Below, one piece after another: positions 1 to 56,464 of a stretch of DNA of 56,464 nt. The notes under the pieces were generated by a model, which searched no databases, had not been told where the DNA came from, and was given only the letters and a program-made list of their open reading frames with translations. This DNA is from an uncultured bacterium. GTDB lineage: Bacteria > Patescibacteriota > Minisyncoccia > Moranbacterales > GWC2-37-73. Location of the stretch: positions 1 through 56,464 of the forward strand of contig CAISKQ010000002.1 in the NCBI GenBank assembly GCA_903885965.1, given 5' to 3'. Each line of letters starts with the position of its first letter. The first letter of the stretch is position 1. The translations under genes were made by a program, and so were the position numbers.

Positions 1-106
1 ACTGCGTAGTTCCTTTTGGCAAAAATATCTCCGCAATAGATGCGTCATCTTTTTCCATATTACTTGGATGAGTTAAGGATTATCCCCATCCAAATTGTAA
101 CCTAAT

Positions 107-390
107 TTATCTGGTTACTCCAGTGATATTGAGCATGACCCCATTTTCCTGCTCAAGCTCAAAGTCGCCAAAAGAAGGTCTGCCCCACTTCGGTTTGACT
201 TTTCCCTTTTTAATACTGCCGACGGGCAGCATCACCGCCACGGTGCTTGGCGCAATCCCAGTCTCGGTTCGCTTGGGATTTCTAATCACACCCAAAACCT
301 TCTGCGCTAAGACCATAATAGTGCATCTTTTCCGCCACATGCGCCGTCCAATAGTATTTATCCGTGTTTTTCGGGGTTTTCCACTGCATA
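107..390 (-). pseudogene. Frameshifted small gene (reads MQWKTPKNTDKYYWTAHVAEKMHYYGLS then continues in another frame as AQKVLGVIRNPKRTETGIAPSTVAV...)
   Basis: Start codon at 390 in one frame; the downstream half is open in ORF 107-340 in another frame; the 5' part is repeated at 1777-1845 and 3442-3496. Confidence 0.55.
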
Positions 391-465
391 TCTCAATTAG
401 CTTTTAGGTGTTAGCCCCAGTGGCATTTACCACGGGGTAAACTTCATTAGCTTATAGCTTTTGGG

Positions 466-1692
466 TTAAAACAAAGGCAAGAATTTCTTGTTATTTTCAT
501 TTCCACTAACCTCTCCGTTTAAATAAAAACAAAAATCTTCAGCATTTTTATAATCTTTCATAAAAATAGCTGGCAATGCTTTGCATTTTCGACTACTGCT
601 TTTTATTTCAATAGCTGCCAACTTTTGTTGACCGAGTTCAACTATAAAATCAATTTCATTTTGATTTTTGTCTCTCCAATATTGACTCTTTAAACCATTT
701 TTTACCAGCTGCATCCAAAATCCATTCTCCAAGAGTGCGCCCGCGTCTGTTCGCAGACTTAAAGGACGAAAATCATCCACAATAAAGTTGCGTAGCCCCG
801 TATCATAGAAAAATACTTTGCGATTTTTCACAATCTCTTTTCGCTTGTTAGTGAAAAAAGGAATTATAAATTCACAAATGTAGGTTTTAGAAAGAAAATT
901 AAAATATTTTTTCAAGGTTGGGAAAGAAAATTCGCTAATACTTGCGAGCTCGCTACTCTCAATCATATTACCAATTTGTAGGGCAAGTGCTTTGATTAAA
1001 TTATTTAACTTATAATCATCAATCAAGCCCAAGATATCGCGGACATCCCGCAAAAAATAAGTATTGTAAATATTTTTCAAAACTTCTCGCTTGGTTTTTT
1101 CATCACTTGCTAAGACAACTTGGGGATAACCGCCGAAAGTCAAATAGTCTTCATAATATTTTCGAAAAGTTAGCATTTCCTCAACTGACAACAGAGGGCT
1201 TTGTTTTGAATTTTTTAAATCAATTTTTTCTTTTTCATATACAACCGCGTAACTCGCATCTTTTGACAACAAATACTCATAAAAATCGAATTGGTACATC
1301 TGAAGTACAAAAATTCTTCCCACCAAAAAACGAATAGCCTTAATGGTTAAATCCGTTGCAGAAGATCCAGAAATCAAAATTTTTGTTTCATACGTATCAT
1401 ACAAATATTTGAGCAGCTTTCCACCCTGTTTGGCATATTGAAATTCATCAATAAAAACATATTTATTACTGGCGACGTATAATTGTGCAAAGCGTTTAAT
1501 GTTATTTTCAAACAAAGAAAGCACTTCCTGATCTTCGAAATTCAAAAAGATTTTTTTTTCTGTTTTTAGCGATTCGAAAACTTTTTTCAACACGGTTGTT
1601 TTGCCACACTGACGCGGGCCAACAATGGCCAAAATCTCCCTTCTTTTCAAATAGCCCAAAATGTCGTCTTCAATTTTCCGCTTTATGTACAT
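466..1692 (-). CDS. AAA-family ATPase with C-terminal DUF4143-type nuclease-like domain
   Basis: Walker A GPRQCGKTTVL, Walker B-like YVFIDEFQ, GSSATDL, C-terminal NEIDFIVE...AIEIKSS. Confidence 0.85.
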   Translation of the reverse strand: MYIKRKIEDDILGYLKRREILAIVGPRQCGKTTVLKKVFESLKTEKKIFLNFEDQEVLSLFENNIKRFAQLYVASNKYVFIDEFQYAKQGGKLLKYLYDTYETKILISGSSATDLTIKAIRFLVGRIFVLQMYQFDFYEYLLSKDASYAVVYEKEKIDLKNSKQSPLLSVEEMLTFRKYYEDYLTFGGYPQVVLASDEKTKREVLKNIYNTYFLRDVRDILGLIDDYKLNNLIKALALQIGNMIESSELASISEFSFPTLKKYFNFLSKTYICEFIIPFFTNKRKEIVKNRKVFFYDTGLRNFIVDDFRPLSLRTDAGALLENGFWMQLVKNGLKSQYWRDKNQNEIDFIVELGQQKLAAIEIKSSSRKCKALPAIFMKDYKNAEDFCFYLNGEVSGNENNKKFLPLF

Positions 1693-1888
1693 ATAATTAG
1701 CCCGTTTACGCTATAATTAAACTACCTTATCATTTTAGCATAATACTTTTCTATGTCAATTTCATGCATTCACCCTTGCATCTTTTCGGCCACGTGCGCC
1801 GTCCAATAATATTTGTCCGTGTTTTTTGGGGTTTTCCATTGCATACTTTCTAGCTTATTAGGCTTTAGCTTTTTAGCTTCTTAGTTTT

Positions 1889-2635
1889 TTATTTTTTAAA
1901 CTTTAAATTTCCAAGCTCATTTTTCAAAAACATCAAGGTTTCATTTTTAAGGTGCTTGCGAATTTTCTGAAACTGACTGTGCTCCAAAAGCAGATTGAGA
2001 TCCTGATTGATAATTGTCTCGGTGACTTGTTTTTCAATAAACTCAATCAAATCCTGCAAAAATTTTTCCACTTTCTCTTTTCTTCTTTCAAGAATAACTT
2101 TTTCATCGTAGCGGAAGCCTTGCAAAAAGAAATGGTGAATATCATACACATCCCGACCAGCAATCGAGCCATTTTTCTCAAATCGCTCAATGAGCGCCAC
2201 CAGTTTATTGGCAAACATCGTTTCCACGGTTTGGCACTTAGCTATTTTGGCAATTTCCGAAAGTCGCACCATTTCAGAAGTGTTGGCTTTTACTGGAGGA
2301 TAAGTAACATCGATTTTAAGCGTATTTCGCTCGCCTGCCTTGGCTGGATATTCCAAAAAATATTGAGGCACCTTCTTGCTTTGATCTTTAATTTCCAAAC
2401 CAAGTTCAACAAAAATCTTTTCCATTTTTTTTCTCACAACTGGCAATTCATTTTTTTCGCAGACACAATCAAAATCAAGGTCAACTGAAAAACGATCCAA
2501 AAAACCCCGCAAAGCTGCGCAAGTTCCGCCTTTAAAAATAAGGGCATTAGCCAGTTGAGTATCGTCATAAATAGCACTTAAAATTCTCAGGAGCCACGCT
2601 CGATGCAAAGCATCTTTGGGTTTGGGTAGTAGCAT
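1889..2635 (-). CDS. AbiEii/AbiGii-type nucleotidyltransferase toxin
   Basis: IFKGGTCAALRGFLDRFSVDLDFD motif; partner AbiEi-like gene upstream. Confidence 0.8.
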   Translation of the reverse strand: MLLPKPKDALHRAWLLRILSAIYDDTQLANALIFKGGTCAALRGFLDRFSVDLDFDCVCEKNELPVVRKKMEKIFVELGLEIKDQSKKVPQYFLEYPAKAGERNTLKIDVTYPPVKANTSEMVRLSEIAKIAKCQTVETMFANKLVALIERFEKNGSIAGRDVYDIHHFFLQGFRYDEKVILERRKEKVEKFLQDLIEFIEKQVTETIINQDLNLLLEHSQFQKIRKHLKNETLMFLKNELGNLKFKK

Positions 2636-2687
2636 ATTTCTTGTTTATTATATGAAATGAAATTAAATTAATTTAATTAAATCTAAA

Positions 2688-2811
2688 ATGTCATCCTGAG
2701 CGAAGCGACGACACCCCAAGGTGTCGGAGCGAAGTCGAAGGATCTGAGCCCAGATCTTTCGACTTCGTTTTTCTCGTCTTAGACGAGAAAAACTACGCTC
2801 AAGATGACACA
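2688..2811. repeat. MITE-like intergenic element with TGTCAT...ATGACA ends
   Basis: TGTCATCCTGAGCG...CGCTCAAGATGACA terminal inverted repeats with internal hairpins. Confidence 0.6.
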
Positions 2812-2829
2812 AGGGTGGCAAAGATTATA

Positions 2830-3402
2830 TTAGTTTCGTTTTATTGGATAACCGATTTCTGTTTGAATTTTTTTGACTTTTTTCCAGTCAATATTCACGC
2901 CACCATCAAAAAAGGCTTTCGGATTGAAATATAGCAAATCAGCAACTGCTCTTTCAGCGGTCGCCATTCTTATGCCATCTTTTTCGACTATGCCAGCCGG
3001 ATTAAAAAGATACTGATCAGCGAGTTGACGGACTCGGAACTCATTTTGCAAAAGTGCAAACCTTTGTGATTTTTGTCCAACTATCGTGATTCGGGCAAGG
3101 CTTTGTTGAATAATTCCCTCCCTAGCCAAAACACTCTCCGTGCTTAAATAGGCAAATTCGCCCGCAGCGCGCAGTCCCAACAAGACAGGGTTAACATTTG
3201 AAAGAGGCTTGATCGCATAAAGGCCTCTAAAAACTCGGAAAATTAAACCTTGTTGGCAATAGCGTTTTAAAGTAGTATGCAGGTTGTTTTTGCTTGTAAT
3301 ATCCCATAAATTAGCCAAATCTTGAACTCCGAAAACAACCTCGCCCAGTCTGGCCAGCATCGCAAATCTCATTTGAATTTGGTTTCCTTTTACTGTACTC
3401 AT
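2830..3402 (-). CDS. AbiEi-like antitoxin / winged-helix regulator
   Basis: Layout typical of type IV AbiE antitoxins (N-terminal wHTH, YAIKPLSNVNPVLLG, later ATAERAVADLLYF). Confidence 0.7.
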   Translation of the reverse strand: MSTVKGNQIQMRFAMLARLGEVVFGVQDLANLWDITSKNNLHTTLKRYCQQGLIFRVFRGLYAIKPLSNVNPVLLGLRAAGEFAYLSTESVLAREGIIQQSLARITIVGQKSQRFALLQNEFRVRQLADQYLFNPAGIVEKDGIRMATAERAVADLLYFNPKAFFDGGVNIDWKKVKKIQTEIGYPIKRN

Positions 3403-3759
3403 ATGTACAGTATAACAGAACCAAGTTTTTTGTCAAATGGCTGATTTTTTCCGCCACCTGCACCGTCTAATAGCATTTATCCGTGTTTTTCGGTTTCCTC
3501 TCGCAGGAGCAGGTTTGCAACCTGCTCCGTATTTTTTACTAGTGATAATTTTCAGCTCGTGAACTTTAATGTCCAAGTTACAAACTTGAACCTGCATCGC
3601 CCTAGATTGCCACGCCTGATTACAGACTCGCAATGACACACTTGAAAAACTATTTATTTAATCTCCATCCCCCTCAACGCTGCCACACGATCTTCGATTG
3701 GCGGATGGGCCCGCCCTCCTGCCTGTTTTAAATTTTTAGAAAAGATAAACTAGCTCAAA

Positions 3760-4653
3760 CTAGCTCGGCATATTGCGAAGGGCCTTTATTCTGTCTTCGA
3801 CTGGCGGATGGGTCATGAAAAGCTTAGAGATTTTTTTACCCTTAAAAGGATTAACAATAAAAAGATGGGCTGTCGCGCGATTGGCAGATTCAAGTGGCTC
3901 ACTATCGGCGGAAATTTTTTCCAACGCGCGCGCCAGTCCTTCTGGATAGCGTGTTAGCAATGCCCCATCAGCGTCGGCCAAAAATTCGCGCTTGCGGGAA
4001 ATGGCCAATTGCATCAGCATCGCGGCAATCGGAGCCAAAATCGAAAGCACAATCGCCACTACCATCAAAATCATTTGCAATTGTCCGCCTTCGCGATCAT
4101 TGTCCCTGCTGCGCCCACCAAAAATTGTCCAATTGCGAAACCAATCAGCCATCAAGGTGATGAACCCGACCAAAACGACCACAATAGTTGAAAGCAAAAT
4201 ATCCCGATTGCCAATATGCGAAAGTTCATGGGCCAGCACTCCTTCAAGTTCATTTTTTTCAAGCTTGGCGATGATTCCGGTGGTCAAGCAAATCACGCCA
4301 TGCTCCTTGTCTCGCCCGGTGGCAAACGCATTCGGGGCGCTATCTTCGATGATATAAATTTTTGGATTTGGCAGGCCGGCCGTAATGCAAAGATTTTCCA
4401 CTAAGTGATAAATTTCTCTGCCGTCTTCATGCGTCACTTCCTTGGCCTTACTCATGCCCAAAACAATTTTGTCACTCCACCAATATGAACCAAAACTCAT
4501 CAAAATCGAAAAAATAACCGCGCCATACAAAATACCGCTGTTGCCCATCGCACCTGCAAAAACATAGCCAACCCCAATCACAAAAACCAAAAAGCCTGTG
4601 ATATAAATCCAGGTCAGGCGGGTGTTTTTATCTGCTTGATCGTATAAGGTCAT
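3760..4653 (-). CDS. htpX: M48 family zinc metalloprotease HtpX
   Basis: HELSHIGNRD zinc motif, N-terminal TM helices, AISRKREFLADADGA. Confidence 0.9.
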   Translation of the reverse strand: MTLYDQADKNTRLTWIYITGFLVFVIGVGYVFAGAMGNSGILYGAVIFSILMSFGSYWWSDKIVLGMSKAKEVTHEDGREIYHLVENLCITAGLPNPKIYIIEDSAPNAFATGRDKEHGVICLTTGIIAKLEKNELEGVLAHELSHIGNRDILLSTIVVVLVGFITLMADWFRNWTIFGGRSRDNDREGGQLQMILMVVAIVLSILAPIAAMLMQLAISRKREFLADADGALLTRYPEGLARALEKISADSEPLESANRATAHLFIVNPFKGKKISKLFMTHPPVEDRIKALRNMPS

Positions 4654-4693
4654 ATTGTTCTAAATGTTCTAGGTGTTATATATGTTGTAATTG

Positions 4694-5080
4694 TTATTTT
4701 TTTGTTAAAAACTTATCCAAGGCAATTAATTTAAAATATATGTTCTGAATAATTTCTTGCCCTTTTTCAAAATCCTCAGCTACGATATATTTTTGTCTCA
4801 AGGAAATTTCAAGACAAGTCATTGTTTCCATTAATGACCCTAGCGCAATCCTCACAAAGGACGCGAAATCTTTCTTCGTTCTTTTGATGCTTCCTTCTGC
4901 AATGTTTAACGGAACAGACACTGCCGCTCTCCTCATTTGAGAAACCAAAGAAAACTTCTCATCACTTGGAAACTTTTTCGTAATTTCATAAACAAAATCA
5001 ACCAATTCCATTCCAAGTTTCCAAACCTCTAAACGATAAAATCCATATTCAACCTTTCCCATACAATTTAATTGAGGCAA
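4694..5080 (-). CDS. Four-helix bundle protein (23S rRNA intervening-sequence protein family)
   Basis: YRLEVWKLGMELVDFVYEITKKFPSDEKFSLVSQMRRAAVSVPLNIAEGS. Confidence 0.85.
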   Translation of the reverse strand: MPQLNCMGKVEYGFYRLEVWKLGMELVDFVYEITKKFPSDEKFSLVSQMRRAAVSVPLNIAEGSIKRTKKDFASFVRIALGSLMETMTCLEISLRQKYIVAEDFEKGQEIIQNIYFKLIALDKFLTKK

Positions 5081-5116
5081 TTACATCAATTACGACAACT
5101 AGAACATATAGAACAG

Positions 5117-5668
5117 CTAAAACTTAACTTCCACGTTTTCCTTCTCAGTGGCATTAGCTTCGAAGAATTCGCGTTTGGCAAAACCTAGCATGCCAGCAAT
5201 GATGTTTGTTGGAAAAACTTCAATTTTGGTGTTGAAATCACGAACATTTCCGTTGTAAAATCTGCGAGAAGCTTGAATTTTATCTTCCGTGTCAGTCAAT
5301 TCTCTTTGAAGTTCCAAAAAGTTTTGATTAGCTTTCAGGTCTGGATAATTTTCCGAAACTGCAAACAAAGTTTTCAAAGTTCCAGAAAGCGCATTCTCAG
5401 CGGCTTCCTTTTCAACTGGGCCAGTTGCTCCCATCGCAGCCGTTCTTGCTTGGGTCACTTTTTCAAACAATTCTTTTTCGTGAGTCGCATAGCCCTTCAC
5501 GGTGCTGACCAAATTTGGAATCAAATCATGTCTGCGTTTGAGCTGAACATCAATATCACTCCAGGCCTCATCCACCCTATTTTTGAGCGTAATTAGGCCG
5601 TTATACATACTCACTAATGCCAATACTACTACCACTAAAACAATAACAATGATTAAGCCACTTGTCAT
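5117..5668 (-). CDS. lemA: LemA family protein
   Basis: N-terminal TM, YNGLITLKNRVDEAWSDIDVQLKRRHDLIPNLV. Confidence 0.92.
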   Translation of the reverse strand: MTSGLIIVIVLVVVVLALVSMYNGLITLKNRVDEAWSDIDVQLKRRHDLIPNLVSTVKGYATHEKELFEKVTQARTAAMGATGPVEKEAAENALSGTLKTLFAVSENYPDLKANQNFLELQRELTDTEDKIQASRRFYNGNVRDFNTKIEVFPTNIIAGMLGFAKREFFEANATEKENVEVKF

Positions 5669-5813
5669 AACAATTTTATGCCAACCAACATTGTAGCGTT
5701 TGCTACCTCGTTAGAGGCAAGTTAATTTACTTTAAAATGTAATACGCATCTTAAGTCTTTTCTATTACAATCATTATACACCTTTTTTCGCTACGTCAAC
5801 AGAGATGGAAAAA

Positions 5814-5859
5814 TTTCTTAGGGACTAAGTCCCCAATTGAGGACTTAATCCCTAAGAAA
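5814..5859. repeat. Double-palindrome hairpin (GGGACTAAGTCCCC family)
   Basis: tttcttagggactaagtccccaattgaggacttaatccctaagaaa; near-perfect palindrome, related to 8942-8991. Confidence 0.75.
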
Positions 5860-5909
5860 GTTATTTCTATGCTATAATAAGCTTAGCTAATCAACTAATC
5901 AAAAAACTT

Positions 5910-6353
5910 ATGCTCAAATTCATCACCCCCCATGCAATTTTCATTATTCCTATTGTGGTTGCCGTGATCGTGCAAATCGTCAAGTTTATTATTTACAGCC
6001 TGAAGCACGGCTGGGACATTCGCTATATTTTCACCCATGGACACATGCCCAGCGCTCACACCGCTTTTGCAATTTCCATCATCACTGCCGTTGGATACTA
6101 TGAAGGCATTAACGACGGCTCATTCGCCGTAGCCATTGCTCTGGCTTTTCTGATCATTGACGACGCCACCCGTCTGCGCATGCACTTGGGCGATCAAGGC
6201 CGCTATCTCAATATGCTGGTTGAACAACTCAACATCGACACCGACAAATATCCCCGCCTGAAAGAACGCACCGGCCACCGTGTCAGCGAAGTTGTTGTTG
6301 GGGCAATTTTAGGCTTTTTACTCACGATGCTTTTTATTTGGCTTTTTAGATAG
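5910..6353 (+). CDS. Divergent PAP2 family protein (DUF212)
   Basis: HGHMPSAHTAFAISI, IIDDATRLRMHLGDQGRYLN. Confidence 0.85.
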   Translation: MLKFITPHAIFIIPIVVAVIVQIVKFIIYSLKHGWDIRYIFTHGHMPSAHTAFAISIITAVGYYEGINDGSFAVAIALAFLIIDDATRLRMHLGDQGRYLNMLVEQLNIDTDKYPRLKERTGHRVSEVVVGAILGFLLTMLFIWLFR

Positions 6354-6441
6354 AATCTAATTGGTCAGCATAACCCTTAAAGAAAAAACTTTCTCGGGAT
6401 TGCGTTTCTTCCTATTATGATATATAATACTAAGAAGAAAC

Positions 6442-7089
6442 GTGCTTATCAGATTAATGGCTGAGAATATGCAATTTTACGATTTTGAAGAAAAAATGAA
6501 AAGATGCCCACTTTTTACCGCTTCGGAGGTAAAAAATATTTTTTTCGACCAAAAAAATATTTTAATTCAAATCGCCTTTTGGATTAAAAAGGGATATCTT
6601 GAAAGAATAAAGGATGGTTTATATCTCCTTTCGCACGTAAAAAATGAAATCAACCCCATCCTGCTAGCAGGAAAAATTTATGAACCCTCCTATTTGAGTC
6701 TAGAATTTGCCTTGAATTATTATGGCATCATCCCAGACATTCCTGGAACTTACACTTGCGTAACTTCCCGCACTCCAAAATATTTCAAAAATGCTTTTGG
6801 AAATTTTTCTTATCAAAAAGTTAAACCTGAATTTTTCACAGGCTACGAATCACGCAGTGAAAAAAATATTTCTTTTAACATCGCCACCCCAGAAAAAGCT
6901 TTATTGGATTATCTTTATTTAAACAAACATAAAATTAAGAATGATTTTAACTATTGGAAAGAATTAAGAATTGACGAGGACTTTAAATTTGAAAAGAAAA
7001 AAATAGATTTATACAAAAATATTCTCAAGAATAAAAAAGTTAATGAGCTAATTAATGGTGTCTTAAGTTATCAAAAAAATGCTAGATAA
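6442..7089 (+). CDS. AbiEi-like antitoxin / regulator
   Basis: wHTH-like N-terminus, KDGLYLL, TPEKALLDYLYL; overlaps downstream AbiEii gene. Confidence 0.7.
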   Translation: MLIRLMAENMQFYDFEEKMKRCPLFTASEVKNIFFDQKNILIQIAFWIKKGYLERIKDGLYLLSHVKNEINPILLAGKIYEPSYLSLEFALNYYGIIPDIPGTYTCVTSRTPKYFKNAFGNFSYQKVKPEFFTGYESRSEKNISFNIATPEKALLDYLYLNKHKIKNDFNYWKELRIDEDFKFEKKKIDLYKNILKNKKVNELINGVLSYQKNAR

Positions 7090-7870
7090 ATTTTTTCTCG
7101 AAGATTACATTAAAAGAAGTGGAATTCCAAACGTTCCCCGCCGCGTCCTGACTGAATATTTGCAGGCAGAAATTTTGGCAATTCTCTTTCATTCAAAATT
7201 TGGCCCCCATTTATCTTTCTTAGGTGGAACATGCCTTCGTTTTGTGCATAAAATTGAAAGATTTTCCGAAGACCTGGATTTCGATTTAATCAAAGCCGAT
7301 TTGAATTATGAGGCTCTTGCTGAATTTCTCAAAAAAAAACTGACCGAACTTGGATTTCCAACTGACACAACGGTCAAGAAAACTGAAAATATTATCATTG
7401 TTAATGTGAAATTTTCTCAGGTTATGAAAGAAATGGGCTTAAGTGACCTTGCTGATCAAAAATTGAAAATCAAATTTGAAATTGATCCAACTCCCTACAA
7501 AAATATCAATTTTGAATCAAAACAAGTTTTCGCCTATGGAAAAAGTTTTAACATCATTTCCAACACCCTCGAAACTCTCTTTGCGCAAAAAGTCATCGCG
7601 ATCATTTTTCGTCCCTATCAAAAAGGACGTGATTTTTACGACTTGGTTTGGTTTTTGAGTCAGCAAAACCTTGAACCAAATTATGCCATCTTCAAAGAAA
7701 AAAAGTTGCCCATCAAAAATCGCACCGAGCTGATTGAATTTTTGGAAACTCAAGCGAAAAAAAGCGACCTGCCCTTGGCTGTCAAAGACGTGGAAAGATT
7801 TTTGTTCTATCCCCAACAAGCCCAATGGATTTTGAAACTGCCACAGTATTTGGAGGGGTTCAAGAAATAA
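7079..7870 (+). CDS. AbiEii-type nucleotidyltransferase toxin
   Basis: FLGGTCLRFVHKIERFSEDLDFDL; overlaps upstream gene by 11 bp. Confidence 0.85.
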   Translation: MLDKFFLEDYIKRSGIPNVPRRVLTEYLQAEILAILFHSKFGPHLSFLGGTCLRFVHKIERFSEDLDFDLIKADLNYEALAEFLKKKLTELGFPTDTTVKKTENIIIVNVKFSQVMKEMGLSDLADQKLKIKFEIDPTPYKNINFESKQVFAYGKSFNIISNTLETLFAQKVIAIIFRPYQKGRDFYDLVWFLSQQNLEPNYAIFKEKKLPIKNRTELIEFLETQAKKSDLPLAVKDVERFLFYPQQAQWILKLPQYLEGFKK

Positions 7871-7916
7871 AAATAATTTTCCTCAAACTGTATTTTAGCT
7901 AAAAAAATTTTCTCAA

Positions 7917-8927
7917 TTATAATTTTAAAAGCATACTGTCAGAGTATGCTTTTATTTTTTCACTAAGTTTATACGCGTTGCCGTGTTTCAACATCCCCAA
8001 ATATGATTGCAAACTTTCGTTTTTGGCATTTTTCTCAAGCCTGCGAAACATTCTTCGGCTTGTTGATGTCCTGAGTGTTCGGTGATGTGGAAAATGAACC
8101 CAACCAAGAAAATCAACTCCGGCTGAAAGTGTTTTGATGAAAACTTTGTCGGGATGCAAAGTTAATTTCAGTTTGTTTTGCAAAAAATTCTCGACAACGG
8201 GAATCAAATTTTCCAGTTCTTTTTTGTCTTGCGAAAAAAACACGAAATCATCGGCGTAGCGAAGATAATATTTGAATTTTAATTCGTGTTTCGCAAATTG
8301 GTCAAATTCATTCATATAAATATTGACGAAAAGTTGCGAAGTGAGATTGCCTAAGGGCAGACCAACACCTGTCTTTTCAGCTGAAAAACTTTCAATCACA
8401 TTTTCAAGCAAGCCTAGAATTTTTTTGTCTGGAATATATTCTCGCAAAATACTCAGCAAAATCTCATGGTCAATGTTAGCAAAAAATTTTCGGATGTCGC
8501 ATTTCAAAACCCAGCAAATTTTTGTATTGTTTTTTGAGACTTTTCGTCCAAATTCTTTAAAGCGCTTGAGGGCTTTATGCGTTCCCTTATTTAGTCGGCA
8601 AGAATAGGAATCAAAAATAAATTTTAGGTCAAAATAGGGATACAAAATTCGATAAAGCCCGTGGTGTAAAAGTCGATCGCATACGCTAGCCTTATGAATA
8701 TCGCGAGGTTTTGGATCGTTGATTTTGAAAGCTTGATAGCCACTATGTTTGTAGGTATGCTTTATGAGTTGGTCATGGAGTGAAAATATATTGTCCATCA
8801 AAAACACAGCAAAATCCTGGACATCTTTTCTGTTTTTCTTGCCAATTTCAAATTCTTTCCAAGCCTGCAGCAAATTTTCAACGCTGACAATTTCTTCAAA
8901 GCTGTTTCTGAGTTGGACTTTTGACAT
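7917..8927 (-). CDS. DGR-type reverse transcriptase
   Basis: YADDFVFF catalytic box and VGLPLGNLTSQLFVNIYMNEFDQF (the xGxxxSQ form typical of DGR RTs); adjacent Avd-like gene and TR/VR pair. Confidence 0.93.
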   Translation of the reverse strand: MSKVQLRNSFEEIVSVENLLQAWKEFEIGKKNRKDVQDFAVFLMDNIFSLHDQLIKHTYKHSGYQAFKINDPKPRDIHKASVCDRLLHHGLYRILYPYFDLKFIFDSYSCRLNKGTHKALKRFKEFGRKVSKNNTKICWVLKCDIRKFFANIDHEILLSILREYIPDKKILGLLENVIESFSAEKTGVGLPLGNLTSQLFVNIYMNEFDQFAKHELKFKYYLRYADDFVFFSQDKKELENLIPVVENFLQNKLKLTLHPDKVFIKTLSAGVDFLGWVHFPHHRTLRTSTSRRMFRRLEKNAKNESLQSYLGMLKHGNAYKLSEKIKAYSDSMLLKL

Positions 8928-8941
8928 ATATAATCAACTGC

Positions 8942-8991
8942 ATTCACTTAGGGACTAAGTCCCCAATTGGGGACTTAGTCCCTAAGTGAAT
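8942..8991. repeat. Perfect 50-bp palindrome between DGR RT and avd
   Basis: attcacttagggactaagtccccaattggggacttagtccctaagtgaat equals its own reverse complement. Confidence 0.9.
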
Positions 8992-9019
8992 TTTCAAACA
9001 AACTAAAAAAATAAATGCT

Positions 9020-9054
9020 GGAGGCTCAACCTCCATAATGGAGGTTGAGCCTCC
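9020..9054. repeat. Double-palindrome hairpin GGAGGCTCAACCTCC-ATAAT-GGAGGTTGAGCCTCC
   Basis: Direct reading; near-identical copy at 29700-29734. Confidence 0.9.
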
Positions 9055-9114
9055 TTGTAACCGACAGTGATTCAACCAAGCAGTGTAATAATTTTTTAAC
9101 CTAATTAAACTCCT

Positions 9115-9570
9115 ATGCCCGAAAATCTTTTCAGCCAGCAAACATTTGATCAATCGAAAAAACAAAATTCAACTTTTAAGACCCCCCCCCAGGGAAATCT
9201 TCCGCCAATTTTTCACAAAGCTAAAGAGCTTTATCTTTTGTGGTATGAATATTATCAGATTCTTCCAAAAACTCATCGCTACACACTTGGAAAAAAAATC
9301 GATGAGTGCTTGCTCTCAATTTTGGAAACTATTGCAACTGCAACATTTCTAACTCCAACAGAAAAACAACCCTACATAAAATTCGCCATCAAAAAAACAG
9401 ATTTATTAAAAATACTTTCTTTGCTTCTTTGGGAAACAAAATCACTCGATGACAAAAAATACACTGCCCTTGCTGAAAGAGAAACTGAGCTTGGAAGAAT
9501 GCTTGGGGGTTGGTCAGGAAAAATAGCCTCAAAACAAAACTCCCCTACAAATCAGCTAGGGAAGAAATGA
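9115..9570 (+). CDS. avd: DGR accessory protein Avd-like (four-helix bundle)
   Basis: KAKELYLLWYEYYQILPKTHRYTLGKKIDECLLSILETIATA...RMLGGW, characteristic of Avd family; located next to DGR RT and TR. Confidence 0.8.
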   Translation: MPENLFSQQTFDQSKKQNSTFKTPPQGNLPPIFHKAKELYLLWYEYYQILPKTHRYTLGKKIDECLLSILETIATATFLTPTEKQPYIKFAIKKTDLLKILSLLLWETKSLDDKKYTALAERETELGRMLGGWSGKIASKQNSPTNQLGKK

Positions 9571-9576
9571 AGAAAG

Positions 9577-9694
9577 TTGCGAGCAACGCAGCGGGATTGT
9601 CGGCATTGAAGTCATTGTCAAGCCAATTGTAGTTCCAGTTCCACCTGTCACCATTCCAGTTGAGGCAACGAACATACAGATTCCCGTCAGAGTT
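9577..9694 (-). repeat. DGR template repeat (TR)
   Basis: ~118 bp aligns without gaps to 10046-10163 (offset 469); 17 of 19 differences are at TR adenines of the minus strand. Confidence 0.93.
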
Positions 9695-9940
9695 GCGAAT
9701 TGCACAAAATGCCATCCAATGCACCACCTCTTGAATACTCTCGAGGTTGAATATTATTTGTGATCTAAAATCAACCAGCATTTTGCACCAAGTATCTTCA
9801 TTTTTGAAGCTTCTGCATACACCACTCTGTTTGAAATCTTAATCTCAGACATTCTCAATGTATGGATACTAGTTTCGGTAGCAAGAAACCTTAATTTTTT
9901 GCATATTCACCTACTCCCAATTTTATTATACCAAAAAAAT

Positions 9941-9974
9941 AACGACCCCGCACGATTTCTCGTTTGGGGTCATT
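9941..9974 (-). terminator. Hairpin downstream of the DGR target gene; possible terminator and/or DGR hairpin
   Basis: Minus strand GACCCC-AA-ACGA-GAAA-TCGT-GC-GGGGTC with GAAA tetraloop, T-run flanks. Confidence 0.65.
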
Positions 9975-10040
9975 TTTTGATTTTCAAAGGACAGAATTTC
10001 AAAGAGTCCAAGAAAATCGAAAGGATCAAAAAACAAAACA

Positions 10041-10601
10041 CTAACTTGCGAGCAACGCAGCGGGATCGTCGGCACCGAAGTCATCCGCAAGCCAACCGTC
10101 GCCCCAGCGCCACCTGCCACCAACCCAGAAGAGGCAACGAACATACAGATTCCCGTCAGAGTAGCGATAAATCGTTCCCCAGAAAAATATCCATTTACCT
10201 TTCCACGCCTCAGGGATGAGGTGCGGATTGGCGAGCAGATAATCGAGGACATTCGCATTGAGCCTCGACTTTTTTTCGAGCTCCTTACGAAGCTCATTGC
10301 CAACTATTCCTCCACTACGCTGCTTTTCCGACAAATACGATGAAATTTTCTCAGCATCCCATTGAATTTTCCCATTTTTGCAATGTTCAACGAAACTCCA
10401 CCCATTAGGAGTAAAGGGGTCAGCATCGCAATCGATGATATGCTCAAGCTGAACAATTTGAGCATGCCCGTTTAAAAGCTGAAGAATTAAAGCCAGCTCG
10501 CTATACTGCGTTAGCCTTGTTACATCACTGGCGTCAAAGCCAGCATTATCCAAAGCATCGGCGAGCTTATTCATAGCTCCGATAGTGTGATTCGCAGACA
10601 T
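10041..10601 (-). CDS. DGR target (variable) protein with C-terminal variable region
   Basis: C-terminal YSDGNLYVRCLFWVGGRWRWGDGWLADDFGADDPAALLAS matches TR translation NSDGNLYVRCLNWNGDRWNWNYNWLDNDFNADNPAALLA; variation at TR Asn/Asp/Tyr codons. Confidence 0.9.
   Translation of the reverse strand: MSANHTIGAMNKLADALDNAGFDASDVTRLTQYSELALILQLLNGHAQIVQLEHIIDCDADPFTPNGWSFVEHCKNGKIQWDAEKISSYLSEKQRSGGIVGNELRKELEKKSRLNANVLDYLLANPHLIPEAWKGKWIFFWGTIYRYSDGNLYVRCLFWVGGRWRWGDGWLADDFGADDPAALLAS
10046..10163 (-). repeat. DGR variable region (VR)
   Basis: See TR; invariant 21-bp 3' end ATCCCGCTGCGTTGCTCGCAA consistent with IMH. Confidence 0.92.
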
Positions 10602-10763
10602 AGTCTCCTCCTCTCTTATGCAATAATGTTCTCATGAACGCATTGCGAATTTAAAATACAATGTCGCTGTTGGGCTGATCACTAAGATTTTGCCACAGCA
10701 GAAAAAAATCTCAGAAAAAATCCCTTTCTGCCATGGCAAATCGCAAGTTGAGCTTTCAAAGAA

Positions 10764-12218
10764 CTAACTTGACACTATACACCCAAATTGAATTTTTGTC
10801 AACTCTTCTTCAATCACCCTCCGATCATTCCAAGGCAATTTTTTGTCACCGACCACCATCGTTTCGAAACTGCCCATGCCAGTGATGCAAATGATGTCAT
10901 CTTTTTGGGCAAGTGAAAGCGCCCTGGCAATTGCGGCTCTTCGGTCAACAATCCTCCAGAGATTTTCTCCCTCAACCATTTTTTTCTTAGACTTTGAAAT
11001 TTGGTCGTTTAGATTTATTTGGAAATTGGAAGAACCTTTTAAATCAACATCCCCAATCTTTCCTTCAGCCATAACTCCTGCAAATATTTGATCTATAATA
11101 GCTTGTGGTTCTTCGCTATATGGTTCATCGTTGGTGAGAATCACCACGTCAGCAAGTTGCGAAACAATTTGTCCCATAAGTGGCCGCTTTCCTTTGTCAC
11201 GATCGCCGCAAGAACCAAAAACAGCAATAATTTTGGCGGTCGGTTTTTTGATTTGTGCCAGCAGTTTATAGAGTCTTTCCAGAGCATTGGGCGTAAGTGC
11301 AAAATCAACCAAAATATTGACCCCTAAATCGTTTCCTATGGCCTCCATTCGCCCCGCAACGCCCTTAATTTTCGAAAGAGCATTACTTACTAGTTGCAAA
11401 TTAATCCCCTCGCCTAAGGCCACACAGGTGGCTGCAAGCGCATTCTCGATATTGAACAAACCAGGCAAATTTAGCTTATAGGATGTAGCTTTTAGCTTAT
11501 AGACTGAACCAGAAATTTCAAGCTCAATTTTCTCCGCATTTATGATTTCAACATTGGTCATTGGGATTTTATTGGAAATTGCCTGCCTGTCCGGTAGGCA
11601 GGGAAATTGGAAATTGGAAATTTCTGCAGTTGTGTATCCAAACTTTTTATCAGCCTCGAAATCCAAAAAATCTTCTGGATTTTCCATATCCAAATTGACA
11701 ACTAAGTTTCCTTTGTTTTTTGCAACATTTTTGAAAAGAATTTTTTTCGCTTGGCGATATTTTTCCATCGTCTTGTGATAATCCAAATGCTCCCTGGTAA
11801 CATTAGTAATTGCTGCAACATCATATTCCACTCCCCAAGTGCGATATTGGTCAAGCGCATGCGAAGATGTTTCCAATACTAAATATTGACAATCAGCATT
11901 GATGGCTTTGCGAATAAATTTTTGCAGGGCAAATGAAGATTCGGTTGTATAATGAGACAAGTTTTTTTCTTCCTTACCATTAATGCTAAAATTTATCGTT
12001 GATGCCAGCGCAACTTTTTTGCCAGCCTCTTCCAAAATTTTTCCCACCATTTGAACAGTTGTAGTTTTTCCGTCAGTACCAGTGATTCCAATAACTCTTA
12101 TTTTTTTTGAGGGAAAACCATACCAAACATTAGCCAAGATGGCTTGAGCAAGGTGATAATAATTTTTAAGTTGTTGAGGAAAAAGTTTTTTAAATTTGTG
12201 CATAGCTTTCACTTTCAA
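10764..12218 (-). CDS. murE: UDP-N-acetylmuramyl-tripeptide synthetase (Mur ligase, MurE-like)
   Basis: GITGTDGKTTTVQMV, TTESSFAL, TNVTREHLDYH, FGSCGDRDKGKRPLM. Confidence 0.88.
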   Translation of the reverse strand: MKVKAMHKFKKLFPQQLKNYYHLAQAILANVWYGFPSKKIRVIGITGTDGKTTTVQMVGKILEEAGKKVALASTINFSINGKEEKNLSHYTTESSFALQKFIRKAINADCQYLVLETSSHALDQYRTWGVEYDVAAITNVTREHLDYHKTMEKYRQAKKILFKNVAKNKGNLVVNLDMENPEDFLDFEADKKFGYTTAEISNFQFPCLPDRQAISNKIPMTNVEIINAEKIELEISGSVYKLKATSYKLNLPGLFNIENALAATCVALGEGINLQLVSNALSKIKGVAGRMEAIGNDLGVNILVDFALTPNALERLYKLLAQIKKPTAKIIAVFGSCGDRDKGKRPLMGQIVSQLADVVILTNDEPYSEEPQAIIDQIFAGVMAEGKIGDVDLKGSSNFQINLNDQISKSKKKMVEGENLWRIVDRRAAIARALSLAQKDDIICITGMGSFETMVVGDKKLPWNDRRVIEEELTKIQFGCIVSS

Positions 12219-12221
12219 GTT

Positions 12222-13397
12222 TTATTTGCGCATGTTATGAAGAAATCCTTTAGCTCGCTGAAGCCCTTTATATATTGCGTATTTCCTTGAATTAACAATG
12301 ATATCATAACTTCCGGGAAATTCAATCGGCTGTGTCTGTGGCGAAAAGCCAAGCTTAAAATCAGTAATTCCACTCCATGATGAATTTTTATTTGTTGTTC
12401 GTAAGTTCGTATTTAATTCCAGCTTTGTTGAAACTCCGCCAAAATCATATTGCGTGCACCCAAGTTCTTTTGCATCCAGCATGGCTTGCCATTGAAGCAA
12501 AAACGGCGCCATCACATTTCGACTAACATTACCAGATGCACCATGCAGATAAGTTGCGGTTTTCCCGAAAAACAAAACCAGGTTAGCCGCAATAATTTTT
12601 CCTTCAAACTGGGCGACATAAATTCGCAGCATTTCATTTGGCAAGCTTTCGATCATTTTTCGATAATAATCTTCCGGATGTGCCGTGATTCCATGCCGCT
12701 GCGCCATCTCTTTCGTCAACTTCAAAAACGCCTCCAGGTTGGTATTTTGTATCTTGCCTGCCTGCCCGGTAGGCAGGTATTTTGTATCTTGATTGGTTTG
12801 ATTATTTGAAATTTGTTCATTGGAATTTATTTGGTTATTGTATCTTGTATCTTGTATCTTGTGCTGCATGTTACATGTTACATAAATTTTCACCCCTCGT
12901 TTTTGGGCAAGTTTTATATTGTATCTTGTCTTTGGCTTCATTTCACTCAGCAAAGTTTCTGAATCCTTTGAAACATCCACAATAAAAAGTTCTTTCGGCT
13001 GCATATCGTGTGGCGCCCTAACTATTTTCAATTTATTTCCATTTATTTCAACGTTATTTCTAATCATTTCCAGCATTTCTTCATTTTCCGGTTCAATTCT
13101 GATCCATCCCGCCTTTTCTTTCTTGGCTAATTCAATCAACTTCTGCATCCCACGTTCCATATTTTGCACTAATAATTTTGTATTTTGCATTTCACGCTCC
13201 ACGCTTTGCGTTTCAAGTTCCACGACAGGTCCTTTCGGACAATACAAATATCTCCCCACCACTGGCAACTCATGCTCAATAATAGACGCCAAAAAGCCCT
13301 CATTTTCGAGAAAAAAGGTTCGGTGTCCTACGCTGGCCTGAAACTGGCGCCACTGAGACGATTGCAAAAATTCCAAATTTTGAGGCTCATTTTCCAT
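12222..13397 (-). CDS. FemAB/FemX-like peptidoglycan bridge aminoacyltransferase
   Basis: RYNIKLAQKRGVKIY, GASG, YDFGGVS...GITDFKLGFSPQ; start reassigned to MENEPQ. Confidence 0.85.
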   Translation of the reverse strand: MENEPQNLEFLQSSQWRQFQASVGHRTFFLENEGFLASIIEHELPVVGRYLYCPKGPVVELETQSVEREMQNTKLLVQNMERGMQKLIELAKKEKAGWIRIEPENEEMLEMIRNNVEINGNKLKIVRAPHDMQPKELFIVDVSKDSETLLSEMKPKTRYNIKLAQKRGVKIYVTCNMQHKIQDTRYNNQINSNEQISNNQTNQDTKYLPTGQAGKIQNTNLEAFLKLTKEMAQRHGITAHPEDYYRKMIESLPNEMLRIYVAQFEGKIIAANLVLFFGKTATYLHGASGNVSRNVMAPFLLQWQAMLDAKELGCTQYDFGGVSTKLELNTNLRTTNKNSSWSGITDFKLGFSPQTQPIEFPGSYDIIVNSRKYAIYKGLQRAKGFLHNMRK

Positions 13398-13511
13398 AAG
13401 CAAAGTATACCAGGAAAATTGGGAAAACAAAAAGGGCCTTAACTCACCAGAGTAAAGCCCTAGAAACAAACCAATCAAAGTTTTAAATATAATGTTTATA
13501 AAATCTAGCGC

Positions 13512-14630
13512 CTAATTTCCGCCATTATATTCCGTTTGGACATTGCTGGACGACAAAGAATAATCGAATATTTTAACTTCATCAACTTGACCTTTAAACG
13601 CTCTTCCTAGGCCAGAAAAACCCTGCCCAACCATGAAATTAGTGGTTGCTGAGGGCACAATCGCTTCGGCGCAACTTGCCGTGCTAACTTGAGCACCATT
13701 TACATAGACAAAGCAAAAATTCTCATCCTTTGTGATGACAACGTGCTGCCAAATATCCGCTGCAAGCGTAAATTTAGTTGATGAAGCATTAACATTCCAG
13801 GCTGTTCCAGTACCATAAGCAAAGATATATTTATTGGTATCCGAGATGTCTTGCTGCAATACCATTCCAGTAAATGCACCATGATTACCCCAAATATCAG
13901 CATTTTGCACCTGAGTCGCAGCAGGCTTCACCCACATAGAAATGGAAACAGCGGTCGAAATAGTCGCAAATTTGCTTCCCATATCAGCGTAATCATTCAC
14001 TCCATCGAGATCTATGGCCCCATTTCTTTTTCCAGAAGTAGTCCAAGCTGCACCATTAGTAAGCGCACCAGTATACCCATTGCCGCTTGAATCAGTTACG
14101 TTCGTTCCAGCAATGTCATCCATTTTCCAATAGGCAATGGGCAAAGCATATTGCGCTCCCACTACAACATTAACTGCTCGAACAGTATTATGATATTTAC
14201 CTGTTGATTTAATTTCATTTATCAAGGTAGCCTTTTCACCACAACCAATTAGCGAACCATCTGCCTTATAAAAAGAAAGGTCAAAATTGGCTGCTTCGCC
14301 GGTTATTTCTGGAAAAGGAACATCAACTACGCCTCCAGAAGCACAAGTAAAAGGAGTGGCCAGATTTTGGAAGGTTGTTGTTACAGTTACATCATAATCC
14401 GCATATGTTGCATTATTTATTATCTTAATTGCCCATTGCGTACCGCCATCCGCAACCTGATATGCCTGCACAGAAAACTGAGTCGCACTTGCATTCTTCT
14501 TTTGGATAACCTCTATAGATGCAATACCAATTGCAATCGTCAACATCATTGAAAGAATTATCAATGAAAAAGCTAGGATTGAACCCTTTTTATTTTTTTT
14601 GCTTATTAATAAAGTATTCCGAATTAACAT
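13512..14630 (-). CDS. PilX-like N-terminus plus LamG/concanavalin A-like domain protein
   Basis: N-terminal KKGSILAFSLIILSMMLTIAIG pilin-like helix; IAYWKMDDIAGTNVTDSSGNGYTG...GKRNGAIDLDGVNDY. Confidence 0.8.
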   Translation of the reverse strand: MLIRNTLLISKKNKKGSILAFSLIILSMMLTIAIGIASIEVIQKKNASATQFSVQAYQVADGGTQWAIKIINNATYADYDVTVTTTFQNLATPFTCASGGVVDVPFPEITGEAANFDLSFYKADGSLIGCGEKATLINEIKSTGKYHNTVRAVNVVVGAQYALPIAYWKMDDIAGTNVTDSSGNGYTGALTNGAAWTTSGKRNGAIDLDGVNDYADMGSKFATISTAVSISMWVKPAATQVQNADIWGNHGAFTGMVLQQDISDTNKYIFAYGTGTAWNVNASSTKFTLAADIWQHVVITKDENFCFVYVNGAQVSTASCAEAIVPSATTNFMVGQGFSGLGRAFKGQVDEVKIFDYSLSSSNVQTEYNGGN

Positions 14631-14763
14631 TTCTTTTTTTATATTTGTTTTACAAATTGGAAACGCAGCGAGGATTTAGCTACAATCTTGAGCTATAATG
14701 TTCGAAAAAATTCCTATTCGTATTATACCACAGTAAGTTTATTTAGCCCACAAATGAAAAATT

Positions 14764-15336
14764 TTATTTTCTCCCTAAGCTTTTCAGTGCCAGCTTAACC
14801 CGCTGTCCAACATCTTTGATGTCTGGAGAAATTTCTTTCAAAGCCTCACGAGCTTGCGAAACAGAAAAACCCATTGTCACCAAAGCTTCCAATGCATCAC
14901 TATCTGAAACTATTTGATTTTTTTCAAGTGTTGGAATATCTGGAATCTTATTCTTGAGTTCAAGGATAACTCGTTGAGCAATTTTTTTGCCAACACCTGA
15001 CACCCTTGTCAAAATAGCTGGGTCTTCATTGAGGACTGCTGTTCGGACAGTTCTCGGATCTGCAATCGAAAGAATGCCCAGAGCTGCCTTTGGACCAATG
15101 CCAGAAATTGAAATCAATAGTTCAAACATTTCGAGTTCATCAAATTCCACGAAGCCATAAAGTGCCAAAATATCTTCCCGCACATAAGTGTGGATATATA
15201 GTTCTATGTTAGTTTTTCCCGCAATCATTCCAAACGTGTGAGTGGTTACAAAAACTTTATATCCAACACCACTAACATCAATAACTGCGTAAGTATCGCG
15301 CAAAAAATCAATTGTCCCCTTTAATTTTGCAATCAT
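14764..15336 (-). CDS. ruvA: Holliday junction DNA helicase RuvA
   Basis: MIAKLKGTIDFL, ISGIGPKAALGIL, VSGVGKKIAQRVILELK; upstream 12 residues of the ORF come from a repeat array. Confidence 0.95.
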   Translation of the reverse strand: MIAKLKGTIDFLRDTYAVIDVSGVGYKVFVTTHTFGMIAGKTNIELYIHTYVREDILALYGFVEFDELEMFELLISISGIGPKAALGILSIADPRTVRTAVLNEDPAILTRVSGVGKKIAQRVILELKNKIPDIPTLEKNQIVSDSDALEALVTMGFSVSQAREALKEISPDIKDVGQRVKLALKSLGRK

Positions 15337-15396
15337 ATTTTCATGAAACATGAAACATACAGCATGTAACATGGACTTTTTAAAAATTATTCCAAA

Positions 15397-17943
15397 CTAT
15401 GGACTCACTGAAACCGTCTTTGAATCACTAGCTTGATTTCCTTGTTTATCGGTAATGGTTGCCTTGATGTCAACTGACGTGTCACCGACTGACGGAGAAT
15501 ATGAAACCTGGTAAGGATCAGAACTTGATGAACCGGCATCTTTACCATTGACAGAAAATGAAACTTTATCCACCCCATATGGTGCATCCACGTTTGCCTT
15601 TATTGTCATGCCACCAGAAATACCCCCTGAAGCTGAAATGGAAATTTTTGGCTGATTGGCGGATGAAAAATCTGATTTTTTACAATCATCCGTTGGGGCT
15701 GGATTACTCTTACTGCTTTTCCCTTCGCCCTTGAGCCATTCTTTCAATCCCTTTTCCCAATTGCTAAATTGAGGATCACTTGTTGGATCTTTTGGAGCGT
15801 CGCCCCTTGGATCATCCTTGTTAACATAATAAAGAATGTCATGAATATCAGCAAAGTCCTTTTTTTCAACGTCTGCAGATGGACAAGCATCTGTTGCCAG
15901 GCAATAGTCACCCTTACTTCCAGGAATTTTGCAAACCTTTACATTGTCTTGCTTATCTACATCGCCATTGAGGATTGGCTTGCCCGCATCTTCTTTTTCA
16001 TATTTTGGAAATTGTTCTACCGGCGTATTTGCCAATGCCTGATTCATGAAAGCTCTCCAAATCGGAGCTGCCACCACAATTCCATCGGCTCCTGCCTTCA
16101 TAGCGGTGTTGTCATTATTTCCAACCCAAACGCCTGCAACAAGTGACGGCGTGAAGCCCATTGCCCAGCCATCTTTAAATTCATTGGTAGTTCCGGTTTT
16201 TGCAGCCACAGGACGATCCGTAAATTTAAAGGGATTATTATCTCCGAATACTGGAGCTCTGAAATCATTAGTAGACATAATGTAATCGAGCATGGCCACG
16301 TATTTTTCTTCAACAATGCGCTGACCCTCATCTTGTCTATACTCCTCCAGTGTTGTTCCGTCCTTGTCTTGAATTTTCAAAATCGCAGTTTCATTGTGGT
16401 GAATTCCGCCAGTTGCCAGTCCGCCATAAGCGTCAACATGATCAAGCAGGGTAACCTCTCCGCCACCCAAAACCAATGAAAGACCATAACGATCAGGCTG
16501 ATTAAGTCCTTTTATGCCAAGACCTTTTGCGAGTAAAATTGAGTTACTAACACCAGCAAGATAAAGAGTTTTCACAGCGGGAATATTAAGAGACATCGCC
16601 AATGCATTTTTCATTTGAAGTGGTCCATGGAATTTTCCGTCATAATTTTGAGGAATATAATCTTTTCCAGAATCGCTGCCAAAGTTTGTCGGCACATCAT
16701 AAAGCAATGTTTCCGGTGTGTAGCCCTTGGTAAATGCCGTCAGATAAACATACGGCTTGAAAGATGAACCTGGCTGGCGATTGCGAATACTCGTATTGTC
16801 CTGAGGCTCAAATTTGCAAGTTTTCCCTGAGATACATCCTTGTGGCTCAGATTTTCCAAAGTAGTTTTTACTTCCAACCATAGCCAAGATTTGTCCGGTT
16901 TTTGGATCCATCGCAACCAGCGCAGCATTGCTTGCATTTTGAGAAACATTTTTTGCAGCTCCCTCAGTAACGGCTTTTTCTGCTGCCTGTTGCTTGTCCC
17001 AATCTAGCGTGGTGTACACTTTTAATCCTCCCTGCTCCACAGCCTGCTCGCCATATTTTTGTTCCAGATAATCTTTAACAAACATCACAAAATGGGGTGC
17101 TGAAATATTGTCTTGCTTTGGACTTATTTCTGAAATTACATCTTCATTTTTTGCCTCGTCAGCTTGAGCCTGGGTAATATACCCCTGATTAACCATTTTT
17201 TGGAGCGCTGATTTTTGTCTTGCGAGCAAATCTGCTTTGTGTAGACCAAAAGGAGAATAGTATGTCGGTGCATTTGGAAGTGAAGCCAGTAGGGCTGCCT
17301 GAGCAAGCGATAAATCCCGGGAAGACTTTCCGAAAAAAGTTTGCGAAGCAGCCTCAACCCCATAAGCGCTTGACCCATAAGGGATTTGATTAAGATACAT
17401 TCCCAAGATGTCATCTTTTGAATACTTTTGTTCGAGCTCAATTGTAAGGATAAGCTCCTTGATTTTTCGAGTTATTGTTTTTTCATTGGTCAGAAAAGAA
17501 TTTTTAATAAACTGCTGCGTAATCGTGCTACCACCTTGAGCTGCTCCCCTCTTGAGAATATCATTATAAGCCGAGCGCAGGATTGATTTAAAATCTATGC
17601 CGTGATGAGTATAAAATGTTTGGTCTTCCAAGGCAATGGCAGCATATTTCACGTTATCCGGAATCTGATTGAAAGGAACGATTGTCCTTTTTTCTTCTCC
17701 ATGGACATCGTACAAAAGATGCTGCCCGCTACGGTCATAGATTTTTGTCGACTGAATAACCAATTTTGCATCAACCGAATTTGCACTTGGCAAATCCTTG
17801 GAAAAATAAAGAAAAACACCAATAACCAAAAGAATTACGGCAACAAAAAGACCCAATACAATCTTGCCAACCATTTTCCACTTGTCTTTGGCTGACATAT
17901 TTTGAATTTTTTTAAAATTTTGTGAGATAAATATTGGTTTCAT
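15397..17943 (-). CDS. Bifunctional penicillin-binding protein (PBP1A-like)
   Basis: Transglycosylase EDQTFYTHHGID, RGAAQGGSTITQQFIKN; transpeptidase RQPGSSFKPYVYL, AAKTGTTNEFKDGWAMGF. Confidence 0.95.
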   Translation of the reverse strand: MKPIFISQNFKKIQNMSAKDKWKMVGKIVLGLFVAVILLVIGVFLYFSKDLPSANSVDAKLVIQSTKIYDRSGQHLLYDVHGEEKRTIVPFNQIPDNVKYAAIALEDQTFYTHHGIDFKSILRSAYNDILKRGAAQGGSTITQQFIKNSFLTNEKTITRKIKELILTIELEQKYSKDDILGMYLNQIPYGSSAYGVEAASQTFFGKSSRDLSLAQAALLASLPNAPTYYSPFGLHKADLLARQKSALQKMVNQGYITQAQADEAKNEDVISEISPKQDNISAPHFVMFVKDYLEQKYGEQAVEQGGLKVYTTLDWDKQQAAEKAVTEGAAKNVSQNASNAALVAMDPKTGQILAMVGSKNYFGKSEPQGCISGKTCKFEPQDNTSIRNRQPGSSFKPYVYLTAFTKGYTPETLLYDVPTNFGSDSGKDYIPQNYDGKFHGPLQMKNALAMSLNIPAVKTLYLAGVSNSILLAKGLGIKGLNQPDRYGLSLVLGGGEVTLLDHVDAYGGLATGGIHHNETAILKIQDKDGTTLEEYRQDEGQRIVEEKYVAMLDYIMSTNDFRAPVFGDNNPFKFTDRPVAAKTGTTNEFKDGWAMGFTPSLVAGVWVGNNDNTAMKAGADGIVVAAPIWRAFMNQALANTPVEQFPKYEKEDAGKPILNGDVDKQDNVKVCKIPGSKGDYCLATDACPSADVEKKDFADIHDILYYVNKDDPRGDAPKDPTSDPQFSNWEKGLKEWLKGEGKSSKSNPAPTDDCKKSDFSSANQPKISISASGGISGGMTIKANVDAPYGVDKVSFSVNGKDAGSSSSDPYQVSYSPSVGDTSVDIKATITDKQGNQASDSKTVSVSP

Positions 17944-18151
17944 AATATATCTGATAAATATAATCTTAGGACTTATGTGCTTAATCGAAAATTACTTACA
18001 ACTTACTTTTTTGGCAAGCAAAGCGCTAAGTAGACCATTAGAACCTTTCTTGGTAAACAAATTACGCTCTAGGAATTTGAGAGTAAATGCATAAGTTCTA
18101 AAATTAATTATACTCTTATTTTCAAAGTTGCTCTAGTATACAAGAGTCTAA

Positions 18152-19486
18152 TTAATTAGCAAGGGTTTCCAGGTCACTATCTGAAATTCCAAGTTGGTCA
18201 AGAATCCAGATGTGACGCTCACTGGTAGGGTCATATTTTCCAACCATTACCCTTCGCATTTCATCGTCATCTTTTTTGACTAAATTCCAAATACCAATAT
18301 TCCCCTCTCTATAAGCGATATCTTGGGTGAAACAAGCACCTGGAATGTCACAGGTTGTACCTCGAAAAGCTCTAAGGCATCTTTTCCAAGCTAATTCTTC
18401 CGCGTTTTTCCAGGATTCATCCCTGTTTGCATTTTTTGATTTCACAAAATAATAATCACGCAAAATGTCAAAAACTTCCCTGAAATCTCTTTTTTTGCCA
18501 TCCAGCCCCATTGCCAGGGAAATTGCCAAATGACCATCAAAACCAGCGAAGTCCGTTGCGCCAATAATTTCTTGTTCCTTATATCTGGCTAAACCTTCTT
18601 CACCTTTCAAATAGCGATCAAGCCCAAGACCTAATAATTTTAGTTTTGACCTTTCGCCATTCTCTCTTCTTAGGGCATGCGTACCTATTTCATGGGCAAT
18701 GAGCGCCTTGAGTTTTGTTTCCTTAACCTTCCTCTTAGCTAGGACATAGACGGTCTTATTTTCTTGATTGACGTTTATGGCAGTGTTTCCCGATTCGTCA
18801 AGAACAACCGACCACCCCTGAGCATTGCATTCCAATAATGCCCGCTGAAAAGCAACTTTAATTTCTTCAGCGGAATATTCTGGCTCATTTTTAGTTGATT
18901 TTAATTTCGGAAAATCATAACTGTTTATATCAATAGAGGTCTCAATTTCCTCTGGTATGTTTATATTTTGATCAAGTCTTGCAATCGCCTCGATAATTCT
19001 TTGATCAGAATCTGATCTTTTTCCATCAATCACGTGCTTAACTTTAATAAGGGATTGCAAGAAAATTTCCTTTTCCGGCTTGCCAAAAACATATTCTGAA
19101 TATCTTTTAAACCTATGCGAATCTCCCTCTTTCGAGCACCTCAACATTCTCACGCTTGCTATTTTTTCATTTATTTTCCAGCGATAGATTTGCTTAACAA
19201 TTTCATTATTCTCAAATTTCAAGACGTCTACCTTAAGAGTCAATAGCTCTTCCTCCTTTTTATTGAAATCGAAATTTTCTAATTCAGGATAGTCCAGCTT
19301 CGGATTTTCAATCTTTTGATTTAAAAAATCATTTTTTTGATTTTCACGCCATTCCTTGTCTCCATTCAAGAGTTCGTAAACTTGAAATTTTCCATTTTTT
19401 TCAAATCTTTTATACCATTGCTCATCAAGAGGCTGTGATTCTTTCTTGTTTTCCGATATGTGATTTCCTGAAAATTCAAAACTCAT
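18152..19486 (-). CDS. DUF1704 / tyrosine carboxypeptidase (MATCAP-like) family metallopeptidase
   Basis: HEIGTHALRRENG...LGLDRYLKGEEGLARYKE. Confidence 0.75.
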   Translation of the reverse strand: MSFEFSGNHISENKKESQPLDEQWYKRFEKNGKFQVYELLNGDKEWRENQKNDFLNQKIENPKLDYPELENFDFNKKEEELLTLKVDVLKFENNEIVKQIYRWKINEKIASVRMLRCSKEGDSHRFKRYSEYVFGKPEKEIFLQSLIKVKHVIDGKRSDSDQRIIEAIARLDQNINIPEEIETSIDINSYDFPKLKSTKNEPEYSAEEIKVAFQRALLECNAQGWSVVLDESGNTAINVNQENKTVYVLAKRKVKETKLKALIAHEIGTHALRRENGERSKLKLLGLGLDRYLKGEEGLARYKEQEIIGATDFAGFDGHLAISLAMGLDGKKRDFREVFDILRDYYFVKSKNANRDESWKNAEELAWKRCLRAFRGTTCDIPGACFTQDIAYREGNIGIWNLVKKDDDEMRRVMVGKYDPTSERHIWILDQLGISDSDLETLAN

Positions 19487-19596
19487 AGTTAATTTTTTTA
19501 TGGATATTTTGTAATTATATCACCTTGAAAAAATATTCCAAACGAAACTTATTACTTTGCGTTGTCTTGAAATAAATATGTCTTGAAAAACGTTGT

Positions 19597-20625
19597 TTAT
19601 TTTCCGAGAATTTGCTCATAAAGTTTCAGATATTTTTTAGCCATGACAGTGCTGTCGAAATTTTCCTCGGCATATTTCCTGCAAGCTCTTCTATCAAAAA
19701 GATGTGTATTCTTTACAGCATTAACCAGCTCAGCAAAATTATCGGAAAGAAATGCAACTTTCTGGTTATTTAGAAGCTCCGGCAACGGTCCTATCGTTGT
19801 GCCTATAATGGGCGTTCCGCACGCTAGTGCTTCAGCTACAACCATCGGACAAACTTCGGGCCGTCTAATTGGAAAAAGCAACGCTGAGGCACCTTTTAAA
19901 TATTCATATACTTGACTATGCTCAACCTCTCCTTTATATATAATATCCTCACTTAGAAATGGCTCTATCTTTTCAGCGAAAAAGTCTTTTCTGTCTTGCG
20001 TGTTACCAATTCTGCCAAAAATCAAAAGTTTTTGTTTTGCCTCTCTTGCAATTTCAATAGCGGTGTCAATTCCCTTTTGATCGGTTAGCCTTCCAACAAA
20101 TATTAGATATTTTCCAGCTTCGAATGAATACTGAATTTTTTTTGTCGGAACACCGTTGTATATTACGGCCGAGGTCGCAAGAGCTCCACGCTGAGACTGG
20201 CTAAGCGCGACTGTATAAAGATTCACATCTGTCATTTTGTCGAAAGCATCTTTAGAAATCCTATTGTGAAATGAAATAACACAAGGAATTTCAGCTTTTT
20301 CGCAAACACCGGCAGCATATCGCTGCGAATGGAGATGGATAATATCAAAATCCTTCTGAGAATCCAGAACTTTTTCCTGACTGGAAATCTTAATTTTTCT
20401 AAATTCTTTCGAGCCAAGCTGCCGAATATTTTTCATATTCCAAATGCTTTTCTCGAGCGACACAACGTGCCTGGCATCAGTATTCCAATCAGCTGGCGCA
20501 AACAAGGTTACGTCCACACCTAACTCCAAAAAAGCATCTGTCAAGTTTTGAGCAACAATTTCCGGACCTCCCGTATCACCAAAAGGTGGTGCAACCATAG
20601 CAATACGCGGAGTATTATTTTTCAT
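19597..20625 (-). CDS. Glycosyltransferase family 4
   Basis: PPFGDTGGPEIVAQNL, FVGRLTDQKGIDTAIEIA, RPEVCPMVVAEALACGTPIIG. Confidence 0.9.
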   Translation of the reverse strand: MKNNTPRIAMVAPPFGDTGGPEIVAQNLTDAFLELGVDVTLFAPADWNTDARHVVSLEKSIWNMKNIRQLGSKEFRKIKISSQEKVLDSQKDFDIIHLHSQRYAAGVCEKAEIPCVISFHNRISKDAFDKMTDVNLYTVALSQSQRGALATSAVIYNGVPTKKIQYSFEAGKYLIFVGRLTDQKGIDTAIEIAREAKQKLLIFGRIGNTQDRKDFFAEKIEPFLSEDIIYKGEVEHSQVYEYLKGASALLFPIRRPEVCPMVVAEALACGTPIIGTTIGPLPELLNNQKVAFLSDNFAELVNAVKNTHLFDRRACRKYAEENFDSTVMAKKYLKLYEQILGK

Positions 20626-21575
20626 TTCAATAAATCAATTATAAAATCAAAGTTAGCTTGCTTTACTTTTTCATCCGCCAACAACGTAACAAGATCGATG
20701 CCGGGAGTCGTGTTCATCTCTATAAAATATGGCCTTCCAGCGTTATCAAAAATAAAATCGAGAGAATACTGCGCGCCAGGAAAAATCGAAATTCTTTGAT
20801 TGAGCTCTTTTACTATCATCATTAAACTATCAGGAATTGTTTCGGGGGAAATCATTTTTCCAGTTGCGCCTTGATGCAAGTTAGTAAAGAAAGATCCCTT
20901 GGCAGCAATTCTCGAAAGTGCATAGGCCAGCTTCCCGCCTTGATAGACCAAGCGCAAATCTGCGATTTCATCATTCTTGGAAAGTCCAGGAATGCCTTTT
21001 TCGCTTACAATAAATTCTTGAACCAAAACTGGATATTTATATTTTTGAGTGAGAGCTTCACTTTTCTTTCCAATAAAAATGCCTTGCCCGCCGCAACCAT
21101 ACAAAGGCTTGGCTACAATTTTTTCAGCCGGACTTTTATCTATTGCAATTTTCAGTTCACTTTCGTCATTCGCAATTTGCGAAAATGGCATAAATTGACC
21201 AAACATAACATATTGAGAAAGTTTACTATTAAAAATTGCCCGAAAAAGTGGCGAGTTAAAAAGAATTGTTTTTTGAGCTATCCTTAATTTAAAATCTAAC
21301 AAAGAATAGTCGTATTTACTCAATACTTTATCGTAAATCAAATCTGCCTGAATTCTGTTTTCAATTTTCTGCCAGCTTCCGCCTTTGAATGTCCAGGCTT
21401 TTTCGAATTGATTCTTTTCGCAGTCGTACCATTTCATACTAGCACGATACAGCATAACCCCAGCCTTCTCTGCTCGCACCATCCAGTCTTCAATCGCAAT
21501 CCTGGTTCCTTTATTAGTAATTGGAACCATTTTTTTCCAATCGTCCCCTGCATACATTATGATAATATTTTTCAT
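20622..21575 (-). CDS. ATP-grasp domain protein
   Basis: KIVAKPLYGCGGQGIFIGK, VQEFI, FIEMNTTPGID. Confidence 0.8.
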   Translation of the reverse strand: MKNIIIMYAGDDWKKMVPITNKGTRIAIEDWMVRAEKAGVMLYRASMKWYDCEKNQFEKAWTFKGGSWQKIENRIQADLIYDKVLSKYDYSLLDFKLRIAQKTILFNSPLFRAIFNSKLSQYVMFGQFMPFSQIANDESELKIAIDKSPAEKIVAKPLYGCGGQGIFIGKKSEALTQKYKYPVLVQEFIVSEKGIPGLSKNDEIADLRLVYQGGKLAYALSRIAAKGSFFTNLHQGATGKMISPETIPDSLMMIVKELNQRISIFPGAQYSLDFIFDNAGRPYFIEMNTTPGIDLVTLLADEKVKQANFDFIIDLLK

Positions 21576-21581
21576 ATACTC

Positions 21582-23012
21582 TTATTTATTTACGTCAATC
21601 AAGAACTTTCTTAAATTTCGCTTACCAATAATAATCGGGTATTTTAAATGAGCCCGATTAATTAAGGTAACTCTTGTTGGAATAACGACGCCATCCATTA
21701 CCACTGTAATCCTAATTGTAGGTCGATATGTTGAACCACTAGCAGAATTAATTACCAATGTACTTTCAAGATGTGGGATATGTTTATAAATACTCCAGCG
21801 CTCTTGCTTACTCAAGTGCTCGATATCCTTATAGGTTGCTTCAATTTTTTGATATTCGGTAACCGTGTCATTAAAACCAAGCTGCTGGGCAAGGTCAATG
21901 TCAATTGAAGTAAAGCCCGCACCAGTGTCAATCTTGGCCTCAACTTCAACAGATTTTCCATCCCTACCAATAAGTTTTATTTTCTCAATCGTCCCAATCA
22001 CTTTTCGTCCAGAGATGTCTTCCACTTCTTCTTCAACCTCACCTCCGAAAAGATCTCTGCCTACGCGAACTCCCCGCGCCGCAGTTTTTATTTTCAAACC
22101 CTTTATTCTTTCTAATCTTTCTCGCAAACCTGCTAAATTTGCAACTTGAATACCAAGTCCAGGACGAGCATTTATTTCCAAGAAAACTGGCCCGCGCTCC
22201 CTGTCAATTGCAACATCGGCTCCCAGAAAACCCATACCAGAAATCTCTTGGGACTTAACAGCTAAAAGTAAAATGTCTTTCCAATAAGGAATTCTAATCC
22301 CAGAAAGCAACATCCTTGTTCCTGGCACATAATCAATAATCTTGCCTTTACCTAAAACTGCCGTAGTTGTGACTCCGGAAGTTAAATCTATCCCTACTCC
22401 AATTCCGCCTTGCTGCAAATTAGCCTTTCCGCCTGACTCTCTAGTTGGAAGGCGAAGCATTGCCATTACTGGAATTCGATTAAAAACAATTACTCGAATA
22501 TCCGGAATACCTTTATACGCATAAGGCTTGAATAATTTAAGCAAAGTTAAACGTTCCTCAAAGAATGCAACGTCCGGCAAATTCGAAAGTGAGAATGCTC
22601 CATCTAAAATATTCAAAATATGACTTTTTAGATCCTGGACGGTAACTTTTGATCCATCTGATTTTATCCAAACAGGATCAGGCATGTCTTGCGTCTCAGC
22701 TTGTACAATTTTTCTTGATAACTTTTTTCTGCCATAAACAACCAAAATTCCGCCACCGCCGAATCCTCGATTGGGTTTTAGTGCAAAAGTGGATGGTAAT
22801 GCTGTCCAATCAAAATTTTCCAGCTCTTCAGCTGATTTGATTTTAGCCAGCAGCTTAGGAACAGGAATTCCACCTTTTTTTAAAGCGCGCTTGCTTAAAA
22901 TCTTATCATCTGCAAGACGCTTAGCTTTTTTCTTATTATAAGGACGAATATAGTCAAGATTTCGAGCATTAAGTCCCAACAATTTTCGCGCATTTTTAAA
23001 TTCTTCGAACAT
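21582..23012 (-). CDS. RimK-like alpha-L-glutamate ligase-related ATP-grasp fused to retropepsin-like aspartic protease (DUF785/PF05618-type)
   Basis: FALKPNRGFGGGGILVV, PVFLEINARPGLGIQVAN, C-terminal VEAKIDTGAGFTSIDIDLAQQLGF. Confidence 0.85.
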   Translation of the reverse strand: MFEEFKNARKLLGLNARNLDYIRPYNKKKAKRLADDKILSKRALKKGGIPVPKLLAKIKSAEELENFDWTALPSTFALKPNRGFGGGGILVVYGRKKLSRKIVQAETQDMPDPVWIKSDGSKVTVQDLKSHILNILDGAFSLSNLPDVAFFEERLTLLKLFKPYAYKGIPDIRVIVFNRIPVMAMLRLPTRESGGKANLQQGGIGVGIDLTSGVTTTAVLGKGKIIDYVPGTRMLLSGIRIPYWKDILLLAVKSQEISGMGFLGADVAIDRERGPVFLEINARPGLGIQVANLAGLRERLERIKGLKIKTAARGVRVGRDLFGGEVEEEVEDISGRKVIGTIEKIKLIGRDGKSVEVEAKIDTGAGFTSIDIDLAQQLGFNDTVTEYQKIEATYKDIEHLSKQERWSIYKHIPHLESTLVINSASGSTYRPTIRITVVMDGVVIPTRVTLINRAHLKYPIIIGKRNLRKFLIDVNK

Positions 23013-23020
23013 ATTTATTC

Positions 23021-23677
23021 TTACTTTAAGTTTTTCAAAACGTCCTTAAATCTCATATATTCCGTTAAGCGAAGTCCATCCCATTTTCCAAGGAAAATAT
23101 TTATTGGAATTGTAATCAAAATCATCCACGGAAAAGCAACTATTCCTCTGACGAGCGCAGGCCAACTTGCCAAATAATATCCAACTAAAGAAATAACCAA
23201 AGTTTCTACAGCCAATATAATAGCCGTCTTATTTCCCTTTTCAATTTGAGTTGCAACAAATTTTTCCACAATCGTAATCATAATTAGAATTGGAAAAATC
23301 GAAACACTAGCAAGTCCGGTTCTTTGCATATATCCACCCAGGCTAAGTAGCGCCAAAATTGAAAATGCAATAATACTAAGCGTAATTGCAACTCTCGGAA
23401 GATACAAAATTCGCAGCCCCTTGAGCGCAAAACGCATTAGCATGCCAACCAAAATAACGCTAATAAAAACAATCACTCCGTAGCGAAGCTGCGGCACTGC
23501 CAAAAATGCAAATGTCACAATCGCTGGAGTATAAATCCCAAAAGCCTTAATTCCAACCACCTGACGAAAAAATGCAATTAAGGTTACAATAACTGGCAAC
23601 ATCAAAAGCAAAATGACCGTATCCAGGGGTACGCCTTGTTGCATAAGAAAACTAATAATAGGGCTGACGTTGTTCAT
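23021..23677 (-). CDS. 7TM protein (family usually associated with inactive transglutaminase / RimK-like operons)
   Basis: Multiple TM helices, FFRQVVGIKAFGIYTPAIVTFAF; operonic with RimK-like gene. Confidence 0.75.
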   Translation of the reverse strand: MNNVSPIISFLMQQGVPLDTVILLLMLPVIVTLIAFFRQVVGIKAFGIYTPAIVTFAFLAVPQLRYGVIVFISVILVGMLMRFALKGLRILYLPRVAITLSIIAFSILALLSLGGYMQRTGLASVSIFPILIMITIVEKFVATQIEKGNKTAIILAVETLVISLVGYYLASWPALVRGIVAFPWMILITIPINIFLGKWDGLRLTEYMRFKDVLKNLK

Positions 23678-23987
23678 AACATTTCATAAAACATAAAGCA
23701 TGAAACACGCAACATGTCTTTTTAAATAAAAATATTCAAAATATAATAAATTTCTAAAGATACAATAACCAAAAGACAAGCACCAAACATAAGCTAGCAT
23801 CCAATATACAAACACCAAGATACAATAACTAAACAAAATTCAACAATCAAAACTCAAACATTCAAACGATTTGTAATTTTGGATCTTGGAATTTGAAATT
23901 TGTTTGGTTATTGTATCTTGTTTCTTATCTATATATTTTTTGTATCTTGGCTACTATCATTATTCTACTTTTTCTATAAATTAATAC

Positions 23988-24512
23988 TTAATTTCTAATT
24001 TGTCTCATTTTCCTACTATTAAGATGACAAAGCGCAATCGCAATCGCATCCGCAGTATCATCCGGTTTCGGAATGCTCTTAAGATTCAGAATCTTTTGAG
24101 TCATGATTTGAATTTGCTTTTTTTCTGCTCTTCCGTATCCGGTAATCGCCTGTTTGACTTGAAGCGGTGTATATTCAAAAATGCTAACACAAAATCGCTC
24201 GAGTGTCAATAGTATTGAGCCTCTTGCCTGACTTACTTTCATAACGGTTTTAAGGTTCTTAAAAAAGAAAAGATCTTCCACGGCAGCTTCATGCGGCTCA
24301 AATTTTGCAATGATTTCTTCCAAATCCTTCACGATCTCCAAAAGCCGCTCAGCGGTGGTGTTTTTTGGTGAAGTAGTGATGTGCCCATAAGCTATTGGTC
24401 TGACGCAACCCTTAATCTCTTCCAATACTGCCCAGCCCACAATAGCGGTTCCGGGGTCAATGCCGAGCACTCTCAATGCCTCAGGTGCTAATATATCTTT
24501 TTGTTTTTGCAT
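23988..24512 (-). CDS. ruvC: Crossover junction endodeoxyribonuclease RuvC
   Basis: VLGIDPGTAIVGWAVLEE, AVEDLFFFKNLKT, DTADAIAIALCH. Confidence 0.95.
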   Translation of the reverse strand: MQKQKDILAPEALRVLGIDPGTAIVGWAVLEEIKGCVRPIAYGHITTSPKNTTAERLLEIVKDLEEIIAKFEPHEAAVEDLFFFKNLKTVMKVSQARGSILLTLERFCVSIFEYTPLQVKQAITGYGRAEKKQIQIMTQKILNLKSIPKPDDTADAIAIALCHLNSRKMRQIRN

Positions 24513-24546
24513 TATCAGTTTTTCAAAAAAGTTTTTAGACTCAAAA

Positions 24547-25263
24547 TCATAAGTTGTCATATATCTCCTGCACGTCTTCGTGCTCATCCAATTTTTCTAA
24601 AAGTTTTTCGTAGTCAGCCCTTGCATTTTCATCCAGCTCAGTTTTTTGCAAGGCCGCATAAACTAGTTCCGCTCCTTCAACCTTAAGTCCTGCTTGCTCT
24701 AAATTTTCCTTCACAGATTTTAGATCCTCAATTTTTGTATATACAATAAAAATATCTTCTTCGCTAGTCATATCCTCCGCGCCTGATTCAATTGCCAGCA
24801 TTTCCAATTCATCCGCTTTCTTGTCGCCGACAGCAACCGCAACACTCCCTACCAATTTAAACATGAACTTCACACCTCCCTCACTGGCAGGTTTACCTCC
24901 GGCCTTGGTAAGGATACTTCTGATTTCGCTACCAGTTCGATTTCTATTATCCGTAGCAGTCTTGATGAGCATTGCCACATTTCCCGGGCCATAACCTTCA
25001 TAGATGATTTCCTCAATTTCAGCCCCGTCTTTCAATTCGCCAGTACCTTTTTTAATTGCGCGTTCAATTGTTTCTTTTGGCATATTCATATACCTCGCGC
25101 TGTCAATTGCCATTTGTAACTTGAAATTCATTTCCGGCTTGCCGCCGCCTTCTTTGGCTGCAATTGTAATAAGTCGGCCGTGCCTTGTAAAGACTTTCGC
25201 CCGCTTGGCATCATTAACCCCTTTTCGTTGTTTGATTCCCGCCCAATGTGAATGTCCAGACAT
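24547..25263 (-). CDS. YebC/PmpR (TACO1) family regulator
   Basis: MSGHSHWAGIKQRKGVNDAKRAKVFTRHGRLI. Confidence 0.97.
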   Translation of the reverse strand: MSGHSHWAGIKQRKGVNDAKRAKVFTRHGRLITIAAKEGGGKPEMNFKLQMAIDSARYMNMPKETIERAIKKGTGELKDGAEIEEIIYEGYGPGNVAMLIKTATDNRNRTGSEIRSILTKAGGKPASEGGVKFMFKLVGSVAVAVGDKKADELEMLAIESGAEDMTSEEDIFIVYTKIEDLKSVKENLEQAGLKVEGAELVYAALQKTELDENARADYEKLLEKLDEHEDVQEIYDNL

Positions 25264-25585
25264 ATTTTTAGCTTCTTAGGCATTAGCTTTTTAGCTTCAT
25301 AGCTTTAAAAACCAACTTCAGAATTTTCTTTATAACTTTATTACTTTCGACTTTATGACTTTTTAACTTAATTTCATCCTACCACCCCAAACTGTTCATT
25401 TCAAGCTCAAGCACAAGACTTACTAACAAAAAAACTTTCCATTATAGGAAAGTTTTTATGGAATCAACAGATCGGTTCAACGTCTCTGACTTTAACCGCA
25501 TTGTTCTCGCTAATCTTTACCGCCAAAAAACCTTCTCAATGTGAGAAGGTTTTTAATGTCTTAAATTATCTACTCTGAAACAAAA

Positions 25586-26374
25586 CTAAATGGTTACTTC
25601 TTCCCAGGTTTTTCCATCATCGCTCCATTCTATTTTATCCCCTTCTTTGACTGCTCCTATATAATCAGCGGCATAACTACCATCCCCAACGCTACTATTC
25701 CTAGTTCCCACCGTCATTACGGTTTCGTGTGCTTCATGCACAGGAAGATCCTCCCCGTTAAACTTAACATAAAAAATATCTTCATTATAATAGCCATTAT
25801 TATTACTTACTGATTCAAGGTGTGGCTTACCCCACATAATCCTCTCCAGCTTCTCTTCCTCTGGATGACCAGCTATAGACTCTCGGAAACTGTTCCACTT
25901 TTCCGAATGTCTCGCGTACTCTGCTTTTTGTAATGCATCCTGATCAGCTTTCCATGCTTCAGTTATGTCATGAAAGGTCACCTTAACACCCGCCCCTATA
26001 TAATCTCTTAAATCCGGAAATGCCCTCTTTGATTGCTCTCGAGCATTGCTTGTATTCTCCTTACTACAGTTTTCAAATGATGCCAGATAGGTTTTACCAC
26101 CATCTGAAAAGACACGAATACCGCCTCCCTGTTGAAAACCTTGAGCCTCATCAAAACCAACAACGTTAAGCTCTCTTACAATTTCTGCTGTTTTAGGATA
26201 ATCCTTTTTTAAAGTATAGGCACTCAACTTTTTCGCATAGTTAATTTTCTCAATTCCATTTTGAATGTCTAGCGCCTCCGAATATATTTCTTGTTTATTA
26301 TCTTCTGACCTTTTTTCTTTCCCTGGCAAACCCGTTGGCACCTGTGGAACTCCAAACTTTTCTCCTTCTCCCAT
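25586..26374 (-). CDS. Hypothetical protein
   Basis: Long ORF, no family recognised. Confidence 0.6.
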   Translation of the reverse strand: MGEGEKFGVPQVPTGLPGKEKRSEDNKQEIYSEALDIQNGIEKINYAKKLSAYTLKKDYPKTAEIVRELNVVGFDEAQGFQQGGGIRVFSDGGKTYLASFENCSKENTSNAREQSKRAFPDLRDYIGAGVKVTFHDITEAWKADQDALQKAEYARHSEKWNSFRESIAGHPEEEKLERIMWGKPHLESVSNNNGYYNEDIFYVKFNGEDLPVHEAHETVMTVGTRNSSVGDGSYAADYIGAVKEGDKIEWSDDGKTWEEVTI

Positions 26375-26734
26375 AATTTTGTCTTTGAAAAATATTTTTC
26401 TGAAAAAGTATTTCCAAAAGTTTATTTTAATTATTTTTTTACTGAAGCTAAAATATTTCCCTATTTGCCTCTATTTTACCCCCCCCCCTCACTCAACTTG
26501 TCAAATTCAAAAAAAACGCTTTGCAAGATTATGCAAAGCGGTTTCCTTTTACCTTATGTAGTTGTATGGTAACGCTTAAATTTTCAACCCCGAATATTCC
26601 TTCAGGGTTTCCGCAAAGCCCACATTAATCAATCAACAACGCCTCAGATCCCAAGTCTCTCAATTTTGTACTGGTATATATGATGAAATATAAATAAATC
26701 ATCATACATACAATAATTATATTGGAAAATATGA

Positions 26735-28711
26735 TTATTTTAGAGTTTCTTCATATTTTTTTTCCCCGCTCCAAGAAAAAACCCTTTTAATTTCATTTGC
26801 TTGCACGACCACTTCTTTCTTTTCTGTCCCTAAATTATCTTCGCAAATAACCTCAGAAACGCCACTTAGTAAAATTTCAGCAACACCATCTTTATTTATA
26901 TCCGCATATTCGCTTTTCAATTTTCCATCTCTGAAAACCTCATCGCACTGCCAATATCCATATTGCTTATAATTATCGGGCGAAGTGCTAAGTTCATTTT
27001 TAGAATCAATTGCCTGAGTTTCCAAAAGTAGTTCTGCCTGATTGCTAACAATTTTATATAGATATAGTGAACCATTTCCAACATGCGTTTTGCCATATAT
27101 TTCTAAAATAGGATCTGCAAAACCTTTCAGATATATGAATTTTGCGCTCAAAATATACTGCTGTTTTATTGGGTTGTCTATCGCCAGCCATTTGATATTA
27201 CCATCATTTTCTAGACTGCCTATTTTCAAATTTTCCCACCAATCTTTTTCCCATTCCAAAATAGCAAAAAATAATTTTGGATCGCTTTCTGAAAAAACAA
27301 GCTCCACATTATTTAGTTCGACCGAATTAGCTGTGTTCTCATTTAATATTTTATTTTTAATAAAACTGTTTTGATCTATTATTTTTTCAGGATTATTGAA
27401 AAAACCATGTAAGCCAAAAATAAGTGGAGCAATAAAAATAAACGACCACAATTTTATACTTTTCTTAGGATTTGATTTATCAAGACCCTCAGTATAAATA
27501 AGCCAGATATTATCAGCATATTCCGCAGGGCCAGGTCCATAGGCTTGCACTGCCGCCTTCCAATCTTTCCAATATCTTTTCCCACCGCTTATTCCTTGTG
27601 CTTTATGATATAGCCATCGAACACCCCAGTAAATGCTTTCGTATGGAGTATCAGCATTTGCTTTGCCATTATAATCAAGTTTCTTTTCTGTGCCATTCTG
27701 CATACAATATTCAGTCAGTTCTCCGTTAAGCGTTTTCAATGATGGATCGCCTGGATTTCCGACCTGCATGACATTAATTTCTCCACCAGAATAATATCCC
27801 ATTTTACTTTCACGATAAATAATCGCCTTCACTAAGTTTGGATCAAGTGGTTTTTCTACTGGATATTTATCGCGTAAAAATTCTTCGTTCCACTTATTGA
27901 CGACCTCCTCAATTATCACATCGTAGCGATTATAGTCACTATTGCCAAGCGGTCCTTTATTCTCATACGGCCCAACTGGGATGTTATTTTTTTTATCTTG
28001 ATTATCATTATTTTCAAAAATACTTAAGTCAAGTTTATTTAAAAAAGGTTTCCTGTCTGCCCAAAGTTCAATATAATGGATTCCTTTTGCTAGACCAAGA
28101 TAAAACCGATTCGATTGGGTTTTCCCTTGAAGATCCCTTCCTTGCCAAAACCAGTTTTTGCCCCACCAGCTAGACTTGGAATTTTTTTGAATTTCTCCAT
28201 CAATCACAAGCTTAATATCATCACTATCAAAGGCATTTCTCTTTTTACAAGTAACTTCCACATCAAGAAAATTAACTGGAAAATCAACAACCACAACAGT
28301 AACCCAGGATTGACGATCTTTTTCTGATGATTGAATGTCTTTCAGCACGTTCAATGAGTTACCAATATCTAACTTATTGATCTGCGGCTCACTTAATAGC
28401 TCAGCCCCTCTTTTCGGAATAAATTTTATAGTATGTTTTCCTCCAACCAACTTCAAAATAAACACAATTGTTTTTTCTGTTCCCTTTAAATCTGAGCCAT
28501 TCCAAGCTGAGGGAATATCAAAATACTGTGACTTATTTCCTAAAGGAATTTCCCTCAATTTAAGCTCATCAATTTCCACTCTTAAATCTTCTCCGCCAAA
28601 TAATCCGAGGAATTTACCATTTTGACATACAGCAGAGACCTCGATCATGTAAACTCCAGCATCCGAAACACTAAAATTGAATTCCCATGGTTGTTTTATT
28701 TTTTTATACAT
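26735..28711 (-). CDS. Protein with lytic transglycosylase-like (SLT) domain
   Basis: PLDPNLVKAIIYRESKMG...NVMQVGNPGD...WGVRWLYHKA...AVQAYGPGPAEYADNIW. Confidence 0.75.
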   Translation of the reverse strand: MYKKIKQPWEFNFSVSDAGVYMIEVSAVCQNGKFLGLFGGEDLRVEIDELKLREIPLGNKSQYFDIPSAWNGSDLKGTEKTIVFILKLVGGKHTIKFIPKRGAELLSEPQINKLDIGNSLNVLKDIQSSEKDRQSWVTVVVVDFPVNFLDVEVTCKKRNAFDSDDIKLVIDGEIQKNSKSSWWGKNWFWQGRDLQGKTQSNRFYLGLAKGIHYIELWADRKPFLNKLDLSIFENNDNQDKKNNIPVGPYENKGPLGNSDYNRYDVIIEEVVNKWNEEFLRDKYPVEKPLDPNLVKAIIYRESKMGYYSGGEINVMQVGNPGDPSLKTLNGELTEYCMQNGTEKKLDYNGKANADTPYESIYWGVRWLYHKAQGISGGKRYWKDWKAAVQAYGPGPAEYADNIWLIYTEGLDKSNPKKSIKLWSFIFIAPLIFGLHGFFNNPEKIIDQNSFIKNKILNENTANSVELNNVELVFSESDPKLFFAILEWEKDWWENLKIGSLENDGNIKWLAIDNPIKQQYILSAKFIYLKGFADPILEIYGKTHVGNGSLYLYKIVSNQAELLLETQAIDSKNELSTSPDNYKQYGYWQCDEVFRDGKLKSEYADINKDGVAEILLSGVSEVICEDNLGTEKKEVVVQANEIKRVFSWSGEKKYEETLK

Positions 28712-28775
28712 AGGTTTATAGTATTTTTAAAAAATCTATAATTTTATAAATTTATTTATTACTTTATTACCCTCC

Positions 28776-28873
28776 CCGTCATTGCGAGCATGTAATCATG
28801 CGTGGCAATCTAGGGCCTTGCCGAGTTCTGGATCGCCACGGATTTCCGATTACAAAAATCTTCGCGATGACAG
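28776..28873. repeat. MITE-like element (GTCATTGCGAG...CGCGATGAC ends)
   Basis: Terminal inverted repeats; partial copy at ~3598-3642. Confidence 0.6.
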
Positions 28874-29318
28874 AGTCTTATTGCTTTACGACTATCTTCA
28901 TCCTAGCACCCTAAATTATTCATTTCAAGCTCAAGCAAAAAAAGTCGGTTCAATGTCTCTGACTTGAACCGCATTTTTCTTAAAGTTTATTGTCTAGCAA
29001 AGTGAGCGAAATGAATTCGCCGGCTGGCGAATTCATTTCGCAGCAGCCTGTCCGCCTTTGGAGGAAGCGACGATAACAAAAGGTATTTTGCCTACGAGGC
29101 TTGTCCACCTCGGCGAGCCTCAGGCGAGACAGGCCTCCAGGGCTTGCCCTGGGGTATTAATACCCTTTTATTTTAATTATTTTTTTATTCAAGCTAAACT
29201 ATTTCCCTGTTTGCCTCTATTTCCCACCTCAAGCAACTTGTCAAATTCAAAAAACCGCTTTGCAAGATTATGCAAAGCGGTTTTTTCTTTTTTACCTTAT
29301 GTAGTTGTATGGTAACGC

Positions 29319-29600
29319 TTAAATTTTCAACCCTGAATATTCCTTCGGGGTTTCCAGCGTGGCTTGCACGGTTGAGTTTTCCGTGTTGAGAAGTTTGACA
29401 TTTTCAAATTCTTGAAAAATTTTGGTGACAACCTCATCTGCCCAAGATGGTGTGATAGCTTTGACACCTTCAAAATTTATTTCAATCAGTTCGTCTTTTG
29501 GCAAACCATTCAGAGAATATGACTGTAATGCCAAATAAGCTTCTCTTCCGGCTTGATGTGAAGCCAAAAGATCACCACATTTTTTTATTTCAATTTTCAT
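29319..29600 (-). CDS. STAS-like (DUF4325) domain protein
   Basis: LIEINFEGVKAITPSWADEVV. Confidence 0.7.
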   Translation of the reverse strand: MKIEIKKCGDLLASHQAGREAYLALQSYSLNGLPKDELIEINFEGVKAITPSWADEVVTKIFQEFENVKLLNTENSTVQATLETPKEYSGLKI

Positions 29601-29699
29601 AATTTTTGCAAATCTTTTTCCATAAATCTATTTTTATCCTAGCAAACAAAGCCTGCCAAGTCCAGCCAAAACGACTTATTAAATCACTGACCGTTGCAA

Positions 29700-29734
29700 G
29701 GAGGCTCAACCTCCATTATGGAGGTTGAGCCTCC
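29700..29734. repeat. Double-palindrome hairpin (GGAGGCTCAACCTCC family)
   Basis: ggaggctcaacctccattatggaggttgagcctcc. Confidence 0.9.
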
Positions 29735-29775
29735 AACGGTTACCCAGCTTGAACCAAATTGCTTTAGCCTTATAA

Positions 29776-30519
29776 CTATTTTACCTCCCTCCCCTTTGCC
29801 CAGGCGATTTCGAAAATCGGCCTGATGGATTTTGCCAATTCTTCAGACTCAATGACCACGATGAAAGGGTTTTCCTCCAGCGATGTGATGGCAATTTTAT
29901 TAGCATATAAAGAAAAATCCATACCAATGCCCTTCAAATCCTCCAGGAACCTCACCCTTTCGCCGACTGCTAAAAACTTTTGAGCCATTTCAACTTCGCT
30001 TTTATTATTCGGCACCAAATGTCGATTTCCCAAAGGATAAATCTTTTTATTATATCCCTTAGCCCATTTATCAGTTATGCCAGGATAATGCTGCTCGCTT
30101 CTCTCGCAGGAATAAATATAGAAGATATCATCCTCGTTGCCCATAATCTCCCAGGCCTTCAAGATCGCTTCTTTCGTGTCATAATAACTAATTTTCGGTC
30201 TGCTCTTACCCTTGCTACCAAGCGTGCGAATCATGGGGAGCATTTCTGAAAAGTTTTTTGCCACATTTTTGAGTTGCGACAAAATCACAGTCGGGTCCGT
30301 GGCTTGAAAAGTGTTGATTTTCAAATTTGGCAGCTCGCTAGCATAGCCTCTTTTCATCAAGCCTTCGAGAATCACATAGATAATCGAGCGCTTGAGCTTG
30401 GTTGTTTTCGAAATATCCGTCACGTTTCCCGTTCCAAGTTCAACCAGCGCCAAATACACTTGCGCCTCTTTTTCCGTGAAACCCGTGGTTTCCAAAAGTT
30501 TTATTAAGTCTTGATCCAT
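29776..30519 (-). CDS. TrmB family transcriptional regulator
   Basis: LLETTGFTEKEAQVYLALVELGTGNVTDISKTTKLKRSIIYVILEGLMKRG. Confidence 0.88.
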   Translation of the reverse strand: MDQDLIKLLETTGFTEKEAQVYLALVELGTGNVTDISKTTKLKRSIIYVILEGLMKRGYASELPNLKINTFQATDPTVILSQLKNVAKNFSEMLPMIRTLGSKGKSRPKISYYDTKEAILKAWEIMGNEDDIFYIYSCERSEQHYPGITDKWAKGYNKKIYPLGNRHLVPNNKSEVEMAQKFLAVGERVRFLEDLKGIGMDFSLYANKIAITSLEENPFIVVIESEELAKSIRPIFEIAWAKGREVK

Positions 30520-30548
30520 ATGTTTTTCAATATTTAAAAAATAACAAG

Positions 30549-30655
30549 GTTGTCATCCTGAATTTATTTCAGGATCTCTGTTACAGGCAGTATTGTGAAA
30601 CAAAGAAAGCAGATTCTGAAACCCTCCAAAGACGGACAGGCAAGTTCAGGATGAC
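30549..30655. repeat. MITE-like element containing a nested 18-19 bp palindromic insertion
   Basis: Homologous to the reverse complement of 43591-43677 except for cctccaaagacggacagg at 30623-30640. Confidence 0.75.
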
Positions 30656-30845
30656 ATAATGACATAATTAGATTATTCTAATCCTACCAAAAACCACCTC
30701 TTTTGTCAATATTTTTGATAAATAATTTTAATTTTTCATATTATAAGCCTTTTATTTATGCAATAACACACCAAGCTATTGATAATTTCAGTAAAATGTT
30801 GTATATTCGTACGTTACGTGTTATAATTTTTTAATAGCTAAAAAC

Positions 30846-31478
30846 ATGACGACTATCAACCTGAAGAGCAAAGTGTCCTTAAAAAAAGATACTGCACACG
30901 ATTATATCTATGAGACTTTCGATGAAAAGCCTATCAAGCTAGTTTCTGGTAAAAAGTACTGCATTAACTCTTTGACTGATCATGCTCCCATCACAAGGCC
31001 AGAATTATTAAGACAAATTGCAGAAGAAGCTTTCAGGACTGTGAACTTTGATGATATTGATTTTATTGTTGGCGAAGAAGACAGGGGCGGCTATCTCTGC
31101 GCGATATTGTCTATGCAATTTAACAAACCCTTCACCCTAACAAAATGGAATCCGGCTGGTTTTGAAGGAGAAATTCATGTGGATTTTAAAAATGCCTACA
31201 CGGATGGAAAATTATATCTAAATGGTCTTTCGGCAAATTTAAAAAGAGCAATCATTGTCGACGACATCATTGATACTGGTGGAACCATCATAGCAATGGT
31301 TAAACTGCTTAGAAGTGCTGGAGTCGAAGTTGTCGACATATTCGCAGTCGCTGAAAAATCTGATTATAGGGGAAAAGAACGAATAGCAAAAGAAACTGGA
31401 ATTATGCCAAAAGTACTGGTAAGTTTCATTTCAAATGGGAAAAAATCAAAAGTAACAAGCAGAATTAAATTAAACTAA
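30846..31478 (+). CDS. Type I phosphoribosyltransferase
   Basis: PRPP motif IIVDDIIDTGGTIIAMV. Confidence 0.85.
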   Translation: MTTINLKSKVSLKKDTAHDYIYETFDEKPIKLVSGKKYCINSLTDHAPITRPELLRQIAEEAFRTVNFDDIDFIVGEEDRGGYLCAILSMQFNKPFTLTKWNPAGFEGEIHVDFKNAYTDGKLYLNGLSANLKRAIIVDDIIDTGGTIIAMVKLLRSAGVEVVDIFAVAEKSDYRGKERIAKETGIMPKVLVSFISNGKKSKVTSRIKLN

Positions 31479-31498
31479 CTCAAATTAACTTAAAAAAT

Positions 31499-32191
31499 AT
31501 GACAAAAGACACAAATGTATACACGGTTGATCAATATAATGGTTGGGCTGATGAACATGATTGGAAGACAGTTAAATATGATTCAGAGAGCAGGGCACTG
31601 TTTTATTCTTTTTTAAATTTTGAAACAAAAGGGAAAAAGTTGCTTGACGTGGCCTGCGGCAGCGGGCATGATCTTTTGCACTACAAGGATAGCTTTGGTT
31701 TTGATGTCAATGGCGTTGATGCATCTGACAAGGAAGTTGCCTTCGCGAACAAAAGACTAGGTGAAGATGCTGTCAAAGTTGGGCTATCTGACGCTATTCC
31801 ATTTGAAGACAAAACTTTTGATGTCGTCGTTTCAAAATATGCACCACAAGCGTTTAATAGCATTGAAGATTTTTACAATGAAGTCATTAGGGTTTTGAAA
31901 CCTGGTGGCTATTTCATTATCTTAACAACTCATCCAATGAGACAATTTTTAGAAAAATCTGTGAAACCTAGAGATTATTTCAAAAAAGAAGTAGTTGTTT
32001 CATGGATATACGAACACACCATACCCCTAAAAGAATGGAGCCACACTTTTAATGAATACTTCTCGCCATTATTCCTTGATAATTTTATCATTGAACAATT
32101 TTATGAAAAAGCTGACACAAAAGAATGTATTGAACACATTGATGGAGAAAGCTATCCTGGTTATTTTCTGTTTAGGGCGAAGAAAAAATAA
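31499..32191 (+). CDS. SAM-dependent class I methyltransferase
   Basis: LLDVACGSGHDLL, IPFEDKTFDVVVSKYAPQAF, VIRVLKPGGYFII. Confidence 0.9.
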   Translation: MTKDTNVYTVDQYNGWADEHDWKTVKYDSESRALFYSFLNFETKGKKLLDVACGSGHDLLHYKDSFGFDVNGVDASDKEVAFANKRLGEDAVKVGLSDAIPFEDKTFDVVVSKYAPQAFNSIEDFYNEVIRVLKPGGYFIILTTHPMRQFLEKSVKPRDYFKKEVVVSWIYEHTIPLKEWSHTFNEYFSPLFLDNFIIEQFYEKADTKECIEHIDGESYPGYFLFRAKKK

Positions 32192-32233
32192 ATTTGTTTT
32201 TCTTTAACTAACCGAACATCACAATAAGGTTTT

Positions 32234-32267
32234 AGAGGCTAAGCCTCCCCTTGGAGGCTTAGCCTCT
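32234..32267. repeat. Double-palindrome hairpin AGAGGCTAAGCCTCC-CCTT-GGAGGCTTAGCCTCT
   Basis: Direct reading. Confidence 0.9.
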
Positions 32268-32482
32268 TTATAATTAAATCCCATCAAAAACCACCTCTTT
32301 TGTCAACATTTTTGATAAATAATTTTAATTTTCCTATTTTAAAGCTATTTTTAGGCATATTAACATAATATACTATTGATAAAATACCAAAAATAGTATA
32401 CGCTTACTTGTTAAGATGAATTAGGAATAACCTATCATCTAACAAAAAGTTACTTAACAACAAACCGACGGAGAAAAAAACC

Positions 32483-32866
32483 ATGGCCATGCTTATGCCT
32501 AAGGCAAATATACGTATTTTGCTTACCATAAAGAGAGCGTACGGCGACGACCCCTATAACTTTACAGTTACCACACTGAACACAAAAAAACTTTGCAAAG
32601 AATTTTTAGAAAAAGTAAAAACAGGACGACATGAAAGAAATGGCAAGGGACCCTGGGTCGAATTGTATAATGGATGCGTCGTAAGCGAATACGTGCTACA
32701 ACGCAATGCACAGTTTACTATTGCAGTGTTAAACCAAATTGAAAACAAAGAAAAACTTGAGCAAGAGTTGACCAATTGCCTGATTGAATTACAAAAACCG
32801 GAAAATGACAATTACGGAAACAGAAAAGAACAATGGCGGAACAGACACAAAAACTACCGGCGATAG
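32483..32866 (+). CDS. Hypothetical protein
   Basis: ORF with RBS-like cggagaaa upstream. Confidence 0.65.
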   Translation: MAMLMPKANIRILLTIKRAYGDDPYNFTVTTLNTKKLCKEFLEKVKTGRHERNGKGPWVELYNGCVVSEYVLQRNAQFTIAVLNQIENKEKLEQELTNCLIELQKPENDNYGNRKEQWRNRHKNYRR

Positions 32867-32916
32867 CTGGTGGTAATTCTTTCCAAAAAAAATTAAAGAT
32901 ATTAAAACAATAAAAA

Positions 32917-33252
32917 ATGACAGACGTAAAAAACATTAGGGAGTCCTCGCAAGCCACAACTTGGGTTGAAATGCTAAATGAATTGAAAGGCGTGAGTGCA
33001 AACCTTTATGATGACAATGATGAAACCATCATTTTAGGCGAAGTGGCAAAAAGCCTCGAGGGCCACAAAAGCGAGACGGGTTACATAAACGATGAGTACG
33101 ATTACTTGGCATTTTGTTTTGATGTTAATGACAGAGCATCATTTGGTGACAGTGACATTAAGGGCACATGGTTAGAGGTTTTGCTTGAAATAAAAAACCA
33201 TGTTTTTGCAAAACTAATATTACCTGACAACCCTGAAAGACCGAGGTTTTAA
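32917..33252 (+). CDS. Hypothetical protein
   Basis: ORF, operonic position. Confidence 0.6.
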   Translation: MTDVKNIRESSQATTWVEMLNELKGVSANLYDDNDETIILGEVAKSLEGHKSETGYINDEYDYLAFCFDVNDRASFGDSDIKGTWLEVLLEIKNHVFAKLILPDNPERPRF

Positions 33253-33283
33253 GAGATACCATGTGAAAATGAAAAAATAACCT

Positions 33284-33357
33284 GGTCGATTTGGAAATCT
33301 TTCTGAATCGGCCCCATCCTTGAGAGTATGAACAATTGTACTTTCAAAAGATGGAGG
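33284..33357 (+). ncRNA. Two-hairpin RNA motif, copy C (putative cis-regulatory element)
   Basis: GGUCGAUU/AAUCGGCC stem with GAAAUCUUU loop, then CCAUC/GAUGG with inner UUGAGAGUAU/GUACUUUCAA; related copies at 39040-39110 and 40055-40130. Confidence 0.65.
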
Positions 33358-33381
33358 ACTAAAATTAAAAAAGGAGGAAGA

Positions 33382-33567
33382 ATGAAAAAAATACTCTGGA
33401 ATTCTCTTATTGCAATACTTGGGACAACGTTGGCCATCGGTTTAATACCAATAATGGCAATACTGGGAGAAAACCTACCCTCACAGCTAATGCCAGGGTT
33501 AGTGCTGTTGACAGTGCTTCTTGTGTTTATGATTGCAGCAACCACTTTCTTAAATATCAAAAGATGA
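33382..33567 (+). CDS. Small membrane protein
   Basis: aaggagg RBS, MKKILWNSLIAILGTTLAIGLIPIMAILG... hydrophobic. Confidence 0.65.
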   Translation: MKKILWNSLIAILGTTLAIGLIPIMAILGENLPSQLMPGLVLLTVLLVFMIAATTFLNIKR

Positions 33568-33741
33568 AAAACATTATTGATTGTGTGTTGTTTTAATAGC
33601 ATACATAAAAATAAAATTCCCCCGATAGAAAACTATCGGGGGAATTTTCTTTTTATAAAACCTCAAAAAATATCAATTTTTTATTTCTTCAGTAATTGCA
33701 AAACAAAGCGAATCATCCGCTCTTTATTTTTGGGGTCACTT

Positions 33742-34212
33742 TCAGAAATAAACAAAAGAACTTTGCAAAAGTTTTTTAATATTCTCCAGTGCCTGCTGAA
33801 ATTCAGCGTAATTATGTTTGACCACTTTTGGGTTGATACTAAAACCCTTAGTGATGTGCTGACGCAGAACCCTGGTTGCCCAAATACGAAAAATTGTGGC
33901 TTGCTTAGAATTAACTCGGTACCCCACAGATAATATTACATCCAAATTAAAATACTCTATTTCACGAATAACACTTCTGCCTCCCTCTTTTTGAGCTGTT
34001 GCAATTTTTGCAACAGTTGCTTTTTCATTTAGCTCCTCAGAATTAAAAACATTCTTAATGTGCCTAGAAATACCAGACTTATCCACTCCAAACACATCCG
34101 CAATTTGTTGCAGACTTGCCCAGATAGTTTCTTTTTTAAAATCACCTTTCAGTTCAATTGCGCCATTTTTGGCTTGGAAAATCACAATTTCTTTTGGTTT
34201 TTTGTTCGACAT
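33742..34212 (-). CDS. RhuM-like protein, shorter than typical family members (possibly truncated)
   Basis: TIWASLQQIADVFGVDKSGISRHIKNVFNSEELNEKATVAKIATAQKEGGRSVIREIEYFNLDVILSVGYRVNSKQATIFRIWATRVLRQHI. Confidence 0.8.
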   Translation of the reverse strand: MSNKKPKEIVIFQAKNGAIELKGDFKKETIWASLQQIADVFGVDKSGISRHIKNVFNSEELNEKATVAKIATAQKEGGRSVIREIEYFNLDVILSVGYRVNSKQATIFRIWATRVLRQHITKGFSINPKVVKHNYAEFQQALENIKKLLQSSFVYF

Positions 34213-34289
34213 ATATTTATTTTAAAGGCTTACGATGATATTCTATCACTAAGTTAAAAACGCTTCAAATTCTGGTATAAATAACACTC

Positions 34290-36302
34290 CTAAAAATAAT
34301 TCAATACATGATTCATTCCTGCATTTAAACTAGCAAGAAGTTTTTCCCAAAATGAAATCAAATAATGTTTCTGTTCAACCTGCGGCGTGAAAAAATATTG
34401 CCCGCCGACTTCCCGCACAGTTTCCGCACCTAGCACTCTTGGCTGAGTTTTAAGCAGTTCAATTTTTACAAGTTCGCTATTATTTTTCAGCAACCTGTTC
34501 TCTCTTTTAATTTCAACACGCCTGCCAACTTCTTCGCCGATGCCTTCATCCGTATTTTGAATTTCTGATGACTGATTACTGATAACTGATGACAAAGAAA
34601 TTATTGTATTTTGATTATTATCTATTGCTTCTTGACTATTGTCTATTGAATTTTGTATTTTGTTTGGAATTTGCAATTTGTCATTTGAAATTTTCTGTAA
34701 CCAAGTCCACCCGCCCTTAACTTTTTGATAAATTTCTCCTTCGCTAATCTCATTGGCTTTCTTATACTTCACTTCCTGCGCCACTTTGCCATCAGGATAG
34801 CGCAATTGAATTTTGGCTTTGGTGTTATTTAAGGTAAAACTTGAAACATCCGCAGTCAGCTCCTCGGTTTTGTTTTTCTTGATGATTACATCTTCCTTAA
34901 TAGGATGATTTGTAAATTTTTTCCAGCCAGTAGCGATGCTCCAACCCTTGAGATTGATTTTTTTGTTTGACTGATTTTTGATTGTCAATGATTCTTTCCC
35001 TGTGTCTGCACCGTCAGGGTTGGCGTTGATTCCAATGATGCGAACTTTTGGATGAGGAAATTGCCTAACTTCAATCGTAAATTCTTTCAAGATATCTTCA
35101 CTGCCATCTGACAATTTCACACTCCCTGTATACTTTCCCTCTTTGACATACTTATGTCTAGTTTTTGCTAAATAACTTTTATGCCTGTCGCCAAAATCCC
35201 AAGTAACACTAACTTTGTCGCCATCCCCGTCACCAGTTGAAACTGAAAAATCTCCATAGGTATTTACAAAAAAATCCTCGTCAATTTTCACCGTGCCATA
35301 TGGTTCATTATTGAAAACATTCGCATCTCCCGGTGTCAAAAACTTGCTCCAACGCCAACGGTCACCATCAAAGTTATATGAAAGATTTTGTTTGCTTCCA
35401 TCATACAGGGCCTTAGAAATTTCTTTGCCATTTGGATCAAACAATGTCACACTTTCCTCTCCAGAGTTGTTAAGCGCAAATTTGAAATCTGTTTTAAAAA
35501 TTGCCAAATATTTTTTAGCACTTATCATAGTGCTTTTCAAAAAAATATACTCCCCTGATTTTGAGGCATCATGCAATTTCCACCCAAGCAAGTCAACGTC
35601 ATTCGCTGTTCCATTGTATATTTCAATATATTCCTCATACTTAACCTGAAAAGGATTAGGGAAAAGCTCACTGATTTGAATTTTGTCGGAATAAATTTTC
35701 AACGGATCGGGAATTTTTTCTTCTAACTTTACGTTCTCCTTTCCTGGTGTTGGATCTTGCACTGCAAAGTCTTTGCTGTTATCACCCGTATCCTTTCCTT
35801 CAAGTCTGCCGATACTTTGCCCCACACTAGGATTTAACGCAGGTTTTTCTTCACTAAGCGGAGCACTTCCGAATCCAACTAGGTCAACCAATGTTCCAAG
35901 GTTATCATAAAGCAAAACGGAATTGTTATTTGCCAAGGGATAAGATTTTGTTGAATATCCCAAATTTGCATTTATCGCTTCTTTATATTCAGGATAAGCA
36001 ATTACGAAGTATCCATTCCCCTTTATAATTCCCTTAAAAACTGAATCATTCACTAAATAATTTTCCAAACCCGTGACCGTTTTTTTTATTTTTAATTTAT
36101 AATTATTTAAAATTACATCATTTTTAGAATCATTATAAAGTTCAACAAATTCGTTATTGCTAAATTTATCCTCACCAACCATTATTTCGTTAATCACAAT
36201 CCTAGCCGTAGCACTTCTAACGAAAACAAAAAACACTGCCAAAAAAATCGGCAGTGCCAGATATAAAAATACTTTCTTGTATCTTGTTTGTTTTGTTTTC
36301 AC
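34290..36302 (-). CDS. Lamin-tail domain (LTD) protein with PKD-like domain, probably surface exposed
   Basis: IVINEIMVGEDKFSNNEFVELYNDS, KIQISELFPNPFQVKYEEYIEIYNGT, VTWDFGDRHKSYLAKTRHKYVKEG. Confidence 0.8.
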   Translation of the reverse strand: MKTKQTRYKKVFLYLALPIFLAVFFVFVRSATARIVINEIMVGEDKFSNNEFVELYNDSKNDVILNNYKLKIKKTVTGLENYLVNDSVFKGIIKGNGYFVIAYPEYKEAINANLGYSTKSYPLANNNSVLLYDNLGTLVDLVGFGSAPLSEEKPALNPSVGQSIGRLEGKDTGDNSKDFAVQDPTPGKENVKLEEKIPDPLKIYSDKIQISELFPNPFQVKYEEYIEIYNGTANDVDLLGWKLHDASKSGEYIFLKSTMISAKKYLAIFKTDFKFALNNSGEESVTLFDPNGKEISKALYDGSKQNLSYNFDGDRWRWSKFLTPGDANVFNNEPYGTVKIDEDFFVNTYGDFSVSTGDGDGDKVSVTWDFGDRHKSYLAKTRHKYVKEGKYTGSVKLSDGSEDILKEFTIEVRQFPHPKVRIIGINANPDGADTGKESLTIKNQSNKKINLKGWSIATGWKKFTNHPIKEDVIIKKNKTEELTADVSSFTLNNTKAKIQLRYPDGKVAQEVKYKKANEISEGEIYQKVKGGWTWLQKISNDKLQIPNKIQNSIDNSQEAIDNNQNTIISLSSVISNQSSEIQNTDEGIGEEVGRRVEIKRENRLLKNNSELVKIELLKTQPRVLGAETVREVGGQYFFTPQVEQKHYLISFWEKLLASLNAGMNHVLNYF

Positions 36303-36329
36303 CCGAATTTAGACTTAGTTCCACGAAAT

Positions 36330-36908
36330 TTAGGCGTCCATCTTTTCCCTTATCATCTCCCCGAGTTTTTCTGTTTCCGTAGATGACTCCCTTTTCTGCA
36401 TATTGAAAATGATATTTTTGATATTATATGGATCAGAGATTGTCCTAAAAATAAATTCCTCCTCTTTGCCAGCTGTTTGAATTCTCACATCACCATAGTT
36501 AATTATTGTTGGCAAAAAGCCAGAAACTTCCACAGTGATGTCTTGCATTTTTGAATATTCCATTTCGCCAACTCTCCTGGAAAACATTCCCTGCTGTTCG
36601 ATATTTACAATTCGATGAGTTGTGATTATCCAAACGTCAAAATAATAATCAATCCAAATCATAAAGCCATACAACCAGATAGATAGCATGAAGAAGTTTT
36701 CCAAAAATAGCATAAATTCTTTTGACTGCGAACCAAAAAAATCTGGGAAAAAAATTGGTACAAAAATAATTGCCACAAAAAAACACACGGCCAAAACAAA
36801 CAACATTAAAAACTGTTGCAAAAGATAAAACCAATTTCGGTGAATGACCTTGATTATTTCTTCATTTTCTCCAACACCCTTAAAATGAAATTTTGAAAAA
36901 TTATTCAT
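36330..36908 (-). CDS. Bacterial PH-domain membrane protein
   Basis: Two TM helices then WIITTHRIVNIEQQGMFSRRVGEMEYSKMQDITVEVSG. Confidence 0.75.
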   Translation of the reverse strand: MNNFSKFHFKGVGENEEIIKVIHRNWFYLLQQFLMLFVLAVCFFVAIIFVPIFFPDFFGSQSKEFMLFLENFFMLSIWLYGFMIWIDYYFDVWIITTHRIVNIEQQGMFSRRVGEMEYSKMQDITVEVSGFLPTIINYGDVRIQTAGKEEEFIFRTISDPYNIKNIIFNMQKRESSTETEKLGEMIREKMDA

Positions 36909-37232
36909 ACTTTATAATGAAATTGTTGGGAGCAAACTACTCAGCGGTATTTGCATGAACAAAATATAATTAGTAAAAAGCAGCACCCCAGCAACCGGAA
37001 TAAAAATCGAAAGCATTACTAATTTTGAAAATGGATTATAAGAATAGAAAACGATATGAAAAATGATAAAAACACTCATCAGTAACATGATGAAAAAGAC
37101 AATCAGATAAAGAATTTGAAATATTGAAACTAACGACATATGTTTGTTTTGAGTATTGATCGAGAATTAGTTCTTAAGAACTAATAACACCTTGAAAGAA
37201 AAACGTAGAAAAATAAAATCTAACTTTTTTTA

Positions 37233-38243
37233 TTATAGCAGTTTATTCTGATTTTCAACAGGTGGCTGAAAACCCATATGCACGAAGCCACTCTCAGTCA
37301 CCATGCGTCCTCTTGGCGTGCGAGTCAAAAATCCCAGTTGAATCAAAAATGGTTCATAGACATCTTCAATTGTCTCAACTTCTTCCGAAGTGGCTGCGGC
37401 AATGGTTTGAATTCCAACTGGTCCGCCTCCAAATTTCTTGATGATAGTTTCCAAAATAAAGCGATCAGTTGGTTCGAGTCCAAGATGGTCAACATCCATC
37501 ATGTCGAGAGCTTTTCTGGCAATTGCGCTATCGATCATTTGATGCTCATTGATTTGAGCGTAATCGCGAACTCTTTTGATGATCCTGTTTCCAACTCGCG
37601 GGGTTTTACGACTTGACCGAGCAATTTCCGCTGAGCCGCTTTCATCCAGAGAAATTCCCAGAATTTTTCCACTTCGACTGATAATCTTTTTCATTTCATC
37701 GTCATTGTAAAATTCCAAGCGATGAATTGCGCCAAACCTGTTTCGCAAGGGATTTGAAAGACTTCCTAGTCTCGTGGTTGCGCCAATTAAAGTGAACTTC
37801 GGTAAATCGAGTTGCAAAGTTCGCGCCGATGGACCTTTGCCGATAATCACGTCTAATTTGTAATCCTCCATGGCAGGATACAAAACTTCTTCAATTAATT
37901 TATTCAAACGGTGAATTTCATCAATAAACAGCACATCGCCATCTTGCAGGTTTGTCAAAATTGAGCCCAGGTCACCCACCCTTTCGATGGCTGGCCCAGA
38001 AGTGATTTTAATGTTGACGCCCATCTCATTAGCGATAATATGCGCCAGGGTGGTCTTGCCAAGCCCAGCCGGGCCATAAAGCAGCACATGTTCAATTGAT
38101 TCACCTCGTTTTTTAGCAGCATCAATAAACATCTGCAAATTTTTGCGAATTTTCTCTTGACCAACATATTCCGACAGCCGTTGCGGGCGCAATGTGTTGT
38201 CCAACGAAACATCTTCAATTTGTTCTTCGGAGTTAGTAATCAT
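37233..38243 (-). CDS. ruvB: Holliday junction DNA helicase RuvB
   Basis: [68 protein letters not shown]. Confidence 0.98.
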
Positions 38244-38531
38244 ATTCTATAGTAGCCAGTAACTAGTAACTAGTAATCAGTAACCAGCAACTAGCAGAAA
38301 ATTTACAATAACTGAAACGACTATCGCACCTAGAGCACTTACAACAAATGGAACATCTATAACATTTAGAACCTTTCTCGGCTTTATTGAAACAAACAAC
38401 CATTTAAAACGTATTACTTTACAGAATACCACAAATCTCTCAGTGTGGTGATTTTTCACTTAGTTTAAGCCTTACAAGCTCCAAATTAAACGCTCCGCGT
38501 TTCACGCTTTACGTTCCAAGTATAGCACCCC

Positions 38532-38560
38532 TTGACAAAAAAACCAAGGCATGCTAAGCT
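38532..38560 (+). promoter_or_regulatory. Strong sigma70-like promoter for the 6S-like ncRNA
   Basis: TTGACA, 17-bp spacer, extended -10 TGcTAAGCT. Confidence 0.6.
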
Positions 38561-38566
38561 CTCTAA

Positions 38567-38790
38567 TCAAGCGAAAAAGAGATTTAGATTGTTTTTTGAA
38601 ATTTTGTGTTTGTTGTCCTGTAGACAGCTGGGGGCTTCTATCTTTTGTCCTCAGTATCGGGTGCTTTTTTGTCCAGACATGGGTTGGGTGGTTTCGGCTG
38701 CGCTCCTCCTCGACACTGCTCCTTCCCCGGGGGATCCGTTTCCTGGGACTTGTCTACAGAACAATCAACGCAAAACTTAGCATTTGCCAC
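38567..38790 (+). ncRNA. Rod-shaped structured ncRNA, candidate 6S RNA
   Basis: Long terminal stem pairing attttgtgtttgttgtcctgtagaca with tgtctacagaacaatcaacgcaaaac; GC-rich interior in AT-rich genome; own promoter and terminator; no ORF with support. Confidence 0.5.
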
Positions 38791-38792
38791 CG

Positions 38793-38826
38793 AAAAAACC
38801 TTCCTATTTATTTAGGAAGGTTTTTT
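38793..38826. terminator. Bidirectional intrinsic terminator
   Basis: aaaaaaccttcctatttatttaggaaggtttttt. Confidence 0.85.
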
Positions 38827-38875
38827 GATTCGAAAAAAGCGCAAGGGAAAAGATTTTCCGCTTGCGCTAGGGTGC

Positions 38876-38998
38876 CTACTGATGTTGCAAAACATATATC
38901 ACCACAGAAATAAGAAGGATAGCTTCTGCAATCAGAAGACCCCTCATAACTTTTGGATATTTGTAAGCAAAAATGATTTTCTTAAAGAACTCTTTCAT
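38876..38998 (-). CDS. 40-aa single-TM small protein
   Basis: ggagaaa RBS; MKEFFKKIIFAYKYPKVMRGLLIAEAILLISVVIYVLQHQ. Confidence 0.6.
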   Translation of the reverse strand: MKEFFKKIIFAYKYPKVMRGLLIAEAILLISVVIYVLQHQ

Positions 38999-39039
38999 AT
39001 TTTTCTCCTTTGTATTTTGATTGTTGGTTTTTATCTTAT

Positions 39040-39110
39040 CCATTTCTTTAAAACACAAACTTTTATGTCTTCAAGGATGGGGCTGATTTAAAAAGATTTC
39101 CAAATCAGCC
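39040..39110 (-). ncRNA. Two-hairpin RNA motif, copy B
   Basis: Minus strand GGCUGAUUU/AAAUCAGCC with GGAAAUCUUU loop followed by CCAUCCUUGAAGACAU...GUGUUUUAAAGAAAUGG. Confidence 0.65.
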
Positions 39111-39121
39111 GGGTTGTTTTC

Positions 39122-39598
39122 TCACTCTCGTAATGAGTCTGGAATCGGTGGCGGAGTGTTTTCAGCAATGACGAGGTCGTTGAGTTCGATAATCTTCCAT
39201 GCGACTTCCTCCCACGTTCCTTCGACACTGAGAAAGCTCCCGTAGCGTCCCAGTATTTCTTTCGATTCATTCAACATGTAATCGACACTTGCGGTGCCTC
39301 CCTTGTGGAAGGATGCAATGAGCACGCAATCTTGATCTGTACCTTCTGCTGCAAGGGGATCAAGTCCAATCCATACTGTCATCAGATAATTCTCTTCTCT
39401 CATCATCTCTTTATTCTCGTGGATCGTGAATACATATTTCACGATGGAAATCATTTTGAGAAGCTCTTTCCACTTCTCCACAAGCGCGAGTGCCGCCGCA
39501 AAACCAAGTTCTTCCCGCCTCGTCGCCGCATTGACCACGGAATCGATGATCGCCTGCGAAGGCTCCGGCAATGGCATAATGTTATCCACAATACTCAT
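39122..39598 (-). CDS. Hypothetical protein
   Basis: 158-aa ORF downstream of a hammerhead ribozyme. Confidence 0.6.
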   Translation of the reverse strand: MSIVDNIMPLPEPSQAIIDSVVNAATRREELGFAAALALVEKWKELLKMISIVKYVFTIHENKEMMREENYLMTVWIGLDPLAAEGTDQDCVLIASFHKGGTASVDYMLNESKEILGRYGSFLSVEGTWEEVAWKIIELNDLVIAENTPPPIPDSLRE

Positions 39599-39638
39599 GA
39601 TATTATCTCCTATTTTATTTTTTCAAAATAACTTTTTT

Positions 39639-39687
39639 CTGTTTCGTCCTTTTGGACTCATCAGTCGGAACACGCATTCCGAGACAG
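39639..39687 (-). ncRNA. Type III hammerhead ribozyme 1
   Basis: Minus strand CUGU-C|UCGGAA-UGCGUG-UUCCGA-CUGAUGA-GUCC-AAAA-GGAC-GAAA-CAG; all core nucleotides present. Confidence 0.92.
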
Positions 39688-39730
39688 CTGCGAAGTTTTG
39701 ACCGAGGATAACTTCGCGAACCTTGAGTTT

Positions 39731-39931
39731 CTATTGATTTTTGATTGCAATTTCGGCCTCCTCTATGATATCTGCGCCCGCTTCGATATCTTTCTCAAGA
39801 ATTATGGCGTCACCGTAGTAAACGGTTAGATGGCCATGTCTCTCGTAGACATTGCCTACGTATTTCCCGTCAAGGTGGATATCAAAATCTTGTGGGCACA
39901 TGAAACATTTGCAAATAAATGTAACATTCAT
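39731..39931 (-). CDS. Hypothetical small protein (66 aa)
   Basis: RBS-like ggagaac upstream; ORF. Confidence 0.5.
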   Translation of the reverse strand: MNVTFICKCFMCPQDFDIHLDGKYVGNVYERHGHLTVYYGDAIILEKDIEAGADIIEEAEIAIKNQ

Positions 39932-40054
39932 AATGTTCTCCTTTTATTTTTTAATTGATTTAAAATGAACTATAACTAGCAACTTTCCTTGTCGGTTCAA
40001 CGTCTATGACTTGCCTGTCCGCCTTTGGAGGAAACTAAACTGTCATTATCTTCT

Positions 40055-40130
40055 CCACTTCTTGAAAGTACGAATTTTCATACCCTCAAGGATGGGGCCG
40101 ATAAAGAAAGATTTCTCCCCTAAGTCGGCC
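40055..40130 (-). ncRNA. Two-hairpin RNA motif, copy A
   Basis: Minus strand GGCCGA...GGAGAAAUCUUUCUUUA-UCGGCC then CCAUCCUUGAGGGUAUGAAAAUUCGUACUUUCAAGAAGUGG. Confidence 0.65.
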
Positions 40131-40145
40131 TATCGCCTGATTTCT

Positions 40146-40949
40146 CTATTTAATCCCCGTTTCCTTGCTCCATTTTTCATAAAGCAAATCATTATTCTCA
40201 TAATATCCACCAACAAAGTTTGGGGAATGTTTAATAATGTCGACTTCTTTATATCTGGAAAATGATTCAGTTAAAAGATTAATTGATTTGGCCACAACTT
40301 CCTTTGGCGTCAACCAATATTTCGTATCCGCATAGGGTCTAATTTTCAAAGCTGTTTCCGTGATTGTTGACGTGATATTCACAGACAATCCCGAGATCCA
40401 ACTAGGATGCATTCTTATATGTGATTGGATATATTGCCTTAAGATAAATTTTGTTTCGCAAAAAGACTCAATCACAAACGGCGCATACATATCCCCCGAG
40501 CCTGCAACTATAACTATTTTGAATTTAATCTTAGACTTTCTTTGCAAATTTATTTCACCAATCTTTCGAGTGCAACATTTCAACAAATATTTAAACGTAT
40601 TTACGTTCGTGTTGTACACATCACTAGGGATAGTATCCATGGGCTTAATATTTGGATATCCTCGGGGTTCAAATTTATCCACGCCTATTGTGTGCAGAAA
40701 AACAACTCTTTGATATTTGCTAAAATCGACTTGCGCAAACACTTTCTCAATTTCTTTTTCTTTTGTCAGATCGCAAGTTATTTGCGTAAGGAAAGCAGAT
40801 TCAAACACGACTTTTCGATTTCTCACAATTGCAATGCAGTCAATTTTCTTTTTGGTGATTCTTCTGCAAAATTCCGTGCCAATCTCACCAGCCGCTCCAG
40901 CGACAATAGTTAATGTTTTTAGTTTTTTATTGTTACTCATAAATTTCAA
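40146..40949 (-). CDS. NAD(P)-dependent SDR/epimerase-like protein
   Basis: TIVAGAAGEIGTEFCRRI (glycine-rich nucleotide-binding motif), VVFLHTIGVDKF. Confidence 0.6.
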   Translation of the reverse strand: MKFMSNNKKLKTLTIVAGAAGEIGTEFCRRITKKKIDCIAIVRNRKVVFESAFLTQITCDLTKEKEIEKVFAQVDFSKYQRVVFLHTIGVDKFEPRGYPNIKPMDTIPSDVYNTNVNTFKYLLKCCTRKIGEINLQRKSKIKFKIVIVAGSGDMYAPFVIESFCETKFILRQYIQSHIRMHPSWISGLSVNITSTITETALKIRPYADTKYWLTPKEVVAKSINLLTESFSRYKEVDIIKHSPNFVGGYYENNDLLYEKWSKETGIK

Positions 40950-40970
40950 AAATTAATTCTTACAATCTCT

Positions 40971-41028
40971 TTTCTGTTTCGTCCTTTTGGACTCATCAGC
41001 ACAAACTTTTTACATTTGTGGACAGAAA
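40971..41028 (-). ncRNA. Type III hammerhead ribozyme 2
   Basis: Minus strand UUUCUGU-C|CACAAA-UGUAAAAAG-UUUGUG-CUGAUGA-GUCC-AAAA-GGAC-GAAA-CAGAAA. Confidence 0.94.
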
Positions 41029-41096
41029 CGGAAATGCAAACGAGGTTGCATTTCCGGCGATTTTTGAGAGATCTGCTAAACTCTTTTTACTTTGCG

Positions 41097-41219
41097 TTAA
41101 TAGTTAAGATGCAGATAATACCAAAGCAGTAGTAAGCTAACGACTATGCAGCTCCACTTCAGATTAACCCAAGCCACTTTGGGATCCTGCGAAAATAACC
41201 TGCTAAAAATCTTTTTCAT
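41097..41219 (-). CDS. 40-aa single-TM small protein (not in the supplied ORF track)
   Basis: aaaggagc RBS; MKKIFSRLFSQDPKVAWVNLKWSCIVVSLLLLWYYLHLNY*. Confidence 0.6.
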   Translation of the reverse strand: MKKIFSRLFSQDPKVAWVNLKWSCIVVSLLLLWYYLHLNY

Positions 41220-41249
41220 AATTTGCTCCTTTTGTTTTTAATTTCTTGA

Positions 41250-41603
41250 TTAAATTTTATTTGTTTTAGTCCGCTCCCAAGATTCCCCGCTAAAAGACCC
41301 GCCGCTTCCGTAAGAAACAGTCACTTTATTGCCATTCGCCTTAATAGCCTTGAAATTGATGTAGTCCTTGGAAGATCTTGTGTTGTCCAGCTCTTCATAT
41401 CTTATTTCACCAGCTGCATTCTTCCAAACGAGATAAATCAGGCTGTATCCAAAATCATTTCCGTTTTCTGCGGCATGGATTACAGCACAAACATCTTGTC
41501 TGCCCCGTGGAAAGGCTGGCTGGTAAGTGAAATCGTAACCTAAGGAAGGTGCTACTTCGGAGATAAAATTCCGGGCTTCTTCTGCAGTAATGATTGTGCT
41601 CAT
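41250..41603 (-). CDS. Hypothetical protein
   Basis: ORF with aaaggagc RBS. Confidence 0.6.
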   Translation of the reverse strand: MSTIITAEEARNFISEVAPSLGYDFTYQPAFPRGRQDVCAVIHAAENGNDFGYSLIYLVWKNAAGEIRYEELDNTRSSKDYINFKAIKANGNKVTVSYGSGGSFSGESWERTKTNKI

Positions 41604-41748
41604 GTTTTGCTCCTTTGCTTTTTATTTGATTGTGAAATGAACTATAACAAGCAACTTTACACCAACCTTGACAACTTTGCTATTTTTGTGTTATATTTTA
41701 TTTATCAGTAAAATTATTTTTTACTATTAAGCATCAAAATAAGGCCTT

Positions 41749-42594
41749 ATGTCTTTAGTTAAGCCTAAAAATATTGAAGAAAATTTACTTTCTTTACTGA
41801 AAAGAGGACCACAAAAATGCCTCGATTTGGTGGCTAAAATCAAAGAAATCCGCCCTCAGACGACCAAGCAAGCCGTTTATTGCGCATTGCGAATTTTGCG
41901 AGATCAGGAAAATATCATCATCGCCAAAGGGACCGCATCCCTGAATCTTTCTTGGCTCAATGAAATGACCAACTTTTTTGAAAGCGCAAAAGGAAGCTAT
42001 GTCAAAAATTCCAACGATGGCAGTTTTCTCAGACTTGAAGACAAGGAAAGAATCAAATATTATTTTCAAACAGTTGAAAAAGCTGACATTTTTTGGACGC
42101 ATGCCATTTATGTTTTGATTGAACAGCTTGCCAAAGAGCAACCAATTTTTTTCTACAATCCGCACGAATGGTTTTTGTTGGCACGCAACAAAAATGAGCA
42201 AGCACTTATTGATTCATTTGCTCACAAAAATCATCCATTTTTGCTGACCGCCGGAGGTAGCACTCCGCTGGACAAACACATAGCTTCCGGCTTCGACGGA
42301 ACCAAAAGTCAATATAACATGCTGACCAAGCCAATGTTCAAGGAAAATAATTATTATTTGAATATCTTTGGAGATTTTTTGATTGAAGTTTGGCTCGACA
42401 AAGAAATTGCTGATGAAGTTGAAAAACTCTATCAAACTGCCACCAGCTTTGATGAAGGTGCTAATGCAAAAATTCAAAAACTTCTAGCCCGCCGAGGACG
42501 CATGCGCCTGGTGATTTCTCGCAATCACAAAAAAGCCACCAAACTAAAAAAGACCCTCGCCCGGGACTTTGCGATCAATCAGAAGAGTTTATAA
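41749..42594 (+). CDS. Winged-helix-like hypothetical protein
   Basis: N-terminal LLKRGPQKCLDLVAKIKEIRPQTTKQAVYCALRILRDQENII. Confidence 0.6.
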   Translation: MSLVKPKNIEENLLSLLKRGPQKCLDLVAKIKEIRPQTTKQAVYCALRILRDQENIIIAKGTASLNLSWLNEMTNFFESAKGSYVKNSNDGSFLRLEDKERIKYYFQTVEKADIFWTHAIYVLIEQLAKEQPIFFYNPHEWFLLARNKNEQALIDSFAHKNHPFLLTAGGSTPLDKHIASGFDGTKSQYNMLTKPMFKENNYYLNIFGDFLIEVWLDKEIADEVEKLYQTATSFDEGANAKIQKLLARRGRMRLVISRNHKKATKLKKTLARDFAINQKSL

Positions 42595-42663
42595 ATACAT
42601 AACACTTGAGTCAAGGTTAATTTAATCTGTGTTAATTTTATTTTTATCACGAAGCTACCTTCT

Positions 42664-42784
42664 TGTCATTCCCGTGAAAACGGGAATCCAGAATATCACA
42701 ATAAGATTGTAAATATTATTATAGAGCCATTATCAAAGGAAGAAATCTGCATTAAACCTGGATTCCCGCCTCCGCGGGAATGAC
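42664..42784. repeat. MITE-like element TGTCATTCCCG...CGGGAATGACA
   Basis: Terminal inverted repeats including GGGAATCCAG/CTGGATTCCC. Confidence 0.7.
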
Positions 42785-42794
42785 AGGCACTAAG

Positions 42795-43556
42795 TTATTT
42801 CCTAGGCAAAGTTTCCCAAAGAAGATTGAAAGTTAGCCTTTGCAAGTCGGCCAGTTCCTTGGATTCAATCAGAATGGCCATTTTCTCCTTCCAAGAAGTT
42901 ATCAAGATTTTGTTGTTGTAAATATTAATTTCCGGAGAAAAAGTCATATCTTCATCTGGTAGAAAACGAACGTCGCGCATTTCCTCTTGATTATGGGTGG
43001 TTCTTTCGAGTGATATTTTATTTCTTGGCAAAATTCCGCGACCGAAAATCTTTTTTTCAACTCGACGCTTGTAATACTCAGGAAAAAAATTTGGCAAACC
43101 CTCATGGATTGTCTCTAAGTTAGAATATCCCAAAAGAATTCCATCGGCAGTAAGTGTGTCTTCATAGGCTTCTCGCATTCCCTTTTCACCTTCGAAAAAT
43201 TGTACTTTCGGTTTGTCGGTAAAAATGTTTTGAAGTGAAATTAATTGTGGCAAAAGCTCGGAGACTTTTTGTTTTTGCTTTTCAATCTTTTTGGATTGTT
43301 CTTCTTTTTCACGATCCAAATAGGTCAACAAATGTTTTGGTTCCAAAGCATTGAAAAGTGTCGCGGAGCCTTTTTTGAATTTACTCACCAAACCTTTTTG
43401 CATCAAAGTTTCAAAAATATCATACACGGTCGTGCGGTTGAGCCCCGTTTTTTTGGCAATCTCCTGCGCTTTTCCACTTCCAACTTCAAGAAGCGCCAGG
43501 TAGACGAGCGATTCTTTTTCCGAAAAATTGAGTCCTGAAAGGAGATTTTTTAGCAT
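42795..43556 (-). CDS. TrmB family transcriptional regulator
   Basis: LLSGLNFSEKESLVYLALLEVGSGKAQEIAKKTGLNRTTVYDIFETLMQKGLVSKF. Confidence 0.88.
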   Translation of the reverse strand: MLKNLLSGLNFSEKESLVYLALLEVGSGKAQEIAKKTGLNRTTVYDIFETLMQKGLVSKFKKGSATLFNALEPKHLLTYLDREKEEQSKKIEKQKQKVSELLPQLISLQNIFTDKPKVQFFEGEKGMREAYEDTLTADGILLGYSNLETIHEGLPNFFPEYYKRRVEKKIFGRGILPRNKISLERTTHNQEEMRDVRFLPDEDMTFSPEINIYNNKILITSWKEKMAILIESKELADLQRLTFNLLWETLPRK

Positions 43557-43590
43557 ATTTAGAACATCATTTGATTAATTTTTACTTAGC

Positions 43591-43677
43591 ATGTCATTCT
43601 GAACTTGTTTCAGAATCCACTTTCTTTATCTCGCAATACTGCCCCTAATAGAGATCCTGAAACAAGTTCAGGATGAC
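43591..43677. repeat. MITE-like element TGTCATTCTGAAC...GTTCAGGATGACA
   Basis: Reverse complement homologous to 30549-30655. Confidence 0.75.
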
Positions 43678-43883
43678 AGAGAATATATTATCAAAAAAGA
43701 TTTAACATGGTGAATGTTGTGGAAAATCTTTCGACACTTTTATCCTATCATTAAAGCGGCAATTTGTCAATATATTAAATTTAAAATATATATAGCTCCA
43801 CATAATTTGACACCTTGGTGTATGCTTGCGTGTTGAGATGGAAATGGGAGTGTAGTTTAAAAATTCAATATAGGATGGATAAA

Positions 43884-45020
43884 ATGAAAAAAGATTATTT
43901 CGCACAACTACAGGAAATTTTTGGGAATGCAGGGAGAGAGAGTGTTATCGATCATTTCGGAAAAGGCTATTTTGATGGAATTAAAGGTTGGCAGTTCCCT
44001 ATTGCAACAATTAAGAAATACAATCAAAGAGGCAAACTTCTCACTATGGATCTTGACATTCCCTGTCCATGCAAATTGAACTGTAATTATTGCTTCGCCA
44101 AAGAGAGTGCTTACTACCGACCCCAAGCTGGTGACAGACCACTCACGATGCAAAAGATAAAGCAATCTTTACTAGAAGCAAAAGCAATGGGGCTTAAGAG
44201 TGCGAAGATTATTGGTTTCGGAGAACCATTTGAAAATTCAAAAATTTTTGATTTCATCGAATTTGCTTCAAGCTATGATATTCACCTTGTTATTTTCACT
44301 AGCGCTTACACATTAGGAGAAAGAACTTTTGGAGAAAATAAGAAAAAAGTCATTGATTTTCTTTTTGACCATAAAGTTTCCCTAATGATTAAGTTTCACA
44401 CACTAGATCAAAGAAAGGAGGTGGAAATCATCGGGTATGAAAAATACCCCGCACAAAGGGATGAGATTCTAAGACTTTTTCTTGAACATGGCGGGTTCAA
44501 TAATGCATCGCCAACTCGTCTGGGCTTGGAAAATGTGATAGCAACTGGGAATGTGGACGAACTTGCGGCAATCTATGAATATTTCAAAATTTACCGCAAT
44601 GTTCACATTGACATTGATCCACCAATTCCAGTGGGGCGAACCACCACAAAAGAAGAATGCCAGCAAATCGGACTTTCCGAAGAAAAACTTCTTGAACTTT
44701 ATAAGAGAATTTATTTTATTAACAAAAAGTTCAATGTGCCATTCCTTGGTATCTCTCCATTTATCGGGAATCCTCCCTGTTCACAGCTACCTAACGGCTT
44801 ATATTTAACCCTTTCCGGAAAAGTTATGAGCTGTTGCGGGGGAAATGAACAATACGGCGACATTAATAATAGTGAAACGCTTAGTGAAATTTTTCTTCGT
44901 AATCCTTATCGACTCAAAACTGTTAATGCTTATCACAATTGTCCCTATCGAGGAAAAGCTGGGATCCTATCAGTTGATTTTATTGAAAAAATTAATCAAT
45001 TGATTCAACAAAAAACTTAG
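43884..45020 (+). CDS. Radical SAM protein with additional C-terminal cysteines
   Basis: CPCKLNCNYCFA (CxxxCxxC), IIGFGEPF, C-terminal CSQLPNGLYLTLSGKVMSCCGG...NCPYRGK. Confidence 0.85.
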   Translation: MKKDYFAQLQEIFGNAGRESVIDHFGKGYFDGIKGWQFPIATIKKYNQRGKLLTMDLDIPCPCKLNCNYCFAKESAYYRPQAGDRPLTMQKIKQSLLEAKAMGLKSAKIIGFGEPFENSKIFDFIEFASSYDIHLVIFTSAYTLGERTFGENKKKVIDFLFDHKVSLMIKFHTLDQRKEVEIIGYEKYPAQRDEILRLFLEHGGFNNASPTRLGLENVIATGNVDELAAIYEYFKIYRNVHIDIDPPIPVGRTTTKEECQQIGLSEEKLLELYKRIYFINKKFNVPFLGISPFIGNPPCSQLPNGLYLTLSGKVMSCCGGNEQYGDINNSETLSEIFLRNPYRLKTVNAYHNCPYRGKAGILSVDFIEKINQLIQQKT

Positions 45021-45032
45021 ACGGAGAAAGAA

Positions 45033-45305
45033 ATGGAAAACTCAGAAAAAATGTCCTACGGAGAAAAGCAACTTGCCTTTGCGATAGCTTTGCTCTTATG
45101 CTTATGCGCGTTTTTGGTATTTACTAACAAGAATTTGCAATCCAAATACGAAAATGCGAACAAAAAGTTTGTTAGCGAAGTTCCATTAACAATCGTGCCC
45201 GTGCAAGGCACAAAAAATTTTACTGCAAGTATTCACATGCGGTATCTGGATGGAGAATTAAAAGAAGTTACCCTTGTGCCAAGAACAACTGTTGAAGAAA
45301 AGTAA
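45033..45305 (+). CDS. Small membrane protein
   Basis: cggagaaag RBS, one TM segment. Confidence 0.55.
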   Translation: MENSEKMSYGEKQLAFAIALLLCLCAFLVFTNKNLQSKYENANKKFVSEVPLTIVPVQGTKNFTASIHMRYLDGELKEVTLVPRTTVEEK

Positions 45306-45320
45306 AAACAGGAGAAAAAG

Positions 45321-45518
45321 ATGAAAAAAGAATCAAAGGCGGAACTAATGGCACTCACACATCTGGCGATATTCTCAGTTGTCTCTATCATATTGGCATC
45401 AACTGATATTATTCCTGAAGGAAAAATGAAGGTAGCGCTTGCCTCTTTACTGGGCTTTTGCATAGCATGTACTGTTGTTTTTGGAGCATTCTATGTTGCT
45501 AAAAAAACAAGCAAGTGA
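45321..45518 (+). CDS. Small membrane protein
   Basis: caggagaaa RBS, two hydrophobic segments. Confidence 0.55.
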   Translation: MKKESKAELMALTHLAIFSVVSIILASTDIIPEGKMKVALASLLGFCIACTVVFGAFYVAKKTSK

Positions 45519-45633
45519 CTGCACTTAGTAAAGGCGAGACATTGGATATGTCTCGCCTCTTTTTTATTTTAACTTCCAATTTTTAGCAAGGGGGTTATAA
45601 TAAAAGCATAAATAATGAATAATTTAAAAAAGT

Positions 45634-46185
45634 ATGCCGCCAAAATTTGAATTTTTTGAAAACAGAAAAGATACCCCCGAAATTCCAACTTTTAAATTCA
45701 GCATTCCAAAAGAGGAAAGAAGTAAAAGTTATGAAGAATTAATACTTCCTGGTCTTGAAAAAAACATCAGAGCAGAACTCAAAGAAGAAATGCAAAGACA
45801 ATATTTTGCTCTCATGGAATATCTTCGTTGGATGGGCTCAATGGATCCTGCAAAAAGTAACTCCTCAGAGGCAGACATTATAGCAGGAGCTGAAAATTTC
45901 GCTGATTGTATTGCCAAATTCAATGCTGGGATGGTCAGTGAAGAAGAAACGGCGGATTGGTTTAAAGAAGAACAATTTTGGCATCGTAAATTTGAAGATT
46001 CAGTTAAAAAATTGCCCACTATACTAGTTACTGAACTACAGCCAGAGGAAGATTCGCAAAAAAGAATAGAGCTTCTTTGCGAAGAAGATCATAAATTTTT
46101 CAATGAGTTCGCTCTTTTTGTTGCCTGCCAACAAGTTTTTGGAAAAAGCGACGGCAGGGAAAAAGTTCCGATTGAAAAACAATAA
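45634..46185 (+). CDS. Hypothetical protein
   Basis: 183-aa ORF. Confidence 0.55.
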   Translation: MPPKFEFFENRKDTPEIPTFKFSIPKEERSKSYEELILPGLEKNIRAELKEEMQRQYFALMEYLRWMGSMDPAKSNSSEADIIAGAENFADCIAKFNAGMVSEEETADWFKEEQFWHRKFEDSVKKLPTILVTELQPEEDSQKRIELLCEEDHKFFNEFALFVACQQVFGKSDGREKVPIEKQ

Positions 46186-46431
46186 TCCCAAAAAAATAAT
46201 CAAAAAAATCAGGACTTTTGAAAGTCCTGTTTTTTGTTTTCTATTTTCTAACTTCAACTGTGAACTATAAACTAACAACCGTGAACTTTTTTTATTTTTC
46301 TAAAAACTAAAAGTTAGTTTGTGTATTTCCTAAAAGCTAACGAAGTTTATCCCGTGGCAAATGCCACTGGGACTACAAGCTAATTTATGTATTTTTCTAA
46401 AAGCTAAAAAGCTAATGCCTAACAAGCTACC

Positions 46432-49400
46432 CTACACCACTCTCTCCACTTCGTCCAATGTTGTTTCGCCTTCCAACACTTTAACCATTCCATCTTGCTC
46501 CATGGTGATCATTCCGTTTTCAATGGCTTTGTCTTGAAGTTGAGAAGAAGATGCACCTTGATTGATAAGCTCTTCGATTTCGCGGTCAACCACCAAAACT
46601 TCACTGATGGTAGTGCGTCCCTTGTAGCCAAGGCCCTTGCATTTCTCGCAGCCCTTTGGCTGGAAAACAAAATCGGCAGTAGGAATGGTCACACCAGACT
46701 TGGCAGAAACACTGGCGAGAATTTTTTCAATTTTGTTTTTTTCTTCAAGCGAAGCCTGGCGTTTTTCTCGACAATCACACAGTTTTCTCACCAGACGCTG
46801 GGCCATCAAGGCATTGATAGCAGTAGCCATGTCATCACCGCGCACACCCATGTTGGCCAAACGCGCAATTGAGCCAGCTGCATCGTTGGTGTGCAAAGTT
46901 GAAAGGATTGCGTGGCCAGTCAGAGCCGCTTGCACGGCGATGTTGGCAGTTTCTTCGTCACGAATTTCACCGATCATCATAATGTCAGGATTTTGACGCA
47001 GCAAGGCTCTCAAGGCAGTGGCAAAAGTGTAACCTTCTTTGTCATTAACAGGAGTTTGCAAAATCCCTTCCAATTGATATTCAATCGGATCTTCAACGGT
47101 GATAATTTTCACTTCTGATTTGTTAAGCACTTTCAAAAGACTGTACAAGGTTGTGGTTTTCCCACTGCCGGTTGGGCCAGTGTTGAGGAACACGCCATGT
47201 GGTTTTTTCGATTCTCTTAGAATTTTTTCCAAATTTTGCTGGCGAATGCCCAATTTTTCAATATCAAGCGTGATGGAAGACTTGTTCAAAATTCGCATTA
47301 CAACTGTTTCGCCATAGCCACCCAAAATGATTGAAACACGCACATCAATTTTGGTTTCGGAAATATTTTCAAATGGTTTTTCAAGTGAAATCATGAAGCG
47401 ACCATCGATGACTCCCCCGCGGACTTCACTGGCAAAGCCGCTCAAAAATTTTATTTCGCCCAGAATGCTTGGGTATTCATTTAGGGGAACCACGGCAACT
47501 GTTTGCAAAATTCCATCAATTCGAAAACGAATTTTGACATCATGCTCTTCCGGCTCAATGTGGATATCACCGACATTTAAAAGCAAACTACTGGCAAATA
47601 AATATTTGGCTATACTTTTTTGATTAGCCTCCTTAATCATGCCTCCAAGTGAGTCAATGGACGTCATATTTTCAAAAACAAAATCCAAGTCCTCTTTGGT
47701 TAAATCAATTGAGCGTGAAAGTGAAGACTCCATGAGCTTAGCATAGATGTCTTCCAGAAAATCATTTTGCCCAGTGGCACGCCAAACTTCTTCCATTGAA
47801 GTGATGCCCTCAATCGCCTTGAGAATTCCGTCTTGCGCCATGGTTATCATGCCATCTTCCAGCGCTGCTTGGGTTATTTCTCTTTCGCTGCCCATTTCAA
47901 GAATCAATTTTTCCACACTTTCACTGATTGTCAGAACTTCGAAAATTCCAATTCGCCCTTTGAAACCAAGCCCGTGACATTTGTCACAACCAACTGGACG
48001 ATATAGCGATTTAACCTCTTTGGGAATTTCGATTTTAGCTTTCGGCGAAATAATCGAAAGAATTTTTTTCATGGAATCAATGGTTTCTTTAGCCGGTTCG
48101 TAACTCTCTTTGCAATGCGGGCAAAGTTTTCGCACCAAGCGCTGAGCGATAAAAGCATTGACAGAGGGCGCGATCAAATTCGGTTTAACTCCCAGCTCAA
48201 TAAAACGCGGAATCGAAGCTGGCGCATTATTTGTGTGGAGTGTTGAAAGCACCAAATGGCCAGTAAGCGCTGCATTAATTGAAATGTCAGAAGTTTCTTC
48301 ATCTCTGATTTCACCAACCAAAATAACGTCCGGATCTTGACGCACAATCGCGCGAAGCCCTTCCGCAAAGGTGTAGTTGCGATCTTTGGCAACTTGAGTT
48401 TGGGAAATGTTTTTAATTTCATATTCAATCGGATCTTCGATGGTGATTATTTTGACCCCTTGCGTATTAAGTTTATTTACCAAAGCATACAAGGTGGTGG
48501 TTTTCCCGCTACCGGTTGGTCCGGTTGTTAAAATCATGCCATGAGGTTTGGTAATTTCTTTTTGCACATTTTCATAGGCCAATCCTCGCAAGCCCAAATC
48601 CTCAACAGACAAAAGGGTGTCAGCTTGACTCAAAAGCCTCATTACTACTGATTCTCCATGATTACCAGGGATGATATTTGTTCGCACGTTAATTTTGCCA
48701 TCATCCATATCCACTGAAAAATGACCATCTTGAGCAATATCCTTGATGTTTATCTTCATTTTACCCATCATCTTGATTCTCGATAGAATAAAATGATACA
48801 CATCCATAGGGAAATTTCCAATCTCCTGCAACACACCATCGACACGAAAACGCATCCTAACTTCTTTTTCTTGCGGCTCAAAATGAATATCACTAGCCTT
48901 CATCTTCACCGCACCAGCCATGATAATTGAAATTATCTGTGTTGTTGGAATTTCCTTAATGCGTTTTTTGAGATCCAGCATGCTCCCAAATTCCTGCTCA
49001 AATTTTTCAAGATCGCTGCCACTGAGCGAAATCTGCATAGCTTCAAGATTTTCCAAAAGTGGAACTTCTTTGTACCTTCTCCAAATTTTTCCTAGCGATG
49101 ACTGAGATATTACATACAAGATTATCAACCAGCCGTTTTCTTGTTTTAGTTTCTCCAAATAAGAAAGCATGCTCTCATCTGATGGATCAGTCACACCAAT
49201 TCTGGTTTCCTTTCCAACCTTCTGAAAAACTGTCATGTTGTATTGATGAGAATCTTCCTCAGTAATAGTCCTCATTTTTTCAGAACTAACTGGAAAAATA
49301 TTCAAATCAACATAGGGTAAATTGTAGGCATTAGCAAGTAGTGCTGCCTGCTCCTCTTCCGACTGACCTCGCATTTTTTGAAGCATTTTACCAGAAGCAT

Positions 49401-49470
49401 CTTGAGTTGAAGAATCAGTTGGATTTTTTTTGTTTATAATTTTCACCATACGATAAGGAGCTTGGCACAT
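46432..49470 (-). CDS. Tandem (duplicated) PilB/GspE-type ATPase
   Basis: Two complete cores: TTGPTGSGKTTTLYALVNKLN...RQDPDVILVGEIRDEET...CPHC/CDKC and NTGPTGSGKTTTLYSLLKVLN...RQNPDIMMIGEIRDEET...CDC/CEKC. Confidence 0.92.
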   Translation of the reverse strand: MCQAPYRMVKIINKKNPTDSSTQDASGKMLQKMRGQSEEEQAALLANAYNLPYVDLNIFPVSSEKMRTITEEDSHQYNMTVFQKVGKETRIGVTDPSDESMLSYLEKLKQENGWLIILYVISQSSLGKIWRRYKEVPLLENLEAMQISLSGSDLEKFEQEFGSMLDLKKRIKEIPTTQIISIIMAGAVKMKASDIHFEPQEKEVRMRFRVDGVLQEIGNFPMDVYHFILSRIKMMGKMKINIKDIAQDGHFSVDMDDGKINVRTNIIPGNHGESVVMRLLSQADTLLSVEDLGLRGLAYENVQKEITKPHGMILTTGPTGSGKTTTLYALVNKLNTQGVKIITIEDPIEYEIKNISQTQVAKDRNYTFAEGLRAIVRQDPDVILVGEIRDEETSDISINAALTGHLVLSTLHTNNAPASIPRFIELGVKPNLIAPSVNAFIAQRLVRKLCPHCKESYEPAKETIDSMKKILSIISPKAKIEIPKEVKSLYRPVGCDKCHGLGFKGRIGIFEVLTISESVEKLILEMGSEREITQAALEDGMITMAQDGILKAIEGITSMEEVWRATGQNDFLEDIYAKLMESSLSRSIDLTKEDLDFVFENMTSIDSLGGMIKEANQKSIAKYLFASSLLLNVGDIHIEPEEHDVKIRFRIDGILQTVAVVPLNEYPSILGEIKFLSGFASEVRGGVIDGRFMISLEKPFENISETKIDVRVSIILGGYGETVVMRILNKSSITLDIEKLGIRQQNLEKILRESKKPHGVFLNTGPTGSGKTTTLYSLLKVLNKSEVKIITVEDPIEYQLEGILQTPVNDKEGYTFATALRALLRQNPDIMMIGEIRDEETANIAVQAALTGHAILSTLHTNDAAGSIARLANMGVRGDDMATAINALMAQRLVRKLCDCREKRQASLEEKNKIEKILASVSAKSGVTIPTADFVFQPKGCEKCKGLGYKGRTTISEVLVVDREIEELINQGASSSQLQDKAIENGMITMEQDGMVKVLEGETTLDEVERVV

Positions 49471-49630
49471 GCGTCATTGAAAAATGCGACATGTAACTTT
49501 TTTGTTTTTATAATAAGACACGAAAAAATGCTATATCACTATTCTACCTTAACCGACCTAAATGTGCAAAACAAGAACAAAAAAGCAGGCGTTGACCTGT
49601 TGTTATTTTCTCTAAAAATTTTAAGCATAA

Positions 49631-50776
49631 CTACTCACCGGCAATGAAGTATGCACGGATTTTTTCCACTACTAAACTCCCGGCTTCATTAGTATCACCC
49701 GACTGCATGCTAAATTCGCAGGTGTCTCCAGAATATGTTCCCTCAACAAGTTGAGCAATTTTTTTGAGCTGCTCGCTGCTACCACCTTTAACAACGCCAT
49801 TAACCTGACCGGCAATTTCGTTATACAGTACCATAAAAATCTTTCCAGCCGAATAATTTTCTTTAATTTTATCTAAAATAAATGGAATATCATTAGGATT
49901 ACTGCGACTCTGCACAAAATCTTCCAAAAAGACTGGCGCCCAAACAAGCTCCAAGTCGCTTTCCCATTGCAATCGCGCCATTACCCTTCCCCAGAGTTTA
50001 AGCAAGTGAAGCGGTTGAGTTTTATACAAAAAGCGAATAATTTTTTGCTGCTCAGCCCCCTTTGTCATAAGTGCGGCTGCAACCTGAAGTGACCGCGGTG
50101 TAGTATTTCTTTTCTGAAAGCTATTTGTTTCATCAATCAGGCCTGCCAGCAAACATTGTGCAATTGTTTCATCTACACCCTTCGCATCAATCTTCAATAT
50201 TGCATCTGCTAAGATTTCGCAGGTGCAGGATGCTTTAATGTCCACTAAATTAATCTGTCCAAACTGGTCGTTTTCCGTGTGGTGATCAATATTGACAACC
50301 GGGACCTCATAAAAGATATCAGGGTTTTCTTCGTATATTTTTCCAATAGATTCCTTGTCAGCACAACCAACCGCAATCACCAAGTCATATTTAAACTTAG
50401 CTGGGATGAAAGAAAAATCACGCGGATCAATTGAGCCTTTCTCTGGTGTAATAAAAATGCGAAGTTCATCTTCGACTCGCTCGGTTCTGACATTTGTAAT
50501 TTTATTGTGTTTTGTATTAAACGCCAATACAAAGTCTCTTGCGCCAGCTAGACTTTCAATGATGTCCTCTGGTTTATTTAAAAAAGAAAAACGCTGCAAA
50601 TAAGGATTGCCAGGTGCAACCACGACTGTTGCCTGAATATTCTTGTTTTTAAGAAAGAAATACAATGCCCAAGCTGATCCTAGCGAATCTCCACCTGCGT
50701 TTTGTGGCGTGAAAATCAGCACATTTTTGGCGCTGTCGATAACGTTCTTAAATTGTGCGGTGGCGTCCAGACTCAT
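49631..50776 (-). CDS. DHH family phosphoesterase (NrnA-like)
   Basis: PQNAGGDSLGSAWALY, VVNIDHHTENDQFGQINLVD, GLIDETNSF. Confidence 0.85.
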   Translation of the reverse strand: MSLDATAQFKNVIDSAKNVLIFTPQNAGGDSLGSAWALYFFLKNKNIQATVVVAPGNPYLQRFSFLNKPEDIIESLAGARDFVLAFNTKHNKITNVRTERVEDELRIFITPEKGSIDPRDFSFIPAKFKYDLVIAVGCADKESIGKIYEENPDIFYEVPVVNIDHHTENDQFGQINLVDIKASCTCEILADAILKIDAKGVDETIAQCLLAGLIDETNSFQKRNTTPRSLQVAAALMTKGAEQQKIIRFLYKTQPLHLLKLWGRVMARLQWESDLELVWAPVFLEDFVQSRSNPNDIPFILDKIKENYSAGKIFMVLYNEIAGQVNGVVKGGSSEQLKKIAQLVEGTYSGDTCEFSMQSGDTNEAGSLVVEKIRAYFIAGE

Positions 50777-51025
50777 TTTGGATAATGTATAAGGTATTTT
50801 GTATAATGTAGGATGTATGGATGCTCTATGTTCTATGTTCTCTTTCCAAAGTTCTTTAGCTTAGCAACCTTTCCCACCCATGTCAACAATTGCTTGACAA
50901 ACAAGCCTTTTTTGGTCATTACAAATTCATATTGTTTCATTGCCATATTGCTAGATTGCCAAAATTAAATATTTTTTAAATACTACCATTTGTGTTTTTC
51001 TCCCTTTTTCGCTACGATTAGTAAC

Positions 51026-51469
51026 ATGAAAATCATCTCAACTTCATCTTTGCAAACCAAAAAACTCGGCCAACTTTTAGCCGAAGAACTTTGTGGTGGA
51101 GAAATTATTTGTCTTTCCGGCGACCTTGGTGCCGGCAAAACAACCTTCACACAGGGACTACTTAAGGGCTTGAAAATAAAAGGACCCTACACCAGCCCAA
51201 CTTTTGCAATCGTAAAAGAATATAAAATTAATTTAAAATTTAAAATTTCAAATTTAAAATTATTGAGTGTCTATCATATCGATGCTTATCGCATCACCTC
51301 AAAAGATTTGCTTGAACTGGGTTTTGCAGATTTTGCCGGCCAAAAAAACGCTGTCGTCATCATTGAGTGGCCAGCAAAAGTCAAAAAAATAATTCCCACC
51401 AACGCAGTCTGGATAACCTTTAAATGGATCAATGAAAAAGAAAGAGCAATAACTTTTGATGCAAAATAA
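51026..51469 (+). CDS. tsaE: tRNA threonylcarbamoyladenosine biosynthesis ATPase TsaE
   Basis: LSGDLGAGKTTFTQGLLKGL, PYTSPTFAIVKEY, YHIDAYRI, VIIEWP. Confidence 0.93.
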   Translation: MKIISTSSLQTKKLGQLLAEELCGGEIICLSGDLGAGKTTFTQGLLKGLKIKGPYTSPTFAIVKEYKINLKFKISNLKLLSVYHIDAYRITSKDLLELGFADFAGQKNAVVIIEWPAKVKKIIPTNAVWITFKWINEKERAITFDAK

Positions 51470-51788
51470 AAAATCAGGGTTAACTTTTCTTTTAATAGAA
51501 AAGTTACAAAAGAAATCCCGCACGTGCTTGTTGCTGTGGCAAAGACTTCGTTCTTCGCTAAAATTCCCGCTGCACTTTGTCTGCTGACAAAGCTCGCTGA
51601 AAATTTCTTAACGCTCATCACTCGTCTTTTGCCTACGCACTGCGCAATGTGCGGACGAAAAATGCAGAAATCAAGATACAAAAAAACGAGAACCATGATT
51701 CTCGTTTTTTATTTGTAGATTTGTAGCAGATTTGTAGATTTGTGGGCTCTTCGTACATTCGTAAAAATTCGTAATTCGTAGTGGCTAC

Positions 51789-52796
51789 CTAATTCACTTC
51801 GATATCAATATGCCTCACCTCAGGCACTTCGTCTTTGATTTTCTTTTCCACTTCATCAATTCTCGTGCCAATCATGCGTGGGACGCGATCCGCATAGTCC
51901 ACGCAAAAACGCAAAAATTCTCCATAGTCACCATCAATTTCTTTGAATTCATTTTTCAGCGCCATTCCCCGATACATCCCTCGCATCAAGGCGCTGCCGT
52001 TAATTTCCACTTCGCATTTGACATGATATTTTCCAATGTCAATCACCACCGATTTGAAATCCAAAACTTTCTCAATTGCCGGATCACTTTCCAAAATTTC
52101 AATCACTCTTTCTTCAGTCTCCTCCGGAATTGATTTACGCATCAAAAAACCGCGATTGATATTGATCAAAACAATTGCCATCATGCCAAGCAAAACTCCA
52201 ATCACAATTGAGCCAACTGAATCCCAAAGATAATTTCCGGTCAATTTGGAAAGCAAAATACTGATAAAAGCTATTGCAACTCCAAAAACTGCCACACTGT
52301 CTTCCAGCAAAACTGCAATCGTAGTCGGATCGCCATATTCCAAGGTCTCGCGCCAATCTCTCTTTTTGTTGTGTGCTCGCAATTCTCTCAGGGCCAACAA
52401 AAATGTCCCCGATTCAACCACGAAAGAAATCGCCAAAATCACAAAGGCAATTGAACTAATGTGCGAAACTTCTTTATGTAAAATTCCAATCACTCCATGA
52501 TAAACGGTGACGCCAGCGCCCAAAAAGAAAATACTGCACGCGCTAATCAACGCCCAGAAAAATCGCTCATTGCTATAACCATAATGAAAGTCTTCATCGG
52601 CCACCCGTTGAGATTTTTTAATGCCCACCATTAAAAGCATTTGGTTGAAAACATCCGCCACACTATGCACCGCCTCCGAAAAAAGGGCGCCCGAGCCCGT
52701 CACAAAAAATCCAATCCATTTGAGAATCATAATCAAAACATTTCCCGCCAGCGCCGCCAGCACCGGCAAAGACCCATGTGAATTTTTTGAATGCAT
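51789..52796 (-). CDS. Cation diffusion facilitator family transporter
   Basis: GALFSEAVHSVADVFNQMLLMVG, EYGDPTTIAVLLEDSVAVFGVAIAF. Confidence 0.88.
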   Translation of the reverse strand: MHSKNSHGSLPVLAALAGNVLIMILKWIGFFVTGSGALFSEAVHSVADVFNQMLLMVGIKKSQRVADEDFHYGYSNERFFWALISACSIFFLGAGVTVYHGVIGILHKEVSHISSIAFVILAISFVVESGTFLLALRELRAHNKKRDWRETLEYGDPTTIAVLLEDSVAVFGVAIAFISILLSKLTGNYLWDSVGSIVIGVLLGMMAIVLININRGFLMRKSIPEETEERVIEILESDPAIEKVLDFKSVVIDIGKYHVKCEVEINGSALMRGMYRGMALKNEFKEIDGDYGEFLRFCVDYADRVPRMIGTRIDEVEKKIKDEVPEVRHIDIEVN

Positions 52797-52820
52797 AAAA
52801 AGTTTTTTAGCTTAAAATTT

Positions 52821-53798
52821 TTACTTTCTCACCCTCTCACGACTTTCCAAGTATTGCTTGAGCGCACTTTTTGAAGAAAGCCAATTACGTCCTTCTTTGT
52901 GAGCTTCCATTTTTCCACTTCGTGCTAATTTATTCAAATATTTTTCTGTAAACTTGGAATCTCTGGCCAACTCAGCCAACGAAAGATATTTTTCATTGCC
53001 TTTTTTGCTTGGACTTAGAACTTTTAAATAAATATTCAAAGTCCTTTCCACTGCCCGCGCAATAAAATTCACAAAGCTGTCATATTCTCCCTTGTCAGCA
53101 AGCGCTAGGGCTTGATAATATCGCTTGCGATCATTTTTAAGGACAATAACCAAGGGAAAGCCTGCTTGCATCAAAATAATATTCATCACCAAGCGTGAGG
53201 TTCGGCCATTGCCATCAAAAAATGGATGAATAAAAACTAGTTTGTGATGCAAAATGCTGGCCAATTCAATCGGGTGCATTTTTTTCTGATTTTCGCCCAG
53301 CCAAGCAATCAAATTTCTCATCAACCTGGGAATCTCAAGTGCCTCTGGCGGTTGGTGATCTGCCCCACCAATAATCACGCCACTATTTCGATATTGTCCA
53401 GCCCAAAGCTTGTCCATATCTTGCATCACAATTTGATTTAGTGAGCGAATGAACCTTTCTGAAACAGTGTTTTTTTTGTCAGCCTCAACCAAAGAGTACA
53501 AATAATCCAGGGCTTCTTTGTGATTTTTGGCTTCCAGGTGATCCTTGAGCGGCTTGCCTTTAATGGTGATTCCTTCATTAATAACCAAATAAGTTTCCTT
53601 GAGGGTCAGACTGTTTCCTTCAATAGCGTTGGAGTTATAGGTCATCTCAACTTCAAATTGCTCTCTGAGTTTTTTCACCGCAGAAACTGGGAGTGGTCGA
53701 AATGAATTAAGTAAAATCAACTTGTCATCAATTCTTTTTTGAAGTTTTGTGTCTAAATCTGGCATAAATTTCTTAAGGTGGTTTATGTTCATATTCAC
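52821..53798 (-). CDS. Fic family protein
   Basis: IHPFFDGNGRTSRLVMNIIL (HPFxxGNGR), inhibitory-type YNSNAIEGNSLTLKET. Confidence 0.95.
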   Translation of the reverse strand: MNMNINHLKKFMPDLDTKLQKRIDDKLILLNSFRPLPVSAVKKLREQFEVEMTYNSNAIEGNSLTLKETYLVINEGITIKGKPLKDHLEAKNHKEALDYLYSLVEADKKNTVSERFIRSLNQIVMQDMDKLWAGQYRNSGVIIGGADHQPPEALEIPRLMRNLIAWLGENQKKMHPIELASILHHKLVFIHPFFDGNGRTSRLVMNIILMQAGFPLVIVLKNDRKRYYQALALADKGEYDSFVNFIARAVERTLNIYLKVLSPSKKGNEKYLSLAELARDSKFTEKYLNKLARSGKMEAHKEGRNWLSSKSALKQYLESRERVRK

Positions 53799-53979
53799 AC
53801 TATACCACCTTAAGAAAACCTGTCAATGTCACGCTAGATTATGAAGATTCTCAGGCAGGTTAATATTAACCCGTCAATACTAACCTTCTCATATTAGCTC
53901 CCACAGATGAACCTATTTTCACATTCAAAAAAATGCACCGCAGTCTGGATTGACTGGGTGCAAAATGGGGTGATGGATT

Positions 53980-54426
53980 TCAAATTCCTTTCTTGTTGCA
54001 AACCCACTGCGAATTGTCACCTTTTCCCCAAGAGCTGCACGCTTCAATAATTTTCAGCGGCGTGACAGCCTTCAGCATCTCCAAGACTTCCTGGGATGCT
54101 TCCTGTGGGAAAAAGATAATCACGGCAAATTTTTCTCCCGAAAAATCTGGCTCAAAAATCCGATGGCCTTTGTAGCCAGGCGTGCCAAAAAGCCACTTGC
54201 CAAGAACATCAATAGGGATTTCTTTGCCTTGGTCAGTTCGTCCGCGAACACCACCATTGTCAATCGGGATCCGATAATTCGGATGGCGCTTGCACACTTC
54301 CCTGATTGACACACAAACGTCATCCCAGAAAGTCTTAACTGGGCAGTTAAAAACGATTCTGATGAAATTTGATTCGCTCTGATTGCGCGAAACATTCGCA
54401 CGGGATGGAACTTTCAGTTTTTGCAT
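53980..54426 (-). CDS. Hypothetical protein
   Basis: 148-aa ORF. Confidence 0.5.
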   Translation of the reverse strand: MQKLKVPSRANVSRNQSESNFIRIVFNCPVKTFWDDVCVSIREVCKRHPNYRIPIDNGGVRGRTDQGKEIPIDVLGKWLFGTPGYKGHRIFEPDFSGEKFAVIIFFPQEASQEVLEMLKAVTPLKIIEACSSWGKGDNSQWVCNKKGI

Positions 54427-54617
54427 TTTAAAGATCCTTTATTTTGTGTTGATTTTTCCTCACCCTATTTAAATTTTATTTACTGCCTATTGTACCTTGC
54501 CTTTTGAATTTTGTCTATTGTTTTTCACTATGAGCCTTCCTTTGTTTGGAAAAGAAATGCTCAATTGTGAAGGAGAAAGTCTATACCAAAACTCTCTCCA
54601 CACAACCTTTAACCAAA

Positions 54618-55496
54618 TCAGGCATACGGATCATGATAATCCGGGAACCTGACAACATTGTGGTTTGCATAGTGCAGGCGACTGTTGCTCATATTCCGCA
54701 ATATGTAATCATATGCGGACTTTGCCATGTTCGGCATACACTCATGTGTGATGCCAACATGACGACGAAATGTCATTGCTGGCAATTCGTTCCTGTAACA
54801 GTCAGTTGCACGTCTCCATGCACCAGCAACATGGCTCGTGCAATGATTTAACCAGAAGTCACCCATTCCCTCAAGAATCCACTGCGGATTCCCACTAAGA
54901 TTTCCACAAGGGTCTCCGACGGCGATTGAACGCCACTCCTGAAACATAACCAGTGCCGCTTCATCTGCGTCACTGATTTCTGTTGCAGGTAAGAACTTCT
55001 TTGCCCCTTTATCATAAGAGGCGAAAGTCTCCGGTTTTTGAATGAGACGAATGCTGTGTTTTTCATTACACAGATTAGTACCTTCAAAAAAATACTCCCT
55101 GAAATGCCAACGGACCATGCGCCCGTCGGTTATTATGGAATACGCAGCCCCCAGCCCTGGAAGCGTTGCAATTGTCCACGGCCGCTGGAAAAGGGCCAGC
55201 GTGAGAAACGCGAAGTTTCTCTCATTGGACAAGCCAGCCACATGCTCGGCCTTGGCTTGGTTCAAACCCTCTGCCACCTCCATGAGGTGCTCGGGGCTCT
55301 GGATAAAAATGTCCTCCTTACCTTCAAGCCCAATGAGGGCAGAGGAAGAGTACGCCAGCCATCCTCTCTTAAACGCCTCCTTCTTCAAAAGGTACGCCTC
55401 ATAAGCAAGGCGTGCGTTCTCAATCGTGATATTGATTTTTGCTGCAAGTTCGGCTGCAATAATAGCCATCTTCAATCTCCTGATGCGCCTCGCCAC
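54618..55496 (-). CDS. Hypothetical protein (start may be the internal MAIIAAEL)
   Basis: 292-aa ORF. Confidence 0.55.
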   Translation of the reverse strand: MARRIRRLKMAIIAAELAAKINITIENARLAYEAYLLKKEAFKRGWLAYSSSALIGLEGKEDIFIQSPEHLMEVAEGLNQAKAEHVAGLSNERNFAFLTLALFQRPWTIATLPGLGAAYSIITDGRMVRWHFREYFFEGTNLCNEKHSIRLIQKPETFASYDKGAKKFLPATEISDADEAALVMFQEWRSIAVGDPCGNLSGNPQWILEGMGDFWLNHCTSHVAGAWRRATDCYRNELPAMTFRRHVGITHECMPNMAKSAYDYILRNMSNSRLHYANHNVVRFPDYHDPYA

Positions 55497-55639
55497 TTTT
55501 ATTTAGTGATGAAACTGATTTCTGTAAGTTAAACTGCCTCACCCCATCCTCTTTTTCCAAAAGAATACTAGAGGCAGTCAACTTGTATCGTTGGCAATTT
55601 TGCCAAGATATTTTAATCCTATTCAATTTTCAAAGACCT

Positions 55640-55782
55640 CAACTCTTCCTGTCTCTCTAGGGAAGAATTGTTCCCGTGGATATCTATTTCCTCCACAGTC
55701 CCGCGCGTGAGACTTGCCGTTTTCAAAAGGAGAGAGACTTTCTTTGGAAAACTTTTCGGCAGATTTCACGCACAAGACTGTG
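55640..55782. ncRNA. Structured non-coding region with two hairpins and complementary loops
   Basis: 10-bp hairpin 55640-55670; long hairpin 55694-55782; loops GTCTCTCT and AGAGAGAC complementary. Confidence 0.4.
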
Positions 55783-55806
55783 AAGATAATTTTAATGTTG
55801 CGCCTT

Positions 55807-55841
55807 GGGAGCTCAACTCCCTTTGTGGGAGTTGAGCTCCC
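55807..55841. repeat. Double-palindrome hairpin GGGAGCTCAACTCCC-TTTGT-GGGAGTTGAGCTCCC
   Basis: Direct reading. Confidence 0.9.
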
Positions 55842-56365
55842 TGCGCACTTTCTTGTTTTGTTTCAAAAAACCCAATCTTTTTGAAGAGACTGGGTTTTTT
55901 GAAATTCGGGCAGACAGCCGTGTCTCTCTTACGATTGTCTGACAATATTGAATTTTTCTAATGTACTTGCTCCTTAGATATGACCCCTAATGTTTGAATG
56001 TTTTATGGGTTCGTAAGGAGTGAAACAAACAGGTTCAGCTATCTTTTGAGAAGATGCTTGTCCGCCTTGGGCGGGTCTCTCTTGAACCTATTTGTCTTCA
56101 CTCTTTGCGAAGATGTGGAAGTTCCGCGAACCTTACCGTAGGACTATCTCCCTCTTGCGATTCTTAGTACTACAACTTGGTTACAACTTGCTCAGATCTT
56201 GGTTAGGGATCCGCCTTGACGACTTGAGTGTTTGAAGCTCTCATTGGAGCTAGTCGTCAGATGCACATCTTACTTGTTTGAAATGAAAGAACTTTTGTTA
56301 AGTGAGCTTGCTTGTTTGCTAGTTCGAAAATTCTCTTTTGAAATGCAATTTGGTAAAATTAGAGA

Positions 56366-56464
56366 ATGGAAAAAAATAAAAAAAGACGAAAGTCATTTCG
56401 TCACCTGATTCAGTCTGATAGGGATAGAATCGAAGCCCTAAAAGATGAAGGTCATCTGCAAAAA
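56366..56464 (+). CDS. Partial N-terminus of IS30-like transposase (runs off window)
   Basis: MEKNKKRRKSFRHLIQSDRDRIEALKDEGHLQK, typical IS30-like N-terminal HTH. Confidence 0.55.
   Translation, partial: MEKNKKRRKSFRHLIQSDRDRIEALKDEGHLQK

What the first reader, a model, noticed from the sequence alone, without database searches (positions are those of the whole stretch)
40971..41028. Type III hammerhead ribozyme 2
The minus strand reads UUUCUGU C|CACAAA UGUAAAAAG UUUGUG CUGAUGA GUCC AAAA GGAC GAAA CAGAAA. It has the same catalytic core and stem II as copy 1 but a completely different stem I and a longer stem III, so pairing is conserved without sequence. It lies about 70 nt upstream of the SDR-like gene.
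Basis: partly seen in the sequence, partly recalled or inferred. Interest (0 to 1): 0.85.

Follow-up and report, generated by a model that had tools for sequence, protein, structure and literature searches.

The report
Hammerhead ribozyme between two bacterial genes
A short RNA that should cut itself sits between two genes of an ultra-small (Patescibacteria) genome; it belongs to a family found in about one in eight sampled genomes of that phylum, usually just in front of a gene and often behind a protective-looking hairpin, so it probably cuts gene messages into separate pieces.

Summary
Window 41028-40971 (minus) holds a complete type III hammerhead: intact core, stem I 7 bp, stem II 4 bp, open stem III 7 bp. 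A covariance model built only from 40 hammerheads of other lineages finds it at 66.7 bits (E 7e-18) and copy 1 at 70.9; the next-best window match scores 10.7. Between orthologues in two species stem I has two double compensatory changes while the core is unchanged. A genome-wide pattern scan shows a family centred on Patescibacteria: 65 type III and no type I hits in named members, against 14 type I and 4 type III in named other phyla. By model, 47 of 380 Patescibacteria genomes match versus 3 of 379 in a control phylum. The elements lie between co-directional genes; half have a hairpin of 8 bp or more directly upstream (11% at random positions), and a GTTCTTT-like motif is enriched downstream. 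Best explanation: self-cleavage splits a polycistronic mRNA, leaving a hairpin-ended upstream RNA and a 5'-OH downstream RNA. Cleavage and transcription are untested. Bacterial type III hammerheads are known; the Patescibacteria-wide hairpin+hammerhead module appears undescribed. Here it lies in an exchangeable gene cassette.

The parts
40971..41028 (-). Type III hammerhead ribozyme, copy 2. Stem III 41028-41022 with 40977-40971; stem I 41020-41014 with 41006-41000; core CUGAUGA 40999-40993; stem II 40992-40989 with 40984-40981; GAA 40980-40978
   Evidence: Sequence, fold, held-out model hit 66.7 bits, compensatory changes
41020..41021 (-). Predicted cleavage site, after C at 41021
   Evidence: Position of the UH site in the hammerhead frame; inferred, not measured
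41029..41056 (-). 11-bp hairpin that abuts stem III of copy 2
   Evidence: Folds; terminator-like by scan; identical in the G002:C22 orthologue; hairpins at this place are enriched family-wide
41057..41083 (-). Conserved leader block GAGTTTAGCAGATCTCTCAAAAATCGC upstream of the hairpin (type B element)
   Evidence: Identical in G002:C22 where the sequence just upstream is unrelated; related copies in G002:C7, and without hammerhead in G002:C66:4460 and G001:C124
39637..39689 (-). Type III hammerhead ribozyme, copy 1, in the same operon
   Evidence: Model hit 70.9 bits; RF00008 41.8 bits
39692..39724 (-). Hairpin element upstream of copy 1 (type A, GCGAAGTT / AACTTCGC arms)
   Evidence: Sequence; arms exchanged to GAGGAGCT / AGCTCCTC in G004:C21; also present without hammerhead in four genus mates
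40146..40940 (-). Gene downstream of copy 2: NAD-binding epimerase/SDR-like protein, 264 aa
   Evidence: Pfam Epimerase E 8.6e-7; 81% identical protein behind the orthologous hammerhead in G002:C22
41097..41219 (-). 40-aa ORF with a hydrophobic stretch, directly upstream of the hairpin and hammerhead
   Evidence: Sequence only; not confirmed as a gene
39122..39598 (-). Gene downstream of copy 1, 158 aa, unknown function
   Evidence: ORF; a related protein lies behind the type A hammerhead in G002:C66

Best explanation
This is a natural type III hammerhead ribozyme between two genes of one co-directional operon. When the operon is transcribed (minus strand), the RNA folds and cuts itself between 41021 and 41020. 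The upstream mRNA is left with an 11-bp hairpin and a 2',3'-cyclic phosphate near its end, which should slow 3' exonucleases. The SDR-like mRNA is left with a 5'-OH and begins directly with stem I, which should resist 5'-end-dependent decay. The ribozyme thus splits a polycistronic message into pieces whose amounts can differ. Shown here: sequence, structure, covariation, family spread, location between genes, upstream hairpin. Inferred: transcription, cleavage, effect on stability.
For: Held-out model hits and compensatory changes between orthologues, within the genus and across the phylum. Family-wide: 11 of 81 lie inside long ORFs against 68% of random positions; 70 of 81 have a co-directional ORF ending within 250 nt upstream; 41 of 81 have a co-directional start within 150 nt downstream against 8 of 81 in the antisense direction. 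Stem of 8 bp or more directly upstream in 43 of 87 against 11% of random positions. Several hammerheads in a row, each before one gene, in L157, L180 and L184. The same role was proposed for prophage arrays, whose ribozymes were shown to cut (PMC3088659).
Against: No transcript or cleavage data. Half the family lacks a clear upstream hairpin. Copy 2 has a non-consensus loop I. The type A and type B leader hairpins also occur without a hammerhead in genus mates, so splitting is not needed at every such junction.
Confidence: 0.6

Rival explanations
1. The ribozyme is real, but its role is gene control rather than plain message splitting: a regulated or slow cut in the leader changes translation or decay of the SDR-like mRNA in response to a signal, to ribosomes or to ions.
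For: Position 30 nt before the start codon; a motif enriched between ribozyme and gene in relatives, 37 of 102 against 29 of 688; copy 2's unusual loop I could serve as a sensor site.
Against: No conserved aptamer-like domain around copy 2; the downstream genes are of many unrelated kinds, which does not suit one ligand.
Confidence: 0.2
2. The ribozyme serves a mobile element or a gene-cassette system (for example RNA circles or cassette exchange), and its effect on the mRNA is secondary.
For: Hammerhead, gene and 3' repeat move as one block: window 41090-40046 matches G002:C22 while the genes just upstream differ; swapped genes between the same flanking elements in G004:C17 and G005:C28; hammerheads mark retroelements in eukaryotes (PMC6155905).
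Against: The flanking elements also occur without the hammerhead; no reverse transcriptase or recombinase was identified next to it; a single ribozyme cannot give a unit-length circle; across the phylum the neighbours are ordinary genes. Homologous recombination between shared flanks explains the swaps.
Confidence: 0.13
3. The hairpin 41056-41029 followed by UUUCUGU is a weak transcription terminator, and the hammerhead is a tag-along or acts only on read-through RNA.
For: The scan flags the site as terminator-like.
Against: The scan finds 4 such sites where 2.7 are expected; copy 1 and most relatives have no U tract after the hairpin; it does not explain the conserved ribozyme core.
Confidence: 0.05
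4. Chance or decayed sequence that looks like a hammerhead and is not active.
For: The hammerhead is a simple motif; 4 of 18 consensus hammerheads tested by Perreault et al. did not cut in vitro (PMC3088659).
Against: 0.03 cores expected in the window and two found; E 7e-18 with the held-out model; compensatory changes with an unchanged core between orthologues.
Confidence: 0.02

Closest known systems
Hammerhead_3 (Rfam RF00008), type III hammerheads first known from plant satellite RNAs and viroids
   Same: Same core, same topology, closed stems I and II, open stem III. Six relatives in 19 scanned loci and one genus-mate copy pass the Rfam cut-off.
   Different: Both window copies fall below the cut-off (41.8 and 21.9 bits against 48.5). 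The host is a bacterial chromosome and the element lies before genes, not in a small circular RNA.
Hammerhead arrays of bacteria and prophages (Perreault et al. 2011, PMC3088659; reviewed in PMC6155905)
   Same: Hammerheads close together, flanking single genes or short blocks; processing of long transcripts was proposed; some arrays cut in vitro and in E. coli.
   Different: Those cases are tied mostly to prophages and mix types I, II and III. Here named Patescibacteria hits are type III only, in front of ordinary chromosomal genes, often with an upstream hairpin. My search pattern does not cover type II, so its absence was not tested.
Hairpin + type III hammerhead units in uncultivated viral contigs (L216, L230, L238, L245, L275, L302, L310 and others)
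   Same: Hairpin directly upstream of a type III hammerhead, gene start shortly after.
   Different: The upstream hairpin is often GTGTCTTCAAAGACAC or close to it; no GTTCTTT motif seen after the hammerhead. Hosts unknown.

Membership tests
Type III hammerhead ribozyme | Conserved core CUGANGA ... GAAA with UH before the cut | tested here: met
   CUGAUGA 40999-40993, GAAA 40980-40977, U41022 C41021
Type III hammerhead ribozyme | Three helices around the core, stems I and II closed by loops, stem III open | tested here: met
   MFE and centroid fold; model alignment
Type III hammerhead ribozyme | Helices kept by compensatory change | tested here: met
   sequences were selected for pairing, those only by core pattern or orthology
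Type III hammerhead ribozyme | Loop I - loop II contact that allows fast cleavage at low Mg2+ | tested here: inconclusive
   Family loop I UGUGUR nearly fixed, which suggests a contact; copy 2 departs from it. The contact itself cannot be tested here.
Type III hammerhead ribozyme | Self-cleavage | not testable with these tools
   Needs in vitro or in vivo assay
Rfam RF00008 (Hammerhead_3) | Score at or above the gathering cut-off of 48.5 bits | tested here: not met
   Copy 2 21.9 bits, copy 1 41.8 bits; a genus-mate copy reaches 49.6. So it is not filed as a curated RF00008 hit; the structural class type III hammerhead is claimed instead.
boxA (NusB/S10 antitermination site), considered for the downstream motif | Same motif in rRNA operon leaders of these genomes | tested here: inconclusive
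   Loose matches near 16S in 2 of 11 leaders and one further off in a third, about what chance would give
Intrinsic terminator, considered for the upstream hairpin | GC-rich hairpin followed by a U tract | tested here: inconclusive
   Copy 2 is flagged; copy 1 and most relatives lack the U tract

The most novel reading that the evidence does not exclude
Patescibacteria use a phylum-wide RNA module, hairpin + type III hammerhead + GTTCTTT-like motif, as an mRNA end-forming device: one ribozyme cut makes a hairpin-protected 3' end for one gene and a 5'-OH, hairpin-capped start for the next, taking over part of the work of terminators and RNases in reduced genomes.
Probability: 0.35. Interest if true: 0.75.

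Novelty: new variant of a known kind. Interest (0 to 1): 0.55.

Why it matters
What bacterial hammerheads do is an open question, and most known cases tie to prophages. Here is a family with up to several members per operon, in chromosomes of reduced genomes, with orthologous pairs that differ by compensatory changes. Its 5'-OH and cyclic-phosphate ends could be looked for in existing metatranscriptomes, which makes the message-splitting idea directly testable. Rfam's cut-off misses both window copies and most relatives checked, which may be why the family is unannotated.

Tried and rejected
(1) boxA identity of the downstream motif: not confirmed in rRNA leaders, so the name is only a lead. 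(2) Intrinsic terminator: U tract not conserved. (3) Phage or plasmid origin: no DNA match of the leader in named phages or plasmids; operon proteins have only weak PHROG matches. (4) Other known RNA families between 38990 and 40160: none at E <= 1 besides copy 1. (5) Further hammerheads in the own genome: only these two. (6) Core-pattern hits in other genomes of the order (L006-L009, L012) lack the type III frame by eye and were treated as chance. (8) No literature hit for hammerheads in Patescibacteria in the open-access library; paywalled papers were not searchable.

Full report
Observation. The quoted letters are at 41028-40971 on the minus strand. Folded alone, MFE and centroid give the hammerhead, z = -3.45. 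Folded with its flanks (41060-40930) the same three stems form, preceded without a gap by an 11-bp hairpin, 41056-41029. The core pattern occurs twice in the window with 0.03 expected. Rfam at its curated cut-off reports nothing in the window; with relaxed limits RF00008 gives 21.9 bits for copy 2 and 41.8 bits for copy 1, cut-off 48.5.

Relatives in the genus. The own genome (1.27 Mb, 99.5% complete) has only these two. Genus mate G002 has five and G004 one. On the eight copies seven pairs change on both sides and the covariation score is 0.408 against 0.181 in shuffles. Copy 2 and its orthologue in G002:C22 (same SDR-like gene, 81% protein identity) differ in stem I by two double compensatory changes (C-G to U-A, A-U to G-C), while the catalytic core, stem II and the upstream hairpin are identical. 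Among the eight copies only copy 2 has an enlarged loop I.

Relatives elsewhere. The pattern CTGATGAGTCYN{4,5}RGACGAAAC was scanned over one genome for each of about 85,000 species; about one chance hit is expected (my estimate from collection size and base counts) and 110 stretches were found. My classifier gives 102 type III, 14 type I and 8 neither. By record title: named Patescibacteria 65 type III, 0 type I, 1 neither; unnamed bins 33 type III; named other phyla 14 type I, 4 type III, 7 neither (titles grouped by me). Of those 4, one contig (L095) carries the same hammerhead and flanks as a Wolfebacteria contig (L141) and may be a binning error, and one (L138) has a stem I of only 4 bp. 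Among 121 cores that were not chosen for pairing, 91 carry the full type III frame against 0.21 expected when the same cores are pasted at random positions.

Model. Forty sequences from outside the genus with equal geometry gave alignment A1. They were selected for 7 stem I pairs and at least 4 stem III pairs, so the percentage paired is inflated; the nearly fixed loop I (UGUGUR) was not selected for. Model R1 found the held-out copies at 70.9 and 66.7 bits, next-best 10.7. In an even draw from the phylum 47 of 380 genomes match at E <= 0.01 (the window's own genome is one of them). In the phylum of a Pseudomonas genome 3 of 379 do, one of them that centre itself, which was chosen because it had a pattern hit, and none exceeds 34 bits. 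Hits found by the model and outside the pattern show stem II pairs exchanged as well (GCUC/GAGC, GUCA/UGAC, GUUC/GAAC, GCUG/CAGC).

Surroundings. In the window the operon runs on the minus strand: a 117-aa gene (41603-41250), a 40-aa ORF, hairpin and hammerhead copy 2, the SDR-like gene, a structured repeat, a 66-aa gene, hairpin and hammerhead copy 1, a 158-aa gene, the repeat again, a 40-aa ORF, then a GC-rich inverted repeat followed by T6 near 38867-38833 (read from the sequence). Family-wide the elements avoid genes (11 of 81 inside long ORFs, random 68%) and are followed by a co-directional start (41 of 81 within 150 nt; antisense 8; random 18%). Downstream genes tested include a glycosyltransferase 2, ABC substrate-binding proteins and a permease, a methyltransferase, a radical SAM protein and a weak receiver-domain match. 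L157 and L180 show the same order, hammerhead - receiver-like gene - hammerhead - substrate-binding protein, with different but paired stems. Stems of 8 bp or more directly upstream: 43 of 87, random 11%. GTTCTTT, GATCTTT or GTTCATT within 60 nt downstream: 37 of 102, against 29 of 688 for 80-nt stretches upstream of other ORFs. The motif recalls the boxA of rRNA operons (from memory); rRNA leaders of these genomes did not confirm it.

Mechanism. The hammerhead reaction (established knowledge) leaves a 2',3'-cyclic phosphate and a 5'-OH. With type III topology the ribozyme body stays on the downstream RNA and the hairpin on the upstream RNA. This is the arrangement expected of a device that separates two messages. 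Cleavage, transcription and any effect on stability are inferred.

Known and new. Type I and III hammerheads in bacteria, arrays before single genes and the processing idea are published (PMC3088659; PMC6155905). I found no paper in the open-access library that holds hammerhead or self-cleaving ribozymes together with Patescibacteria, Candidate Phyla Radiation, Saccharibacteria, Parcubacteria or CPR bacteria; subscription papers and supplements were not searchable. So the ribozyme is a member of a known class; the Patescibacteria-centred family with its frequent upstream hairpin and downstream motif is, as far as I could search, undescribed. A similar hairpin + type III unit exists in viral contigs, so the module is not exclusive to these bacteria.

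Cassette context. Window 41090-40046 (leader, hammerhead, SDR-like gene, 3' repeat) matches G002:C22 as one block. Window 42400-41610 matches it too, but the genes between (41609-41091) differ. G004:C17 and G005:C28 have different genes between matching flanks. The hammerhead module therefore travels with its gene in this genus.

Limits. Pattern and model favour copies with a GUC(C/U) stem II and a 7-bp stem I, so counts are lower bounds, and type II was not searched. Hits share ancestry and are not independent events. The hairpin and motif tests were framed after looking at the sequences. Phylum-level tallies rest on one control phylum.

Noticed in passing
window 41090-40046 and 39724-39031; L017, L043, L044, L048: Gene cassettes of the form [hairpin with or without hammerhead] - gene - [structured 3' repeat]; neighbouring genes are swapped between species at these borders.
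   Followed up: partly
window 40115-40046 and 39100-39031 (minus); L003, L015, L044, L045, L048, L063, L067, L069, L075, L081: Dispersed element of about 75-80 nt after genes: a hairpin with exchanged arms, then a conserved CATCCTTGA..AAGAARTGGA stretch that can form a second hairpin. No Rfam match. Unknown structured RNA, possibly worth a ribozyme test since ribozymes cluster.
   Followed up: partly
L043, L044, L045, L048, L023; G002:C66:4460: The leader hairpins of types A and B occur without a hammerhead before other genes; in L044 and L048 only a short CTG..CAG-like remnant follows.
   Followed up: partly
L018:3724-5135 and G001:C124: Two species of the genus share 1412 bp at 99.6% identity, a sign of recent transfer.
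   Followed up: no
L320 (G000:C51 16S rRNA gene): The 16S rRNA gene of the window's genome carries an insertion of about 600 nt with an ORF (MEKISPDYVVGLVDGEGSF...) that looks like an intron homing endonuclease by eye.
   Followed up: no
L230, L238, L255, L256, L275, L302, L310, L311: Viral contigs with a recurrent hairpin GTGTCTTCAAAGACAC (or close to it) upstream of a type III hammerhead.
   Followed up: no
L095 and L141: A contig filed under Phycisphaerales (NORP244) carries the same hammerhead and flanks as one filed under Wolfebacteria (NORP124): likely a binning error in public data.
   Followed up: no
L140, four sites: A short contig filed under Aliivibrio has four type I hammerheads right after stop codons of successive genes, a phage-like array.
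   Followed up: no
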